The notes under the pieces: generated by a model
The model's input: only the letters and a program-made list of their open reading frames with translations
What the model was told of the DNA's origin: nothing
The model's database searches: none
Assembly: GCA_903944085.1 (NCBI GenBank)
Contig: CAJAQO010000073.1
Location: 1-35,336, forward strand
Source of the DNA: an uncultured Verrucomicrobia subdivision 3 bacterium
Lineage (GTDB): Bacteria > Verrucomicrobiota > Verrucomicrobiia > Limisphaerales > UBA11358
DNA: 35,336 nt
Direction: 5' to 3'
Program-made: the position numbers and the translations under genes
Shown here: piece after piece, positions 1 through 35,336 of the stretch
Position numbering within the stretch: the stretch's first letter is position 1
How the letters are laid out: every line of letters starts with the position of its first letter

Positions 1-201
1 CATGCCGATAATTACGCCGCTGCCCTGGCCAAATACTATGCGCTCCTGCGCCAGCCTCTGACGCCGGACCAAAGGCAGGCGGTGGACGCCGCTTCCACCG
101 CTTTAAACCAGCGGTTAACCAAGGCCCTGCAGGCGGGGGAGCCGGGGGCCAAAGCGGCCCTTGAACAGATCCGGGCCAATCCACCCAACCGGAGAAATTA
201 A
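1..201 (+). CDS. C-terminal end of an unidentified protein (partial)
   Basis: Reading frame 1 is open from the first base of the window to TAA at 199-201 and gives a 66-residue C-terminal end with no start inside the window. It is rich in Ala, Leu, Gln and Lys with helical spacing (for example ALAKYYALLRQPLTPDQRQA), so it looks like a helical tail. I do not recognise the family. Its reality is supported by the clean alanine-rich amphipathic composition and by the fact that it explains why a longer upstream start for the next gene (161) is unlikely: the next gene's signal peptide begins at 227, 25 bases after this stop. Confidence 0.6.
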   Translation, partial: HADNYAAALAKYYALLRQPLTPDQRQAVDAASTALNQRLTKALQAGEPGAKAALEQIRANPPNRRN

Positions 202-226
202 ACCGGCCGGCTGCCTGCTCCGCGCG

Positions 227-2128
227 ATGAATAACTTTTCTAGAATACTTCTCGGCCTGATTGTTTTGCTGCTGAACGACAGTGGCACCCTGTTGGCGGC
301 CGAAGAGATTTATGCCGACACCGACGCTTCATGGGTGGCCGAACATTATGCGAAATACGAATACCGGATTCCGATGCGGGATGGCATCCGGCTGTTCACC
401 CGAGTCTATGTGCCTAAAGATGATTCGCAGGCATGGCCCATAATTCTCACGCGCACGCCTTATGCGGTGAAGCCCTATGGGGTGGACAACTACAATGACT
501 TCAGCGGCACGTTCGCTATGCTGGCCCGCGACAAGTTTATTCTTGTCATGCAGGATGTTCGCGGGCGCTACGCGTCGGAAGGCGAATATGTTCAGGTGCG
601 CCCGTTCAACCCGAACAAAGGACCGAAGGACACGGACGAAAGTTCCGATGCTTGGGACACCATCGACTGGTTGGTGAAACATGTGCCGAATAACAACGGT
701 AAAGTCGGCATGATTGGCATTTCCTATCCCGGATTCTACACCTCAATGGCGATGATTGACTCGCATCCAGCCCTCAAGGCGGCGTCCCCGCAAGCGCCGG
801 TTTCCGACTGGTTCATGGGCGATGATTTGCACCACAATGGCGCTTTATTCCTCTCACAAAGTTTGGGTTTCATCTACGGGATGGAGCAGAAATCCGACGA
901 CCCTTTGCATGATGGCGGCAGGCATTTTATTTTTAACAATCCCGATGGTTACGACTTTTTCCTGCGCATGGGACCGCTCGGAAACTCTGACACTGTGCTT
1001 TTCAAAGGTGCGATTCCGATGTGGACCGAGTTCCTGGCCCATCCCAACTACGACAGCTTCTGGCAGGCGCGGAATATTCGTCCCCATTTAAAAAACATTC
1101 ACTGCGCGGTGCTGAACGTCGGAGGCTGGTTTGACGGCGAAGACCTCTTCGGAACGCTGGAGACGTATCGTTGGACGCAGCGACAGAATCCCGGCCTTAC
1201 CAATCTGCTGGTGATGGGACCATGGCCGCACGGCGACTGGACGCGCCAAGCGGGGGACAAACTCGGTAATATTTCATTTCACGCGAAGACCGCCGAGTTT
1301 TATCGGGCCCATATCGAACTGCCCTTCTTTCGTCGATATTTGAAAAGCGATACCAATAATCCGCTTCCCGGAGCTTATGTTTTCCAAACTGGCCTCAACC
1401 AGTGGCGTAGTTTCGACACCTGGCCGCCGCGCCGAGTAAGGGAGCAAACACTTTTCTTCCAACCCGGTGGCAGACTCTCTTTTACGCCGCCAATAGCCGG
1501 CGGGTCCGCTTTTGACGAATACGTGAGTGATCCGGCTAAGCCAGTGCCATTCACGCTGGAAGTAACAACCAGTTATCCGAGAAGTTATCCCGTGCAAGAC
1601 CAGCGCTTCGCCTCATCACGTCCCGATGTGCTCGTTTTTAACACTGAACCCCTGAAGGAAGACCTGACGTTTGCTGGACCAATTAAAGCGGTGCTACACG
1701 TTTCAACCACGGGCACTGATGCAGATTGGATTGTAAAACTGATCGACGTTTATGACCCCGACTTTCCCAATCCGGAGCCAAATCCCGCTAACTTGGTCAT
1801 GGGCGGCTACCAACAGCTTGTGCGCGGAGATGTCATGCGGGCGCGATTTCGTAACAGCTTTGAAAAACCTGAAGCGAGCGTGCCGGGCGAAGTAACCAAG
1901 GTAGAATTCACCATGGCGGATGTGTGTCACACGTTTCGACGCGGTCACCGCGTGATGATCCAGGTGCAAAGTTCATGGTTTCCGCTTGTGGATCGCAATC
2001 CGCAAACCTTTGTAAACATCGCCACCGCAGGGCCGGAAGATTTTCAAAAAGCAACGCAACGGGTCTATCATACGAGAAATACTGCTTCGGCCCTCATCGT
2101 CCAAGTGTTATCCTCCGAGGTGCCATGA
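227..2128 (+). CDS. Secreted CocE/NonD family alpha/beta hydrolase
   Basis: This 633-residue protein belongs to the X-Pro dipeptidyl-peptidase (S15)/CocE family of serine hydrolases, which cut amide or ester bonds in small acyl substrates. The ATG at 227 is preferred over an in-frame ATG at 161 because it begins a clear signal peptide (MNNFSRILLGLIVLLL, then a short polar stretch ending in AAEE), so the enzyme should act outside the cytoplasm. The nucleophile elbow GISYPG puts the catalytic Ser at residue 166; Asp303 in GGWFDG and His335 in GPWPHGDW fit the rest of the triad. The C-terminal third (about 400-630) has the jelly-roll domain usual in the family. Length is normal for secreted CocE proteins. 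The exact substrate cannot be read from sequence. It is separated by 380 bases from the next gene and need not be co-transcribed with it. Confidence 0.9.
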   Translation: MNNFSRILLGLIVLLLNDSGTLLAAEEIYADTDASWVAEHYAKYEYRIPMRDGIRLFTRVYVPKDDSQAWPIILTRTPYAVKPYGVDNYNDFSGTFAMLARDKFILVMQDVRGRYASEGEYVQVRPFNPNKGPKDTDESSDAWDTIDWLVKHVPNNNGKVGMIGISYPGFYTSMAMIDSHPALKAASPQAPVSDWFMGDDLHHNGALFLSQSLGFIYGMEQKSDDPLHDGGRHFIFNNPDGYDFFLRMGPLGNSDTVLFKGAIPMWTEFLAHPNYDSFWQARNIRPHLKNIHCAVLNVGGWFDGEDLFGTLETYRWTQRQNPGLTNLLVMGPWPHGDWTRQAGDKLGNISFHAKTAEFYRAHIELPFFRRYLKSDTNNPLPGAYVFQTGLNQWRSFDTWPPRRVREQTLFFQPGGRLSFTPPIAGGSAFDEYVSDPAKPVPFTLEVTTSYPRSYPVQDQRFASSRPDVLVFNTEPLKEDLTFAGPIKAVLHVSTTGTDADWIVKLIDVYDPDFPNPEPNPANLVMGGYQQLVRGDVMRARFRNSFEKPEASVPGEVTKVEFTMADVCHTFRRGHRVMIQVQSSWFPLVDRNPQTFVNIATAGPEDFQKATQRVYHTRNTASALIVQVLSSEVP

Positions 2129-2508
2129 CCGGCCTTTTTTGGAAGCGGCTATATTTACATTAAGTGTATACTAAACAAGCACGCATGAAAGACGCTTTTC
2201 AGCCGGATACGTATCAGTTACTACAACCAAAATGGGCCGAATTTGCCCTTTGGCACGCCATGGAACAACGTGCAAATTATTGGAACAAGCCTGATGAGTG
2301 CGCGTCAGGAACCTCGACATCGCCATTCCTTAACAAATTGGTTAACGTGTCCGCTTCGCTGGAACTTTGTTTGCCAGAGCGTTGCTCTGACAAATTGGCG
2401 CGAAAGCTGAAACCGGCTTCTGGCGGCAATGGAACTGGAGTCTGCCTTCAGCGGGCAAACCCGTCCGACGCGCTTTCTGCTGAGCCGTTTTTCCGATCCT
2501 TGAGACAG
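2129..2508 (+). other. 380-base spacer with an uninterrupted in-frame GTG extension and a small hairpin
   Basis: No gene is recognised here. The frame of the downstream phosphoesterase stays open back to a GTG at 2164, but the 115 residues it would add are Cys/Arg/Trp-rich, unlike a secreted protein's leader, and they precede a normal signal peptide. A perfect hairpin CAGAGC-GTT-GCTCTG lies at 2375-2389. I see no convincing sigma-70 promoter or rho-independent terminator. A T-run at 2134-2139 follows the CocE stop but has no good stem before it. Confidence 0.4.
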
Positions 2509-5181
2509 ATGGCATTTATACTGACGGTTTTTAGCATACTCCATGTCGCACGAGCCGCAGATGCCTCGACGGACTTTGCGGCCACCACCGAGACAGTCGG
2601 TTGGAAACTCAATGGTTTTGAAACGCCCGTCAACCAGCTTCTAACTCCGGCCGGAACGCTCATCCAACTGCCGGGGATGCGGCCTAATGCACTTGCCCTA
2701 AGCCCCGACGGTCGCTTGTTGGTCACCTCCGGACTGAAACGGGAATTGCTCGTGCTCGATCCCACCCGAGGGGATATCATCCAGATCGTGGCCATGCCCA
2801 ATAACCCCATAAATGCAGCCCCCGAAGCCGTCTCTGCACGCGTTCTCAAAGCGAATTCTCAGGATAAACTCAGCTTCACCGGCCTCGTTTTCTCGCCCGA
2901 TGGTAAACGGATCTACCTTTCAAACGTCAACGGTGACATCAAGGTTTTTGCGGTGGAAAAATCTGGAAGTGTCAGGCCCTTGTTCTCGATCCCTTTGCCT
3001 TTGGTAAATATGCCCGATCGAAAGGCGGAAATTCCCGCCGGCCTAGCGGTTTCTCCCAACGGCAAATTGCTCTATGTGGCATGCAATGCGGCTAACCGAC
3101 TTGTTGAGATAGAGGCTGAAACTGGAAAAGTTCTGCGCACATGGGATGTGGGGGTTGCGCCATTTGCGGTCGAATTGGTGGGTCGGAAAGCCTATGTCAG
3201 CAACTGGGGTGGCCGTCGTCCAGATGCCAATAACCCGGTCGGCCCGATCGGCAACACTGGCCTCGTGCGGGTGGATTCCCGGTCAATCGCGATTGAAGGT
3301 TCCGTTTCCGTCATTGAGCTCGGTTCAGATGCGCGGGCGGCAAAACTTGAGATTTTAACAGGGCTCCACGCGTGCGCGCTCGCGGTATCGCCCAATGGAA
3401 AGTATCTTGTGTGCGCTAATGCGGGCAGTGACACACTGAGCGTTATTGACACGCGAACCGACAAGATTATTGAAACGATAGGCGCGCGCCAAAATCCCGG
3501 TGATCCATTTGGAGCGCAACCCAACGCCCTGACGTTTGACAAAACTGGCGGCAAATTATTTGCCTGCAATGGCTCGCAGAATGCCGTTGCCATCTTTCAA
3601 TTCAAGCCCGGCAAATCTGAATTGCTCGGCCTCGTGCCGGTGGGGTGGTTTCCCGGGGCCGTCGTTTATGATGCGCGTCGCCGCCAGTTGGACGTTGCCA
3701 ATATTATCAGCGTGGCCCGCAAAATGGAGCCGGCCGCCAAAGGCTATGGTATCGGCGAGGGTTTCAACACCAGACAATATTGTGGCTCGCTCTCATTGGT
3801 GCCGCTTCCGTCGTCGCGGCAACTTAAAGAGTTTACTCTTCAAGCGCTCAGTAATTTGCGTTATCCGCTGTTGGAGCGGGCGAAGTTGCCGGCGCGCGTA
3901 AATCGCCCACCCCAACCGGTCCCCGAACGCGTCCGTGAGCCGAGTGTGTTCCAGCATATTCTATACATCATCAAGGAGAACCGCACTTACGATCAGGTGC
4001 TGGGTGACGTCAAAGAGGGCGATGGTAACGCGGATCTCTGCGTTTTTAACGAGCGGGTAACACCCAACCAGCATAAATTTGTCCACGATTTTGCGCTTCT
4101 GGACAACACCTACTGTTCGGGAATCCTCAGTGCGGAGGGGCATCAGTGGACTGATAGCGCCCTCGGCAATGATTATATTCAACGTTCATACGCCGGTTGG
4201 CCGAGGAGCTATCCCGGCGCGGGTGGCGAAGTCCGCGGCTATGATTCCCTGGCGTATTCATCGGCGGGATTCATCTGGAGTGACGCGATTAATCATGGAA
4301 AATCCGTGCGCGACTTCGGTGAGTTCACCACCCCGCATCACTTCTGGACGGCAACTCACCAGCCGCAGAGCGGGTGGCTCGAGTCGTATCGTGATTTTAC
4401 CCTGGGGTCCAATGCCATTGGCTACTATGCCGAAGCGGGTCTGGAGGAATTGATGCCCTGCGTGGAATCCAATTACCTTGGGTTTGATCTATCGTTGCCA
4501 GACGTTTGTCGTGCCGACCAATTTATCAAGGACTTCAAAGAGTTTGAAAAGACTGGGCAATTGCCCGACCTGATGATCCTCTGGTTGCCCAATGATCATA
4601 CTACCGGAACGAAATACGGGGCACCGAAACCCGAAGCGCAGGTGGCCGACAATGATCTCGCGTTCGGTCAAATCGTCGCTGCTATCAGTCATAGTAGCTT
4701 TTGGACCAATACCGCCATTTTCGCCATCGAAGACGATCCGCAAGACGGATGGGATCATGTCAGTGGTTATCGCACTACAGCCTATGTCATCAGCCCTTAC
4801 ACGAAACGGCACACAACGGTTCACACGCAATATAACCAAACCAGTCTGCTCCGCACCATCGAATTGATTCTCGGCCTGCCGCCGATGAATCAAATGGATG
4901 CCACGGCCACACCGATGTTTGATTGCTTCACCAACTCCCCGGACTTTGCCGCGTATGACACTGTCACCAACCAGGTGCCGTTGGATGAAATGAACCCCAA
5001 TCCGGAGCATATCAAAAATGCGGCCTTGCGGAGGGATGCATATGTTTCCGCCCGGCTACCGCTCGATAAGGAAGACCAATGTCCTGAAGACGTTTTCAAT
5101 GGCATCCTTTGGCGCGCTTTAAAAGGCACCTATCTGTCCTATCCCGACTGGGCGATCAAGTCCAGCAAGGACGATGATTAA
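2509..5181 (+). CDS. Secreted bifunctional YncE-type beta-propeller / phosphoesterase
   Basis: The predicted mature protein joins an N-terminal beta-propeller (about residues 50-430, repeats of the kind ALSPDGRLLVTSG and AVSPNGKYLVCANAGSDTL typical of YncE/YVTN proteins) to a C-terminal phosphoesterase domain of the PF04185/alkaline-phosphatase superfamily (about 475-860). Family hallmarks are visible: KENRTYDQVLGD at 489-500 with Thr493 as the probable nucleophile, EGHQWTDS near 543, and IEDDPQDGWDHV at 740-751 with metal-binding Asp and His. The start at 2509 (890 residues) is chosen because it opens a signal peptide (MAFILTVFSILHVARAADA); an in-frame GTG at 2164 is possible but adds an implausible leader. 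The family includes phospholipase C and acid phosphatases, so release of phosphate or a phosphorylated headgroup outside the cytoplasm is likely; the substrate is unknown. It lies upstream of a glycerol-1-phosphate dehydrogenase and a GlpT-type transporter, which suggests a phosphoglycerol-containing substrate. Confidence 0.87.
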   Translation: MAFILTVFSILHVARAADASTDFAATTETVGWKLNGFETPVNQLLTPAGTLIQLPGMRPNALALSPDGRLLVTSGLKRELLVLDPTRGDIIQIVAMPNNPINAAPEAVSARVLKANSQDKLSFTGLVFSPDGKRIYLSNVNGDIKVFAVEKSGSVRPLFSIPLPLVNMPDRKAEIPAGLAVSPNGKLLYVACNAANRLVEIEAETGKVLRTWDVGVAPFAVELVGRKAYVSNWGGRRPDANNPVGPIGNTGLVRVDSRSIAIEGSVSVIELGSDARAAKLEILTGLHACALAVSPNGKYLVCANAGSDTLSVIDTRTDKIIETIGARQNPGDPFGAQPNALTFDKTGGKLFACNGSQNAVAIFQFKPGKSELLGLVPVGWFPGAVVYDARRRQLDVANIISVARKMEPAAKGYGIGEGFNTRQYCGSLSLVPLPSSRQLKEFTLQALSNLRYPLLERAKLPARVNRPPQPVPERVREPSVFQHILYIIKENRTYDQVLGDVKEGDGNADLCVFNERVTPNQHKFVHDFALLDNTYCSGILSAEGHQWTDSALGNDYIQRSYAGWPRSYPGAGGEVRGYDSLAYSSAGFIWSDAINHGKSVRDFGEFTTPHHFWTATHQPQSGWLESYRDFTLGSNAIGYYAEAGLEELMPCVESNYLGFDLSLPDVCRADQFIKDFKEFEKTGQLPDLMILWLPNDHTTGTKYGAPKPEAQVADNDLAFGQIVAAISHSSFWTNTAIFAIEDDPQDGWDHVSGYRTTAYVISPYTKRHTTVHTQYNQTSLLRTIELILGLPPMNQMDATATPMFDCFTNSPDFAAYDTVTNQVPLDEMNPNPEHIKNAALRRDAYVSARLPLDKEDQCPEDVFNGILWRALKGTYLSYPDWAIKSSKDDD

Positions 5182-5188
5182 GCCGCAT

Positions 5189-5200
5189 GCCAAGCTTGGC
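5189..5200. promoter_or_regulatory. 12-bp perfect palindrome just after the phosphoesterase stop
   Basis: GCCAAGCTTGGC is its own reverse complement. It lies 8 bases after the stop of the phosphoesterase and about 40 bases before the next ORF. It could be an operator half of a small regulatory region or chance; no poly-T tract follows, so it is not a terminator. Confidence 0.2.
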
Positions 5201-5242
5201 CACGTTGACCTAACCGGGGCCCTTTGAAACGTAAGCATCAAA

Positions 5243-5488
5243 ATGAAATCTCTAATTAGCAACACCGCCGTGATGGGAATCTGCGCCGGAAACGGTCCGG
5301 CCCAAGACATGGAGGCCGGCAAATCTCACGCGCCTCTGTTCACGGACGCCGGCTGGATCGCAAGCGGGCATGCGGCAGTGACAATCTTCGATATCCAAAG
5401 CCATCGGGGTGCGGGCGAACTTGAGGAATTGACCTTGCAAGTCCTGCGCGATTACTATGCAGAAACAGCAGCCGCCCGCCTCCCATAA
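5243..5488 (+). CDS. 81-residue ORF of unknown function, possible gene remnant
   Basis: ATG at 5243 to TAA at 5486-5488 encodes 81 residues. It sits between the phosphoesterase and the glycerol-1-phosphate dehydrogenase, 9 bases before the latter. The C-terminal part (GELEELTLQVLRDYYAETAA) looks like an ordinary helical protein end, whereas the first half (residues 1-40) is less protein-like, so this may be the tail of a larger enzyme whose front has been lost rather than a complete small gene. I do not recognise a family. In the B. subtilis arabinose operon the related araM gene is preceded by a HAD phosphatase gene (araL), but I could not identify HAD motifs here. Confidence 0.35.
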   Translation: MKSLISNTAVMGICAGNGPAQDMEAGKSHAPLFTDAGWIASGHAAVTIFDIQSHRGAGELEELTLQVLRDYYAETAAARLP

Positions 5489-5497
5489 TTTACTCAA

Positions 5498-6991
5498 ATG
5501 ATCATTGTAAAAGAACCATCTGCGCTGAACGAGGCACTCCGTGCCGCGTCTGAAACGCGCAGCCTCAAAATCGGCCCCGATGCGACGCGGGAAACCGCGC
5601 GCATATTTCACGAACTATTCGGCAATCAGCCGGCGATAATTGTCGCCGACGAAAATACTTTTCATGCTGGCGGGGAGAAGGTTGCCGAGTCATTCCGCGC
5701 CGCGCAACAGCCGATGCTGCCGCCCTTCATTTTTCACTCGCCGCGCCTGTATGCGGAACATGAATTTGTGGTGGCGCTGGAGACGGCTTTGAAAAAGCAC
5801 AAGGCCATTCCTATTGCCGTGGGCTCCGGGACCATCAATGACCTAACCAAACTTGCCTCCCATCGTGCAGGGCGGCAATACATTTCAGTGGCCACGGCCG
5901 CTTCGATGGACGGCTATACCGCATTCGGTGCCTCGATCACGTTTCAGGGTTCGAAACAAACCTTTCAATGCCCCGCCCCCGCCGCAGTGGTTGCGGACCT
6001 GAATGTTCTTTGCGCCGCGCCGGCGATCATGAACGCTTGGGGTTACGCCGATCTGGTCGCCAAAATAACGGCTGGCGCCGATTGGATTGTCGCTGACGCT
6101 TTGGGTGAAGAAGCGATTGTTCCCGAAGCATGGAATATCGTGCAGAGCCGACTTTCCATATTGGTGGGGGACGCGCGGGGCGTGGGTGCGGCAGATCCGA
6201 AGACGATTGCCCGTCTGGTCGAGGGCTTGATCTTATGTGGGTTTGCTATGCAAGCCACGAAATCCAGCCGCTCCGCTTCCGGAGCGGAACATCAATTCAG
6301 CCATCTCTGGGACATGCAGCACCACCTGAACAATGGCATCTCTCCTTCGCATGGCTTCAAAGTCGGAATCGGCACGCTGGCGGTGACCGCGTTATACGAC
6401 AGCTTGCTCAAAAAGAGACTGGAAGACCTGGACGTAGAAAATCTCTGCAGCAGTTGGCCGGACCAGTCGGCCTGGGTGCGACAGGCCCGTCAGATGTTCG
6501 GTTTTGGCGAGTTGGGAGCGGTGGCGGCTCAGGAGATCGCCGAGAAATCCTGTGATCCAGAGAGCCTGCGTGTTCAACTACAGGGATTGTGTGAGTCTTG
6601 GCCCCAACTCAAAGAGCGGTTGCACCGCCAACTCATTCCTTTCAACACCCTAAAGGGAATGCTCAAAGCGGCTGGGGCACCGACAGAACCGGAACAAATT
6701 GGCATCACCCGGGAGCGGTTGCGCGCAAGTTTCTTGCAGGCATATTTCATTCGCCGCCGTTTCACGGTTTTGGACCTGGCTGTGCGTGCCGGATTGCTGG
6801 ATCAGTGTTTGGAGGAGATTTTCGGGCCGCGCGGATTTTGGCCAGACTCCGCGCAACCGCACTCGGTCGTCATTAATCAAGGAGGCAGTGGGGCTTCTTT
6901 TCCGGCGTCGGCCAGAAATTTATCTGCCGGCGTTGATGGCAAGCAAATGTATCTGAATCGTCACAACTCTGACGCGTCGGCTTTGTTATAG
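5498..6991 (+). CDS. sn-glycerol-1-phosphate dehydrogenase (AraM/EgsA family)
   Basis: This enzyme family interconverts dihydroxyacetone phosphate and sn-glycerol-1-phosphate with NAD(P)H and belongs to the iron-containing alcohol dehydrogenase/dehydroquinate synthase fold. Visible hallmarks are the nucleotide loop GSGTINDLTK (109-118), the substrate-loop MDGYTAF (137-143), and three probable metal ligands: Asp185 in WGYADL, His265 in GAEHQFSHLWDM and His285 in SPSHGFKVGIGT. At 497 residues it is about 100 longer than AraM of B. subtilis (394). Family similarity appears to end near the GLLDQCLEEIFG stretch (about 430-445); the last 50 or so residues are Ser/Gly/Asn-rich and look unstructured, perhaps from a frameshift near the original stop. 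The next gene (GlpT type) starts 71 bases later. Cytosolic; no signal peptide. Confidence 0.88.
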   Translation: MIIVKEPSALNEALRAASETRSLKIGPDATRETARIFHELFGNQPAIIVADENTFHAGGEKVAESFRAAQQPMLPPFIFHSPRLYAEHEFVVALETALKKHKAIPIAVGSGTINDLTKLASHRAGRQYISVATAASMDGYTAFGASITFQGSKQTFQCPAPAAVVADLNVLCAAPAIMNAWGYADLVAKITAGADWIVADALGEEAIVPEAWNIVQSRLSILVGDARGVGAADPKTIARLVEGLILCGFAMQATKSSRSASGAEHQFSHLWDMQHHLNNGISPSHGFKVGIGTLAVTALYDSLLKKRLEDLDVENLCSSWPDQSAWVRQARQMFGFGELGAVAAQEIAEKSCDPESLRVQLQGLCESWPQLKERLHRQLIPFNTLKGMLKAAGAPTEPEQIGITRERLRASFLQAYFIRRRFTVLDLAVRAGLLDQCLEEIFGPRGFWPDSAQPHSVVINQGGSGASFPASARNLSAGVDGKQMYLNRHNSDASALL

Positions 6992-7062
6992 TTTTGTTGC
7001 CGAGAGGTGACCCCGCCTGAGCAGAACCAGCTAAATAAACAAAAATAAAGACCATTTGTTAA

Positions 7063-8475
7063 ATGCTAATAGACTCCGCCACCGCCCCAGCTGCCGCCCA
7101 AAGCAAGGGCTCGCGCTTTCCGGCTATGCTGCGGATTTTCGCGCCGCCACCGCCCGCCTTGGCAAAACTAACTGCGCCGGACGAGATCCAGGCCGGTTAT
7201 CGGCTCTGGCGCAATCGGGTTTTATTATCGACGATCATCGGCTACGCGACCTTCTATTTTGTTCGCAAGAACCTCGGCATTGCCATGCCGGTAATGGAAG
7301 CGAGTCTGGGCATCTCCAAATCCAATCTGGGCTTGTTTCTCACTTTGCACGGCGTGATCTACGGCGTGGCAAAATTTGCGAACGGCTTTTTTGCGGATCG
7401 TTGCAATGCACGCGTGTTCATGGTCGTTGGTCTGGTGGCCTCCGCGTTGTTGAACATTTGCTTTGGTTTGAGTTCCACGGTGCTCGCACTGGGAATATTT
7501 TGGATGCTGAACGGCTGGTTTCAAGGCATGGGATTTCCACCCTGCGCGCGGCTCATGACCCATTGGTTTCCGCCAAAGCAGCTCGCCACCAAGATGTCGA
7601 TCTGGAACATCTCGCATTCTATTGGCGCGAGTTTGATCGTTGTCCTGTGCGGTTATCTGGTCATCCATAGCTGGCGGCTCTGCTTTTTCGTTCCTGCGAC
7701 GATAGCCCTGCTCATCTCGATTTTCCTCTGGTTCAAATTGGCTGACACCCCGCCCTCGGTGGGACTTCCGGAGCTGGAAGGCACCCGGTCGCGGAACTCT
7801 GAAGACCAGAGCGACGATTTCAAACAGATTTTGTTACGGCATGTATTTAGTAATAAATACATCTGGCTGGTTGCGCTGGCGAATTTCTCCGTTTATACGG
7901 TGCGCTACGCGATACTCGATTGGGGGCCGACATTGCTGACCCAAGCCAAGCATGTGGAACTGGCTCACGCGGGCTGGATGGTCGCAGGCTTCGAGGTGGC
8001 AGGCCTAGTCGGCATGTTGTCCTGCGGCTGGCTGACGGACAACGTCTTTGGTGGCCGCGGCATGCGCGCCTGTTTCTTCTATATGGGGCTGGCCGGCCTG
8101 TCGATCCTTCTATTCTGGAAAGTCTCCGGCGAATCCCGGACTCTGAACACCTTGTTTCTTTGCGCCGCTGGCTTTTTTATCTATGGACCGCAGGCACTCG
8201 TCGGCATAATCGCCGCCAACCTAGCGACCAAACGCGCCGCAGCGAGCGCCATCGGATTGACTGGGCTTTTCGGTTATGCCAGCACCATTCTATCCGGCTG
8301 GAGCTTGGGCTGGCTCGTGGAAAAGCACGGATGGAATGCAGGATTCATCGGAATGCTCATTATTTCTACCATCGGCACTATGCTTTTTCTGCTAGGATGG
8401 AAGGCCAAAGCGGACGGCTATACCGAGGAGGAGCACGGCGTTGAACGCAATTTGCCGAAACCGAGATTAGTTTAA
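7063..8475 (+). CDS. glpT: Organophosphate:phosphate antiporter, GlpT/UhpT type (MFS)
   Basis: This 470-residue major-facilitator protein has about 12 hydrophobic segments after a roughly 50-residue cytosolic N-terminus. It follows E. coli GlpT closely in several places: YFVRKNLGIAMP near residue 65, GWFQGMGFPPCARLMTHW in helices 4-5, VRYAILDWGPT near 280 and GLTGLFGY near the end. The two arginines that bind the substrate phosphate in E. coli GlpT (Arg45 and Arg269) align with Arg68 and Arg281, so a phosphorylated small substrate exchanged for inorganic phosphate is well supported. The substrate could be glycerol-3-phosphate, glycerol-1-phosphate or a hexose phosphate. Adjacency to the glycerol-1-phosphate dehydrogenase favours a glycerol phosphate. 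The inner-membrane location is clear. The stop is directly followed (2 bases) by a broken oxidoreductase ORF. Confidence 0.88.
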   Translation: MLIDSATAPAAAQSKGSRFPAMLRIFAPPPPALAKLTAPDEIQAGYRLWRNRVLLSTIIGYATFYFVRKNLGIAMPVMEASLGISKSNLGLFLTLHGVIYGVAKFANGFFADRCNARVFMVVGLVASALLNICFGLSSTVLALGIFWMLNGWFQGMGFPPCARLMTHWFPPKQLATKMSIWNISHSIGASLIVVLCGYLVIHSWRLCFFVPATIALLISIFLWFKLADTPPSVGLPELEGTRSRNSEDQSDDFKQILLRHVFSNKYIWLVALANFSVYTVRYAILDWGPTLLTQAKHVELAHAGWMVAGFEVAGLVGMLSCGWLTDNVFGGRGMRACFFYMGLAGLSILLFWKVSGESRTLNTLFLCAAGFFIYGPQALVGIIAANLATKRAAASAIGLTGLFGYASTILSGWSLGWLVEKHGWNAGFIGMLIISTIGTMLFLLGWKAKADGYTEEEHGVERNLPKPRLV

Positions 8476-8477
8476 TA

Positions 8478-8981
8478 ATGGCGGGGAAACATATTTTTTG
8501 CGAGCAGCCGATGGCAACGGATGCGCCCGGTGTGCGTTCGGTGCAGGCGACGGTGGCCGAGGCGAAGCGGAAGAACCTGGCGCTCGTGACGCGTTTTTGC
8601 TGGCGATATAATCTGCCAGAGCGCGCTTTGTTTCCTCGGATTCACGCGAGGGATATCGGAGCCGTGCGGATGATTTACTGCACCTATTACACGGGGCTGG
8701 TAAAGCCGGTGCCGCCGGCGAGCGACCGCACGGTTGCTATGACGGACCTAGAATGGCAGTTGCGCAACTGGTCGAATTTTTGCTGGCTCTTGGGCGGCAG
8801 CTTGGTGGAGCAAGCAGTTCATGCTGTGGATTGTATACAAGATTTCGTGAAACATGCCCCTGACGGTGGCGCAGATGATGATGCCGGGGAAGATAACGTT
8901 TATTTAAACGATCATATGAACCGCCTCAAGCGGCGGGAGTTCTTAAAATTAGGTGGTGGTGTTTTCCCGGCACTTGACTGA
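8478..8981 (+). pseudogene. Gfo/Idh/MocA oxidoreductase fragment fused to a truncated Tat-signal start
   Basis: The ORF opens with GKHIFCEQPMATDAPGVRSV, which is the start of the second half of a Gfo/Idh/MocA Rossmann domain (the normal motif is GKHxFxEKP), so roughly the first 120 residues including the NAD-binding GxGxxG are missing. Similarity runs through LVTRFCWRYNLPERALFP and LVEQAVHAVDCI to about residue 128, where the central domain should continue for another 200 or so residues but does not. From ATG 8916 the same frame reads MNRLKRREFLKLGGG, a typical twin-arginine leader of another gene, which stops after 21 residues. This is best read as two decayed genes joined by deletion. The start abuts the transporter stop (2 bases). 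Confidence 0.75.
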
Positions 8982-9064
8982 CAATCCTCGTCAAACAGCA
9001 GCCGAGCACAAATAGATACTTATGCAACCGATGACCGACCGGAAACAGTGATCCTTAAAAAATC

Positions 9065-10135
9065 GTGAATTCCTTACCGCAAAGGATATCGCTCGTCGCT
9101 CAAACGGCGTCGGTGTTGCTGGGCGAAATGCAGAGCGGGCGATGGGGCGGGTGGCTGCCTGGCGAACACGCTTTGTGCGCGCAACTCCACGTGGGACGCA
9201 AAACTTTGCGGGCGGCTCTCGACCGCCTACAGCAGGAAGGAGTCGTTAAGTGCGAACGTGGACGGCGCCGAAGCATTGTCTCGCGCAAGCCAGCAGTCGC
9301 CGCACGCCAGAGCGAACGGGTGGTCATGTTAATGCCAACCGAACTGGAATCTCTCGATCCATTTTTGGTATACTTGATCGACCGCTTGCGCGCATACCTA
9401 GCCGAGGCGGGGTTCCAGTTGGAAACCCAGACCAGCCAAGCTCTTTTCAGAGCTAAGGGCGTCGTTGGGTTAGAAAACCTGACCAAAGCGCTGAACCCCG
9501 CCGGTTGGATATTGCTGCACTCGACCCCGCTTATCCAGCGTTGGTTTAGAACTAGCGAATTGCCATGCGTCGTCCTGGGCTCTTGCTATGAAGGCATCAG
9601 ACTCTCCTCTGTCGATATGGACCATGACGCAATGTGTCCGCACGCAGTCAACCAGTTGATTTCGCGAGGACACAAACGCCTGACGCTTATCACACCAAAG
9701 CCGGTTACCGCGGGCGACATCCGCACGGAAATCGCTTTTGTAGAAGCGGCGGCGCAGAAAAGAACCTCTGGGATTCACGGCGACGTTATGAGGCATGATG
9801 GGACAGTTGCCGCCGTTTGCGCGAGGGTGGATAACCTAATGTCACGCTCGCAGCCACCCACTGCTCTTCTGGTATCGCGGGGGGCTCACTTTCTCACAGT
9901 CATGACGCACTTGTTAAGCAGTGGGGCACGTATCCCCCACGATGTGGCTTTGATTGCATGCGAGGATGAGTGCTATCTGGAGGCCATAACCCCGACGGTG
10001 GCGCGCTACTCGAAGAATCCAAAGGCGTTTGTCGCCAACGCATCACGCCTTGTGATGAACATGATCCGGGGCACCGGGCGAATCGAGGAGTGCAAGATCA
10101 TGCCCCGTTTCATCCGTGGCCAGACGCTGGGCTAG
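9065..10135 (+). CDS. GntR-type HTH / LacI-type sensor transcriptional regulator
   Basis: This 356-residue protein starts with GTG. Residues 10-75 form a winged helix of the GntR type (LPGEHALCAQLHVGRKTL followed by RAALDRLQQEGVV and a basic wing). Residues 85-350 form a periplasmic-binding-protein-like sensor domain of the LacI/GalR type (VVMLMPTELESLDPFLVYLI; later LISRGHKRLTLITPK and DVALIACEDE). The combination is that of AraR-like sugar-responsive repressors and is common in Verrucomicrobiota beside carbohydrate genes. It lies 270 bases upstream of the Ig/LamG protein, and an imperfect palindrome in that gap is a candidate binding site. The ligand is unknown; a sugar or sugar derivative is expected. 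Confidence 0.85.
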   Translation: MNSLPQRISLVAQTASVLLGEMQSGRWGGWLPGEHALCAQLHVGRKTLRAALDRLQQEGVVKCERGRRRSIVSRKPAVAARQSERVVMLMPTELESLDPFLVYLIDRLRAYLAEAGFQLETQTSQALFRAKGVVGLENLTKALNPAGWILLHSTPLIQRWFRTSELPCVVLGSCYEGIRLSSVDMDHDAMCPHAVNQLISRGHKRLTLITPKPVTAGDIRTEIAFVEAAAQKRTSGIHGDVMRHDGTVAAVCARVDNLMSRSQPPTALLVSRGAHFLTVMTHLLSSGARIPHDVALIACEDECYLEAITPTVARYSKNPKAFVANASRLVMNMIRGTGRIEECKIMPRFIRGQTLG

Positions 10136-10268
10136 CGGCTCGTTATTTTCAGGCGCACGATGATAAGCCAAAACTTTTCACATGGTTCGCGCTGCCAAGC
10201 CGAGCCGCACCGCGAGTATAAAACCCCGGGTCGGGTTGTTTCTGGCGATTGCATAATTCTGTGCCACT

Positions 10269-10285
10269 TGTCCCCTTAGGAGACA
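10269..10285. promoter_or_regulatory. Imperfect palindrome, candidate operator
   Basis: TGTCCCCT-T-AGGAGACA is a 17-base dyad with one mismatched pair. It lies between the stop of the GntR/LacI-type regulator and the signal peptide start of the Ig/LamG protein (about 120 bases upstream of the latter). Its size suits a dimeric repressor. Whether this regulator binds it is inference. No clear -35/-10 pair was found nearby. Confidence 0.3.
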
Positions 10286-10405
10286 TATAAACGCAGGTTG
10301 ATAGCGTCGGTCGCAGCGTTTAGTCTATCCTGAAGTGAGCACAGTATTTTGCGCCCACAACAAATAGGAATCAAACAACCCACCAGCTGCACACAAAAAA
10401 CAAAT

Positions 10406-13400
10406 ATGAAGACAACCCTTTTCCAAAAACTACGCGCCGTCTGGATCTTGGCCGCGTTGGTTTTTTCCTTCCATGCCAGAGGGCAAGTGACCATCAGCGA
10501 CCTTGGTGCCGGAGTCACGCCAACGCCTGGTGCTTATGACATTTTTCAATTGAGCACCAATGGCGAGGCTGTGCAGCCGGACGGCCTCAATTACACCACC
10601 GATAACGGTCCTGCGAACGACCTTTGGGCTGGACAGACTTTCACCACCGGCAGCAATTGCGCCGGCTACACCCTCAACAGCATAGCCATTTACACAGCGG
10701 GACTTACCAATAGTGCTGGTTACGCCACGTCTCAACTCTATAACCTATACGTTTTCGTTTATAGCGGATTTATCTACAATGGAATCGGAAGCTTTCAGGC
10801 TACTGGTTCCTTTGTCGATGGCGATTGGGTCCGGTGGGACGGGCTGGCTTCCTCCGGCCTGACTCTTCTGCCCAATACGCAATATGCTTTTGTCTTTGGC
10901 CGTGATCCATCCGGTCAGGGATCTGTCGCTTTGGGTAACGCCAGTGTTAATCCGTATTCGGGCGGTGAATTGATTCTAATGTCTGCCTCGGGTGGAGCTC
11001 CAGTGACTGGCAGCAGCCATGGCTACGATGCGACATTTGATATCGGGCTGACGCCGATAGCGCAGGCTCCAACTATTACAGTGGATCCTTCATCCGAATC
11101 TCTCCAGGTTTATCCCGGCCATCAGGTTTTTTTCAATGTTGGTGTTTGCCCAAGCGCCGCACCCCTGGCTTACCAATGGATTTTGAATGGAACGACGGTG
11201 CTAACTGATGGCGGGCAAATCTCGGGATCCCAAACGGCAACATTGACCATTGCTGGAGTGGTGGCCACAAACGGCGGCTCATACAGTGTAATCGTCAGCA
11301 ATAGCTCCGGTTCTGTGCCAAGTGGTTCGGCGACCTTGACCGTCCTTTCACGTCCCGCCGCCGCTACCTACGCAGCTATGGTTTTGTCCAACAACCCGAT
11401 CGCATACTATCGGCTCAATGAAATCGCGGGTCCGATCGCCTATGAGTTTATCAACGGAGCCAATGGCACTTATCAGCAGGCTGCGCTCGTTGGTCAGCCG
11501 GGCTTGCCGAACCCGCCTTACCTCGGTTTTGAAACGACAAATCTCTCGGTCGGCTGTGACAACACGCAAGTGGGCTCGTGGACGGCAGCGCCATTCGGCT
11601 CTCTGGGCGTGAGCAACGTTACCTTTACTTGTTGGGTCAAGCCCATCGGAACACAAAATTATCGCAGCGGTCTTATTTTCGACCGCAGCGGCATCGGCGG
11701 CAGCGGTGCCGGCTTGGGAACTGTATTTAACCCACCATCATTGAACTATACGTGGAATAACAACAACAACCAGACCTATTATTTTGAGCCGTCCAACATG
11801 GCTATCCCGACCAATGTATGGTCGCTGTGCGCGGTGGCCATTTCGCCAACTAACGCCGTCCTTTATGTTTTAAATCAGAACGGATTTAACGCCGCAACGA
11901 ATTCCATTCCTCATACGCCGGATACGGTTTCCAACCAATGGGAGATCGGCAATGACGCCAATGCAGCTGACTCGAGCGGCACTTTTAATGGCGATATAGG
12001 TGAAGTCGCCATTTTTACCAATTCTCTGAGTTTTCAACAGATGCAGGCGCTTTTCCAGGCGGGATACTCCGCCAACATGGCGCCGCCAACCATCAGCGTG
12101 CAACCCGTCCCCGAATTGCTTTTGGCAGGAAGAATGGCGAAATTTTCAGTCACGAGCGCTAGTCTTGGAGCACAAACCTACCGATGGTTGTTTAATGGCA
12201 CTCCGTTGTCTGATGGTAGCAGCATCTCCGGATCTGCCACGTCAGCGTTGTATATCCAAAACGTTCAGTCCACGAATGTCGGCTCCTACAGTGTCATCGT
12301 TGCGAATCAGGGCGGCTCAACCACCAGTAGTAATGCAATGTTAAGTTTGGCGCCCAGTATCAGCACCGCCTACGAAGCCGCAATGACCAGTTTAAACCCG
12401 GTGGGTTACTGGCGCCTCAATGAGGCTTCCGGTGCGACATACGCATTTGATACTTGGGGCGGCTTCACGGGCACCTACGGCAGCGCCGCCGTCGAAGGTC
12501 AGGCCGGACCTGAAGCTCCAACTTTTCCTGGTTTTGAAGCCTCCAATGACTCGGTTCAGATATCAGCCGTGGCCAATTCCGAAGTGGCGGTTCCCCCGCT
12601 GCAACTCAACACAAATTGTGTGACCATTACCGCTTGGGTTTATCCAACCGCATCGGAGACAGGCAGCGCAGGGATCGTATATTGCCGCAGCCCCAGCAGC
12701 TCCGAGGCTGCCGGACTTACTTGCGGAACTAGTGGTGGCACGCACATCGGCTATACGTGGCACAATGACGTTAACACTTATCACTGGGTGCCTTCGCTAA
12801 CTGTGCCATTGTATATGTGGTCGTTTTGCGCGCTGGTCATCGAACCAACCCGGGCAACGATCTACGTTTACAATACACAATCGACTGCTCCTGGCGCAGT
12901 ATGCTGCGCGGTTAATTACTATACACACATTGTGCAAACCTTTAATTACACCACCTATATCGGAACCGATATTGGCACCGCTAATGGTGGTAGAGCTTAT
13001 AAGGGTGACATTGACGAAGTGGGGATTTTCAACAGAGCTCTCGCCTCCAGTGATATCGCCAATCTTTATACGACTGCCACAGGAACGCCCCTGGCTCCTT
13101 CCATTGTGCTCCAGCCGCAAGCAACGGGCGTTTATTCCGGGGGCACGGCCAAGCTCGCGGTGAACGCCCTCGGCGGGAGCGGCACTCCGGTCTATCAATG
13201 GCTGTTCAATGGCGTGAATGTTACCAATGGTTATGGAATCTCGGGTGCGAACACGGCGACCCTGACTATTACTAACGCAGGCGCAGTCAACGTTGGCAAC
13301 TATTCGGTCATCGTTGCGAATGGTTCCGGCAGTGTTACCAGCGCGCCCGCAATTCTCACGGTGGGGGCCGTTGCGAGCGCTTACGAAAGCGCCGTGTTGG

Positions 13401-14263
13401 CCTTGCGTCCGCTTGCCTATTATCGCCTGGATGAAACCAATGGCAGTATCATCGCGAGCGATTACGCCGGTGGTTTCGATGGAACTTACAATGCCGCTGC
13501 TGTCGCGGGGGCGGCGGGTTTGCCCAATCCGCCCTTCGAGGGTCTTCAGATGACCAACGCGGCAGTTCAACTAACAAAAAGTGTCGCGAATTCGTTTGTA
13601 AATGTGCCGTTCGGTCCGTTGGGTATCCCAAATGTAACCATCATGTGCTGGTGCTATCCAATGGGTGGCGCGCAGGTAAACAAGGCCACGTTGGTGTTTA
13701 GCCGTAGCGTTCCGCCGGGGGCGGGTGGCCTCCAGTATTATGGCACGACACAACTTGGTTACACCTGGAACCAAAACAACGCTAACACATATCACTTCGC
13801 TACTGGTCCGGTGGTTCACAGTAATACCTGGTCTATGTGCGCGATGGTGATCAGTCCTACCAATTGCGTGCTTTATGTTTTTGATGTCACTAATGGGTTG
13901 CAGAGTGCAACCAATGCAATCGCCCATTCAGCGGACGGGTTCGGTTATCCCGGCCTTTGGGAAATTGGCAACGATAGCTCTATCGCCAATGGGGGTGGAA
14001 CTTTCAATGGCATGATTTCACAAGTGGCGGTGTTTCCAACTTCACTTACAAGCAGCCAACTGCTTAACCTGTGCAGCGTGGCGGTCAGCTCAAAGCTAAC
14101 CATTCAAAAAAACGGCACCAATGTCTCGATGGTCTGGCCGTTGGGCACGCTGCAAGAAGCCCCCGTAATAACTGGACCATGGACGGGTGTAACCACAAAC
14201 TCACCCTACACCAATTCGCCGACGGGTAATACGAACCAATTCTATCGCGTAAGAGTTCCATAA
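10406..14263 (+). CDS. Large secreted protein with three Ig-like + LamG modules
   Basis: The ATG at 10406 opens a signal peptide (MKTTLFQKLRAVWILAALVF, cleavage probably after ARG near residue 27); a TTG 57 bases upstream is less likely. The 1285 residues then comprise an N-terminal beta domain (about 28-215), followed by three copies of an Ig-like domain plus a LamG/concanavalin-like domain: Ig about 220-312, 557-650 and 897-988, with LamG after each. Each Ig repeat carries YQW or YRW, then LFNG or ILNG, and ends near YSVIV; each LamG repeat begins with YYRLNE, YWRLNE or YYRLDE and holds a TYxW-like strand and an IGND or IGTD motif. The last 55 residues (WPLGTLQEAPVITGPW to QFYRVRVP) resemble the closing segment of many Verrucomicrobial surface proteins. 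A role in binding glycans at the cell surface is likely; no catalytic domain is visible. Composition is rich in Asn, Thr, Ser and Gly. Confidence 0.85.
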   Translation: MKTTLFQKLRAVWILAALVFSFHARGQVTISDLGAGVTPTPGAYDIFQLSTNGEAVQPDGLNYTTDNGPANDLWAGQTFTTGSNCAGYTLNSIAIYTAGLTNSAGYATSQLYNLYVFVYSGFIYNGIGSFQATGSFVDGDWVRWDGLASSGLTLLPNTQYAFVFGRDPSGQGSVALGNASVNPYSGGELILMSASGGAPVTGSSHGYDATFDIGLTPIAQAPTITVDPSSESLQVYPGHQVFFNVGVCPSAAPLAYQWILNGTTVLTDGGQISGSQTATLTIAGVVATNGGSYSVIVSNSSGSVPSGSATLTVLSRPAAATYAAMVLSNNPIAYYRLNEIAGPIAYEFINGANGTYQQAALVGQPGLPNPPYLGFETTNLSVGCDNTQVGSWTAAPFGSLGVSNVTFTCWVKPIGTQNYRSGLIFDRSGIGGSGAGLGTVFNPPSLNYTWNNNNNQTYYFEPSNMAIPTNVWSLCAVAISPTNAVLYVLNQNGFNAATNSIPHTPDTVSNQWEIGNDANAADSSGTFNGDIGEVAIFTNSLSFQQMQALFQAGYSANMAPPTISVQPVPELLLAGRMAKFSVTSASLGAQTYRWLFNGTPLSDGSSISGSATSALYIQNVQSTNVGSYSVIVANQGGSTTSSNAMLSLAPSISTAYEAAMTSLNPVGYWRLNEASGATYAFDTWGGFTGTYGSAAVEGQAGPEAPTFPGFEASNDSVQISAVANSEVAVPPLQLNTNCVTITAWVYPTASETGSAGIVYCRSPSSSEAAGLTCGTSGGTHIGYTWHNDVNTYHWVPSLTVPLYMWSFCALVIEPTRATIYVYNTQSTAPGAVCCAVNYYTHIVQTFNYTTYIGTDIGTANGGRAYKGDIDEVGIFNRALASSDIANLYTTATGTPLAPSIVLQPQATGVYSGGTAKLAVNALGGSGTPVYQWLFNGVNVTNGYGISGANTATLTITNAGAVNVGNYSVIVANGSGSVTSAPAILTVGAVASAYESAVLALRPLAYYRLDETNGSIIASDYAGGFDGTYNAAAVAGAAGLPNPPFEGLQMTNAAVQLTKSVANSFVNVPFGPLGIPNVTIMCWCYPMGGAQVNKATLVFSRSVPPGAGGLQYYGTTQLGYTWNQNNANTYHFATGPVVHSNTWSMCAMVISPTNCVLYVFDVTNGLQSATNAIAHSADGFGYPGLWEIGNDSSIANGGGTFNGMISQVAVFPTSLTSSQLLNLCSVAVSSKLTIQKNGTNVSMVWPLGTLQEAPVITGPWTGVTTNSPYTNSPTGNTNQFYRVRVP

Positions 14264-14287
14264 CCGACTAAGAACTCAATTAATAAT

Positions 14288-15460
14288 ATGACCGGACTTA
14301 TTTGTATACCTGAGGCGGATTATCTAAAGCGTGTCAAAAGCGCCGCGGCTCTCGCTGGTAAGCATGGGCTCGACGTGCTGGTCGTCAACTCAACTGAGGC
14401 GGATTATGCCAACGTCCGTTACTTCAGTGATTTCTGGCCGCTGTTTGAAACCGCTGGTGTTGCCATTGCCCCCTCAGGCAAGGCGGCACTGATGGTGGGT
14501 CCGGAAAGTGGAAAGTATGCCGCGGATCGCAGCAAGATCCCGAACATTTTTCAAATGATGGAATACCGTGAGTCGGCTGACCCCTCTTACCCCGAGTTCA
14601 AGGCGGCGAAATACACCGATGTGTTCCGTTCCATTGGCGTCAAGGGACGGAAACTTCGTATCGGCGTCGGTGGCTACCTTGTCAGCAACCCGATCCAATT
14701 GGAAGGGCTGCGTGAATGTTATCCGGATTGTGAGATTGTCCGCGCGGACGATATCATGATTGCCCTACGCAGCGTCAAGTCCGAGAACGAGATCGCCTGC
14801 ATCCGCGAAGGACTCCGCATAACGGAACTGGCCACGCAGGAGGTCATTCGTAATCTCAAGCCTGGGATGACGGAGTTGCAACTCGTGGGCATCGCGCAGA
14901 AGACCATTTATGAGAACGGGGCGGAGTATGAGGGATTGCCCATGTATGTCTTCAGTGAGAAGTCAACCCGTCATGCGATCTCGCGCTCGACCTATCGCAA
15001 GATCCGCAAGGGTGACATTGTCCAATTGAACCTTTCCGCAAAGGTCTGCGGCTACTCGCCGAGCATCGGCATGCCCGTCAGCATGGGCAAGCTCACAGGA
15101 CGGAAGCGCGAAGTGGTTGAGTTCGGTCTGGAAGCCCACCGCTGGACGCACGCCCAGCTGAGGTCGGGAGTGTTGGCATCGGATGTCGCCAAACGCTTCA
15201 TCGAGTTATTCAAACAGCGCGGCTTTTACGACAATTATCTTTACGGTCCCTGCCATGGAACTGGCTTAATCGAGGTTGAATCGCCCTGGATGGAAAGCAA
15301 TTCGGAGTATCTGCTGGCCGAGCGGATGACGTTTCAAGTTGACACCTTCGTTTCGACGGAGACGTTTGGCATCCGGTGGGAAACCAGCGTTGCGATCCGA
15401 AAGGCCGGGGCTGAATTGTTATCTCAGCCGGTCGGAAAAATTGTTGAGATTGATGTCTGA
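14288..15460 (+). CDS. M24 (Xaa-Pro peptidase/creatinase fold) protein lacking metal ligands
   Basis: This 390-residue cytosolic protein has the two-domain layout of Xaa-Pro aminopeptidase/creatinase: a creatinase N-domain (about 10-150) and a pita-bread domain (about 160-385). Active M24 peptidases use Asp, Asp, His, Glu and Glu to bind two metals. Here the first pair aligns to Asn248 in VQLNLSA and Ser259 in YSPSIG, the His is kept (His323 in GPCHGTGL), the fourth is Asp352 in FQVDTF and the last is Glu365 in RWETSVAI. Loss of the first two resembles creatinase, which uses the same fold without metal. A hydrolase acting on a small C-N bond, or a non-catalytic role, is therefore more likely than prolidase activity. 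The next gene overlaps its end, implying co-translation. Confidence 0.8.
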   Translation: MTGLICIPEADYLKRVKSAAALAGKHGLDVLVVNSTEADYANVRYFSDFWPLFETAGVAIAPSGKAALMVGPESGKYAADRSKIPNIFQMMEYRESADPSYPEFKAAKYTDVFRSIGVKGRKLRIGVGGYLVSNPIQLEGLRECYPDCEIVRADDIMIALRSVKSENEIACIREGLRITELATQEVIRNLKPGMTELQLVGIAQKTIYENGAEYEGLPMYVFSEKSTRHAISRSTYRKIRKGDIVQLNLSAKVCGYSPSIGMPVSMGKLTGRKREVVEFGLEAHRWTHAQLRSGVLASDVAKRFIELFKQRGFYDNYLYGPCHGTGLIEVESPWMESNSEYLLAERMTFQVDTFVSTETFGIRWETSVAIRKAGAELLSQPVGKIVEIDV

Positions 15461-16403
15461 CATAAATAAATTCGCCATGCCTAAAAAGAAAACGCAGCTT
15501 ATTCCGGAAATTAAGGACACCAAATTTGACGTGGTGTTCGGGTTCGACATGGAAACCGACGTCGGCTCCTTTACGCCTTATTACGAGGGCGTGAAACATG
15601 GCACGCCGGAAATATTGAATCTTCTTCAAAAGCACGACGTCCCCGCAACGTTTTACTGGACGGGACACGCCGCTGAGAACAACGCAGAGATGGTCCGGCG
15701 GGTTCGCGACGCCGGTCACGAGACGGGTTGCCACGGACTGTTCCACGAGACGCTGGGTGACCCGATCTTTCCACTGCCCAACAACTGGCCGATTCTTCCT
15801 TCTGAGGTGGAGGGCCGATTGCGCCAAGCCACCCGGCTTGTGCAGAAAGCGAGCGGCGTTCGCCCGGTCAGTTTTCGTTGCCCGCGCTTGTGGGGTAGCA
15901 CCAAAGTAATGAACGTGCTGGAGAGTCTGGGTTATGTGTCAGACGCCTCGTTCCCATTGTATTTCTACAAAACGCCTTTCACCCCATATCATCCTTCAGC
16001 CAAAGATTGGACCAAGCGTGGAAAGCTGCGCCTCGTGGAGATCCCCAACTTCTGCGACTTAACAATGGAGAGCAACGACCCTTACCAGCGCGATCGTGAT
16101 CAGTGGCCGGTCTTCAGGACCAAGTCCGCCGAGGCTGTCATGGAGAAAGCGGAGAGTTTTATCGCTTACGTCCAAGCCGGCAAGGCGCGCCCGGTGCTGT
16201 GCTTTTATCTTCACCCTTGGGAATTCCACCCCATGCCTCAAGGCGCGATGGACTTTGGTGAGAGTAGCGTGAAACCGTTGCCGTTCATCGTGAAAAATTG
16301 CGGGCCTAAAGCGGTCCGGCAACTCGACAGACTAACCGCCATGCTTAAGGAGCGCGGCGGCCGATTTGTCACTGCCGAGCAATTGGCTGCAGAGCATACG
16401 TGA
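15453..16403 (+). CDS. Polysaccharide-deacetylase-fold hydrolase, cytosolic
   Basis: This 316-residue protein has the NodB/polysaccharide deacetylase (CE4-like) fold. The base motif is FDMETDVGS (Asp32, Asp36), the metal motif is CHGLFHET (His94 and His98, an HxxxH pair), FRCPRLW carries Arg142, and LHPWE carries His254 near the end. There is no signal peptide, so it works in the cytoplasm, as do the PuuE-like allantoinases and the H. pylori PgdA group. The start at 15453 overlaps the previous stop by 8 bases; an ATG at 15477 (308 residues) is an alternative. Its 3' end overlaps the next gene by 4 bases (GTGA). A deacetylase or amidohydrolase of a small sugar or ureide-type compound is the best call. 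Confidence 0.82.
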   Translation: MSDINKFAMPKKKTQLIPEIKDTKFDVVFGFDMETDVGSFTPYYEGVKHGTPEILNLLQKHDVPATFYWTGHAAENNAEMVRRVRDAGHETGCHGLFHETLGDPIFPLPNNWPILPSEVEGRLRQATRLVQKASGVRPVSFRCPRLWGSTKVMNVLESLGYVSDASFPLYFYKTPFTPYHPSAKDWTKRGKLRLVEIPNFCDLTMESNDPYQRDRDQWPVFRTKSAEAVMEKAESFIAYVQAGKARPVLCFYLHPWEFHPMPQGAMDFGESSVKPLPFIVKNCGPKAVRQLDRLTAMLKERGGRFVTAEQLAAEHT

Positions 16404-17350
16404 GAGCACAGCAACTTTTGAAGGCATTCAGCCAGGCAGGTAAGCGGGCATTTCTGGTTGGTGACTTGAATGCCGGCGTGATCGTCGCCCTGGATCTGGA
16501 GGGCCGATGGTTTGGAATACTTAATGGCGAAATCCTCAACCGCGTCAACCCCGAGGCGATTGCTGGGCAGAGCACCGGCGATCGCTATCTCAATCCCGGC
16601 GGTGACGGCCTCTGGCCCGCGCCAGAGGGAACAAAATTGGGTTACCAATATGCGGCTGGGGCATGGCGGGTTCCGCCAGGGCTGCTGGCGGCCCGATTTC
16701 AATTGACACGTTCGGCCGGACGGAGTGTCACGATCCGAGCAGAGATTGATTTGGTGAACAACCAAGGTCTCGGAATTCCTGCACTCTTTGAGCGGCGAAT
16801 AACAGTGTCACCAGGACGGGCGGCAGTTACCGTGCGCGCACTAGAAAGCATTACCTATCTCGGTCGGGCGACCTGGGGGCGTGGCGATTGTCTGTTAGCG
16901 CCGTGGTCGCTGTGCCAATTTGATTGCCGGTCTGGCTGCGAGGTAGTTTTCCCGTGCCGACGCAAGGCTGTGGTTTGGGATCTTTACAATGACCGAAGCG
17001 ATGGCCAACGGACCTGGGTTGACGGTTTCTGTCACACGCGAACGGACGGGAAGTATCGTTATCAAATCGGCATCGGCGCGGAAGTGCCCTGGATCGAGTT
17101 TCGCGACCCGCAGCGCGGCTTGACTGTGCGGCGCACCTCGGATGCGCTGACGCTGGCGCAATCCCACATCGATATCCGCGATGCGGAACCCACTACTTCA
17201 CCTGGTGGGAAAGGCGTCCGCTACAGTGTTTACACTGACGCAGCGGGCTTCATGGAAATCGAGGCGGCGGGTGGTTGCCCGGTGATCCTCCGCCCGGATA
17301 GCGTGATGAGCATCGCGGTTAATACACGGTTTGCAGTAACTGAAAAGTAA
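16400..17350 (+). CDS. Uncharacterised beta-sandwich protein, possibly galactose-mutarotase-like
   Basis: GTG at 16400 overlaps the previous TGA. The 316 residues lack a signal peptide and are mainly beta-strand in character. Features include YLNPGGDGLWPAPEG near 70, a run of alternating hydrophobic strands and an FRDP turn near 235. The GGDxxWPAP-type segment recalls DUF4380/DUF6786-like mutarotase folds that bind sugars, but I am not certain. It sits between the deacetylase-fold gene and the RhaT symporter gene (5 bases gap), so it is almost certainly part of the same transcript and may process the imported sugar. Confidence 0.6.
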   Translation: MRAQQLLKAFSQAGKRAFLVGDLNAGVIVALDLEGRWFGILNGEILNRVNPEAIAGQSTGDRYLNPGGDGLWPAPEGTKLGYQYAAGAWRVPPGLLAARFQLTRSAGRSVTIRAEIDLVNNQGLGIPALFERRITVSPGRAAVTVRALESITYLGRATWGRGDCLLAPWSLCQFDCRSGCEVVFPCRRKAVVWDLYNDRSDGQRTWVDGFCHTRTDGKYRYQIGIGAEVPWIEFRDPQRGLTVRRTSDALTLAQSHIDIRDAEPTTSPGGKGVRYSVYTDAAGFMEIEAAGGCPVILRPDSVMSIAVNTRFAVTEK

Positions 17351-17355
17351 ACGAT

Positions 17356-18450
17356 ATGGAACAACTTTTAGGAATTCTTCTCCTTGTCGCTGGCGGCTTC
17401 TCTGCTGCCAGCTTCTATGTGCCCTCGCATGCAGTCAAAAAGTGGTCATGGGAAACCTACTGGATCAGCCTCGGCTTGGTCGCGTGGCTTGTTATGCCGA
17501 CTTTGGCCGGGCTGATGACCACGCCAGACCTTTGGAGCATCCTGCGCCAGAGTCCAGTCAGGAGCATGGCTGGCGCGTATGGGTTCGGCGTTCTGTGGGG
17601 CTTCGGCGGCCTGATGTGCGGGCTGGGTCTGCGGTATTTGGGGCTCTCGCTCGGGCAGTCGGTTTCCCTCGGGGTCTGCTCGATTGTGGGCACACTCGTT
17701 CCAGCGGCCATTGACGGAAAGCTCGGTCTGCTGTTCAACACGCTGCCGGGCTTCGTCGTGCTGCTCGGGTTCCTCGTATGTCTGGCTGGCACTGCACTGT
17801 GCGGCTACGCCGGGATACGCAAGGAACGTTCGCTCACTGACGCCCAGAAAAAGGAGTCAGTTCAAGAGTTCGCCCTTGTCAAGGGAGTTACGATGGCCGT
17901 GCTGGGCGGAATCATGAGTGCGAGCATGGCGTTCGCCTTCACCGCCGGGGCGCCGATCGCCCGGTTGGCGGTTGGCGTCGGCACACCAGAAGTTTTCAAA
18001 AACATGCCCTTGCTGGTTTTTGCGCTGGCGGGTGGATTCACAACCAACTTTATCTCCACCATGATTATCACCACGAAGAAAAAGGCATTTGGTGATTACG
18101 TGGTTCGGCCCCGCAGCACATTGCTGCGCAATTATCTCCTTGCTGTTATCAGTGGCGTTCTCTGGTATGGGCAGTGGTTCAGCTTTGGCACGGGCACGAC
18201 GAAGCTGGGCGGGTATGGCTACGCAGGTTGGAGCATCTTCATGGCGGCCATCATTATTTTCAGCAATCTTTGGGGCATCTTGTTGAAAGAGTGGAAAGGT
18301 GTGGACGCGAAGACCCGGCTTTATTTGTGGCTGGGTATCATCGCGCTGGTAATTTCAGTGGTTATGATTGGGGTTGGAGACGGGCTCGCCAGAGCGGGTC
18401 CGCGCGAGCCGGTTGGCCACCATCCGATGCCCACCGAAGATGTTCGCTAG
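17356..18450 (+). CDS. L-rhamnose/proton symporter family (RhaT-type) sugar transporter
   Basis: The 364-residue membrane protein shows about ten hydrophobic helices and strong resemblance to E. coli RhaT: an N-terminal helix followed by VKKWSWETYW near residue 29, LRYLGLSLGQSVSLGVC near 95, IVGTLVP in the next helix and GYAGWS in the late part. The RhaT family belongs to the DMT superfamily and moves L-rhamnose or related sugars with protons. Substrate assignment to rhamnose is not safe, because no rhamnose catabolic enzymes (RhaA, RhaB, RhaD) are seen here. It lies directly between the mutarotase-like gene and the glycoside-hydrolase-like gene, so it likely imports the sugar released by the latter. 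Confidence 0.85.
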   Translation: MEQLLGILLLVAGGFSAASFYVPSHAVKKWSWETYWISLGLVAWLVMPTLAGLMTTPDLWSILRQSPVRSMAGAYGFGVLWGFGGLMCGLGLRYLGLSLGQSVSLGVCSIVGTLVPAAIDGKLGLLFNTLPGFVVLLGFLVCLAGTALCGYAGIRKERSLTDAQKKESVQEFALVKGVTMAVLGGIMSASMAFAFTAGAPIARLAVGVGTPEVFKNMPLLVFALAGGFTTNFISTMIITTKKKAFGDYVVRPRSTLLRNYLLAVISGVLWYGQWFSFGTGTTKLGGYGYAGWSIFMAAIIIFSNLWGILLKEWKGVDAKTRLYLWLGIIALVISVVMIGVGDGLARAGPREPVGHHPMPTEDVR

Positions 18451-18487
18451 TATCTGTGCCTATACTCATTATCAGAGGATGATAACG

Positions 18488-20770
18488 ATGAACACATTTC
18501 AAAAGGTCTTTTATTTCGGATTAATTCTCTTTTTCTTGAGCTTTGTCGGGGCAGCCCCCGGTGAGGTTTCTGAGCAGCAGTTCGAAGCCAAGGCGCTTCC
18601 GGCACTCGATGTGGAAGAAAGCTATGATTTTCTTAGGCAGCAAACTGAAGGTCTGCCTCCGGCTCCTCGCGATCCCGGCATGAATCGCCACGTGGATGAA
18701 ATCGAAATTGACGCTGGTTGGAGAATCGTGATTCCCACCAATGCCTCGCTCGCCCTAGTCACCGCCAGCGAGGAACTACAACGCTTTCTTAAAGACGCCA
18801 TGCAGGTGCAGATTATGGTGGAACGCCCGGCGCAACTTGGTAACTGGCGTGACCGTCAGCAAATCATTGTCGTGGCGACCCGAGACAAATTGCCCGGCTA
18901 CGGCGAGTCCCTAAAAGCCTCGAAAGATTACCAGATTATTGTGTCGAGCAATACTGTTGTTGTATGCGGTTTTGACGACCGTGGAGCGATGTATGGCCTT
19001 TATAACTTGATCATGCGCTTCAAGCTGCGAGAAGGCCCCTATCTGCCAAAGAACCTGAGCACCGCTCGGCACAGCCTGTTTCAAGCGCGAATGACTCTTT
19101 CCGGACTGGGCTGGATGGACTGGCCAGACCGCTATCTGGCCACACTACCGTTGTATGGCTTCGATGCAATTCATTGTTCCATTTACCGCAATCCAAACAA
19201 CGCGCCCGGCCCTGAGCCTTATTGGGGTGATGACGTGATGCGCCGGCACAAGCCGGGTGAAATGAAAGATCTGCTGCGCCGCACGGCCCGGTTTGGCATC
19301 GATTGTTATGCGCCACTCCTTTATCAATACACCGGCACGCCGGAAAATATCGAAGGTTTGCGCAAGTTAGTTCGCGAAAACGTCACTGAATTTCCGGAAA
19401 TCCGCGGATACATACTGTTGACCGAAGGATTTTTCTACAAGAAGTGGTTTGGTGCCGGTGGACAAGGTAATGAGGATTTGCGCGCCTGGGTTCGCGAATG
19501 GTCCAAGGCCGTGGGTATTGCCGCCGACGAAGCCCACAAAATAAATCCCAAGGTGGAGATACTGCCTTGGGAATATAACATTGCCTTCAGCCCGGACCAA
19601 GTGGCGACGAAGGCCTATGTCATGACGCAGTTGCCGGAATCAACGATTCCGCTGCTGACTTTTGAAAATGGCAAGAGTTTTGAACTGGACGGGCAGAAAG
19701 GTCATCTGCGCGATTACGCCATCAATCAGGTCGGGCCGGCGGAGGTCACCCAGGCGCAGATTCTGGAGGCGCGCAAACGTAACTTTCCTGCCATCTATTC
19801 CAAGGCGGACACTTTCGCCAGTTGGCAATTCGGAACGTTTCCCTACTTGCCCTTCCCCTACCAGTGGTATGCACGTTATCAGGCGCTGGAGGAGTGGAAA
19901 ATTTCCGGGACGCTGGAGACCTGGAGCTACGGATTCAAGCCCAACTGGGTTGCCGAAATGCGTGCCTGGTATTCCTGGAGCGATGCGCCGCCGTTGGATG
20001 ATTTGTTACGCAAAATCGCCCGGCGTGAATTCGGTGCGGGTAACGAGGATGCCGTGCTCGCGGCTTGGAAGCACTTCAGCGAAGCGATCCAGGTTTATCC
20101 CGACACCGGCCCGAACTGGGGCAGTTGCAACGCGGTGGCGGCACCGATGTTTTTCTCCAAACCTAACCCGCGCGCCATGACGCTCAGCCATTCATGGTCG
20201 GATCAACAGCAGTGGAGCGGTCAGTCGCAACTGAATCCGGCGTGGCCTTATGTGCCCAGCCGCCTGATCTTCTGGCCGGACTTCACCAACAAACGCAACG
20301 CGGTCGATGGTTATATCCGATTTTTCACCATTCCCGTGTTTCAGAAATACCTGAAGCTGTCTGCCGACCGGATGGAGGAGGGACTTAAGTTCTATCGTCA
20401 GGCCGCGTTGAACGCGCCGGCGTCGAAGCAGAAGCTGGCATTTCGCGAAGTGCTGTTGGCCGAGCAGTTGCAGCGGATGATGCGCAGCGAGTATGCCATC
20501 ATCGAATTCGAAGGCCTGCGGCTGGCGCTGGCCAAGACCACTGTGGCGGCAGAGCAGCGGGATCTGTTGGAGAAGATGACCGGGTTGTTGCGCGAGGAAC
20601 GTGAACGCACCCAGTCATCATGGGAGACCGCGCGCCGGGATTCGCGCCTCGGCTATGAGTGGGAACAAGACTACATCTACACACCGGACATCATTGCAGA
20701 AAAACTCAAACTACTTGACGACACGTTGAACAACCAGATTCCAGCCTATCGGCGGAAGATTAACTTGTGA
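18488..20770 (+). CDS. Secreted glycoside-hydrolase-like protein (GH20/GH67-type N-terminal domain)
   Basis: Start 18488 is chosen because AGAGGA lies 8 bases upstream and MNTFQKVFYFGLILFFLSFV is a signal peptide; other in-frame ATGs are weaker. The 760-residue protein has an N-terminal zincin-like domain of the type preceding GH20 and GH67 catalytic barrels (about 60-185; ASEELQRFLKDAMQVQIMVE and GAMYGLYNLIMRF), then a large alpha/beta region that fits a TIM barrel (about 190-520; YILLTEGFF, ILPWEYN, PLLTFENGKSF). The C-terminal 200 residues are helical. Catalytic acidic residues cannot be assigned with confidence; Glu in WEY or TEG are candidates. It is not a close match to a family I can name. 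A polysaccharide or glycan fragment outside the cytoplasm is the probable substrate; the RhaT-type gene is just upstream. Confidence 0.65.
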   Translation: MNTFQKVFYFGLILFFLSFVGAAPGEVSEQQFEAKALPALDVEESYDFLRQQTEGLPPAPRDPGMNRHVDEIEIDAGWRIVIPTNASLALVTASEELQRFLKDAMQVQIMVERPAQLGNWRDRQQIIVVATRDKLPGYGESLKASKDYQIIVSSNTVVVCGFDDRGAMYGLYNLIMRFKLREGPYLPKNLSTARHSLFQARMTLSGLGWMDWPDRYLATLPLYGFDAIHCSIYRNPNNAPGPEPYWGDDVMRRHKPGEMKDLLRRTARFGIDCYAPLLYQYTGTPENIEGLRKLVRENVTEFPEIRGYILLTEGFFYKKWFGAGGQGNEDLRAWVREWSKAVGIAADEAHKINPKVEILPWEYNIAFSPDQVATKAYVMTQLPESTIPLLTFENGKSFELDGQKGHLRDYAINQVGPAEVTQAQILEARKRNFPAIYSKADTFASWQFGTFPYLPFPYQWYARYQALEEWKISGTLETWSYGFKPNWVAEMRAWYSWSDAPPLDDLLRKIARREFGAGNEDAVLAAWKHFSEAIQVYPDTGPNWGSCNAVAAPMFFSKPNPRAMTLSHSWSDQQQWSGQSQLNPAWPYVPSRLIFWPDFTNKRNAVDGYIRFFTIPVFQKYLKLSADRMEEGLKFYRQAALNAPASKQKLAFREVLLAEQLQRMMRSEYAIIEFEGLRLALAKTTVAAEQRDLLEKMTGLLREERERTQSSWETARRDSRLGYEWEQDYIYTPDIIAEKLKLLDDTLNNQIPAYRRKINL

Positions 20771-20789
20771 GGCATTACCACCAATGAGG

Positions 20790-20812
20790 TCGAAACGGCA
20801 TTTCCGTTTCGA
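20790..20812. promoter_or_regulatory. Strong stem-loop (9-bp stem) between two gene groups
   Basis: TCGAAACGG and CCGTTTCGA form a perfect 9-base stem with a 5-base loop (CATTT). It sits 20 bases after the glycoside-hydrolase-like gene and 33 bases before the short Gfo/Idh stub. No T-tract follows, so it is not a classical terminator; it may block 3' exonuclease or form part of a control region. Confidence 0.5.
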
Positions 20813-20844
20813 GGGGTCAAACCGCTATTAACCTCGAAATCAAA

Positions 20845-20943
20845 ATGAAAAAATACAATGTCAGTGTGATTGGCTACGGCTGGGTTGCGGGCGCGCATAT
20901 TGCCGACGAATCCGCCCGCACGGGCAAACCCGTCAAGTTGTGA
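20845..20943 (+). pseudogene. Gfo/Idh/MocA N-terminal stub (32 codons)
   Basis: ATG at 20845 encodes 32 residues beginning MKKYNVSVIGYGWVAGAH, the first strand and glycine-rich loop of a Gfo/Idh/MocA-type NAD(P)-binding domain, then stops. A full-length gene is about 350-400 residues, so this is the front end of a deleted gene. The stop TGA (20941-20943) overlaps the GTG start of the PIG-L gene by 3 bases, so the stub could still act as a coupled leader ORF. It is not the matching half of the fragment at 8478, since it lies 12 kb away and the flanking genes differ. Confidence 0.7.
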
Positions 20944-21773
20944 AATCCAGCAATCATCATTCATCAGTCCCGGTTGTGCTCGCCATCGCCGCTCATCCCG
21001 ACGACATCGAACTCGCCATGGCCGGCACGTTGTTGCTCTTGAAAGCGGTCGGCTGCGAGACCCACTATTTGAACGTGGCGAACGGCGGTTGCGGCAGCGT
21101 TCAGCACGATGCCAGGACATTGATTCGGATGCGGGCCGCCGAAGCCCAAAGCGCCGCCCAAATACTCGGCGCAACTTTTCACATGAGTCTGACGAATGAT
21201 TTGGAGATTTTTTACGACCTCAAAACATTGCGCCGGGTTGCTGCGGTGATCAGAGAGGTCAAGCCGGCCATTGTCCTGACGCATTCGCCGCAGGATTACA
21301 TGGAGGATCATAGTAACACCTGCCGGCTGGCCGTGACTGCCGCGTTCGCCCACGGAATGCCAAATTTTAAAACCACTCCTGCCCGGTCCGTTTTCCAAAA
21401 TGACGTGACCGTGTATCACTGCATGCCGCACGGATTCTGTGATGGTCTGCGGCGCGAAATCATTCCCGGCGCGTATGTGAACACTACGAGCGTCCAAAGA
21501 GCAAAACTGGCGGCGCTCGCCGAACACCGCAGCCAGCAGAACTGGCTGGACGCGAGCCAGGGCATGAACTCGTATCTCGCCGCCATGGAAAATATGTCGC
21601 GCGAAATGGGCCAGCGCTCGCATCGGTTCCAACACGCCGAAGGTTGGCGCCGGCATCTGCATTGGGGACTTTCCGCTCAGTCGGTTGATCCGCTCGCCGA
21701 TTTGCTGGGGAAAAATTATCTCATCAACAAAAAATACGAAACCGAATTAGGAAAACAAGTTTATGCCGCGTAA
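20940..21773 (+). CDS. PIG-L/LmbE family N-deacetylase
   Basis: GTG at 20940 gives 277 residues. The zinc motif AAHPDDIE at 17-24 (His19, Asp21, Asp22) and the third-ligand region [13 protein letters not shown] (His115 to His124) are those of zinc-dependent PIG-L/LmbE deacetylases, which remove acetyl groups from N-acetylglucosamine-type substrates. There is no signal peptide, so it works on cytosolic sugar or sugar-conjugate. Its end overlaps the next gene, a NagB-like protein, by 11 bases. The pair suggests deacetylation followed by deamination or isomerisation of an amino sugar. The start is set by the overlap with the stub stop; an internal start is possible. Confidence 0.88.
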
Positions 21774-22692
21774 AATCAGCTCTATCGCTCCCGATTGGTG
21801 GGATTACACCACCCTCGACGACTCCATCATCAAGGCCGCTGCCAAGCTGACGCCTGAGAAAATGCTTAAACTCTCTCGCCCTGGATTCAAGGTTGTTTTC
21901 TATGACACACTGGAGGAGTTCTATCTCGCCGAGGCACTCGAATACATCACGGCATGGCGTCAATCCACGGCTGACAATCCGGTTGGTATTTGCGGTCCCA
22001 TCGGGCCGACAGAACAATTGCCGCTTGTGGCGCGCATTGTCAACGACCTCGGCTTGAATCTTAAATGGGCGCATTTTTGGGGCATGGATGAATGGTTTTT
22101 GGATGGCCGCGAAGCACCGCCTACGCATGCACTTTCGTTTGAAAAGGCTGACCGGGAACTTTGCTTCAATCGTATCCGCAAGGAGCTTATCATGCCAGCG
22201 GCCAACCTGCATTTTCCCAAGGCCGATACGCGGGATTATCGGCAGAGTTGGGATAGTATCCGTTGCGCCGTCATGCAGGGCGGTCAGGGAGACACCAAGC
22301 ACTGGGCCTTCAACGATCCGCCCAAACGCGCAGGCAAATATAAAAACCAGCAGCCCAGCCCGGCGGAATATCGCAAGCTCTCGACGCGCGTTGTTGATTT
22401 GCATCCTACCACAATCGCGCAAAACGCGCGCACTTCCGGCGGCGGCAACATCACTTTGGTTCCCACCCGGGCCATCACTGTTGGCCCCGTTGAGACTTGG
22501 AAGGCGGAGAAGGTTTCCATCTGGCAGGCAGGCAAGCACGACAATCCGTTTGGCCAGCGCCTGACCACCTTAATGATTTCTGAAAAACTGGCTGACAGCG
22601 CCGTGCCCATGTCGCTCCTGGCCGATCATCCCAACGTTCAGTTCAACTTTTATCGCCAAGGTCTAGGCACCTGCGAAGTAGAGATGCATTAA
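21763..22692 (+). CDS. Divergent glucosamine-6-phosphate deaminase/isomerase (NagB-type)
   Basis: This 309-residue protein has the NagB/RpiA-like fold. The loop WGMDEWF (Asp109, Glu110) matches the MDEY motif, and [14 protein letters not shown] at 173-186 matches the canonical GGxGxDGHIAFNEP. The His (180) is kept, but the Asp of the NDGH motif (Asp141 in E. coli NagB) aligns with Thr178, with Asp177 one place upstream, and the Glu (148) is Asp185. Activity is therefore uncertain or the substrate differs. The normal GLATG-type phosphate loop is replaced by GPIGPTEQL near 74-82. It overlaps the PIG-L gene by 11 bases and is followed by a 175-base gap before the kinase. Confidence 0.78.
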
Positions 22693-22867
22693 GAACTAGG
22701 AGTATAAAGCAACTTAACGCTGAATCAAGCGGCACTCATAAATGGTCACTATTCTTCGATGGCGATTTTGGATTTGCTCTGGCGCGCGGTTGCGTGGATT
22801 GAACGAGGGGTGGCAGAGTTACTAAGAACGGATTACCATTGCGCATCCACTCCGCCTGCCAACGAGC

Positions 22868-23872
22868 ATGAATTCCTTTCCTAAAGATCTGGCTGCCCGC
22901 CTCCTCGCGGTTGCCGCGCCGTTGCCCTCGGTCACTATCGGTTTCGACGGTTTTATGGACGAGATGATTTCCCTGGTCGGCGAGCGCCAGAGCCTTGCCG
23001 AGTTTAAGGCCGTTCCGGACATCACCACCTTTGGTGAATTGATTACCAAAGCTGCGGGCCATAGCAGTCTGCGCGAAATTGTCGTCAACGGTGTGCATCC
23101 GGGCGGGTGCGCTATCAATATGGGGGATGGCCTGGCCGCGTTCGGTGTGCCCGTGGATGGCTTTGCGACGTTGGGTGAGCCAGTTCATCCCGCGTTTGCT
23201 TCCGTGATCGCCGGCTTTACTCCCGAACACGTGGCAACGATGCTGGCTGATGGAGCCTATGCCACGGCCTGTGCCACGGCGCGGGTAATCGCTTTGACTG
23301 ACTGGTCATTATATCCACACATGACGGCGGTCTGGCGTTTGTTGCAGGAAAAAGTCTACGCCCGGCTGGTTCATCGCCCGGCGTTTTTCATAGATTTGGT
23401 TGACCCGTCGAGCCGTTCGCCGGGCGATATTCGGGCGATGCTCGATACACTGTCCGCTTTCGCGGCAACCGGGGCGTTCACGCTCGGCCTGAATGGCAAT
23501 GAGGCCAATATTCTGGCGCGGCTGCTGGGGCTGCCGGCAGCGGGCACGGTTCCCGAATCAGTGCCACAACAGGCGCACTCCTTGCGCGAACGACTGGGCA
23601 TTGCGGAGGTGGTGATTCACCATATCAAGTTTGCGGCGGTGGCGAATGCCACCGAAACGGCCATCATGGATACCTTCTACTGTGCCAAGCCCAAGAAAAG
23701 CACGGGCGCTGGAGACCGGTTTAATGCTGGCTATTGTCTTGGCCTCCTCCTCAAGCTTGATGCTCGCTCACGTTTGGTCTGCGCCAACGCCAGTGCAGGG
23801 TTCTTTGTGCGCGAGGCCCGCAGCGCCAGCTTGCCTGAACTGGCTCAGTTCATCCTGACGCTATCCGCCTGA
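22868..23872 (+). CDS. PfkB family carbohydrate kinase
   Basis: The 334-residue protein shows both PfkB signatures: GGCAINMGDGLAAFG around residue 78 (the sugar-side motif) and STGAGDRFNAGY at 278-289, where Asp283 is the catalytic base and GAGD the anion hole. It would phosphorylate a sugar or sugar phosphate in the cytosol using ATP. The exact substrate is unknown; a ketose derived from the deaminase-like step is a reasonable guess. Its stop overlaps the next start by one base, so the two are translated together. Confidence 0.88.
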   Translation: MNSFPKDLAARLLAVAAPLPSVTIGFDGFMDEMISLVGERQSLAEFKAVPDITTFGELITKAAGHSSLREIVVNGVHPGGCAINMGDGLAAFGVPVDGFATLGEPVHPAFASVIAGFTPEHVATMLADGAYATACATARVIALTDWSLYPHMTAVWRLLQEKVYARLVHRPAFFIDLVDPSSRSPGDIRAMLDTLSAFAATGAFTLGLNGNEANILARLLGLPAAGTVPESVPQQAHSLRERLGIAEVVIHHIKFAAVANATETAIMDTFYCAKPKKSTGAGDRFNAGYCLGLLLKLDARSRLVCANASAGFFVREARSASLPELAQFILTLSA

Positions 23873-25029
23873 TGAAGACCAGTCTGAAAACCAAACTTGG
23901 CCAGCCCTCGTGGCGGGTTGCGACACGCGAAGTCGAGGCATTCGTGACTGAAACTGGCGGGCATCTCGGCCCGGTGACATTTCACCTCGGCGGAAAGAAA
24001 ATCCAACCGTTCTCCGTTGCACCGTGGGCGGAGGAAAAAACCGAGCCGTCCCTGCCGGCCCTTTTGAAGGTGTTGCGCGGGGATTTCTTCTGTCTGCCGT
24101 TTGGCGGCAATGTCACGCCGTTTCACGGTGAAAAACATCCGGTCCATGGCGAAACCGCCAATGGGCGGTGGCGGCTCGAATCCGCTGAAGCTGGCTGCCT
24201 GCGCTTGAGCCTGACCACCAAAATCCGCGCCGGTCGCGTGGACAAATACGTCTCACTTCGACCCGGCCAGACGGCCGTTTATCAGCGCCACGTCATCAGC
24301 GGCATGAGTGGGTTGATGAGCCTGGGCCACCACGCGATGTTGAAATTTCCCGACTCGCCCGGCAGCGGTCTGGTTTCCACCAGTCGTTTCAAGCGCGGCG
24401 ACGTTGTGCCGGTGCCGCTGGAAAATCCCGCCGCCGGCGGTTACTCCTGCCTGCGGCCAGGAGGCAAATTCACATCGCTGACCAAAGTGCCTTTGGCGAA
24501 CGGCGGTTTCACGGACTTGAGCCTTTATCCGGCGCGGCGGGGCTTTGAGGACATCGTCATGCTGTCCAGCGATGAACGGCAGCCGTTTGCGTGGACTGCG
24601 GTGACTTTTGGGGCGGCCGGCTGCGTGTGGTTTGCGTTGAAAGACCCGCGAATCTTGCGACAGACAGTTTTCTGGCTGTCCAACGGCGGCCGGCATTATC
24701 CTCCGTGGAACGGACGGCATGTCAACGTGCTGGGGTTGGCGGAAGTGACGGCCGATTTCCATTACGGCCTAGCGGAGTCGGCGAAGAAAAATCCGCTCGT
24801 CACAGCCGGTGGCATCACTCGCCTCACGCTGGATCCGCACCAACCGTTGACGGTCAATTACATCATGGCCGTTGCCCCCATACCCAAAGGCTTTGACCGT
24901 GTCGCTGCCATCATCCCGGCGGCGGATGGCCAATCGGTCCGGCTTGTTTCCGGGAACGGACGCAAAATCCGCGTTTCGGTTGATCTCAATTTCCTGGGGA
25001 TTGAAAACAAACGTGAACCTGTTTTGTAA
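23872..25029 (+). CDS. Unknown protein, beta-rich, possibly mutarotase-like sugar-binding
   Basis: TGATG overlap couples it to the kinase. The 385 residues have no signal peptide or membrane segment. Strand-like repeats and segments such as FTDLSLYPARRGFEDIVML and LSNGGRHYPPWNGRHVNVLG suggest an aldose-epimerase-like beta sandwich. A distant relation to the 16400 protein is possible from general character, not from a clear alignment. I cannot assign a reaction. Location between the sugar kinase and the aldolase suggests a step on the same sugar intermediate. Confidence 0.55.
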   Translation: MKTSLKTKLGQPSWRVATREVEAFVTETGGHLGPVTFHLGGKKIQPFSVAPWAEEKTEPSLPALLKVLRGDFFCLPFGGNVTPFHGEKHPVHGETANGRWRLESAEAGCLRLSLTTKIRAGRVDKYVSLRPGQTAVYQRHVISGMSGLMSLGHHAMLKFPDSPGSGLVSTSRFKRGDVVPVPLENPAAGGYSCLRPGGKFTSLTKVPLANGGFTDLSLYPARRGFEDIVMLSSDERQPFAWTAVTFGAAGCVWFALKDPRILRQTVFWLSNGGRHYPPWNGRHVNVLGLAEVTADFHYGLAESAKKNPLVTAGGITRLTLDPHQPLTVNYIMAVAPIPKGFDRVAAIIPAADGQSVRLVSGNGRKIRVSVDLNFLGIENKREPVL

Positions 25030-25037
25030 TCTAATTT

Positions 25038-26294
25038 ATGATCCGTTCCCTTGACCAAAAGCTTGCCGCCATTCGCGCGCACCCGCACTCGACCCGCGAC
25101 TTCATCCTCGCCGACGCCAAGGATGCTGACATGGCGTTCGGCGTGCGCGCTCCGGGACCGCGCAGTTATCTCGCCAAACATGGGGCGCGGCCGGCGCAAT
25201 TCTCGCCGGAAGTCTGGACGCGTATGGAATACGGCTACCGCAACCTGCCCGAATTTCTCGATCTCATTCGCGAGGTGACGCATCAGGGGCTGGTGGACAT
25301 CATGCTGATGTCGGCCTATGTCAACGAGCAGCTCACCATCAAAGAAGGCTTGTTCAAGGACTCCCAGATTACGCCCGCCTGCCGCGCCAACGACACGACC
25401 GATGTTTGGGCCGTGCGCCACGGCTGCTATACGCGCGAACCGTCGCAGCCATTCCGGTCGGCGACCATTGACCACATTCAGTGCGGCGAGATCGAATGCG
25501 ACCGCAGCCTAAACGGGATTCCTGGCGCGAACCTCGGCTTGTATTCGATGACCTTCGTCAATGAACTCGATCAGGATCGCGAGGCGTTTCTCTGGTATAA
25601 GGAATTCCGCGAAGAGGCGGAACGCAAAGGCTTCCGACATTTCCTTGAAGTTTTTGATCCGAACGTCAACAGCGGCATCGCGCCGGAAAAGCTGGGCGAA
25701 TTCATCAACGACAACATCATCCGCACCCTGGCCGGCGTGCCGGAGGCGGGGCGGCCTGATTTCCTGAAAATTGTTTATCACGGGCCGAGGGCGATGGAGG
25801 AACTGGCGCAGTATGATCCGAACTTGGTGGTCGGCATTCTTGGCGGTAGCGCCGGGACGACTTACGACGCGTTCAAGCTGATTCATGACTCGCAAAAATA
25901 CGGTGCCCGGGTGGCTCTATACGGCCGCAAGATCAACCACGCAGAGCATCAGCTCGCGTTCATCGAGATGCTGCGGCTGATCACGGATGGAAAAATCACG
26001 CCGGAGGAAGCCGTGCGGGCCTATCATGGCGTATTGCAGGTTAAAGGCATCCAACCGCACCGTTCGCTGGAGGAGGATTTGAAAACCACCGATCAGGCGA
26101 TGAGCTACGACGGGAGTGCCACCCGCCGTGCCACGGTGGAGATTCGCAATAATCCGCTGGCGAGAACCAAGTTGGAAGCTACTGGCAAAGCAACGGGGTC
26201 AAGAGATTGGCCCAAACGCGACAACGGCACACCTGACTTTGAGCGAATGACTTCAGCGCAACGTTATGCCTATGACTCGGAGCGTTTGAATTAG
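25038..26294 (+). CDS. Class I aldolase-fold protein (DeoC/LacD-like)
   Basis: The 418-residue protein has an (alpha/beta) barrel pattern with a likely Schiff-base lysine, Lys244 in FLKIVYHG, and a phosphate-binding type strand VGILGGSAGTTYD at 265-277, followed by YGARVALYGRKINHAEHQ. These match the class I aldolase group that includes DeoC, LacD and related sugar-phosphate aldolases, although the N-terminal 80 residues and the C-terminal 100 are extra. The reaction is probably cleavage of a phosphorylated ketose into a triose phosphate and an aldehyde. It sits 8 bases after the previous gene and 10 before the GlcD gene, in one transcript. Confidence 0.72.
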   Translation: MIRSLDQKLAAIRAHPHSTRDFILADAKDADMAFGVRAPGPRSYLAKHGARPAQFSPEVWTRMEYGYRNLPEFLDLIREVTHQGLVDIMLMSAYVNEQLTIKEGLFKDSQITPACRANDTTDVWAVRHGCYTREPSQPFRSATIDHIQCGEIECDRSLNGIPGANLGLYSMTFVNELDQDREAFLWYKEFREEAERKGFRHFLEVFDPNVNSGIAPEKLGEFINDNIIRTLAGVPEAGRPDFLKIVYHGPRAMEELAQYDPNLVVGILGGSAGTTYDAFKLIHDSQKYGARVALYGRKINHAEHQLAFIEMLRLITDGKITPEEAVRAYHGVLQVKGIQPHRSLEEDLKTTDQAMSYDGSATRRATVEIRNNPLARTKLEATGKATGSRDWPKRDNGTPDFERMTSAQRYAYDSERLN

Positions 26295-26304
26295 TTGATC
26301 CATC

Positions 26305-27690
26305 ATGTCCTTGTCACCTGATTCTCTGGCCGTGCTGCGCGACATCCTTGGTGAGCCGAATGTGCTCACTCAGCCAGAGGATGTGATTCCGTATTCTTTT
26401 GACGGAACGGCGGCACTCAAGCAGCCTGCGGGTTGTGTCGTGTTTCCCCAAAATGCCCCACAGGTCGCGCGGGTGATCAAGTTCGCACGTCAAAATCATC
26501 TGCCGGTGGTTTCGCGCGGATCGGGCACCGGATTAAGCGGGGGCAGTGTGCCCGTGGCGAATGGTATCGTGTTGTGTCTGGTCAAGCTGGATCGCGTGCT
26601 CCAGCTCGACGAAAAGAATCTCACAATTCTGGTTGAGGCGGGAGTTGTCACCCAGAAAGTCGCCGACCACGCGGCCGCCGCAGGGCTGCTGTATCCGCCG
26701 GATCCGGGTTCGATGAAGATTTCCACCATCGGCGGGAATGTGGCCGAAAACTCCGGTGGCCTGCGCGGTCTAAAGTATGGCGTCACCCGCGATTATGTGA
26801 TGGGAATGGAAGTGGTGCTGGCCGATGGTCAAGTCGTCTGGCTTGGCAACAAGTGCGTGAAGGATGTGGCAGGTTACTCGATGAAAGACGTGTTCATCGG
26901 CTCGGAGGGAACGCTGGGTATTATCACTCAAGTTCTCCTTAAGCTGGTGCCCAAGCCGGCGGCCAAGAAAACTTTATTGGCAACCTTTGTCCGTATGGAT
27001 GCTGCGGCAGAAGCAGTTTCCGCCATCATCGCGGCCAAGATCATTCCCTGCACACTGGAGTTTCTGGACAAGATCACCATCCAGTGCGTGGAAGAATACG
27101 CCCGCATCGGGCTGCCGCTGAACGCCGAGGCCATGTTGCTCATGGAAACGGATGGTCATCCGGCGGTGGTGGAAGAAGAGGCCCGTCGCATGGAGGAGAT
27201 CGCGCGGCAACATGGCGCAGAGTCCGTGACCGTGGCGAAATCCGCCGAGGAATCCGCGCGGCTAGCCACCGCCCGGCGGTCTGCTTTTTCGGCGCTGGCC
27301 CGCATGGCACCCACAACTATTTTAGAGGATGCGACCGTGCCGCGCAGTGAACTGGCGCGGATGATCCGGTTCATTCAGGAAGTCGGCGAGCATCACCGGT
27401 TGCGCATCGGCACCTTTGGGCACATGGGCGATGGTAACCTGCACCCCACCTTCCTCACCGACGAACGAAATTTCGAAGAGATGGAGCGGGTGGAACATGC
27501 CATGAAAGCGATCTTTGATTTTGCGATTAAACTGGGTGGCACAGTCACGGGTGAACACGGCGTTGGGCTGGCCAAAAAGCGATTTCTGCCGGGAGCGATT
27601 GGCGAGGGGAGCCTGGACTTGATGCGGCAGCTCAAACGCACACTTGATCCCGATAATATTTTGAACCCGGGAAAGATTTTTGACCCGTGA
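26305..27690 (+). CDS. glcD: FAD-linked 2-hydroxyacid dehydrogenase subunit (GlcD type)
   Basis: The 461-residue protein is a VAO/PCMH-type flavoprotein: RGSGTGLSGGSVP near residue 71 is the FAD pyrophosphate-binding loop, PPDPGSMKISTIGGNVAENSGG follows near 131, and GHMGDGNLHPTF plus TGEHGVGLAKK are the C-terminal hallmarks of GlcD/D-lactate dehydrogenases. It would oxidise glycolate, D-lactate or a similar 2-hydroxyacid and pass electrons to the adjacent Fe-S protein. The next gene starts inside its stop (GTGA), so the two subunits are made together. No GlcE homologue is visible, so the complex may be two-subunit. Confidence 0.92.
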   Translation: MSLSPDSLAVLRDILGEPNVLTQPEDVIPYSFDGTAALKQPAGCVVFPQNAPQVARVIKFARQNHLPVVSRGSGTGLSGGSVPVANGIVLCLVKLDRVLQLDEKNLTILVEAGVVTQKVADHAAAAGLLYPPDPGSMKISTIGGNVAENSGGLRGLKYGVTRDYVMGMEVVLADGQVVWLGNKCVKDVAGYSMKDVFIGSEGTLGIITQVLLKLVPKPAAKKTLLATFVRMDAAAEAVSAIIAAKIIPCTLEFLDKITIQCVEEYARIGLPLNAEAMLLMETDGHPAVVEEEARRMEEIARQHGAESVTVAKSAEESARLATARRSAFSALARMAPTTILEDATVPRSELARMIRFIQEVGEHHRLRIGTFGHMGDGNLHPTFLTDERNFEEMERVEHAMKAIFDFAIKLGGTVTGEHGVGLAKKRFLPGAIGEGSLDLMRQLKRTLDPDNILNPGKIFDP

Positions 27691-29045
27691 GCGCTAAACC
27701 ATTTCATCTCGGGCAGCTCAATTATTCCGTGCTACAGCAATGCATGCACTGCGGGATGTGCCTGCCCACCTGCCCTACCTACGACGCGACCAAGCTTGAG
27801 CGGCACAGTCCGCGCGGGCGGATTTCACTGATGCGGGCGCTGGCTGACGGGGACTTGGAACTAGGATCGGAGTTCGGCAAGGAAATGTATTACTGCCTCG
27901 GCTGCCTTGCGTGCGAGACGGCCTGTCCAGCGGGAGTAAATTATGCCGCGATGTTCGAAGCGGCGCGGGCCGACATCGAAACCAGCGGCGTGCTGGCCAA
28001 ACCTAAACGCAACTTTGTCCGATGGTTCACCGTGAAGTTTATTTTCATCCGACCCCGGTTACTGCGACGATTGGGGCAACTATTATATCTTTATCAGGTC
28101 AGTGGCTTGCAATCATTAGCACGAAAGCTACGGCTTACCGCCTTGCTGCCTCAAAACTTGCGTGAGCTTGAACCATTAACCCCCACGGTGCGCCGCTATT
28201 TTTCCGACGCGCTCATCCGCGAAGTGGAAACCCCTACGCCGCGCTGTCATCGTGTCGGCCTGTTGACTGGCTGCATCCAGGACTTGATTTATTCCGAAAT
28301 CAACCGTGACACGGCCGATGTGTTGCTGGCACACGGATGTGAGGTGTTCACACCGCGGTTGCAATCCTGTTGCGGTTCCCTCCACGCCCACAACGGGGAA
28401 CTGGCACTGGCCCAGGAGATGGCCCGACGAAATATTCTCGCCATTGAGGGATGCGCCGGCCCACTGGAAGCGCTGGACGCGATCATCAGCAATGCCGGCG
28501 GCTGTGGCTCGCACCTGAAGAACTACGCACATCTGTTGCACGACGATCTCGTCTTCGCCGCCCGCGCGGCAACCTGGTCGCGCAAATTGAAGGACATCCA
28601 CGAATGGCTGGCGGAAATTGGCCTGCAACGTCCGACTTGCCCGCCACAACCACAGCGCGTCACTTATCACGAATCCTGCCACCTCTGCCATGGGCAGAAG
28701 GTAATTCATGCGCCGCGTGAAGTTTTGCGTGCCATTCCCGGGCTGGAAATCGTTGAGTTGCCTGAATCCAACTGGTGCTGCGGTAGTGCGGGCATATACA
28801 ATATCACGCAACCCGAGATGGCGGGAAGACTGTTGGATCGTAAACTTGCGAATCTTCAACGCACCGGTGTCTCCGTGGTGGCCTCGGCCAATCCCGGTTG
28901 TTCCGTGCAACTGGAAGCCGGTTTGCGTCAGGCAGCGAGGGACGTGCGCGTCGTCCATCCCATCTCACTCCTCGCCGAGGCGTTTCGGCGGACGAACCCG
29001 AGAACGGAAGTAAATCGCAAATCAAGGTGTCCAGACGACTTGTGA
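27687..29045 (+). CDS. glcF: Iron-sulfur subunit of 2-hydroxyacid dehydrogenase (GlcF type)
   Basis: GTG at 27687 overlaps the previous stop by 4 bases. The 452 residues hold two 4Fe-4S ferredoxin motifs, CMHCGMCLPTCP near residue 17 and CLGCLACETACP near 70, and two CCG-type cysteine clusters, SCCGSLHAHN near 229 and WCCGSAGIYN near 364. This is the GlcF/heterodisulfide-reductase-like layout that accepts electrons from the FAD subunit and hands them to the quinone pool. The last 20 residues are polar and probably disordered. It is 17 bases from the isomerase gene. Confidence 0.92.
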   Translation: MSAKPFHLGQLNYSVLQQCMHCGMCLPTCPTYDATKLERHSPRGRISLMRALADGDLELGSEFGKEMYYCLGCLACETACPAGVNYAAMFEAARADIETSGVLAKPKRNFVRWFTVKFIFIRPRLLRRLGQLLYLYQVSGLQSLARKLRLTALLPQNLRELEPLTPTVRRYFSDALIREVETPTPRCHRVGLLTGCIQDLIYSEINRDTADVLLAHGCEVFTPRLQSCCGSLHAHNGELALAQEMARRNILAIEGCAGPLEALDAIISNAGGCGSHLKNYAHLLHDDLVFAARAATWSRKLKDIHEWLAEIGLQRPTCPPQPQRVTYHESCHLCHGQKVIHAPREVLRAIPGLEIVELPESNWCCGSAGIYNITQPEMAGRLLDRKLANLQRTGVSVVASANPGCSVQLEAGLRQAARDVRVVHPISLLAEAFRRTNPRTEVNRKSRCPDDL

Positions 29046-29062
29046 ATATCGAAGGATTAGTT

Positions 29063-29659
29063 ATGAACGAATACATTAAATTCAGTCTTCTCGAAGCCCA
29101 GTCCGCCCTTGCGGATCTTTTAGCTCATGAGGCAACCATAACAGATATAGAACGTGCTGCGGCCAAACTGATTGAGGTATTCGAGAAGAGGGGGCGTGTT
29201 TACTCTTGTGGCAATGGTGGGTCTATGTGCGACGCGATGCACTTTGCTGAGGAACTTACCGGGCGATACCGTCATGACCGGGCCGCATTGGCGGCCACAG
29301 CCATCAGTGATTCTGGACACATGAGTTGTATCGGAAACGACTTGGGCTATGAACAAGTATTTTCCCGCTACATTGAGGCGCATGGTCGCGAAGGCGATTG
29401 CTTACTCGCGCTCAGCACCAGTGGAACGAGCAAGAATATTGTTCGTGCCGCTCGCGCCGCAAAATCGCTTGGATTGAGTGTCATCGTGCTTTCCGGCAAG
29501 CGAAGTGTCGAGCTTGAATCCCTGAGTGATGTATATGTCTGCACGCCAGGAGGCACTTTCGCGGATCGAGTGCAGGAATTGCATATCAAGGTATTGCACA
29601 TACTCATCGAACTTATCGAACGACACTTCTTCCCCGAGAATTACGCTGCAAACAGATAA
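29063..29659 (+). CDS. GmhA-like SIS-domain sugar-phosphate isomerase
   Basis: The 198-residue protein starts at 29063, supported by AAGGA 6 bases upstream; an in-frame start 165 bases upstream would overlap glcF. It resembles phosphoheptose isomerase (GmhA) in length and motifs: SCGNGGSMCDAMHFAEELTG at 48-67 binds the sugar phosphate, LSTSGTSKNI is the SIS phosphate loop, and ELHIKVLHILIELIE is the family's final helix. GmhA converts sedoheptulose-7-phosphate to heptose-7-phosphate for LPS. No other heptose gene is nearby, so a role in the sugar pathway of the neighbours, or a lone LPS gene, is possible. Confidence 0.85.
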   Translation: MNEYIKFSLLEAQSALADLLAHEATITDIERAAAKLIEVFEKRGRVYSCGNGGSMCDAMHFAEELTGRYRHDRAALAATAISDSGHMSCIGNDLGYEQVFSRYIEAHGREGDCLLALSTSGTSKNIVRAARAAKSLGLSVIVLSGKRSVELESLSDVYVCTPGGTFADRVQELHIKVLHILIELIERHFFPENYAANR

Positions 29660-29930
29660 TAATTTTTATTTACCAGCCGGTGATACGGTAATTCCCATCT
29701 ACTCAAAATATAACATAACCCCGCCATGATAAACTGAAGTCAATTCATTCAATCCAGCGCACTCGCTACCGCCGCAACCGCTTTTGGCATATCCTCCGCC
29801 AAAGCCGATCTTCACGCAGCTGTTAAGGCTGTCACTGATGGTGGCATTGGAAGCAATGGTGGTTGCCTGGATTCGCTGCGTCAGGCCAAGTCCTAACTAG
29901 CGAAGGCGAAGATACGATGAACTAAAAGAG
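29660..29930 (+). other. Spacer with an open but startless reading frame
   Basis: No complete gene is seen. From 29738 to TAA at 29894-29896 one frame stays open for 52 codons without a start and reads like a protein C-terminus (for example SSAKADLHAAVKAVTDGG). It may be the tail of a deleted gene. I do not recognise the family. The first 75 bases are AT-rich (AATTTTTATTTA near 29662). Confidence 0.35.
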
Positions 29931-30779
29931 ATGATTCAACACTTGAAACTTCCCACCGGAAACTCGAAACTTTCTGGCATGCTGTTGCCGGCCGATTATC
30001 ACATGCACACCCCGCTCTGCGGCCACGCCGTGGGCGAACCAGTGGATTACGCGCGCCGTGCCGTGGAACTTGGCCTGCCTGAAATCGGTTTCTCTGAACA
30101 CTCCCCGATGCGTCGCGATGATTTCGACAACTGGCGGATGCTCAATGGCCAACTCGATAATTACGTTGCCAAAGTCCGGCTCGCGCAGACGGAATTTCCG
30201 CAGCTTACCATCCGGCTCGCACTCGAGGTGGATTACCTGCCCGGCCAAGAGGATTGGATCCGCGATCTTGCTGCGCGGCATCCGTGGGATTATTTCATCG
30301 GCTCCGTGCATTACGTTTCCGATTCGTGGGGCATTGACGACCCCGCGAAACTTTCCGAATGGAAAAAGCGTGACGCCTTTGAAGTTTGGTCCGCTTATTT
30401 TGATCGCCTCACCCTCGCGGCCGAATCAAAACTATTTGAAATCATCGGCCACGCGGACCTGGTGAAAAAATTCGGCATCCGTCCGGCGCAGGATTGCACG
30501 CCGCTTTACGCAAGATTCCTCACCGCTGCTGCAATCGCAGGCTGCGCCATCGAACTCAACACCGCCGGCCTGCGCAAGGATTGCAAAGAGATTTATCCCA
30601 GCCGCCAGCTTCTTGAACTCGCGTTTCAAAAGGGTGTAACCATCACATTCGGCTCGGACGCGCACGCGCCGGAGGAGGTCGGTATGGATTTCCCAGATGC
30701 TGTTCAACTCGCGCGCGCCGTTGGTTATCTGGATTGCTGCCGATTTGTGCAGCGGAAACGTGAACGGGTGAAGTTCTGA
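29931..30779 (+). CDS. PHP-domain phosphatase, histidinol-phosphatase (HisJ) type
   Basis: The protein carries the PHP metal-binding motifs in order: DYHMHTPLCGHA near residue 22, GFSEHSP, ALEVDYLPG, GSVHYV, IIGHADLVKKF and GSDAHAPEEVG. This is the HisJ/HisK type histidinol-phosphate phosphatase, the eighth step of histidine synthesis, using a trinuclear metal centre. From 29931 it has 282 residues; an ATG at 29979 (266 residues) starts just before the first motif and may be the true start. No other his gene is close, so another phosphoester substrate is possible. It ends 45 bases before the palindrome cluster. Confidence 0.85.
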   Translation: MIQHLKLPTGNSKLSGMLLPADYHMHTPLCGHAVGEPVDYARRAVELGLPEIGFSEHSPMRRDDFDNWRMLNGQLDNYVAKVRLAQTEFPQLTIRLALEVDYLPGQEDWIRDLAARHPWDYFIGSVHYVSDSWGIDDPAKLSEWKKRDAFEVWSAYFDRLTLAAESKLFEIIGHADLVKKFGIRPAQDCTPLYARFLTAAAIAGCAIELNTAGLRKDCKEIYPSRQLLELAFQKGVTITFGSDAHAPEEVGMDFPDAVQLARAVGYLDCCRFVQRKRERVKF

Positions 30780-30824
30780 TTGCTCACCTGCAAAGGTTGT
30801 CGGGGCAGCGTCTTCATTTGAAGG

Positions 30825-30873
30825 CGGCGAGCTATCGCCGTTTTGCCGACTGCCAGTCGGTGCGACCAGTCGC
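30825..30873. repeat. Three adjacent palindromes, REP-like element
   Basis: CGGCGA-GCTA-TCGCCG (30825-30840), CCGACTG-C-CAGTCGG (30846-30860) and GCGAC-CA-GTCGC (30862-30873) follow one another with at most 5 bases between them. Such runs of GC-rich palindromes resemble intergenic REP-type repeats known in many bacterial genomes. No second copy was found in this window by eye. It lies directly before a 5'-truncated gene and may mark the deletion point. Confidence 0.5.
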
Positions 30874-30916
30874 GCGCAGGTTTCCTAAATTGAGGCATGG
30901 CCCGCTGGTTTGCCGC

Positions 30917-31300
30917 GACGAACTAAAACCTTGGGACATGTCAGTGGCAGAGATCATTCGCTGCATCGGCAAGGTGAATCATCCCAGCTTCAAAAGTTGG
31001 TGCGACGCGGGCAACCTCGTTTACTACACCGGCAAGGGTCCCATCGAGCAACTCAAGCTTATCGTCCCGTGCATGACCGGTTTTTGCGCCAAGGATTGCG
31101 CGGGCGTGAAGGGACAGATCTGGCTGGATTTCGGCAAAGGCAAGGTGCATTTCCAGGTCGTGTTCAAGCGGCTGAAGGAATCAGGTTTCAATGGATCTGT
31201 CATGGTGGGATGCTGTGCCAAGGGAAGTTCTTTGGCAGACATTGCTGCTGGAGCCACACGCAACCGCGAACAGTTGCAAAAATGGTTCGCGGAACTTTAA
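30917..31300 (+). pseudogene. 5'-truncated sugar phosphate isomerase/epimerase (xylose-isomerase-like barrel)
   Basis: The open frame from about 30917 reads ELKPWDMSVAEI, then VNHPSFKSWCDAGNLVYYTG and VTGFCAKDC-like MTGFCAKDCAGVKG, and ends with SGFNGSVMVGCC. This matches the last 125 or so residues of the xylose-isomerase-like TIM-barrel family of sugar phosphate isomerases/epimerases, including the NHPxFxxWxDxGN metal-site segment. The first 150 or so residues of the normal protein are missing, and the upstream sequence (30797-30916) is the palindrome cluster. An internal ATG at 30938 could be used, but half a barrel is unlikely to work. Confidence 0.75.
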
Positions 31301-31463
31301 GTGTGGAGTGCGTGCCGAATTTATATTTTATCCACTCAAAGAATCCGCCGGCTGGGACTACCGCAACCGCATGAACTTCACCATGAAAAACTCCAAACCC
31401 GCTCAAACATCAGTGGTGCCAATAATGAATAACCACAAGCTAAATAGATACAAAAGTCATAAC

Positions 31464-33515
31464 ATGAAGCAGCAACTCATCCATTTCACAATCCTCGCCG
31501 TCGGTCTTTGGTTCGCAGGTCTCGTCGAGGTGGTCAGTCAACCAGTGCCGGTGGTTCAACCGTCGAAAATTTATTTCGTCAGCGCGCTCGACATCAGCCA
31601 GGTGCAGCAAGGCTGGGGCGAACCGCACGCGGACCGATCCGTCGCAGGCAATCGCCTGTCCATCGGAGGCCAGATGTTCACGAACGGCCTTGGCACGCAT
31701 GCGGACAGCGAGTTCGTGATTAATCTCGGCGGCAATGCGGAGAGTTTTTCCGCGAGCGTGGGCATTGATGACGAGGTCAGCAAACACGGCAGCGTGGTTT
31801 TCAAACTGCTCGGCGACGCAGACGGTGTGCTCTGGCACAGCAAGGAATTGCACGGCGGCGACGCATCTCAATCGGTGAACTTGAGCCTCGCGGGCGTGAA
31901 GCAGCTGACCCTTTTCGTTGATAGTGGCGGGAATCATGAGTTCGACCACGCCGACTGGTCGGACGCCCAAATCACAATGACCACTGGTAAGCCGACCGCC
32001 GGCTCCATTCTCAAGGAGGAAGCGATTGTGCTGACGCCCAAATCTTCACCCAAACCGCGCATCAACAGCGCCAAAGTTTTTGGTGTACGGCCGGGCGCTC
32101 CGTTTCTCTATACCATCGCCGCGACGGGAGATCGTCCAATGGCATTTGCAGCGGAAGGTTTGCCCAAAGGTCTGCAGCTCGACGAAAAGACCGGACGCAT
32201 CACCGGAAGTGTGCCGGAGAAAGGCGAACACGCCGTCACTTTGCGCGCGAAAAACGCCCTTGGCAAAGCGGAACGGAAGTTGAAAATAATTTGTGGCGCG
32301 CAGATTGGACTGACGCCAGCGATGGGGTGGAATAGTTGGAATTGTTTCGCGTCGGCCGTGACCGCCGACAAGGTGAAGTCCGCCGCCGACGCAATGGTAG
32401 TGAGTGGCCTCATCAATCACGGATGGACCTACATCAACATTGACGATTATTGGCAGGTGAATCGTAACGCCAAAGACCAGACGTTGCAAGGGCCACATCG
32501 CGACGCCACCGGAAAAATTCTATCTAACCCGCGCTTCCCGGACATGAAAGGATTGACCGATTACGTCCACGGCAAGGGCCTGAAGATCGGTTTATATTCC
32601 TCGCCCGGCCCGTGGACCTGCGGCGACTGCGTGGCAAGCTTCGATTACGAGTTGCTCGACGCCCAGCAATATGCCACGTGGGGTTTTGATTATTTGAAAT
32701 ACGACTGGTGCTCTTACGCGCCCGAGATGGAATCGCTGCGCGGCAATCCATCAAAATTTCCCGCTGCCGCCAAAAGCTGGAGCTCCTCGAAACCGAACGA
32801 GCTTGAGAAACTTCAAAAACCTTACCGCATCATGCGCGCCGCGCTCGACCAACAGAATCGCGACATCCTCTACAGCTTTTGCCAATACGGCATGGGCGAT
32901 TCGTGGGAATGGGTGGCGGAGGTCGGCGGCAATTCCGGTCGCACGACCATCGACATCACCGACACCTGGAGCAGCATGGCAGGCATTGGCTTCAAGCAAA
33001 ACGGTCACGAGAAATTTGCCGGGCCGGGACATTTCAACGATCCCGACATGCTCGTCGTCGGCAAGGTCGGTTGGGGTCCGAACCTGCATCCAACGCGGCT
33101 CACGCCGAACGAACAATACACGCACATCAGCCTGTGGTGTCTACTCGCCTCGCCATTGCTTATCGGCTGTGACATGACACAGATGGATGAGTTTACCTTG
33201 GGCCTTTTGACAAATGATGAAGTGCTCGAAGTCGATCAAGACCCGCTGGGGCGCCAGGCCGCGCGGGTGGCCCAAAACGGAGAAGTAGAAGTCTGGTCCA
33301 AGGACATGGAAGACGGCTCGAAGGCGGTCGGGCTTTTCAATCGCGGTTACAGTGCGGCTCCCATCACGGCCGCTTGGGCTGATCTCGGCTTGAGCGGCCA
33401 TCAAAAAGTGCGCGACCTCTGGCGGCAGAAAGAATTGGGGAGATTCTCCGGTTCATTCACCGCCAATGTTCCGCGCCATGGTGTGATACTCGTGCGAATC
33501 TCGCCGGAAAAATAG
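31464..33515 (+). CDS. Secreted NPCBM + GH27 alpha-galactosidase
   Basis: The ATG at 31464 opens a signal peptide (MKQQLIHFTILAVGLWFAGL) and gives 683 residues; upstream in-frame ATGs at 31371 and 31425 are weaker. Residues about 35-175 form an NPCBM carbohydrate-binding domain (GLGTHADSEFVINLGG), 195-280 a putative Ig (He_PIG) domain (GLQLDEKTGRITGSVP), and 285 onward the GH27 barrel starting GMGWNSWNCF-like with AMGWNSWNCF. Asp414 in LKYDWCSY is the nucleophile and Asp497, four places after Arg493 as in human alpha-galactosidase A, is the acid/base. The C-terminus is a beta domain. It should remove terminal alpha-galactose from oligo- or polysaccharides outside the cytoplasm. Confidence 0.92.
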   Translation: MKQQLIHFTILAVGLWFAGLVEVVSQPVPVVQPSKIYFVSALDISQVQQGWGEPHADRSVAGNRLSIGGQMFTNGLGTHADSEFVINLGGNAESFSASVGIDDEVSKHGSVVFKLLGDADGVLWHSKELHGGDASQSVNLSLAGVKQLTLFVDSGGNHEFDHADWSDAQITMTTGKPTAGSILKEEAIVLTPKSSPKPRINSAKVFGVRPGAPFLYTIAATGDRPMAFAAEGLPKGLQLDEKTGRITGSVPEKGEHAVTLRAKNALGKAERKLKIICGAQIGLTPAMGWNSWNCFASAVTADKVKSAADAMVVSGLINHGWTYINIDDYWQVNRNAKDQTLQGPHRDATGKILSNPRFPDMKGLTDYVHGKGLKIGLYSSPGPWTCGDCVASFDYELLDAQQYATWGFDYLKYDWCSYAPEMESLRGNPSKFPAAAKSWSSSKPNELEKLQKPYRIMRAALDQQNRDILYSFCQYGMGDSWEWVAEVGGNSGRTTIDITDTWSSMAGIGFKQNGHEKFAGPGHFNDPDMLVVGKVGWGPNLHPTRLTPNEQYTHISLWCLLASPLLIGCDMTQMDEFTLGLLTNDEVLEVDQDPLGRQAARVAQNGEVEVWSKDMEDGSKAVGLFNRGYSAAPITAAWADLGLSGHQKVRDLWRQKELGRFSGSFTANVPRHGVILVRISPEK

Positions 33516-33908
33516 AGATGTGGCGCGCAGTTTTTGCTGGCTTGCGGAGGACTCACCTTCCAGAATAAAGAGCGAATCAATCTAGTGTCATGTCGTTCCG
33601 CACTTTTCACTACCCCATCCAAGCTCGCGAAGTAAGCAATCCTTTTTATGCACAACTGGCCGAAAAATTGTGCCTGTATAAACGATATTTCGCTGGTTGG
33701 GCAAATCGGCACGTTAGTGGATGCGGGGCAGGTGAACGGAAACCAGCGATGCAGATGCGTTCATCGCCCTCAATTCTATTGCCGCAAACCGCTTTTGACC
33801 ACCCCTTCAATTGCGGAGATTAGGTTTATTGCGGTGTGGAAGTTGACCTGTCGCTATACGTGTATTTTCACTTTACATAAAGACGGCTAAGTGTAAAGTG
33901 CGAATGCA
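33516..33908 (+). other. 393-base spacer between alpha-galactosidase and ATPase
   Basis: No gene is recognised. Short open frames here have no family resemblance. The only structured signal is the inverted repeat at 33869-33900, 8 bases before the ATPase start. No terminator with a poly-T tail is seen after the alpha-galactosidase stop. Confidence 0.4.
33869..33900. promoter_or_regulatory. Inverted repeat just upstream of the ATPase start
   Basis: CACTTTACA and TGTAAAGTG are perfect 9-base arms separated by 14 bases; the right arm ends 8 bases before the ATG at 33909. The position suits an operator that could block translation or transcription of the ATPase. The binding protein is unknown; autoregulation is conceivable. 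Confidence 0.5.
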
Positions 33909-35042
33909 ATGATTAACCGACCTTTTTGGTCTGAACGGCTGACGGCCGCGTGGAAGCAGGCTCCCATCGTGTGGCTGACCGGGCCGCGGCGCGCGGGCAA
34001 AACCGTGCTGGCGCAGAGCCTGCCGGATGCCGAATTCCTGAACTGCGATCTGCCCAGCGTGGCGGAACGGCTGAGCGATCCGGAAAGTTTTTTCCGGTCG
34101 GTGAAGAAGCGGCTGGTGGTGTTCGACGAGGTTCACCAGCTGCCCGATCCCAGCCGGCTGTTGAAGATTGGCGCGGATGGATTTCCCCGTTTGAAAATTC
34201 TGGCGACGGGATCTTCCACGCTCGCCGCCACGCAAAAATTCCGTGACAGCTTGACGGGCCGCAAGCGCGTGGTGGAACTGGTGCCGGTGTTGCATGAGGA
34301 ATTACCGGCCTTCGGCGTGACGGATCTGCGGGAACGATTGTTGCGCGGCGGCTTGCCGCCCGCGTTACTCGCTGAAACGCATAATCCCGAGTTTTACGCC
34401 GAGTGGCAGGATTCTTACTTTGCGCGTGACGTCCAGGAACTGTTCCGGTTGGAGAAGCGATCCGGATTTCTGCGCGTGCTGGAATTGCTGCTGCGTCAAA
34501 GCGGCGGAATGCTGGATGTGTCCAAGTTAGCCGCCGAAAGCCAGATCAGCCGCCCCACGGTCACGAACTGGCTTGAAGTTTATCAAATCACGCACGTCGC
34601 GCACTTGGTTCGGCCTTTTTCGGCGGGGGGGCGGCGGGAGATCGTGGCCCAACCCAAGGTGTTTGGCTTCGACACGGGGCTGGTCTGCCATGCGCGTGGC
34701 TGGGATCATTTGCGGACGGATGATTGCGGTATTCTATGGGAGCATCTGGTGCTGGACACGCTCATTGCCGGCGGTTTGCCGAAAATTCATTTCTGGCGCG
34801 ACAAGCAGCAGCGGGAAGTGGACTTCGTTGTGCCGCGCGGGCGCGACAGCGTTGACGCCATTGAGTGCAAATGGAAGCCGGAGGCATTCGAAACCCGCGG
34901 GCTCGCGGCATTTCGTGAGCAATATCCCAAGGGGAAAAACTTTGTTGTGAGCCCGCTGAATGGTCCAGCGTATGAACAAGTTCAGGGCGGTCTGAAAATC
35001 TCGATCGTCGCACCGGGAGAATTGCGTCTGGCCATGGCCTGA
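33909..35042 (+). CDS. AAA ATPase with C-terminal DUF4143
   Basis: The 377-residue protein has an AAA_14-type ATPase domain (about 15-150): Walker A TGPRRAGKTVLA near 20-31, Walker B LVVFDEVHQ near 72, and sensor LATGSS near 98. The C-terminal DUF4143 domain (about 165-350) contains a helix-turn-helix-like segment (KLAAESQISRPTVTNWLEVY) and, near 300, a REVDFVVPRG ... IECKW pattern resembling a PD-(D/E)XK nuclease core. These proteins are widespread, mobile and often of unknown role; links to toxin-antitoxin or defence functions have been proposed for the wider group. It stands alone, behind its own inverted repeat and before an insertion sequence, unlike the metabolic genes to the left. Confidence 0.9.
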   Translation: MINRPFWSERLTAAWKQAPIVWLTGPRRAGKTVLAQSLPDAEFLNCDLPSVAERLSDPESFFRSVKKRLVVFDEVHQLPDPSRLLKIGADGFPRLKILATGSSTLAATQKFRDSLTGRKRVVELVPVLHEELPAFGVTDLRERLLRGGLPPALLAETHNPEFYAEWQDSYFARDVQELFRLEKRSGFLRVLELLLRQSGGMLDVSKLAAESQISRPTVTNWLEVYQITHVAHLVRPFSAGGRREIVAQPKVFGFDTGLVCHARGWDHLRTDDCGILWEHLVLDTLIAGGLPKIHFWRDKQQREVDFVVPRGRDSVDAIECKWKPEAFETRGLAAFREQYPKGKNFVVSPLNGPAYEQVQGGLKISIVAPGELRLAMA

Positions 35043-35086
35043 TGGAGAAAACAATTGAGGCGACCCAAAGTTGACCGGCATTTAAG

Positions 35087-35123
35087 TAGTAACAAATAGT
35101 AACAAATAAATCAGCTAAGCTGA
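35087..35123. repeat. 10-bp tandem repeat and adjacent palindrome in an AT-rich tract
   Basis: TAGTAACAAA occurs twice head to tail (35087-35096, 35097-35106), followed by the palindrome TCAGCT-A-AGCTGA at 35111-35123. The surrounding 35043-35194 is AT-rich and contains no gene. It lies between the ATPase and the insertion sequence; a termination or protein-binding region is possible. Confidence 0.4.
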
Positions 35124-35194
35124 CTCAAAATGACACAAATTGGCAAAAGTGATGTTTTTACAAGTTTAGTAATTGCAATATAATGCGTTATTTC

Positions 35195-35336
35195 GGGACC
35201 TGTCCGTGATTTTGTGTGTGAGGCGGTTCATGGTTTAACTAGCCATGCGGTTCACACGGAGAGGACCGCAAAGCGGTCGGCATAACGGATGGCGAACTGG
35301 TTCAGCGCCGACTGCCAGAACACGGGCGGCATCTTC
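35195..35336. mobile_element. End of an IS256-like insertion sequence (partial)
   Basis: From GGGACCTGTCCGTGATTTTG at 35195 onward the sequence looks like the terminal inverted repeat of an IS256/Mutator-type element, followed by a non-coding strip and then the reverse-strand end of its transposase. The element runs off the window. Its exact boundary and any target-site duplication (8-9 bases in this family) cannot be confirmed because the other end is not present. Confidence 0.55.
35252..35335 (-). CDS. IS256-family (Mutator) transposase, C-terminal end (partial)
   Basis: On the minus strand the frame ending at 35252 gives 27 residues, with W-x2-ALNQFAIRYADRF near the end. This matches the closing segment of IS256-family transposases (W-x3-L-x-Q-x-AI-x-F-x-x-R). 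The catalytic DDE residues would lie further right, outside the window. A GACCGC-AAA-GCGGTC hairpin at 35264-35278 falls inside this 3' end. Confidence 0.6.
   Translation of the reverse strand, partial: KMPPVFWQSALNQFAIRYADRFAVLSV

Follow-up and report, generated by a model that had tools for sequence, protein, structure and literature searches.

Analysis of the window, the whole 35,336-nucleotide stretch of DNA from an uncultured Verrucomicrobia subdivision 3 bacterium, revealed a gene cluster that we read, with about even confidence, as a satellite operon of a PVM-type (Planctomycetes-Verrucomicrobia) microcompartment (BMC). This operon would feed ketose 1-phosphates to a second, BMC-targeted aldolase. 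Computational analysis yielded the gene set, the fold and the tail of the aldolase, the ancestry that it shares with aldolases of BMC operons, a PVM operon on another contig of the genome, and recurrent kinase and isomerase neighbors.

The preliminary description had presented one catabolic operon of eight co-directional genes, several of them overlapping. Eight open reading frames (ORFs) were confirmed on the plus strand at 20940 to 29659, and the overlaps (11, 1 and 4 bases) were likewise verified. The shared direction of the eight genes is no evidence, because every main gene of the window lies on the plus strand. The gap between the NagB-like gene and the kinase gene is 175 bases; the later gaps are 8, 10 and 17 bases. 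The single operon did not withstand the comparison of gene order in relatives, as no other locus read holds all eight genes, and an eight-gene operon conserved in relatives was thus ruled out. The features are as follows.

17356..18450, plus strand: RhaT-type sugar/proton symporter, possible uptake gene (Pfam 2e-57)
20845..20943, plus strand: remnant of a Gfo/Idh/MocA oxidoreductase gene (32 codons) that retains the beginning and the final codons but has lost the middle
20940..21773, plus strand: PIG-L/LmbE-type deacetylase (Pfam 3.5e-24)
21763..22692, plus strand: NagB-like protein, candidate deaminating isomerase (hhalign to E. coli NagB; below the TIGR00502 cut-off)
22868..23872, plus strand: PfkB kinase of the prokaryotic ketohexokinase family (PF25270; Pfam 9.9e-39)
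23872..25029, plus strand: 385-amino-acid protein (Epi) of no recognized family, guessed to be a mutarotase
25038..26294, plus strand: candidate class I-type ketose-phosphate aldolase with a C-terminal tail (structure model, fold matches, invariant K244)
26118..26201, plus strand: variable linker of the aldolase, residues 361-388 (conservation 0.50 and 0.34; model confidence low at 355-388)
26202..26291, plus strand: conserved tail of the aldolase, residues 389-418, candidate encapsulation peptide (conservation 0.64; helix 406-417 in the model)
26305..27690, plus strand: GlcD-like FAD subunit, 2-hydroxyacid dehydrogenase (TIGR00387, 507 bits; cut-off 567.9)
27687..29045, plus strand: GlcF-like iron-sulfur subunit (PRK11274, 255 bits; cut-off 333)
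29063..29659, plus strand: GmhA-like SIS isomerase (PRK00414, 241.8 bits; cut-off 265); membership in the unit not supported

The mechanical ORF of the SIS gene begins upstream, at 28898. Among the window genes searched, no shell gene, class II aldolase gene or glcE was found, and the window holds neither an aldehyde dehydrogenase nor an isomerase of the common (lyxose) type.

Gene neighborhoods were compared in 76 hand-chosen, nonrandom loci (several from some genomes) and in 80 named loci (the best 80 of 547), which share genomes with the former and include odd titles (two "Proteobacteria," one "Klebsiella pneumoniae" and several "Akkermansia muciniphila" metagenome bins). Neighbors were called by phmmer on mechanical ORFs, and many contigs end near the aldolase gene. 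GlcDF and the SIS isomerase, both assigned to the set in the preliminary description, were rarely or never recurrent companions of the aldolase. GlcD lies within 4 kb of it in 2/76 chosen and 1/80 named loci (best 80 of 547); GlcDF, both subunits of which score below their equivalog cut-offs, adjoins it only in the window and in L024, and one divergent GlcD was found in L118. For the SIS gene, no recurrent link was seen in the loci read, where only two weak, opposite-strand matches (L058 and L156) lie near aldolases.

The aldolase gave no Pfam match in the profile search of the window, one weak NCBIfam match (PRK07226, 18.7 bits; cut-off 241), and no match to PDB sequences at E values up to 1. 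A structural model of middling confidence (m0452e0df6153; pLDDT 69.9) matched ADH synthase in Foldseek (4.8e-8) and gave VIA-align Z values of 18-19 with YihT, LacD, LsrF and FBP aldolases. The predicted fold is that of the class I (Schiff-base) TIM-barrel DHAP aldolases, in agreement with the earlier naming of the gene. Profile alignments with FbaB and YihT were unusable; the weak one with LsrF (probability 1.5) placed K244, invariant in 53 rows, on K203, which we take to be the Schiff-base lysine of LsrF. Behind the variable linker, the protein closes with a conserved tail, helical in the model, that looks like a BMC encapsulation peptide and is thus a candidate cargo tag. The preliminary description had missed both the tail and the microcompartment context. 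A scan of the collected loci with the tail pattern gave 142 matches, 141 of them in aldolase frames. The tail as a tag on other enzymes was considered and rejected: the sole nonaldolase match (L091) is a tail copy behind an apparent MazF-type gene, as judged by eye. Nothing recognizable accompanies a tail-only match in G071, and the aldolases of G100 and G175 end in tails of another type.

The kinase matches PF25270 above the gathering score (134 bits; cut-off 35). Its domain is incomplete in the window, where a 34-residue internal segment (102 bases, in frame) present in 10/10 other rows is missing after base 23209. A PfkB-type kinase was found within 4 kb of the aldolase in 37/76 chosen loci and in 36/45 of those not BMC-linked (BMC linkage being defined as a shell-type gene within 10 kb or a class II aldolase within 4 kb), which bears out the aldolase-kinase coupling proposed earlier. 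In L060 and L061, the kinase is found slightly beyond the 4-kb limit. The isomerase slot is filled more often by a D-lyxose-isomerase relative than by the NagB-like gene. Epi lies near the aldolase in 6/76 chosen loci; it gave no Pfam or NCBIfam match, and its profile gave no PDB match. Its assignment to DUF4432, hinted at by position in L192, was dropped after BLAST found no match between the two.

The PIG-L protein exceeds its Pfam cut-off (86.2 versus 28.2 bits), and the nearest solved structure is diacetylchitobiose deacetylase (2.8e-21), closely followed by an LmbE-related protein, BshB1 and a hydratase. The PIG-L/LmbE family thus also includes a hydratase. H19, D22 and H124 are invariant in 10 rows, and the AHPDD motif is present; this motif and H124 presumably form the metal site. 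The NagB-like protein scores far below the TIGR00502 cut-off (1.2e-5, 24.7 bits; cut-off 236.9) and aligns with E. coli NagB in hhalign at an E value of 2e-5 (probability 77). Among the residues that we take to be active-site residues of NagB, D72, H143 and R172 are kept, E148 is replaced by D, D141 is not kept, and K208 faces an invariant D at the alignment edge. A true NagB is encoded elsewhere in the genome (C113, 291 bits).

The deacetylase and the NagB-like protein may form a conserved pair of their own that merely adjoins a plain ketose route (fructose, xylulose, mannose or lyxose) of kinase, Epi, aldolase and GlcDF. The 175-base gap lies between these two modules, L028 of the same genus has lyxose isomerase, kinase, Epi and aldolase genes without the pair, and the NagB-like gene and the aldolase gene are neighbors in only 4 of the 33 class genomes holding both. 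However, about 0.07 neighbors were expected by chance against the 4 observed (a post hoc estimate), and deacetylase, NagB-like, aldolase and kinase genes stand in one run in L195, L213 and L237, which come from three genomes of another order, all of family f83 (G289, G344 and G425). These are 3/7 genomes of that order holding both the NagB-like gene and the aldolase. In G316, from a different family, the aldolase and kinase are accompanied by remnants of the PIG-L and NagB-like genes. Mere adjacency is rather unlikely in our judgment. The recurrence of the four-gene run in another order partly vindicates the link drawn in the preliminary description.

The connection to the microcompartment was found in the relatives. 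The aldolase gene is BMC-linked in 63 of the 80 named loci (best 80 of 547); the operons are of the PVM type (fucose/rhamnose), and the gene takes their downstream end. These operons encode PduL, shell proteins, acetate kinase, aldehyde dehydrogenase, class II aldolase and often LDH, in agreement with the passages on PVM gene content in PMC4207490, PMC8217296 and PMC8857213. Those passages name the class II aldolase alone. In the genome of the window, a PVM operon with PduL, shell genes, AckA, AldDH and class II aldolase is located on contig C79, where the genome's own BMC matches lie among the matches listed.

Among 97 relatives, BMC genes occur in 46/49 genomes with the aldolase versus 19/48 without it. 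In 286 genomes of the class, they occur in 32/33 with a tailed aldolase, 23/34 with the tail unmatched and 46/219 free of aldolase, counts that are not independent because most tailed copies fall in one clade. Presence of the tail was judged from how far along the model each match extended. The G078 copy is truncated at a contig edge and that of G096 is interrupted by a stop; a second version of the test reassigned G100, G175 and also G213, and two of 101 BMC-positive genomes fall under the family cut-off. In the midpoint-rooted tree (L204 and L244 are long branches), the aldolases of the window's genus form one clade nested among BMC-operon copies. One BMC-locus row (L207) groups, with low support, among the tail-less rows. 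L192 and L242, both BMC-linked by the distance rule, have PVM genes close to an aldolase that lacks the tail. The tree indicates that the aldolases of the window's genus descend from BMC-operon genes, left the operon, kept the tail and now adjoin a PfkB-type kinase. This descent with the tail kept, together with BMC genes in nearly all class genomes that have a tailed copy, speaks against a cytosolic operon without a microcompartment role, in which the tail would have a different function, for example in oligomerization or in binding a partner. We regard that reading as improbable, even though the operon lies outside the BMC locus and tail-less relatives adjoin kinases without BMC linkage. Tail-less relatives also adjoin a soluble AldDH with LutABC, or AldDH with an APH-type kinase and enolase, which fits a 2-hydroxyaldehyde product.

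An ordinary glycolytic or tagatose-type bisphosphate aldolase, present here by chance, would agree with the fold, which LacD and FBP aldolases fit about as well as ketose 1-phosphate enzymes do, and with the GlpX-type FBPase gene beside the aldolase in L024 and L063. This is very improbable given the patchy distribution of the gene (49/97 relatives, 67/286 genomes in the class and 17/288 in the phylum sample), the recurrent ketohexokinase-type and isomerase neighbors, and its place in PVM operons. Decay or misassembly of the cluster is suggested by the in-frame gap in the kinase, the Gfo relict (in L223 and L226, intact genes that adjoin NagB-like genes match both of its ends), the presence on C60 of another PfkB-aldolase pair that could serve as a replacement, an assembly of 335 contigs with 4.67% contamination, and the lack of the NagB-like gene in the 48 other genus members searched, save for one weak match. 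However, the other frames are open and conserved, and the aldolase shares 90% identity with its counterparts in two members of the genus, G005 and G048, so that we give this explanation little credence. A sulfo-sugar route of the sulfo-EMP kind (YihT/YihV logic) is the least credible, since YihT and sulfohexulose-1-phosphate aldolase, ranked 1st and 5th by VIA-align, are tied in Z with LacD, LsrF and FBP aldolases, the sequence comparison with YihT was uninformative, and no sulfonate gene was recognized among the genes searched, despite a similar order of epimerase, isomerase, PfkB kinase and class I aldolase.

For the satellite operon, we infer the catalysis, the ketose 1-phosphate substrate, the targeting, the fate of the aldehyde and the sugar as follows. 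A sugar would be converted to a ketose, in the window probably through deacetylation by the PIG-L protein and deaminating isomerization by the NagB-like protein, and in sister loci by the D-lyxose-isomerase relative. The ketohexokinase-type kinase would phosphorylate the ketose to a ketose 1-phosphate. The aldolase, carried into the microcompartment by its tail, would split this into dihydroxyacetone phosphate and a short 2-hydroxyaldehyde, which aldehyde dehydrogenase, PduL and acetate kinase of the PVM operon would convert to the 2-hydroxyacid with formation of ATP. GlcDF may then oxidize the 2-hydroxyacid (lactate, glycolate or glycerate). More tentatively, many PVM BMCs of Verrucomicrobiota might be two-aldolase organelles, with a class II aldolase for fuculose and rhamnulose 1-phosphates and an unrecognized class I aldolase for other ketose 1-phosphates, and the window an amino-sugar inlet. 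In this inlet, an unphosphorylated acetamido sugar would be deacetylated and deaminated and then pass through the kinase, the enclosed aldolase and GlcDF; a possible substrate is a 2-acetamido-2,6-dideoxyhexose, in which phosphorylation at C6 is impossible.

PVM organelles are currently interpreted as machinery for fucose and rhamnose, and the ecological literature draws conclusions about diet from their presence. The candidate address label on the aldolase points to a sugar range that may extend beyond the two known ones. A second aldolase at the end of many PVM operons of the group, outside any Pfam family and bearing a candidate cargo tag, would, if confirmed, imply a wider, modular substrate range. 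The aldolase is a testable cargo, and its tailed and tail-less versions in related bacteria offer a natural comparison. The window would also provide a candidate amino-sugar route via ketose 1-phosphates, not fructose 6-phosphate.

Archaeal chitin catabolism, which passes through glucosamine 6-phosphate, likewise couples a PIG-L-family deacetylase (diacetylchitobiose deacetylase) to sugar catabolism; here, in contrast, the kinase is of the ketohexokinase type and is followed by an aldolase. E. coli sulfo-EMP (yihR, yihS, yihT and yihV) resembles the window in its mutarotase, isomerase, PfkB kinase and class I aldolase of similar fold but uses other isomerase families, and the aldolases have no usable sequence similarity. 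Sulfo-EMP is not known to involve a BMC tail. In the ketohexokinase pathway of Haloarcula hispanica, as described in the relevant part of PMC11519228, fructose is converted to fructose 1-phosphate, and a PF25270 kinase stands beside a class I aldolase. In that account, however, a second kinase, of a sort absent from the window, makes the 1,6-bisphosphate before cleavage, and there is no microcompartment link. Mammalian fructolysis (ketohexokinase and aldolase B), as outlined in the same source, splits a ketose 1-phosphate directly into DHAP and an aldehyde, as proposed here; it differs in its unrelated ancestry, as far as tested, and in having no organelle and no deacetylase. The PVM BMC for L-fucose and L-rhamnose shares the aldehyde-to-acid logic, and the system proposed here differs from it in having an additional aldolase, of class I type and bearing a candidate tag of its own; in the window's genus, this aldolase lies outside the operon together with a kinase.

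Analysis of open reading frames in the window confirmed the positions of eight genes of a proposed amino sugar catabolic operon:

20940-21773, + strand, PIG-L deacetylase (family search)
21763-22692, + strand, NagB-like protein (very weak family match)
22868-23872, + strand, PfkB kinase of the prokaryotic ketohexokinase family (family search)
23872-25029, + strand, 385-amino-acid protein, here called Epi (without family match)
25038-26294, + strand, "aldolase" (without Pfam match)
26305-27690, + strand, GlcD (family search)
27687-29045, + strand, GlcF (family search)
29063-29659, + strand, GmhA-like SIS protein (family search)

The overlaps between neighboring genes are real (11, 1, and 4 bases), and a gap of 175 bases separates the NagB-like gene from the kinase gene. 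The genes are indeed codirectional, as the preliminary description had stated; this carries no weight as an argument because all main genes of the window lie on the + strand. Family searches revealed DUF6786, RhaT, and a GH67N-like protein on the 5' side and a PHP protein and a GH27-type alpha-galactosidase on the 3' side. The gene between RhaT and the set (18488-20770) encodes a large, secreted-looking protein with no more than a marginal match to the GH67 N-terminal domain; it may offer a clue to the substrate. Comparison with related loci did not bear out the assignment of all eight genes to one operon; the pathway idea was partly right.

The aldolase is a putative class I enzyme of a family that escapes recognition by family libraries. 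Its AlphaFold model, generated from 53 sequences (pLDDT 69.9, pTM 0.70), revealed a barrel-like fold followed by a low-confidence stretch (residues 355 to 388) and a helix (residues 406 to 417). The top Foldseek matches were ADH synthase, LacD, and LsrF, with an archaeal FBP aldolase lower down. VIA-align placed YihT first (Z 19.3), in effect tied with ADH synthase, LsrF, LacD, and FBP aldolases (Z 18 to 19). K244 is invariant (53/53 rows) and lies opposite LsrF K203 in a weak alignment. Mean column conservation was 0.84 to 0.87 for residues 1 to 360, 0.34 for residues 373 to 388, and 0.64 for residues 389 to 418. At the C terminus, a variable linker thus precedes a conserved part with a short helix (the "tail"), a layout typical of encapsulation peptides of bacterial microcompartments (BMC).

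Among relatives in the order, the BMC operon comprises genes for PduL, shell proteins, acetate kinase, aldehyde dehydrogenase, a class II aldolase, and often LDH, with the gene of the class I family in last position. BMC operons ending in this aldolase gene are of the Planctomycetes-Verrucomicrobia (PVM) type. Loci were counted as BMC linked if a shell-type gene lay within 10 kb or a class II aldolase gene within 4 kb; this applied to 63 of 80 named aldolase loci (the best 80 of 547) and to 31 of 76 chosen loci, which are not a random sample. Searches of 97 relatives detected the aldolase in 49; BMC shell genes were present in 46 of these 49 versus 19 of the other 48. Among 286 genomes of the class, BMC genes occurred in 32 of 33 with a tailed aldolase (the exception being a contig-edge fragment), in 23 of 34 in which the tail was not matched, and in 46 of 219 without the aldolase; these counts are not independent because the tailed copies mostly belong to one clade. 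Across the phylum, 17 of 288 sampled genomes yielded a member of the family, and four of these 17 lie outside the class. The genome of the window carries a PVM operon on contig C79, and an aldolase of this family was absent from the stretch of that operon that was read.

Two genomes scored as tail-less have aldolases ending in a different linker-plus-helix. One copy lies in a PVM operon (L207, 6814-8127) and the other in a kinase-linked satellite locus (L206, 6247-7506) with BMC genes elsewhere in the genome; the tag of both may have been replaced. In L091 (11314-12279), the aldolase tail occurs a second time, roughly 1 kb farther downstream and behind a MazF-type-looking gene on the other strand.

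In a barrel tree of 64 rows, 11 copies from the window's genus formed one clade (100/99), which together with nine rows from BMC loci formed a supported set of 20 (100/96). On this placement, the satellite aldolases most likely derive from a BMC operon gene whose tail they retained. A second tailed aldolase of the same genome (contig C60, L003, 9827-19106) is 85% identical, and its gene shares 4 bases with that of a PfkB kinase; the remaining neighbors, named by eye, are an MFS sugar transporter, a LysR-type regulator, and genes of Gfo type and NahK-like type. Genome G289 has four tail-less copies in four settings (L195 to L198), two of which adjoin a class II FBP-aldolase-type gene.

Of the 45 chosen loci outside the BMC-linked group, 36 carry a PfkB-type kinase gene within 4 kb of the aldolase. 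A D-lyxose isomerase relative (PF07385 in L028; elsewhere identified with phmmer, in most cases with scores near 100 bits) lies near the aldolase in 20 of the 76 chosen loci and Epi in 6. The order in L028, from the same genus, is isomerase-kinase-Epi-aldolase, versus PIG-L/NagB-like-kinase-Epi-aldolase in the window. The order kinase-aldolase-GlcD-GlcF recurred only in L024; in the window, GlcDF would oxidize the acid derived from the aldehyde product of the aldolase.

The neighbors of tail-less relatives give hints of what becomes of the aldehyde. In G126 (L192, 3880-14271), one run holds LutABC-type genes, two PfkB-type kinases, DUF4432, DeoR, the aldolase, a soluble aldehyde dehydrogenase, and a lyxose isomerase relative. 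Judged by gene content, the LutABC-type genes and the dehydrogenase would suit conversion of lactaldehyde to pyruvate, and the run as a whole resembles the pathway in cytosolic form, with oxidation of lactate as its last step. In L060 (4005-10435), L061 (3632-10271), and L203 (6715-11830), the aldolase adjoins an aldehyde dehydrogenase, an APH-type kinase, and enolase, with an isomerase and a PfkB kinase additionally in L060 and L061. These genes would suit conversion of glyceraldehyde to phosphoenolpyruvate, and the loci look like a complete route from mannose/fructose to phosphoenolpyruvate via glyceraldehyde and glycerate.

Among the 97 relatives, 40 gave a match to the NagB-like gene; within the genus, counting the window's own genome, only 2 of 49 members did, the second of them weakly. 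PIG-L accompanies the gene in 7 of 14 longer order loci and 13 of 17 class loci (omitting L221, a weak match). The NagB-like gene is usually not near the aldolase. In f83, a family of another order, PIG-L, NagB-like, aldolase, and kinase genes form one run in three genomes (L213, L237, and L195, the last interrupted by a Gfo gene), that is, in 3 of the 7 genomes holding both the NagB-like gene and the aldolase in that order's sample. In a further family (G316, L214, 4213-4720), the C-terminal parts of PIG-L and the NagB-like gene abut, the intervening part is missing, and aldolase and kinase genes adjoin. Across the class, the NagB-like gene and the aldolase gene are neighbors in 4 of 33 genomes with both, versus about 0.07 expected, a post hoc comparison in which two of the four come from one family.

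Of the active-site residues of NagB, D72, H143, and R172 have counterparts in the NagB-like family, E148 is replaced by D, D141 is missing, and K208 faces an invariant D at the very end of the alignment. Because the alignment stops at the K208 position, this pattern gives only a hint of a substrate that would be unphosphorylated and later phosphorylated at C1. A true NagB is encoded on contig C113 of the same genome, which makes the NagB-like gene dispensable for the ordinary deamination of glucosamine 6-phosphate. The nearest solved relatives of the PIG-L protein include both deacetylases and a hydratase, and deacetylation is therefore not certain.

The window kinase lacks 34 residues found in 10 of 10 relatives, corresponding to an in-frame gap of 102 bases, and a Gfo/Idh/MocA relict (20845-20943) retains both gene ends with the rest gone. 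The locus may be decaying, or the assembly (335 contigs, 4.67% contamination) may be wrong at the gap or the relict; the kinase may also be active despite the missing segment. An intact Gfo-type gene adjoins the NagB-like gene in L170 and L223, with PIG-L between them in L170.

With about even confidence, we regard the window locus as a satellite of the PVM microcompartment that is linked to a kinase and centers on a putative class I aldolase. The idea that two aldolases reside in PVM organelles, with amino sugars as one possible inlet, is rather doubtful; the lack of independence among the tail counts weighs on both readings. In the portions of the published descriptions consulted, the PVM type is associated with L-fucose and L-rhamnose and is marked by a class II aldolase (PMC4207490, PMC8217296, PMC8857213), and a class I aldolase is not named as a component. 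If true, two aldolases in PVM organelles would be new, as would amino sugars, perhaps, among the inlets.
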